A stretch of 16,766 nt of DNA from Scytonema sp. UIC 10036 (GTDB taxonomy: Bacteria; Cyanobacteriota; Cyanobacteriia; Cyanobacteriales; Nostocaceae): positions 1-16,766 of the forward strand of contig NZ_WJFC01000266.1 of NCBI RefSeq assembly GCF_009725235.1, given 5' to 3'. The position numbers and the translations under genes are program-made. This document shows, piece by piece, positions 1 through 16,766 of the stretch (positions within the stretch are counted from its first letter, which is position 1; each line of letters starts with the position of its first letter). A model generated the notes under the pieces. It had not been told where the DNA came from and did not search any database. It saw only the letters and a program-made list of their open reading frames with translations.

Positions 1-4
1 GGGG

Positions 5-34
5 TTGACAGTAAGTTTTTGTACTTCATATATA
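5..34 (+). promoter_or_regulatory. Possible sigma70-type promoter
   Basis: A perfect TTGACA at 5-10 is followed after 18 bases by TATATA at 29-34. No gene starts within 400 bases downstream, so it would drive either a very long rbp leader or a small RNA. It could be chance in AT-rich DNA. Confidence 0.2.
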
Positions 35-208
35 AGCTGTTGAATTCTATTCTGTAAAGAATTAGAAAACAGGGTAACTAACTATCATCCTATTTATAAA
101 ACATATAGAAAGAGCGATCGCTTGTCACCTGGATAACAATTAAAACTATGACTTCATCCCGACATAGGGCATAGTGCATGAGGCACAGTCAGAAAAAATC
201 ATTTATCA

Positions 209-264
209 CCCATTGCCCGTTACCCATTGCCCATTACCCATTGCCCATTACTCATTGCCCATTT
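209..264. repeat. 7-bp tandem repeat, CCCATTG/CCCATTA type
   Basis: Eight contiguous 7-base units run from 209 to 264. They are variants of CCCATTR, with G and A alternating at the last position, so there is a weaker 14-base period. The third to sixth units fit exactly; the second is CCCGTTA, the seventh CTCATTG and the last CCCATTT. The array lies about 180 bases before the rbp start codon, upstream of the likely promoter. Short 7-bp tandem repeats are a known feature of heterocystous cyanobacteria. Confidence 0.85.
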
Positions 265-308
265 TTACACGATCGCTACTTAAGTAGTTTTAATAAATTT
301 CGCAAATC

Positions 309-336
309 TTGAGTAAATTAGTTGTAAAGTTATGCT
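309..336 (+). promoter_or_regulatory. Candidate rbp promoter
   Basis: TTGAGT at 309-314 and TATGCT at 331-336 are 16 bases apart, each matching four of six consensus positions. Transcription from here would start near 343 and give a leader of about 100 bases before the ATG at 446. A long leader fits what is known of cold-induced cyanobacterial rbp genes, whose 5' untranslated region takes part in regulation. The assignment rests only on hexamer match and position. Confidence 0.35.
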
Positions 337-445
337 ATCCTGTGTTTCTAGGGTTCTATTCGGTTATGCACCTTGTTTTTTATTCTATGGCAAGCGTATC
401 TCCGAATCTAAAATCTCTACACCTTCTGATTCTGGAGATAGTCTA

Positions 446-760
446 ATGTCGATTTATGTTGGTAACTTATCCTATGAGGTAGAACAAGATGACCTCAGAC
501 AAGTTTTTGCTGAGTACGGAACGGTTAAGAGCGTTCAATTACCTACAGACAGGGAAACAGGTCGTGTTCGTGGTTTTGCATTTGTGGAAATGGGAACAGA
601 GGCAGAAGAAGCTGCTGCAATTGAGTCCCTAGATGGGGCTGAGTGGATGGGGCGCAATCTAAAGGTTAACAAAGCCAAGCCCAAGGAAGATAACAGAGGC
701 TCATTTGGTGGTGGTGGCAGACGGGGAAATAATGGCGGTGGATACTCTCGCCGCTACTAG
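446..760 (+). CDS. rbp: RRM-domain RNA-binding protein (cyanobacterial Rbp family)
   Basis: A 104-residue single-RRM protein that binds RNA in the cytoplasm. The RNP2 motif IYVGNL is at residues 3-8 and the RNP1 motif RGFAFVEM at 42-49; the RRM fills residues 1-77 and a Gly/Arg-rich tail follows from about 84 (GSFGGGGRRGNNGGG). This is the architecture of the cold-inducible Rbp proteins of Anabaena. The frame stays open upstream to 332, but the start at 446 is preferred: GGAG at 434-437 lies 8 bases before it, the family begins MSIYVGNL, and the extra 38 residues look like translated leader. rpsU follows on the same strand, as in other cyanobacteria, separated by a terminator hairpin. Temperature control through the long leader is likely from family knowledge and is not shown here. 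Confidence 0.97.
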   Translation: MSIYVGNLSYEVEQDDLRQVFAEYGTVKSVQLPTDRETGRVRGFAFVEMGTEAEEAAAIESLDGAEWMGRNLKVNKAKPKEDNRGSFGGGGRRGNNGGGYSRRY

Positions 761-803
761 AGATTTGAGACACAAGTCTGTTAAACTCTAAGGTCACTTG
801 GGC

Positions 804-826
804 GGGCAAAGAGTCTGCCCTTTTTT
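804..826 (+). terminator. Intrinsic terminator between rbp and rpsU
   Basis: GGGCA (804-808) pairs with TGCCC (816-820) across a 7-base loop, followed directly by six T (821-826). It probably ends most rbp transcripts and lets a fraction read through to rpsU. Confidence 0.75.
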
Positions 827-878
827 GTCCTTGTATTACTTTCGCTTTTCACCATCCAAAATGAACTAGGAGCATAGA

Positions 879-1073
879 ATGACCCAAATTATTGTGGGCG
901 AGAATGAAGGGATTGAGTCAGCTTTACGCCGATTTAAGCGCGAAGTTTCCAAAGCAGGAATTCTTCCAGATTTGAAGAAAAATCGTCACTTTGAAACACC
1001 CTTGGAGAAAAATAAGCGTAAAGCTCAAGCAGTTGCAAGATCCAAGCGGTATAAGAGACGCACGCGTGCTTAA
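879..1073 (+). CDS. rpsU: 30S ribosomal protein S21
   Basis: A 64-residue, very basic protein of the small ribosomal subunit. The opening [20 protein letters not shown] is the standard S21 start; the middle has the [15 protein letters not shown] segment and the tail is Lys/Arg-rich (KRYKRRTRA). Length is normal. The start is well placed: AGGAG at 868-872 lies 6 bases before the ATG. The gene sits 118 bases after rbp with a terminator between them. The rbp-rpsU order is a known cyanobacterial arrangement, so rpsU may be expressed partly by read-through from rbp. Confidence 0.98.
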
Positions 1074-1088
1074 CTAACGATTGGGGAT

Positions 1089-1111
1089 GAGAGAAGTATT
1101 AACTTCCTCTC
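1089..1111. terminator. Hairpin between convergent rpsU and the cyclic-di-GMP gene
   Basis: GAGAGAAGT (1089-1097) pairs with ACTTC-C-TCTC (1102-1111), with one bulged C and a 4-base ATTA loop. No T-run follows directly on either strand, so termination is only a guess from its place between two converging genes. Confidence 0.3.
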
Positions 1112-1174
1112 TCTCTTGCTCAACCAAAAATTTTTATTTAAATATCCTAAATTATCTTAACATTGGTCAAAACC

Positions 1175-3799
1175 TTACCATTGAGGATTTGTCAAAATGA
1201 GTGCTGTTGCATCTAAGCTATTCAATGGTTTGGAAAAAAAATATCCTTGAGCATATTCACAGTTTAACTTTCTCACAAAAGCCAACTGCTCTTTTGTCTC
1301 TACACCTTCGGCGGTTACGTTTACACCTAGCTTATGCGCCAAGGTGACAATTATCTCAATAATTTCTAAATTTCTGCTATTAGCATCTACAGGGCTAACA
1401 AAAGATTTGTCAATCTTCAACAAACTAATTGGAAAGCTAGAAAGACGGCTTAATGAAGAGTGACCTGTACCAAAGTCATCTATTGATATCTTAACACCCA
1501 ACTCTCGAAGTTTTGAGAGAGTTGTAATAGTCCGATCGCTGTTTTCCATAATTAGGCTTTCAGTAATCTCTACAATTAAACTACCAGGGTTAAGAGCAGT
1601 TAAGTGTAGAATTTGCTGAATTTGTTGAGTTAAATCTGATTGAGAAAATTGTTTAATAGAAAGATTAACAAGAATTTTCTCCAGCAAGTTAGGATGCTCG
1701 CTCAGTTGCCAAGCTTGCATTTGGCGGCACGCTTCATGCAAAGTCCAGTAACCAATCTCGATAATTAGTCCAGTTTCTTCTGCTAAAGGAATAAATTCCG
1801 TCGGACTAAGCAAACCACGTTCTGGGTGTTCCCAACGCAGCAGAGCTTCAAAACCCACAATAGAGCCACTCGATAGTGAAACAATTGGTTGATAATAAAC
1901 TCGAAATTCTTGACGTTCAATTGCACGGCGCAAATCAGTTTCTAATTGCAATCTAGCTAAAGCATGAGCATACATATCGGAGTTGAATAGCTCATAGCGT
2001 GCTTTGCCCAGTGCTTTGGCTCGGTACATTGCCGTATCAGCATCTCTGAGCAAGTCTTCTGGTTGGTTATAATCTACTGTTGAACTTAAAGTGATGCCAA
2101 TACTTGCCGTCGCGAATACTTCTTGCCCGTCAAGCTCGATAGGTAACGCCAGTTCCTGTTGAATCCGTTCAGCAACTTTGATAGCGTCTGATACATCTTG
2201 GATTTGCTCGAGTAGAATTGTAAATTCATCTCCTCCCAATCGTGCAGAAGTATCCGTGGGGCGCAGACATACTTCCAGCCTGCTAGCAATAACCTGTAGG
2301 AACCGATCTCCCATTATATGCCCGAGGCTGTCATTAATCACTTTAAATCGATCTAGGTCGATAAATAGCACAGCAAATAAATAGTTTTCTTGCCGTTTAG
2401 CTAGCTCAAGTGCATATTTTAAGCGCTCCATAAATAATGCTCGGTTTGGTAAACCTGTCAGTGTATCGTGAAATGCGTTATGCGATAATTGCGCCTCTAC
2501 CTGCTTGCGCTCGGCAATTTCAGCTTCTAGTTGCTTGTTAGTCTTTAATAGTTCAGTAAATGACTCTTGTAATTGAGTAGCCATTTGGTTATAAGCTAGA
2601 GCCAGAACTCTTAGTTCTTGAATACCCTCTACTGTAACACTCTGGTCTAATTTTCCACGAGCAATTTCCTTGGAAGCCTCGCTCAAGCGAGTAATTGGTT
2701 GGGTAATCCAATGAGAGGTGATCGCGCCCGTCACTGTAGTCACTATTAATGTTCCCAAACACAGCAAAAGAGTGGCTCGTGTATTTGCTTCTATATGTTC
2801 CATAAAGTCAGCTTCTGGAACCACTACGACAATCAGCCAATTTAATCCGTAATTGTCTGTGAATGGCATGAGCTGTATGAATTGTCGCTTACCGTCAATT
2901 TCAAAGTCGATCTGCTCAGTGAAATTAATGTTATTAAAATTACCAAATTTTGACTTCAAGTACTCTGCTGTCATGCGAGTTACGCGATCGCTGCTAGCGA
3001 GGGCTGTTAGACGTTTGCGCTTCTCCCGTCCTTCCTGGCGATTGAGTAGAAAAAGTTTTTCAGTTGTTGAACTAGCTACCAAGTTGCCAGAACGCTCGAT
3101 AATAAACGTCTTTCCCGAACGTCCAATTTTTAAACCGTGCAAAAACTGACTTAATTGGGACAAAGATAACGTAGCATTTGTTACACCTAATAAGTTCCCT
3201 TTCTGCCCATAAAGAGGTTGAGTAGCACTAATTGCCAGCCCCAATGAAGAAAAATACGGGTAAATTTCAGTCCAAGTCGTTTTACCTGCTTTTACAGCTT
3301 TTGTGTACCAAGGACGCGTGCGGGGATCGAAGGTTGTGCTAACTGGAATTAATTTAGTGCGATTACCTTGGCTATCTGTGGTATACGTATGGTATTTACC
3401 ATTTGTTGACTGGTTTTTGATTCTGATAACCAGTGAACCATCTTTCAAACGATCTACTGAGTAAATTTCTCCTTGGGCGCTTCCAAATGCGATGGGACTT
3501 AGAGATTTGAATAAGCGCATTTGATACCAAAAATGGCGTTCTAAACTTTTGGCATCTCTCAAATTCAACTCACCAAAACGAATAGCATTGGCATTAATTT
3601 GAGTGACGAGTTGGGGTTGCTCCATATAATCAGTAATGTATTGATGAATTCGATTTGCTAGTTCATTTCTCAAATGAAGAGCAACTTCATCAACAGCTTT
3701 TTGCCCATTTTTTAAAGAAAAGAATGCTGTTAGCCCTACAGATACAAAGATTTGCAGTACAAAAGGGACTATCAAAACTATACGGAGCGGCATTCTCAT
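1175..3799 (-). CDS. Cache-HAMP-GGDEF-EAL cyclic-di-GMP synthase/phosphodiesterase
   Basis: An 874-residue inner-membrane sensor that can make and break the second messenger cyclic-di-GMP. Order of parts: membrane helix about 7-28; periplasmic double-Cache sensor about 35-330, with the typical DPRTRPWY at 158-165; second helix about 341-364; HAMP about 365-417; a short coiled coil (about 405-438); GGDEF domain about 440-603; EAL domain about 615-868. Both catalytic halves look intact: GGDEF is at 522-526, with the inhibitory I-site RPTD at 513-516 exactly five residues before it; EAL is at 651-653, DDFGTG at 774-779, KIDKSF at 795-800 and EGVET at 831-835. It is transcribed away from dsbD and towards rpsU, as a single gene. 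Cache domains usually bind small molecules such as amino acids; the ligand here is unknown. Confidence 0.95.
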   Translation of the reverse strand: MRMPLRIVLIVPFVLQIFVSVGLTAFFSLKNGQKAVDEVALHLRNELANRIHQYITDYMEQPQLVTQINANAIRFGELNLRDAKSLERHFWYQMRLFKSLSPIAFGSAQGEIYSVDRLKDGSLVIRIKNQSTNGKYHTYTTDSQGNRTKLIPVSTTFDPRTRPWYTKAVKAGKTTWTEIYPYFSSLGLAISATQPLYGQKGNLLGVTNATLSLSQLSQFLHGLKIGRSGKTFIIERSGNLVASSTTEKLFLLNRQEGREKRKRLTALASSDRVTRMTAEYLKSKFGNFNNINFTEQIDFEIDGKRQFIQLMPFTDNYGLNWLIVVVVPEADFMEHIEANTRATLLLCLGTLIVTTVTGAITSHWITQPITRLSEASKEIARGKLDQSVTVEGIQELRVLALAYNQMATQLQESFTELLKTNKQLEAEIAERKQVEAQLSHNAFHDTLTGLPNRALFMERLKYALELAKRQENYLFAVLFIDLDRFKVINDSLGHIMGDRFLQVIASRLEVCLRPTDTSARLGGDEFTILLEQIQDVSDAIKVAERIQQELALPIELDGQEVFATASIGITLSSTVDYNQPEDLLRDADTAMYRAKALGKARYELFNSDMYAHALARLQLETDLRRAIERQEFRVYYQPIVSLSSGSIVGFEALLRWEHPERGLLSPTEFIPLAEETGLIIEIGYWTLHEACRQMQAWQLSEHPNLLEKILVNLSIKQFSQSDLTQQIQQILHLTALNPGSLIVEITESLIMENSDRTITTLSKLRELGVKISIDDFGTGHSSLSRLSSFPISLLKIDKSFVSPVDANSRNLEIIEIIVTLAHKLGVNVTAEGVETKEQLAFVRKLNCEYAQGYFFSKPLNSLDATALILTNPQW

Positions 3800-4075
3800 A
3801 AATTTAGTAAAAATTAGAGACCAGAAATTCCGCTATGTCATCGGCGGACAATTCCAAAAATTCTTATTTTAAGTATGAATCTTTAAAAAATTTACTGATT
3901 GTCATTATCTTGTCATAATTATCTACTAAACTTTGAATTAAGACACATTCTACTTTTGTATAAAACCCACATTAATTGAATAGGTTTGTAGTTGCGCTGT
4001 CTTCGCATGCATCACAACTACGAGCTAATGATTTGATAAGTCATTAGCAGAATATGATACGAGGTGTGACAAACC
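3800..4075. other. Divergent intergenic region
   Basis: 276 AT-rich bases separate the divergent cyclic-di-GMP gene and dsbD, so promoters for both should lie here. TATAAA at 3959-3964 is a possible -10 for dsbD, but the nearest -35-like TTGAAT (3933-3938) is 20 bases away. A strong inverted repeat occurs at 4024-4048. No gene or RNA was recognised. Confidence 0.5.
4024..4048 (+). repeat. Inverted repeat in the dsbD leader
   Basis: GCTAATGA (4024-4031) and TCATTAGC (4041-4048) are perfect 8-base inverted copies with a 9-base loop. It lies 13 bases before GAGG (4061-4064), the likely ribosome site of dsbD, so in RNA it would be a leader hairpin; as DNA it could be a dimeric repressor site. 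The half-site contains GCTAATG, the unit of the tandem array after the gene's stop codon. Confidence 0.6.
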
Positions 4076-6169
4076 ATGTTTATAGCGATCGCTACCCTCA
4101 TCCTCAGTTTCCTAACCCTCCTACCTTTACCTGCTTGGGCAAATCCGATAAAAACCGAACACGTACAAGCACAATTGGTGAGTGAAGTCAATAGCATCCA
4201 ACCAGGACAATCATTTTGGGTGGGGTTGCATTTCCAAATCAAGCCAGGATGGCATACTTATTGGAAAAACCCAGGAGACTCTGGCGCTGCGCCCACTATT
4301 GCTTGGACATTACCATCAGGATTTTCAGCAGGAGAACTGGTGTATCCCTATCCTGAAAGACTTCCGACAAGTGGGTTGATGAATTTTGGCTATAAAAATG
4401 AGGTCATGCTGTTAAGTCAAATTACGACTCCAGCAAATATAAATACCGATAAGCCAATTCAACTCAGTGCTAAAGCTGACTGGTTGGTATGCGAACAAGA
4501 GTGTATTCCAGAAAATGCGACACTAAATCTTAACTTAGAAATAGCGAAAGAGACACCTGTTCCTAACACTAAATGGACGAAGGTTTTTGAGAAAACGCGG
4601 GCTGCTTTACCTCAAGACTCTCCCTGGCAAAGTACTACTCGTATCAATGGGGAAACTTTGACACTCAGGGTGAATGCACAGCAATTGCAAGCAAATCAGA
4701 TTAAGGAAGTCGTATTCTTCCCCAATCAAGATGGTATTATCAATAACGCAGCTGCCCAAAAAGCAAGCTTCGATAAAGATGGCTTAACTGTCGAATTGGA
4801 AAGAGGAAATCGCAGTGATGTCAAACAAGTCAGTGGTGTCCTCGTTCTGCAAGAAGTATTAGATGGACAAATTGCCAATCAAGCATTTACCATCGCAACT
4901 CAAATAGAAACAGCAGCCACTCCACAAGCCACTTCCCCAGCATTATGGAATGTTTTAGGATTGGCATTACTTGGTGGAATCGCCCTCAACCTCATGCCTT
5001 GCGTTTTCCCCGTACTCTCACTTAAGGCATTAAACGTTGTTCAAAAATCAAACTTTAGCAAACAAGAAGTTCGCCTGAGGGGACTCGTATTTACAGCAGG
5101 TGTACTCATAAGTTTTACAGCCCTAGCCACGGTACTGATCGTACTGCGTAGTTTTGGACAGCAAATTGGGTGGGGGTTCCAGCTCCAATCACCCGTGTTT
5201 GTCACTTTGTTAGCGTATTTAATGTTTGCTGTCGGCTTAAGTTTGTCAGGGGTGTTTATCTTTGGCGCTTCCTTAATGGGTATGGGACAAGGTTTAGCAG
5301 CGCGTAACGGTTTATGGGGTGAATTTTTCACAGGAGTTTTTGCCACAGTCGTCGCGACACCGTGTACAGCTCCATTCATGGCGACAGCTATTGGAGTCGC
5401 ACTCACACAGACACCAGGAGTCGCGATCGCTATTTTTCTATTCTTAGGTTTGGGTTTAGCATTTCCTTACCTACTTATCGGTTTTCTTCCCGGTTTGCAA
5501 AAAGTTTTACCCAAACCCGGTGCATGGATGGAAACATTTGCTCAGTTTCTTGCCTTTCCAATGTACGCTGCAACAGCTTGGTTGGTTTGGGTGTTGGCGC
5601 AGCAAACGGGAAGCACTGGTTTAGCCGCAGCCTTATTTGGGTTGGTACTTATAGGTTTTGCTGCTTGGTTGCATCAAAAAACCTACACCATTTCTGGTTG
5701 GACGCGACGCTTTGCTAGTATTGCAGCATTGGTGGTGTTGGGATTTGCCCTAACTTTAGCACAATTACCAAGTAGCATAGCTCCTAATGTTGCTAACTCG
5801 AAGACTCAACAAACTACTTCAAGTGGACTCAATTGGCAACCTTATAATGCTCAAAAATTAGCTGAGTTACGCCAATCTGGGAAACCAGTCTTTGTCAACT
5901 TTTCTGCAGCTTGGTGTATTACTTGTTTAGTCAACGAACGTGTCGCCCTCAATCAATCTGATACGATCGCTGCTTTCCAAGAAAAAAATGTCGCTCTTCT
6001 CAAAGCCGATTGGACAAACCGCGACACCGAAATAACTCAAACCCTAGCAGCTTTTGGACGCAGTGGTGTACCTTTATACTTATTGTATCCAGCTAATTCC
6101 GATACACCGCAAATCTTACCTCAAATTCTCTCTCCACAACAAGTACAAGAAAAGGTAAAAAGTTTGTAG
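4076..6169 (+). CDS. dsbD: DsbD/ScsB-type transmembrane thiol-disulfide reductase
   Basis: A 697-residue membrane protein that carries electrons from cytoplasmic thioredoxin to envelope proteins. A signal peptide ends near AWA (residue 22). A periplasmic domain (about 23-280) has HTYWKNPGDSG and Cys139/Cys143 (CEQEC); a CcdA-like membrane core (about 288-565) has Cys309 in NLMPCVFP and Cys430 in TPCTAPF; a C-terminal thioredoxin domain (about 588-697) has WCITC (Cys614, Cys617). These six are the only cysteines, making three pairs as in the DsbD relay. The N-terminal domain resembles the ScsB branch more than classical DsbD. GAGG lies 11 bases before the ATG. A lipoprotein peroxiredoxin follows on the same strand with no terminator between, suggesting enzyme and substrate. 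In cyanobacteria the compartment could be periplasm or thylakoid lumen. Confidence 0.93.
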   Translation: MFIAIATLILSFLTLLPLPAWANPIKTEHVQAQLVSEVNSIQPGQSFWVGLHFQIKPGWHTYWKNPGDSGAAPTIAWTLPSGFSAGELVYPYPERLPTSGLMNFGYKNEVMLLSQITTPANINTDKPIQLSAKADWLVCEQECIPENATLNLNLEIAKETPVPNTKWTKVFEKTRAALPQDSPWQSTTRINGETLTLRVNAQQLQANQIKEVVFFPNQDGIINNAAAQKASFDKDGLTVELERGNRSDVKQVSGVLVLQEVLDGQIANQAFTIATQIETAATPQATSPALWNVLGLALLGGIALNLMPCVFPVLSLKALNVVQKSNFSKQEVRLRGLVFTAGVLISFTALATVLIVLRSFGQQIGWGFQLQSPVFVTLLAYLMFAVGLSLSGVFIFGASLMGMGQGLAARNGLWGEFFTGVFATVVATPCTAPFMATAIGVALTQTPGVAIAIFLFLGLGLAFPYLLIGFLPGLQKVLPKPGAWMETFAQFLAFPMYAATAWLVWVLAQQTGSTGLAAALFGLVLIGFAAWLHQKTYTISGWTRRFASIAALVVLGFALTLAQLPSSIAPNVANSKTQQTTSSGLNWQPYNAQKLAELRQSGKPVFVNFSAAWCITCLVNERVALNQSDTIAAFQEKNVALLKADWTNRDTEITQTLAAFGRSGVPLYLLYPANSDTPQILPQILSPQQVQEKVKSL

Positions 6170-6257
6170 ATGGCTAATGGCTAATGGCTAATGGCTAATG
6201 GCTAATGGCTAATGGCTAATGGCTAATGGCTAATGGCTAATGGCTAATGGCTAATGG
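6170..6257 (+). repeat. 7-bp tandem array ATGGCTA, 12.6 copies
   Basis: 88 bases of perfect ATGGCTA repeats begin at the base directly after the dsbD TAG stop. Each unit contains an ATG, and every second unit is joined through TAATG, so the array reads as a chain of four-codon frames (ATG GCT AAT GGC TAA) each overlapping the next start by one base. Perfect copies suggest a young or actively homogenised array. Confidence 0.97.
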
Positions 6258-6265
6258 TTTCTGAA

Positions 6266-6293
6266 CAATTAGCAATTAGCAATTAGCAATTAG
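6266..6293 (+). repeat. 7-bp tandem array CAATTAG, 4 copies
   Basis: Four perfect copies of CAATTAG. Read on the other strand the unit is GCTAATT in another register, which differs from the GCTAATG register of the preceding array at one base in seven. The two arrays can therefore fold on each other as a long hairpin with one mismatch per turn of seven. Confidence 0.95.
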
Positions 6294-6328
6294 CAACTAA
6301 CAACTAACAACTAACAACTAACAACTAA
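6294..6328 (+). repeat. 7-bp tandem array CAACTAA, 5 copies
   Basis: Five perfect copies of CAACTAA run directly on from the CAATTAG array and end one base before the ATG of the next gene. This leaves that gene with no Shine-Dalgarno sequence; its ribosome-binding region is repeat DNA. Confidence 0.95.
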
Positions 6329-6329
6329 C

Positions 6330-6998
6330 ATGAAAAAACTCATTACAGCTAGCTTCTTTGCTTTTACCCTGGCGTTGACAGGTTGCCAAAATTCTCCCAC
6401 AGTGAGTCAGCAGAGTTCCACTGTCATACAGAATGCGGCTGAAGCAGCAACTCCCGTGCGTATTGGTTCACCTGCACCAGAGTTTACTGCAACTGATAGT
6501 AATGGTAAGAGTCACAAACTGAGCGACTTTAAAGGAAAAACCGTTGTGTTGGAATGGACAAATCACCAATGTCCTTTTGTCCGCAAGCACTACGACAGCA
6601 ACAATATGCAGCAACTTCAAAAAGATGCTACCAGTAAAGGTGTAGTTTGGTTATCTGTGATCTCGTCAGCGCAAGGACAACAAGGGTATGTGACTCCACA
6701 AGAAGCCAATCAACTGACAAAGAGCCGCAGTGCTAGTCCCACAGCTGTACTTTTAGATCCGAATGGTGAAATTGGGCGTCTCTATCAAGCCCGGACTACA
6801 CCCCATATGTATGTTATCGATAGTAAAGGGGTGTTGCAATATGCAGGTGCGATCGACGATAAGCCCAGTACTAATGCTGCTGATGTCAAATCATCGAAAA
6901 ACTATGTATCGGATGCTGTCAATAGTGTTTTACAAGGAAAAGCTGTAGCAAATTCTACTACTCAGCCCTATGGTTGCTCTGTAAAATACGGTAGTTAA
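6330..6998 (+). CDS. Lipoprotein peroxiredoxin/thioredoxin-fold protein (PRXL-like)
   Basis: A 222-residue envelope lipoprotein. The signal peptide ends in a clear lipobox, LTGC, with Cys19 as the lipidated residue; this fixes the start at 6330 although no ribosome site precedes it. After a flexible linker (20-42), the redoxin fold covers about 43-205: GSPAPEF at 46-52, the active-site stretch EWTNHQCPFVRKHY with Cys81, and the cis-proline TTP at 156-158. A second cysteine, Cys216, sits in the C-terminal PYGCSVKY and probably resolves the disulfide. The fold site lacks a CXXC, so it resembles a peroxiredoxin more than a TlpA reductase. Genes of this type occur next to scsB in other bacteria, where the ScsB protein reduces them; the same pairing is inferred here with the upstream dsbD. 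The 160-base spacer is repeat arrays. Confidence 0.85.
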   Translation: MKKLITASFFAFTLALTGCQNSPTVSQQSSTVIQNAAEAATPVRIGSPAPEFTATDSNGKSHKLSDFKGKTVVLEWTNHQCPFVRKHYDSNNMQQLQKDATSKGVVWLSVISSAQGQQGYVTPQEANQLTKSRSASPTAVLLDPNGEIGRLYQARTTPHMYVIDSKGVLQYAGAIDDKPSTNAADVKSSKNYVSDAVNSVLQGKAVANSTTQPYGCSVKYGS

Positions 6999-7020
6999 TT
7001 AGCTCCCCTCACCCTCAATC

Positions 7021-7070
7021 CTCGTTCCCAGGCTCTGCCTGGGAATGCCGTCTTTGGAGGCTCCGCCTCC
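7021..7070 (+). repeat. Two-hairpin dispersed repeat, copy 1
   Basis: Hairpin A: TTCCCAGGC (7025-7033) and GCCTGGGAA (7037-7045), 9 pairs with loop TCT. Hairpin B: GGAGGC (7056-7061) and GCCTCC (7065-7070), 6 pairs with loop TCC. The same module in the same orientation recurs at 13725-13774. It lies in the 184 bases between the peroxiredoxin stop and the DUF6887 gene; no T-run follows, so it is a repeat more than a terminator. Confidence 0.85.
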
Positions 7071-7182
7071 TGTGTGCAAGTAGCGCTTGCTCGGCAAAGC
7101 AGAGCGATCTGCATTCTAATGTATCTACCCGTATACATGGTTCGGATAGATGAGCGAACAAAAAATATTGTAATTCTCGCTG

Positions 7183-7395
7183 ATGATTAAACCTGATTTT
7201 CAAACAATGCCCCGTGCTGAATTGCGTCAATATAATCTCGACCATAGAGACGATGATGAAGCCTTTCAAACTTATTTACATAGATTTACTTCTGAAGATG
7301 CCGTAATCTTTCGTGCCCCACAATCAATAGAAGATTTAGAAAACTTCCCTCAATTGCATCAACAGAACTTAGAAAGGCTACGGAAGCAAGCTTAA
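7183..7395 (+). CDS. Small DUF6887-type protein of unknown function
   Basis: A 70-residue acidic, probably cytoplasmic protein. The opening IKPDFQTMPRAELRQYNL, then HRDDDEAFQTYLHR (21-34) and SIEDLENFPQL (48-58), match the pattern I know from the cyanobacterial DUF6887 family; no function is established for it. No membrane segment or signal peptide is seen. There is no clear ribosome site before the ATG. Family members often have a DUF6888-type small gene beside them; none is visible here, and the gene is flanked on both sides by palindromic repeats, so a partner may have been lost. Confidence 0.7.
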   Translation: MIKPDFQTMPRAELRQYNLDHRDDDEAFQTYLHRFTSEDAVIFRAPQSIEDLENFPQLHQQNLERLRKQA

Positions 7396-7513
7396 CCAAC
7401 TGCTCCCCCAAGCCCCATAGACCCGCTTCTGTCCCCGCCCGTACCACCGAAGGGAGCTTCGCAGACGGTGCTCCAATGGCTCCGCCACCGGATCGAGATA
7501 TGACAAGTTTTCA
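7396..7513. repeat. Cluster of palindromic short repeats
   Basis: The space between the converging DUF6887 and YihY genes holds overlapping palindromes: CGAAG (7448-7452) with CTTCG (7457-7461), CACCG (7445-7449) with CGGTG (7466-7470), and GGTG (7467-7470) with CACC (7486-7489). The 10-mer GGAGCTTCGC (7453-7462) is the exact reverse complement of 8758-8767, inside the palindrome inserted in devA, which marks both as related dispersed repeats. Confidence 0.6.
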
Positions 7514-8401
7514 TCAAAAATTTTTATGCATATTATCTGTATTCATAGCTTTGCCAATAGTCACGTTCAACTGTGCTCCAATAAGCATACAGAAGGAACT
7601 TAAATTAAGCCAAAGGAGTAACACAATTCCTGCACTTAGGGTTCCGTAGGTAAGATTGTAATCACTGAAATGATTGATATAAATCCGAAATAATCTAGAA
7701 ACAGTTTCCCATAGCAATGCACTAATAATTGCTCCAGGTAGTAAGGGGGTTCCTCTTCGCCATCGACTAGGACCAAATCGGTAGACTAAACTAAAGGCAA
7801 CAGCTAACATTATGAGTGTTAAAACCCAACCAAAAAGTTTCCACGCTGATAGAATACCGGATGCTGGAATTAGATCGAGTTCCAGTGCAAACTTAATGAG
7901 CAAATCACTGATAAATGCCAGAAATGAGGCAGATATGACTAAGGAAATTGTACCAAACGTGAGACCGAGAGCAATAATTTTAGCTAACCAAAAAGGGCGT
8001 CGCTGCTTGAATGGTATCTGATAAATTTGGTCTAAAGCACTCATAGCTGTGTTGATAGCACCAGAAGCAACCCAGAGTGCAACAGCACAACTTATGAAAA
8101 CTACTTTTTCACCTTGAGGGAGTTTGATTGTACTAATAAATTCTTCAATTAAATTTAAGACTGGTTCGGGTGCAATGCTTAGGACTTGGCGTGGTAAAAA
8201 GTTAACTGTTTCTTGAGAAATTGCCAACATCCCAATTGCAGCTAAAATTGCCACAAGGCTGGGAAACAGTGCTAACAGATTATTATAAGCCATTTCTGCT
8301 GATAGACCGAATAATCGTTGTTTGCCAGTTTCCACAACGATCTGTCTGAGTGTTTTCCAGTTCAGGTGGCGAAAGAAACGAAAAAAGCGAGTGGATAGCA
8401 T
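7514..8401 (-). CDS. YihY/BrkB family inner-membrane protein
   Basis: A 295-residue polytopic membrane protein. The family signature near the N-terminus, SAEMAYNNLLALFPSLVAIL (34-53), leads into the first membrane helix; further helices lie about 98-120, 139-167, 187-208 and 253-278, with one more likely near 219-240. The conserved C-terminal part NLTYGTLSAGIVLLLWLNLS (249-268) is present, as is the Arg-rich loop FGPSRWRRGTPLLPG (209-223). Length is normal. Members are often named ribonuclease BN or virulence factor BrkB, but the RNase BN name is a historical misassignment and the true role is unknown. The ATG at 8401 has no good ribosome site. It is on the same strand as devA, but 142 bases away across a repeat array. 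Confidence 0.92.
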   Translation of the reverse strand: MLSTRFFRFFRHLNWKTLRQIVVETGKQRLFGLSAEMAYNNLLALFPSLVAILAAIGMLAISQETVNFLPRQVLSIAPEPVLNLIEEFISTIKLPQGEKVVFISCAVALWVASGAINTAMSALDQIYQIPFKQRRPFWLAKIIALGLTFGTISLVISASFLAFISDLLIKFALELDLIPASGILSAWKLFGWVLTLIMLAVAFSLVYRFGPSRWRRGTPLLPGAIISALLWETVSRLFRIYINHFSDYNLTYGTLSAGIVLLLWLNLSSFCMLIGAQLNVTIGKAMNTDNMHKNF

Positions 8402-8498
8402 TATATCAGATATTTCAAGCTGAACTTTCTATCTTGAATCCTGTACTATTTATCCACTATTAAGTGGGTGGGCGCAAATATTTATCTCTGGGAAAAGA

Positions 8499-8547
8499 CT
8501 ACTCCCTACTCCCTACTCTCTACCCCCTACTCCCCACCCCCTACTAT
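8499..8547. repeat. 7-bp tandem repeat, CTACTCC type
   Basis: Seven contiguous 7-base units: CTACTCC twice, then CTACTCT, CTACCCC, CTACTCC, CCACCCC and CTACTAT. The array runs into the end of devA; the devA stop codon (complement of CTA at 8544-8546) is part of the last unit. Confidence 0.85.
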
Positions 8548-9242
8548 TGCTGTATCCTACCATCTTCCATGCTAACAATGCGATCGGCAATGTCTAGGAT
8601 GCGGTTGTCGTGAGTCACAAGGAGAACAGAACAGCCCTCTTCTTTGGCGAGACGTTGAATAATATCAACAACATCTCGTCCTGTTTTGCTGTCTAGTGAT
8701 GCGGTGGGTTCGTCGGCAAGTAATAATTTAGGTTGAGCAACTAAAGCACGTGCGTTAGCGAAGCTCCTCCGAAGGAGGCTCGCAACCCGTTGTTGTTGTC
8801 CTCCTGACAAATTTGCGGGGTATGCATCCACTTTATCAGCCAAGCCCACAGCTTGCAGTGTGGCGACTGATTTTTCTCGGTACTCTCTTTTGGGAATTTC
8901 TGGATGCAGTTTGAGGGACATACGGACATTACCGTAAGCGGTGAGACATTTGAGCAAATTGTGGTGTTGGAAGATAAAACCAATATTATTGCGAACTTTT
9001 GTTAGCTGTCTTTTACTGATACCTTGTAATTCTTGACCTAAGACTTGCAAGCTACCTTCTTGTACGGTACGCAATCCTCCTATAAGAGAGAGTAGTGTCG
9101 TTTTACCACTTCCAGAAGGTCCGGTGAGGATGACAATCTCTCCTGGGTAAATATTCAAGTTCACATCACTTAGCACGGGTTTACGTAAAGCCCCTTGACC
9201 AAAAGCGTAATTCAGATTTAAAGCAGCTACAGTTGGTTTCAT
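8544..9242 (-). CDS. devA: DevA-type ABC exporter ATP-binding protein with an in-frame insert
   Basis: The 232-residue cytoplasmic ATPase of a DevBCA exporter (MacB/LolD-like). Walker A GPSGSGKT is at 41-48, the Q-loop Gln at 92, signature LSGGQ at 145-149, Walker B LLLADEP at 173-179 and the H-loop His in VTHD at 211. Families of this type read LSGGQ-QQRVAIARAL; here nine residues (SLLRRSFAN, 155-163) stand where one Ile is expected. They are encoded by a palindromic repeat at 8754-8780, giving a net gain of eight residues in the helix after the signature; without it the length would be a normal 224. The frame is kept, but whether the ATPase works is uncertain. devA normally follows devC; here it lies 1.76 kb away, behind a glycosyltransferase gene on the other strand. 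No clear ribosome site is seen at the ATG. Confidence 0.9.
   Translation of the reverse strand: MKPTVAALNLNYAFGQGALRKPVLSDVNLNIYPGEIVILTGPSGSGKTTLLSLIGGLRTVQEGSLQVLGQELQGISKRQLTKVRNNIGFIFQHHNLLKCLTAYGNVRMSLKLHPEIPKREYREKSVATLQAVGLADKVDAYPANLSGGQQQRVASLLRRSFANARALVAQPKLLLADEPTASLDSKTGRDVVDIIQRLAKEEGCSVLLVTHDNRILDIADRIVSMEDGRIQQ
8754..8780 (-). repeat. Palindromic short dispersed repeat inside devA
   Basis: 27 bases encoding residues 155-163 of DevA. Core stem CCTCC (8766-8770) and GGAGG (8774-8778) with loop GAA; outer arms GCGA (8758-8761) and TCGC (8780-8783). Flanking codons are GCG and GCA; with an Ile ATC codon between them the original would have read GCGATCGCA, a HIP1 octamer. Related palindromes lie at 7445-7489 and 14970-14994. 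Confidence 0.8.
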
Positions 9243-9830
9243 AGTGAGTAGATTGAATAACTACTACCTATTATTTAAGAAACTCTTTTGTATCTTTTTG
9301 TTCCTGTATATTGGAAACAAGAGCATTGCCTACCCTACTTGTAGTTGAAAAATTAAATAGGATGGATTACTATGGCAGTCCTGTTTGAGTTATAGAAATT
9401 ATTAACCGCTAAGACGCAAAGAGCGCTAAGAAAAGAAAGAAGAGAGAATTTTACAAATGATTGAGAATTGCTATATATTAGAATTGCAAGGAAGAGTTGA
9501 TTGCGCTTACCTACTGGCATAATCTTTAAGGAAGAGCTACCAAAAATAATTTCATTCTTAGGACTTAGAGGAGTCTCTTTCTTTCAGGAGTAGATAAGGG
9601 GAGATGAAAAAAAATAAAGTTCATATTACAACATTCAAGATTTACTTAATTTTACAAAATTTCATAAATTCATGCTCGCTCGATCGCCTCATTTCAGGCA
9701 GTAAAAGCGATCGCTCTTACGAACTTGTGAAATCTTGTACTCACTTATCAAGTAATTCTTGCTGCTTGATAAAACTTGCGTTCAGCAAAATTTTCTGTCT
9801 TATCTCCGCCTACGTTTTGGGAGTTTGATT
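9243..9830. other. 588-base non-coding region between devA and the glycosyltransferase
   Basis: This divergent region should hold promoters for both neighbours, but no convincing hexamer pair was found. It contains a dispersed repeat (9404-9480), a HIP1 site (9707-9714) and AT-rich filler. Short open frames here have no family resemblance or proper ribosome sites. Confidence 0.5.
9404..9480 (+). repeat. Dispersed repeat: CGC-spaced element plus ATGATTGAGAA element
   Basis: Two known-looking units lie side by side. AACCGCTAAGACGCAAAGAG and the bases after it (9404-9456) resemble 12280-12335, with CGC triplets at the same 8- and 9-base spacing and a shared GAGAAT...TACAAAT end. ATGATTGAGAATTGCTATAT (9457-9476) matches 13880-13899 with one change. 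Confidence 0.7.
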
Positions 9831-10934
9831 ATGCGGATTGCTCAAGTCGCCCCTTTATGGGAAAGGGTTCCACCTCCAGCTTACGGAGGTATTGAGTTAG
9901 TCGTGGGGCTACTGACTGATGAACTGGTTCGACGCGGACATGAAGTTACGCTCTTTGCATCAGGAGATTCTCTGACTCTTGCTAAATTAAAATCTGTTCA
10001 TCCTGTAGCTATAAGACTCGATCCAAGTGTAAAAGAATACAGCGTTTATGAGTCCCTACAACTGAGTTGGGTATACGAGCAAGCGCAAGAGTTCGACATC
10101 ATTCACTCTCACATGGGCTACGCTGCATTGACCTATGCAAATCTAGTAAAAACACCTACAATACATACATTACACGGTATTTTCACACCTGATAATGAAA
10201 AGCTATTTCAATACGCACGTTCTCAACCATACGTTAGTATTTCTAATTCCCAACGAGAAGCAAATTTAGATCTAAATTACGCTGCAACAGTTTACAATGC
10301 TATTGATGTCAATAGCCATAAATTTTATCCCGTTCCGGATAACCCACCTTATCTGGCTTTTCTAGGTCGAATGTCACCAGAAAAAGGACCGCATCTTGCA
10401 ATTGCTATTGCCAAACAGGTGGGTTTACCATTGCGGATGGCTGGTAAAGTAGATGAGTTTAATAGAAAATTTTTTGAAAAAGAAGTTCAACCTCTCATTG
10501 ATGGTCAGCAAATTCAGTATTTAGGTGAAGCCGACCACAACATGAAAAACGAACTTATGGGTAGAGCGATCGCAACCCTATTTCCCATTACCTGGCGAGA
10601 ACCATTTGGTTTGGTGATGATTGAATCAATGGTAGCGGGTACACCCGTCATTGCAATGAACATTGGGTCTACGCCAGAGGTGATTGCCCACAAGCAAACG
10701 GGCTTTTTGTGCAATAATTTAGAAGAATGTATTCAAGCTGTCAGCAAAGTTGCGGACATAGACCGTTACGCCTGTCGTACCTATGTTGAAAACCGCTTTA
10801 ACGTTAACAACATGACTGACAGCTATGAAGCTGCCTATCATCAAGTATTAGCCTCACGGTTTGTTCAAAATAGATCTTTGGATAACTTGAAATTGCCTGC
10901 TCCTGCTACCGCCATGAGTATACCCAGTTTGTAG
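9831..10934 (+). CDS. Family 4 (GT-B) glycosyltransferase
   Basis: A 367-residue cytoplasmic or membrane-associated enzyme that moves a sugar from a nucleotide donor to an acceptor, probably a polysaccharide or glycolipid; the substrates cannot be read from the sequence. The N-terminal Rossmann half has the glycine loop PPAYGGIE (15-22) and SHMGYAAL (93-100); the C-terminal donor half has FLGRMSPEKGPHLAI (177-191) and the GT4 EX7E motif, Glu257 and Glu265, in EPFGLVMIESMVAGTPVI (257-274). The start at 9831 is chosen because GGGAG (9819-9823) lies 7 bases before it and family members begin MRIAQVAP; the frame is open 24 codons further up without support. The gene lies between devC and devA on the opposite strand. 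Its stop codon is inside a dispersed hairpin repeat, so the last residues may not be original. Confidence 0.93.
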   Translation: MRIAQVAPLWERVPPPAYGGIELVVGLLTDELVRRGHEVTLFASGDSLTLAKLKSVHPVAIRLDPSVKEYSVYESLQLSWVYEQAQEFDIIHSHMGYAALTYANLVKTPTIHTLHGIFTPDNEKLFQYARSQPYVSISNSQREANLDLNYAATVYNAIDVNSHKFYPVPDNPPYLAFLGRMSPEKGPHLAIAIAKQVGLPLRMAGKVDEFNRKFFEKEVQPLIDGQQIQYLGEADHNMKNELMGRAIATLFPITWREPFGLVMIESMVAGTPVIAMNIGSTPEVIAHKQTGFLCNNLEECIQAVSKVADIDRYACRTYVENRFNVNNMTDSYEAAYHQVLASRFVQNRSLDNLKLPAPATAMSIPSL

Positions 10935-10958
10935 GGGCGCAATGCCTTGCTCCCCTAC
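10931..10958 (+). repeat. GTAGGGGCGC hairpin repeat, copy 1
   Basis: GTAGGGG (10931-10937) pairs with CCCCTAC (10952-10958) and, past one mismatch, GCAA (10939-10942) with TTGC (10947-10950). The TAG at 10932-10934 is the glycosyltransferase stop codon. A near-identical copy with a perfect 10-pair stem is at 13799-13827. There is no T-run on either side, so terminator action is unproven. Confidence 0.85.
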
Positions 10959-11001
10959 GACTATGGTCTATTTACCTGAAAATGGCTGTAAAAAAAGATG
11001 G

Positions 11002-12246
11002 TTAAAACACATCTGCTGGATCGGCAGAACGAAGTTTACTTGTAGCAATTGCTCCAGAAATAGAACACATTACCAAAGTTAAAATAAAAACTTGCAAGGC
11101 AACACTGACTTTCATTGTTAACGGAATTCTAGTCAGTGTTGCTAACAATTGATAGATACCCAATGAGGAAATAAATCCAGGAATAAACCCCATGAAACCA
11201 AGAATAATTGCTTCTTGAAGCACGACCATGAGGAGCGATTTATCTGAATATCCCATGGCTTTAAGGGTAGCATATTCTGATAAGTGGTCGTTAATGTCAG
11301 CGTAAAGAACTTGATATAAAATGATAACGCCAACGACAAAACCTACAAGAGTCCCAAATTTTAAAATAATTCCCTCTGGCTGCGATTCATGAAATTGTCT
11401 CTCTCTTTGAATCAATTCCTCGTGAGTGAGTATAGCAACATCATCAGGAAGGCGATCGCTTAACCTTTCTTGCACTGTTTTAATATCTGCTCCCTTCTCT
11501 AAAGTCAGCACTCCCAGCCTGATTTGTTTGAGGCTATTTTGTCCAAAACGCTGGGCATAAGTCCAGTCACTCATGATAACATTTCCTTTATCATTGATAG
11601 TACTGCCCATACTAAAAAGTCCAACGGCAAAAGTGCGGCGATTGTCCATGAGAGTTGCGACTTCTTCGCTCTTCTCAAGCCGTTTTGAAATGTCCCCAAG
11701 AGATGCTTGAGAGAGGCGATCGAACAAGACAGCATCAGGAACAGCTAATTTTGCTATTTGTTGGTTGACTTCTGGTATATTCAACACGGGAGGTTGGGCT
11801 GGGTTCAAGGCAATGACTCTAACTTCATTGCCAAACATACGCGGACCTCTGCTTCTAGCTTTGTTTGCATTCGCTTGTGGAGAAGATAATTGATTGGGAT
11901 TTACCCAATTTGCCCTCCCTATATAGATTGGGCTTGCGGATACGACACCATCGACTGCTGCAGCTTGATAAAGGTAAGCGCGGGGAAAGGATATCCTAAA
12001 GAATAAGCTTGGGCTGAATGATGAAACTAACACTAAATCTCCTGTCAGGCTTTCATGAAGTTTTGTTGTTCCATCTGTTAGCATTGCGAGGAGTCCTAGT
12101 TGGGTAAACATCAAAATGTTGGCGAAGCAAACTCCTGTTGTTGCAACAGCAAGCCGAACTTTTTGATGGGATAATTGCGCCCAAGCTAGGGGTGTCTCGA
12201 AGTCAATGTTTTTTTGTAGGGATTTTATAAGATGGGGAAGTTTCAT
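11002..12246 (-). CDS. devC: DevC-type ABC exporter permease
   Basis: A 414-residue inner-membrane permease of the DevBCA exporter, FtsX/MacB-like. It opens with the family pattern TPLAWAQLSHQKVRLAVATTGV (18-39); helix 1 is about 32-54, a large periplasmic domain follows (55-293), then helices about 295-315, 340-362 and 380-400. The FtsX-type segment HLSEYATLKAMGYSDKSLL (321-339) lies between helices 2 and 3. It should pair with DevB in the periplasm and with DevA in the cytoplasm. In Anabaena the homologous exporter builds the heterocyst glycolipid layer, but many paralogues exist and the cargo here is unknown. It is 178 bases after devB, a gap filled by repeats where dev genes are usually closely spaced, and devA does not follow directly. 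Confidence 0.93.
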   Translation of the reverse strand: MKLPHLIKSLQKNIDFETPLAWAQLSHQKVRLAVATTGVCFANILMFTQLGLLAMLTDGTTKLHESLTGDLVLVSSFSPSLFFRISFPRAYLYQAAAVDGVVSASPIYIGRANWVNPNQLSSPQANANKARSRGPRMFGNEVRVIALNPAQPPVLNIPEVNQQIAKLAVPDAVLFDRLSQASLGDISKRLEKSEEVATLMDNRRTFAVGLFSMGSTINDKGNVIMSDWTYAQRFGQNSLKQIRLGVLTLEKGADIKTVQERLSDRLPDDVAILTHEELIQRERQFHESQPEGIILKFGTLVGFVVGVIILYQVLYADINDHLSEYATLKAMGYSDKSLLMVVLQEAIILGFMGFIPGFISSLGIYQLLATLTRIPLTMKVSVALQVFILTLVMCSISGAIATSKLRSADPADVF

Positions 12247-12279
12247 TATGATTTTGCTTTTAAGGGGTTATGAGAGAAA

Positions 12280-12335
12280 AACCGCAGAGGCGCTGAGGAC
12301 GCAGAGGAAGAGAGGGAGAATAATTGTACAAATTC
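12280..12335 (+). repeat. CGC-spaced dispersed repeat in the devB-devC spacer
   Basis: ACCGCAGAGGCGCTGAGGAC and the bases after it resemble 9405-9456: CGC triplets are spaced 8 and 9 bases in both, and both continue through a purine-rich stretch to GAGAAT...TACAAAT. Such elements are common between cyanobacterial genes. Confidence 0.6.
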
Positions 12336-12390
12336 AAAATATGTTTCGACAGAGAGTTGGGTAAAATCCAGTTCAAATGGGACTTTTTTA

Positions 12391-12420
12391 ATCCAAAATC
12401 CAAAATCCAAAATCCAAAAT
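12391..12420. repeat. 7-bp tandem repeat, ATCCAAA x4
   Basis: Four perfect copies of ATCCAAA (12391-12418) plus two bases. It lies directly downstream of the devB stop, inside the devB-devC spacer. Confidence 0.9.
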
Positions 12421-12424
12421 AGTA

Positions 12425-13630
12425 TCATTTTGTATCAATTTTGACTCTTACTTGCATCCCTGTTAAGGCGGCGACTTTGGGGCTATCTTCTCGGTTAAGT
12501 CGGATTTTGACTTCGACGACACGAGCATTGACGTCTGTTGTGGGATTGGTTTGGTCTTGGTTGAGGCGGGTTTTGCCAATTTGCAAACCAATGCCATCGA
12601 CTTTTCCTTTGAGTTCGCCTTGAAAACCGCCGTATTCACTTGTAATTGTTGCTTGATGTCCCAACCGAACTTTGGCAATATCTGTTTCGTATACCTCTGC
12701 GATCGCATACATTTGGTTTGTCTTTCCCAGTTCTGCAATTCCTTCTTGGGTGTTTACTTGTTCGCCCACACGTGTATTGATTCTCAAGATTTGTCCTGCA
12801 ATGGGAACTCTGACTAAGGTATTGTCTAATTCGGCTTTGCGCTGTTCGACTTGAATCAGGGCTTGCTCTAACTCTGCTTTGGCAATTTCAACATCGACTG
12901 GGCGAACTTCCTGCAATTTCTTTAAATTTGCTTGTTCCTTTTCTAGTTGTGCTTGTAATGTTGTTGTGGTATTTTCTAGCTCTGCTTTACTTTGTAGAAG
13001 AGTGGCTTGAGCTTTGTCAAATTCCTCTCGCGCATTGTCATAATCTGATTTACTGATAGCACCTTCATTGGATAAAGCAAGGTTTCGTTCGTATTTCAGT
13101 TTGGCATTGCGGAGGGTTGCTTCTACTTGGGCGATCGCAGCTTCTTTCTGCTTGGTTTCCGTTCGGATGCGGGCTTCTAATTCTGCAATGGTTGCGCGTT
13201 GAGCGACAATTTCGCCCTGCTTGAAGTCTCCTTGCTGAATTTTGAGCAATTGCGATCGCTTGACTGTCACATTCGCTTGAGCATCCCTCAGTTGTTGTTC
13301 GGCTCTATCCCTTCCCTGAAGGGTGGCGATGACTTGATTGGCTTTAACAAAATCGCCTTCGTTGACAAATATTTGGTTAACGCGGCTGTCTTGAGCATTT
13401 GCTACCGAAATCTTGATAACATCTCCTTCTGGTATCAATTTTCCTAAAGCCACTACTCGATTCGTAACATTAGGGCTTGTTGTGGGAGTTTCTTGAGCAG
13501 TATTATCCTGAGCTTTGAGAGTACCACAAGCGGTACACAAGCCCAAACAACTGAGAAGGGCAATGTAAGTGATACACTGCTGAGTACCAAAAGATACACT
13601 TTGGGAATGTTTACAGCGAGGCTGAACCAT
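12425..13630 (-). CDS. devB: DevB-type membrane fusion (HlyD-like) protein
   Basis: A 401-residue periplasmic adaptor of the DevBCA exporter, joining the DevC-DevA pump to an outer-membrane channel. A hydrophobic N-terminus (19-36) is either a membrane anchor or a lipoprotein signal: ALLSC at 24-28 fits a lipobox, and Cys32 and Cys35 follow. The first half of the lipoyl-like domain is about 69-104 (VNQIFVNEGDFVKANQVIATLQ), a long coiled coil hairpin spans about 106-270, the second lipoyl half is TLVRVPIAGQILRINTRVGEQV (271-292), and a beta-barrel part follows with YETDIAKVRLGHQATIT (314-330). The C-terminus VAALTGMQVRVKIDTK is typical. It is first in the devB-devC unit. No NtcA-type GTA-N8-TAC site was found just upstream. 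Confidence 0.93.
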   Translation of the reverse strand: MVQPRCKHSQSVSFGTQQCITYIALLSCLGLCTACGTLKAQDNTAQETPTTSPNVTNRVVALGKLIPEGDVIKISVANAQDSRVNQIFVNEGDFVKANQVIATLQGRDRAEQQLRDAQANVTVKRSQLLKIQQGDFKQGEIVAQRATIAELEARIRTETKQKEAAIAQVEATLRNAKLKYERNLALSNEGAISKSDYDNAREEFDKAQATLLQSKAELENTTTTLQAQLEKEQANLKKLQEVRPVDVEIAKAELEQALIQVEQRKAELDNTLVRVPIAGQILRINTRVGEQVNTQEGIAELGKTNQMYAIAEVYETDIAKVRLGHQATITSEYGGFQGELKGKVDGIGLQIGKTRLNQDQTNPTTDVNARVVEVKIRLNREDSPKVAALTGMQVRVKIDTK

Positions 13631-13724
13631 AGTAACGATAGCGCTTCTCGTTCGGATATAATATAACCTGGGTGATAAAAAAATCGGTAATGACTAAAGT
13701 AATAAGATGGTGCTGACCCCCCAC

Positions 13725-13774
13725 CTCGTTCCCAGCCTGAGGCTGGGAATGCCTATTGGGAGGCTCCGCCTCCC
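13725..13774 (+). repeat. Two-hairpin dispersed repeat, copy 2
   Basis: Hairpin A: TTCCCAGCC (13729-13737) and GGCTGGGAA (13741-13749), loop TGA. Hairpin B: GGGAGGC (13758-13764) and GCCTCCC (13768-13774), loop TCC. Compared with 7021-7070, one G-C pair in hairpin A has become C-G on both sides, so pairing is kept. Confidence 0.88.
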
Positions 13775-13798
13775 GTTTCAATCCAACCTTGCGAGTTT

Positions 13799-13827
13799 GT
13801 AGGGGCGCTCTTGCCTTGCGCCCCTAC
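13799..13827 (+). repeat. GTAGGGGCGC hairpin repeat, copy 2
   Basis: GTAGGGGCGC (13799-13808) and GCGCCCCTAC (13818-13827) form 10 perfect pairs around a 9-base loop. Same family as 10931-10958. Confidence 0.9.
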
Positions 13828-13835
13828 TCTTCCAA

Positions 13836-13865
13836 ATCCCCGACTTTACAGAAGTTGTCGGGGAT
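13836..13865 (+). repeat. ATCCCCGAC palindromic repeat
   Basis: ATCCCCGAC (13836-13844) and GTCGGGGAT (13857-13865) form 9 perfect pairs, with a further partial stem (ACTT/AAGT) inside. It resembles a dispersed palindrome seen between genes in many Nostocales. Confidence 0.8.
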
Positions 13866-13879
13866 CTAGCTCTTCATGA

Positions 13880-13901
13880 ATGATTGAGAACTGCTATATT
13901 A
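13880..13901 (+). repeat. ATGATTGAGAA short dispersed repeat
   Basis: ATGATTGAGAACTGCTATAT at 13880-13899 matches 9457-9476 at 19 of 20 bases, same orientation. It ends about 30 bases before the next start codon. Confidence 0.6.
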
Positions 13902-13930
13902 TGGGTACTAATAAATTTATACTGTGACTT

Positions 13931-14206
13931 ATGACACAAGCCAGCAATAATGAAGTAACCTTAGGAGATATTGAAGTAACCTTAGGAGATATTGACCAGC
14001 GATTGAGTAAGATAGAGCAAGAGTTGAAAGAAGTAACCTTAGCAGATATTGGTCAGCGATTGAGTAAGATAGAGCAAGAGTTGAGAGAGACTAACAACAA
14101 AGTTGAAACTTATCAAAAAGCATCGACTCAAGTTGTTAATCTTGCTTTCAGTTTGATTGCAAGTGCAACTGTGACCCTCATTATTACATCTGTGTTACGG
14201 AAGTAA
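13931..14206 (+). CDS. Small coiled-coil protein with a C-terminal membrane helix and internal repeats
   Basis: A 91-residue protein of no recognised family. Residues 8-14 are a partial unit EVTLGDI, followed by two full 19-residue units, EVTLGDIDQRLSKIEQELK (15-33) and EVTLADIGQRLSKIEQELR (34-52). The hydrophobic spacing in these units suggests an amphipathic coiled coil. Residues about 69-88 (VNLAFSLIASATVTLIITSV) form one membrane helix, and the chain ends LRK. It would be a tail-anchored membrane protein with a cytoplasmic coiled coil. The DNA units differ at only 4 of 57 bases, so the duplication is recent. There is no clear ribosome site; TATACT at 13918-13923 is close to the ATG. Comparable short coiled-coil/TM proteins occur in cyanobacteria without known function. 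Confidence 0.7.
   Translation: MTQASNNEVTLGDIEVTLGDIDQRLSKIEQELKEVTLADIGQRLSKIEQELRETNNKVETYQKASTQVVNLAFSLIASATVTLIITSVLRK
13952..14086 (+). repeat. In-frame tandem duplication, 57-bp unit
   Basis: A 21-base partial unit (13952-13972) is identical to the start of the next unit (13973-13993). Two full 57-base units follow, 13973-14029 and 14030-14086, differing at four positions. All are in phase with the 91-residue gene. Confidence 0.95.
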
Positions 14207-14237
14207 TTCAATACTAAGTAAGTAGGCGTGAAAAAAC

Positions 14238-14424
14238 GGTTCTTCCGTACTTAGTGGGCTAATTTCATCTAAAACTTTTTTGAAAGCTTTGTGTAGTCAG
14301 CTTTTTAAGCATTATCTAAGCTAGATCGATCCATAAAGCACTTAATCACCGCATTGAAATCCCATACAATCAGGTTCAGATACGAAGCTTATTGATAATT
14401 TAGCCCACTAAGTACGGAAGAACC
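14238..14424. mobile_element. MITE-like element with 25-bp perfect terminal inverted repeats
   Basis: The bases at 14238-14262 (starting GGTTCTTCCG, ending GTGGGCTAA) are the exact reverse complement of 14400-14424 (starting TTAGCCCAC, ending CGGAAGAACC). The 137 bases between carry no long frame in any direction. AAC lies just outside both ends (14235-14237 and 14425-14427), a possible 3-base target duplication. This suits a non-autonomous element moved by a transposase from elsewhere. A simple large hairpin is the alternative. Confidence 0.65.
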
Positions 14425-14687
14425 AACAATTCTTGGGTTTCTAAACTAGAATCTATTTGAAATTGATTGGGTTTTAATTCGAAGGTAAAGCTACTGAGAT
14501 TAAGTTGCTCTTTGCTATTATCAAAAACAATTACCTGGGGTAACTTTTGAAAAGAATTTTGATGAAATATCTCTAATAAGTTTGTTTGATTTCGATAAAC
14601 TTCTTGCCAATTGTCTAAATTCCAGTCTAGAAAAAAATCTGGAAACAGAGATTTGGGTAGTAAAAATTTTAACTTGGTTAATGTCAT
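14400..14687 (-). CDS. Hypothetical protein whose end lies in a terminal repeat
   Basis: A 95-residue frame that I do not recognise. It is rich in Leu, Phe, Asn and Gln, has no signal peptide and no membrane helix. Segments such as LFPDFFLDWNLDNWQEVYRN (14-33) and PQVIVFDNSKEQLNLSSF (50-67) look like real, folded protein, with a possible beta strand at QVIVFD. The last seven residues, VLPYLVG, and the TAA stop are encoded by the 25-bp repeat at 14400-14424. The frame is thus probably the front part of a longer gene cut by the element. No ribosome site is evident before the ATG at 14687. It may also be a chance open frame. Confidence 0.35.
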   Translation of the reverse strand: MTLTKLKFLLPKSLFPDFFLDWNLDNWQEVYRNQTNLLEIFHQNSFQKLPQVIVFDNSKEQLNLSSFTFELKPNQFQIDSSLETQELLVLPYLVG

Positions 14688-14763
14688 ACTGATAATTAGT
14701 TACAATTTATGTTAAATACTTTATACCAATTTGAAAAAAGAATGCAACACATGAATCAGACCC

Positions 14764-14902
14764 CAATACTGCGTAGGTTTTGTATAAAAACACGCAATTA
14801 CGTAGGTTGGGTTGAGGAAGGAAACCCAACATTTATCGGCATTTGTTGGGTAACGCTCGTGCTCTACCCAACCTACAATTTCTCTCAGCCCTTGCAGTAT
14901 TG
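14764..14902. mobile_element. 139-bp MITE-like element with target duplication
   Basis: The ends are CAATACTGC (14764-14772) and its exact reverse complement GCAGTATTG (14894-14902). AATCAGACCC occurs directly outside on both sides (14754-14763 and 14903-14912), which is what a 10-base target site duplication would look like. Inside is a nested palindrome: GTAGGTTGGGT (14802-14812) with ACCCAACCTAC (14866-14876), and ACCCAACA (14824-14831) with TGTTGGGT (14844-14851), a motif type repeated widely in cyanobacteria. There is no coding capacity, so it would depend on a transposase elsewhere. Confidence 0.75.
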
Positions 14903-14969
14903 AATCAGACCCTAATCAATAATTAACCGTTGGGTTACAAGCCCCTTAATTTAAGTTGGTGATAAGGCA

Positions 14970-14994
14970 CGCTACGGGCTGAAGCCGTATCGCC
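14970..14994. repeat. Palindromic short dispersed repeat
   Basis: CGCTACGGGCTGAAGCCGTA followed by TCGCC. Arms ACGGGCT and AGCCGT face each other across GA. Size (about 25 bases), GC-rich arms and CGC ends are like the repeat inserted in devA. Confidence 0.55.
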
Positions 14995-15067
14995 AACCGT
15001 GTTTCGCTACCTAATTTCTTCTCTATTTCAGCGATCGCCACCTTAATTAAAAAATTGGAAGCACAAC

Positions 15068-16660
15068 TTAAGTGAGTCCAAACCTTTCGTGAAGAATACA
15101 AGCACTTAGCATTTTCATCAAAATTATATCAATGGAAGCACGTTGGCTTTCACTCATTATTGGTAATTTATCTAGCAAATTAATGACTGCTGCATGGTTA
15201 TAGAAAGGTACAGAAGACATCAAAGAACTCCGCAGAGTATCTTGGACAAGTTGCTGTAGGGCTTCGTTTGGTTTGAAAGTTGAAGGTGGAGCTAGAAATG
15301 GATGCTTTTGGCGGTTATACATCGTATCAGTTATAAATGGCTTTGCTGCTTCTCTTAGTACATATTTTTCAGTCAATCCACGAATCTTGAGTGCAACGGG
15401 CATATTGCAAACTAATTCCACAACTTTGTGATCCAAAAAAGGAAGCCGTCCTTCAATAGAATGTGCCATTTCAACACCATCACCTAACATCCGTAAAAGG
15501 TAATTAGGTAAGATAGTTTTAGACCATAAATACTGAGATTGGTGTACAGGCTCCCTTCCCTTTAATTGTTTTTGTACATCTATTTGATTAAAAAATACAC
15601 GATAAACATCACTGTGTAGAACTTGTGCAATAAAGTCCTGTGAATATAAAGGCATAGATCTAAGATATCCCTCAGCCGAAGCGTGCATCCAAGCTGGGGC
15701 AAATCCTAACAAACGCTGAACACTATTTAAAGCTTGATTTGAGTTATTTTCAGCTAATAAAATTCCTTCTGAAACTTTATTCTTTAACTTCAGTTCTTCT
15801 AACAAAAGTTTTACTGTCTGCTCATCTTGTCCTTGTTAATTGTGGAGCAACATATCTTGGCGGAAATGAACATAGCCTCCAAAGATTTCATCTGAACCTT
15901 CACCTGTAAGTACAACTTTATAGCCTGCATCTCGTACAGATCGACTTAACAGATATTTTGCAGTTGTATGGGCATTAATACATCGCATTTCACAATGCCA
16001 AATGGAATCGGCAAAATGTTCAGCTAAGTCCGATTGGCGAACAAGAATAGTCTGTAAATTAGCACCAGTATGTGCTGCCATTTCACGAGCAAGTGGTTCT
16101 TCGTTATAAGCTTCATCGTCAAAAGCAAGAGTAAATGCCTGAATGGGAGAAGAACTATGATGTACTGCCATACCTAAAACCGTAGATGAATCAAGACCAC
16201 CACTGAGATAACAACCAACTGGCACATCAGCCCTCAAACGCAATTGGATAGCTTCATCTAATGTATGACGAAGTTGTTCAATGTAATCCTCTTCTTTGTA
16301 CTGAGGTAAAGAATCATTAATCAGTGGATAATCAAAATCCCAATAACGATGTAGCCCTATTCCAGAGCGAGAGGCTAACAAAAAATATCCTGGTGGCACT
16401 TGATAAACATTAGCAAACGTGGTAAGGTCTTCAGACAGAACGCCGCATTCAAATTGCAAAAAAGATTCACGATCCCAAGAAGCTGGGACACCCGCAGCAA
16501 GTAAAGCTTTGACTTCAGATGCTAGATAAAGAGTATTTTCATAAATACTGTAATACAGAGGCTTGATGCCAAAACGATCTCGTGCTGCAAATAGTAAATC
16601 ATTACGTTCATCCCAAATGACAAAAGCAAACTCACCCCTCAGAGGATGTTTGAAAAGTGG
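15068..16660 (-). pseudogene. asnB: Decayed glutamine-dependent asparagine synthetase
   Basis: The remains of a class II asparagine synthetase, which moves glutamine nitrogen to aspartate with ATP. The end of the glutaminase domain is readable from LRGEFAFVIWDERN (from 16642 down) through ARDRFGIKPLYY; the ATP loop SGGLDSS is near 16200, then TGEGSDEIFGGY, and the synthetase domain runs on to EGRLPFLDHKVVEL and the C-terminus at 15068. Two lesions are visible. An in-frame TAA at 15836-15838 follows MLLHN; the frame resumes at once as QGQDEQTVKLLLEELK, so one change (for example CAA to TAA) explains it. Upstream the frame meets TAA at 16661-16663 and family similarity stops, so the first part, including catalytic Cys2, is missing and replaced by repeat DNA. 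An open frame starting at TTG 15805 should not be annotated as a separate intact gene. Confidence 0.88.
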
Positions 16661-16698
16661 TTAGCTGTCATTTTAATCACATGATTACCCCCCTTGGT

Positions 16699-16759
16699 CC
16701 CCCCTTATAAAGGGGGGAAATAAGAGAAATTGAGTTCCCTCCCCTTTATAAGGGGAGGG
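16699..16759. repeat. Paired C/G-run palindromes at the asnB break
   Basis: CCCCCCTT (16699-16706) pairs with AAGGGGGG (16710-16717), and CCCTCCCCTT (16737-16746) with AAGGGGAGGG (16750-16759); both have 3-base loops. Such palindromes are common dispersed repeats in cyanobacteria. The element continues past the window end and lies just upstream of the truncated asnB. Confidence 0.8.
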
Positions 16760-16766
16760 TTAGGGT

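Follow-up and report, generated by a model that had tools for sequence, protein, structure and literature searches.

A short hairpin repeat inserted in frame at a HIP1 site in devA of Scytonema sp. UIC 10036, and its recurrence in related cyanobacterial genomes

The devA locus and its insert

The window, by which we mean the whole 16,766-nucleotide stretch of contig NZ_WJFC01000266.1 of Scytonema sp. UIC 10036 that was analysed, carries devA, devC and devB, which encode components of one exporter (Table 1). The DevA protein scores 330.2 bits against the family model TIGR02982, above its cut-off of 295.8, and the natural insert-free homologue P0001 scores 347.7 bits against the same model. A glycosyltransferase gene (window 9759-10934) lies between devC and devA on the opposite strand. 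The same arrangement is present in G194, one of the two nearest genomes found; in the other, G195, the glycosyltransferase gene adjoins devA. The regions fetched from genomes G087 and G026 contain no match to this gene, and devA and devC are close together in both.

The first-pass annotation placed an in-frame palindrome just past the ABC signature of DevA, and this can be read directly in the sequence. The protein runs LSGGQQQRVA-SLLRRSFAN-ARALV, with nine codons in place of one and thus a net gain of eight residues. That annotation also proposed looking for an ungapped RVAIARAL in sister strains, and RVAIARAL is indeed ungapped, with a single Ile, in all 21 relatives aligned. A single residue occupies the insert position in each of the 120 homologues listed (7999 scored; 119 were counted by pattern and P0120, a signature variant, by eye), and none of these has the extra residues without the palindrome. 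The residues bordering the insert, R152, V153 and A154 before it and A164, R165, A166 and L167 after it, are invariant among 50 aligned sequences.

On the forward strand, window 8752-8783 reads GCGTTAGCGAAGCTCCTCCGAAGGAGGCTCGC, and the stem of the element can be written as GCGA-AGCT-CCTCC-GAA-GGAGG-C-TCGC. Paired stem changes are seen by eye among element variants. The isolated 32-mer folds mildly better than its shuffles (z -1.56, and -1.27 for the other strand). A 28-base version, allowing up to 3 mismatches, has one match in the window, and any match at all was obtained in 0 of 200 shuffles. It is the dispersal of the element described below, rather than its folding energy, that shows the element not to be a product of chance. 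The 10-mer that the first-pass annotation reported at window 7453-7462 is present, and the stretch around it lacks the GCGTTA head of the element, so it is not counted as a copy.

The window contains several other repeats. Inverted repeats of 28 nt, 96% complementary and 131 nt apart, give window 14238-14424 the look of a miniature transposon, and a 30-nt palindromic repeat is present in two copies, 87% alike, at window 7020-7049 and 13724-13753. Seven-base tandem repeats, with copies spaced 14 nt, occur at window 6170-6321, 205-260 and 8499-8547. Window 15063-16649, at the asnB-like end, matches a plasmid of Nostoc sp. ATCC 53789 with 92.8% identity.

Table 1. Genes of the exporter and parts of the hairpin element, in window coordinates
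Feature	Position	Strand	Description	Basis
devA	8544..9242	-	232 aa, DevA-family ABC exporter ATP-binding subunit	NCBIfam TIGR02982
devC	11002..12246	-	permease, same exporter as devA	NCBIfam TIGR01185, 342.2 bits
devB	12425..13630	-	membrane fusion protein, same exporter as devA	NCBIfam TIGR02971, 277.6 bits
SLLRRSFAN codons	8754..8780	-	DevA residues 155-163; one Ile codon in relatives	
Hairpin element	8752..8783	+	32 nt on former HIP1 site, net +24 nt	
GCG	8752..8754	+	left part common to HIP1	aligned to empty sites L126, L127
TTA	8755..8757	+	TTA of GCGTTA head	
GCGAAGC	8758..8764	+	GCGNAGC in wider family; required by looser search pattern	
CCTCC-GAA-GGAGG	8766..8778	+	hairpin	
TCGC	8780..8783	+	right part common to HIP1; preceding HIP1 A absent	empty-site alignment

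The empty site in devA

A set of 217 genomes from the family of homologue L003 was searched with devA. The nearest genomes found were G194, with 90% DNA identity, and G195, with 93% across the first 420 bases. At the position of the element, both have GCGATCGC, the HIP1 octamer, a net difference of 24 nt from the window, and the octamer is present in 19 of 29 orthologous devA loci aligned across the site. The earlier claim that the repeat had entered a HIP1 octamer in devA in frame therefore holds, the empty GCGATCGC being present in two of the two nearest genomes. These empty sites show that the element entered HIP1 behind GCG, that the A was lost and that GCG...TCGC was left at its ends. As 24 is divisible by three and the devA frame is an open frame of the element, eight residues are added.

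A search for the 26-base core of the element, allowing up to 3 mismatches, gave no copy in G194 and one in G195, at 2 mismatches, so the source of the devA copy was not found in these genomes. Because the copy has the commonest form of the core and is absent from the listed homologues, we infer that it is recent. The same two genomes each carry 30 nt extra at window 4894-4895, in a dsbD-like gene, with letters that differ between them.

Copies in related genomes

The first-pass annotation took the repeat to be dispersed, and the core, at up to 1 mismatch, was found at 33 places in 21 of the 217 related genomes, 18 of them exact; a reversed-pattern control of the core gave 0 matches in the same 217 genomes. 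The head GCGTTA is present in 31 of these 33 copies, the others being L117 (ACGTTA) and L149 (GCGTAA). The palindrome of the first-pass annotation stands, with its left edge moved outwards, as the element extends two bases further on that side. Insert-free relatives of L117 read ACGATCGC, so the first base of the element seems to be part of the target. A looser pattern, GCGTTAGCGNAGC...CGC, was present, among the matches listed, in all 10 genomes tried, and its control gave 0. Classification of 104 copies yielded 51 32-mers, 17 29-mers and 14 33-mers; the 32-mers are over-represented here because most copies came via the core search.

HIP1 as the insertion target

To find empty sites, the two flanks of each of 27 copies were linked by two unknown bases and searched in the 217 genomes, and 30 returned loci plus 20 further chosen places were read. 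Insert-free relatives across the site were found for 18 copies, the other nine having none among the loci read. Exact HIP1 is present in at least one relative for 14 of the 18; L117, L118 and L121 are one mismatch away and L150 two. The second set comprised 17 copies, of which 13 were 29-mers; seven copies had insert-free relatives and ten had none among the loci read. At least one relative has exact HIP1 for L220, L261, L263 and L264, L269 is one mismatch away, and L212 and L218 are two mismatches away at best. When the sets are combined, exact HIP1 occurs in at least one insert-free relative for 18 of 25 copies, 22 of 25 are within one mismatch and three of 25 are at two; 19 of the 44 copies queried had no insert-free relative among the fetched loci. 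HIP1 itself occurs only about 0.7 times per kb (84 loci), and its presence at the insertion sites is therefore beyond chance.

The element as coding sequence

Four of the six frames of the element are open and a net gain of 24 nt keeps the reading frame, so copies become protein. A copy was called in frame from open frames of at least 120 codons after a scripted swap of the element for HIP1. By this measure 30 of the 32-mers are in frame, seven bring a stop and 14 lie outside such frames. Four 29-mers are in frame, two bring a stop and 11 lie outside, and the 33-mers comprise eight frameshifts and six copies outside such frames. Dropping repeated 32-mers, recognised by their leading residues, leaves 24 in frame versus seven with a stop, or 23 versus seven when L138 and L140 are treated as one site. 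As this ratio is close to the four of six open frames, we make no claim of selection for frame, and the good frame fit of the 32-mers may be passive. The data do not establish the earlier proposal that survival of the frame is why the insert was retained, since frame-shifting and stop-bearing copies are likewise found in long ORFs.

The peptide VSEAPPKEA or near forms of it occurs at 11 sites, and the devA peptide SLLRRSFAN or near forms occurs in ORFs at L121, L134, L146 and L149. Among the genes carrying the element are those that we take to be trpA (L137), rsmH (L138-L142) and a KsgA-like gene (L150).

Condition of DevA and its exporter

The window devA contains no stop or frameshift. Its dN/dS versus G194 is 0.086, the lowest of eight genes compared, which indicates that DevA has been under constraint. 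In G195, some 2.4 kb of DNA (L127, about 10285-12598) interrupts devA and contains ORFs of 221 and 511 aa, presumably an IS607-type, serine-recombinase-like TnpA and a TnpB, respectively. There are 10 devC-like matches in G194 and nine in G195, some of them weak. Given the split gene in G195 and the several devC-like matches in the two genomes, the exporter seems dispensable in this clade.

The eight residues would lengthen the signature helix or loop out from it. In models of low confidence (mean pLDDT 55.7 for the window DevA and 58.8 for P0001), the post-signature helix spans 147-168 in the window protein versus 147-160 in P0001, which is a hint only.

Shared sites in rsmH and at L264

An identical 32-mer is present at one HIP1 site of rsmH (L138-L142) in five genomes, and a search with a 24-base core found no other exact copy in any of the five. 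All 23 other relatives fetched are insert-free at this site. A tree built from the flanks needs at least five changes to account for the carriers, four of them forced by well-supported branches. Shuffled labels need a mean of 4.7 changes, and the carriers need no fewer. A single clade of carriers is rejected (p-AU 7e-60, for a group defined by carrying the element). Within 100 nt on each side of the element, 0 of 200 columns are linked to carriage at p<0.01 and one is at p<0.05; 401-600 nt to the left, 12 of 200 columns are linked at p<0.05, one of them at p<0.01. A hitchhiking flank was rejected at this site, no transferred tract having been detected around the element.

At a second shared site (L264, L341 and L342), G140 and G144 carry one and the same variant and G120 carries a two-base derivative of it. 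Exact HIP1 is present in 13 of the 15 insert-free relatives read. At this site the flanks of G144 and G120 are 96% identical, so those two copies may share descent.

Relation to known repeats

Elhai and co-workers are said to have found the SDR5 repeat of Nostoc punctiforme and its relatives only within HIP1. The predicted SDR5 hairpin is reported to be backed by compensatory changes. According to PMC4390886, many cyanobacterial genomes have HIP1 in strong excess and the biological role of the octamer is not settled; the paper refers to Elhai et al. 2008 (Genome Research 18:1484) for SDR5 inserting precisely between nucleotides 3 and 4 of HIP1. On that description, the devA element resembles SDR5 in being a very small hairpin repeat of Nostocales genomes that sits inside HIP1 after the third base. 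The 29-mers (net +21, ending ATCGC) fit the SDR5 position as given there, and insert-free relatives have exact HIP1 for L261 and L263 and one mismatch for L269. The devA copy, in contrast, is a 32-mer whose stem is longer; it adds a net 24 nt, lacks the HIP1 A and lies in frame within an ORF, in a comparison where SDR5 is represented by that description. It keeps GCG and ends CTCGC, and so departs from exact insertion between nucleotides 3 and 4. As the 29-mers fit and the 32-mer lacks the A, we name the element SDR5-type, not proven SDR5. With this usage, the window devA very probably carries a copy of an SDR5-type 32-nt hairpin that entered GCGATCGC behind its GCG, replaced the A and lengthened the gene by a net 24 nt.

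The palindromic elements of Rickettsia (RPEs) are longer than the cyanobacterial element. They also differ in belonging to another phylum, the insertion site here being HIP1. RPEs lie in frame within ORFs likely to encode functional proteins, according to PMC3733652; the likeness is of a palindromic repeat in frame within ORFs and is one of behaviour. The same paper reports GTAG-tagged REP families in Anabaena and Nostoc (cyanobacterial GTAG-12, -15 and -16) and, for several species, REPs located within genes. GTAG- or CGTC-tagged REPs are thus similar to the extent that they are short hairpin repeats of related organisms, some of them within genes. The literature covered by our search, partly in excerpt and with the original SDR paper outside its reach, contains no report of in-frame HIP1 repeats in cyanobacteria.

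Alternative readings

That DevA has long had these residues as a lineage-specific loop, palindromic by accident, is extremely improbable: the loop is absent from all 120 listed homologues, including P0001 at 97% alignment identity, and different genes in different genomes contain the same 32-mer. Nothing was found in favour of this reading; the low dN/dS speaks to constraint on DevA. This value and the otherwise open frame favour a DevA that still works with the insert, the peptide looping out or extending the helix harmlessly, and so do the element-derived peptides present in further long ORFs, rsmH of five genomes among them. The invariance of the residues on both sides of the insert counts against it, however, and the intact codons say little because a recent insert leaves decay no time. 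We consider a working DevA somewhat unlikely, and the insert probably impairs the DevA ATPase. As to the kind of element, size and hairpin resemble those of REPs, and the REP families noted above occur in Anabaena and Nostoc and within genes, so movement of a REP-type element by a RAYT (REP-associated tyrosine transposase) has to be weighed. It is nonetheless very unlikely, since the copies inspected have neither a GTAG nor a CGTC end tag, their ends being GCGTTA (or close) and CGC by eye, and since the sites are HIP1. Overall, the devA insert is real, recent and in frame, a longer-stem variant of an element whose kind is already known.

Inheritance of the rsmH copies from a common ancestor, with precise loss in most relatives, would account for the presence of one variant in all five carriers and for exact HIP1 in 21 of the 23 insert-free relatives. 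We regard it as distinctly unlikely: the element is 32/32 identical among carriers, whereas the flanks are just 74-78% identical between the two clades, and the carriers are unpaired on the tree and no more clustered than under shuffled labels. Recent arrival at rsmH is the simplest reading, and the recurrence there may reflect separate insertions at a hot spot, a very short tract passed on laterally, or precise loss. Copies of the element that lie in frame within genes and recur at one position in different lineages lack a good explanation.

Movement and implications

Our favoured guess is that the element would move by copying through a folded single strand of RNA or DNA, with cutting at HIP1. 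We also put forward, speculatively and as a fairly unlikely idea, that the same variant returns to the same HIP1 across lineages, either from outside the chromosome, on a lateral template or episome, or by reversible site-directed insertion with precise excision restoring HIP1. Searches with the 32-mer pattern and one 29-mer pattern gave 0 matches in viral_contigs, the phage collection gave one weak match (E 0.9) and plasmids had no match at E 0.1. Relaxing the limit to E 10 brought up 13 plasmid records, three of them cyanobacterial: one from Nostoc edaphicum and two from Chroococcidiopsis, each at E 9 over all 32 bases at 81%. The three plasmid elements start GCGTTCGCG (L355, 2501-2532; L356 and L357, 1501-1532) and lie inside genes annotated as arylsulfatase or cation diffusion facilitator transporter.

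An element that lands in HIP1 and keeps the frame amounts to a recurring natural experiment, in which the same short peptides are placed in many ORFs and the insertions can be traced at defined sites. The recurrence at shared sites is more interesting than the devA insert itself. With both carriers and insert-free relatives available, the rsmH and L264 sites make the movement of very small elements directly testable. If the same variants do return to the same sites, they would feed ready-made eight-residue peptides into conserved proteins.
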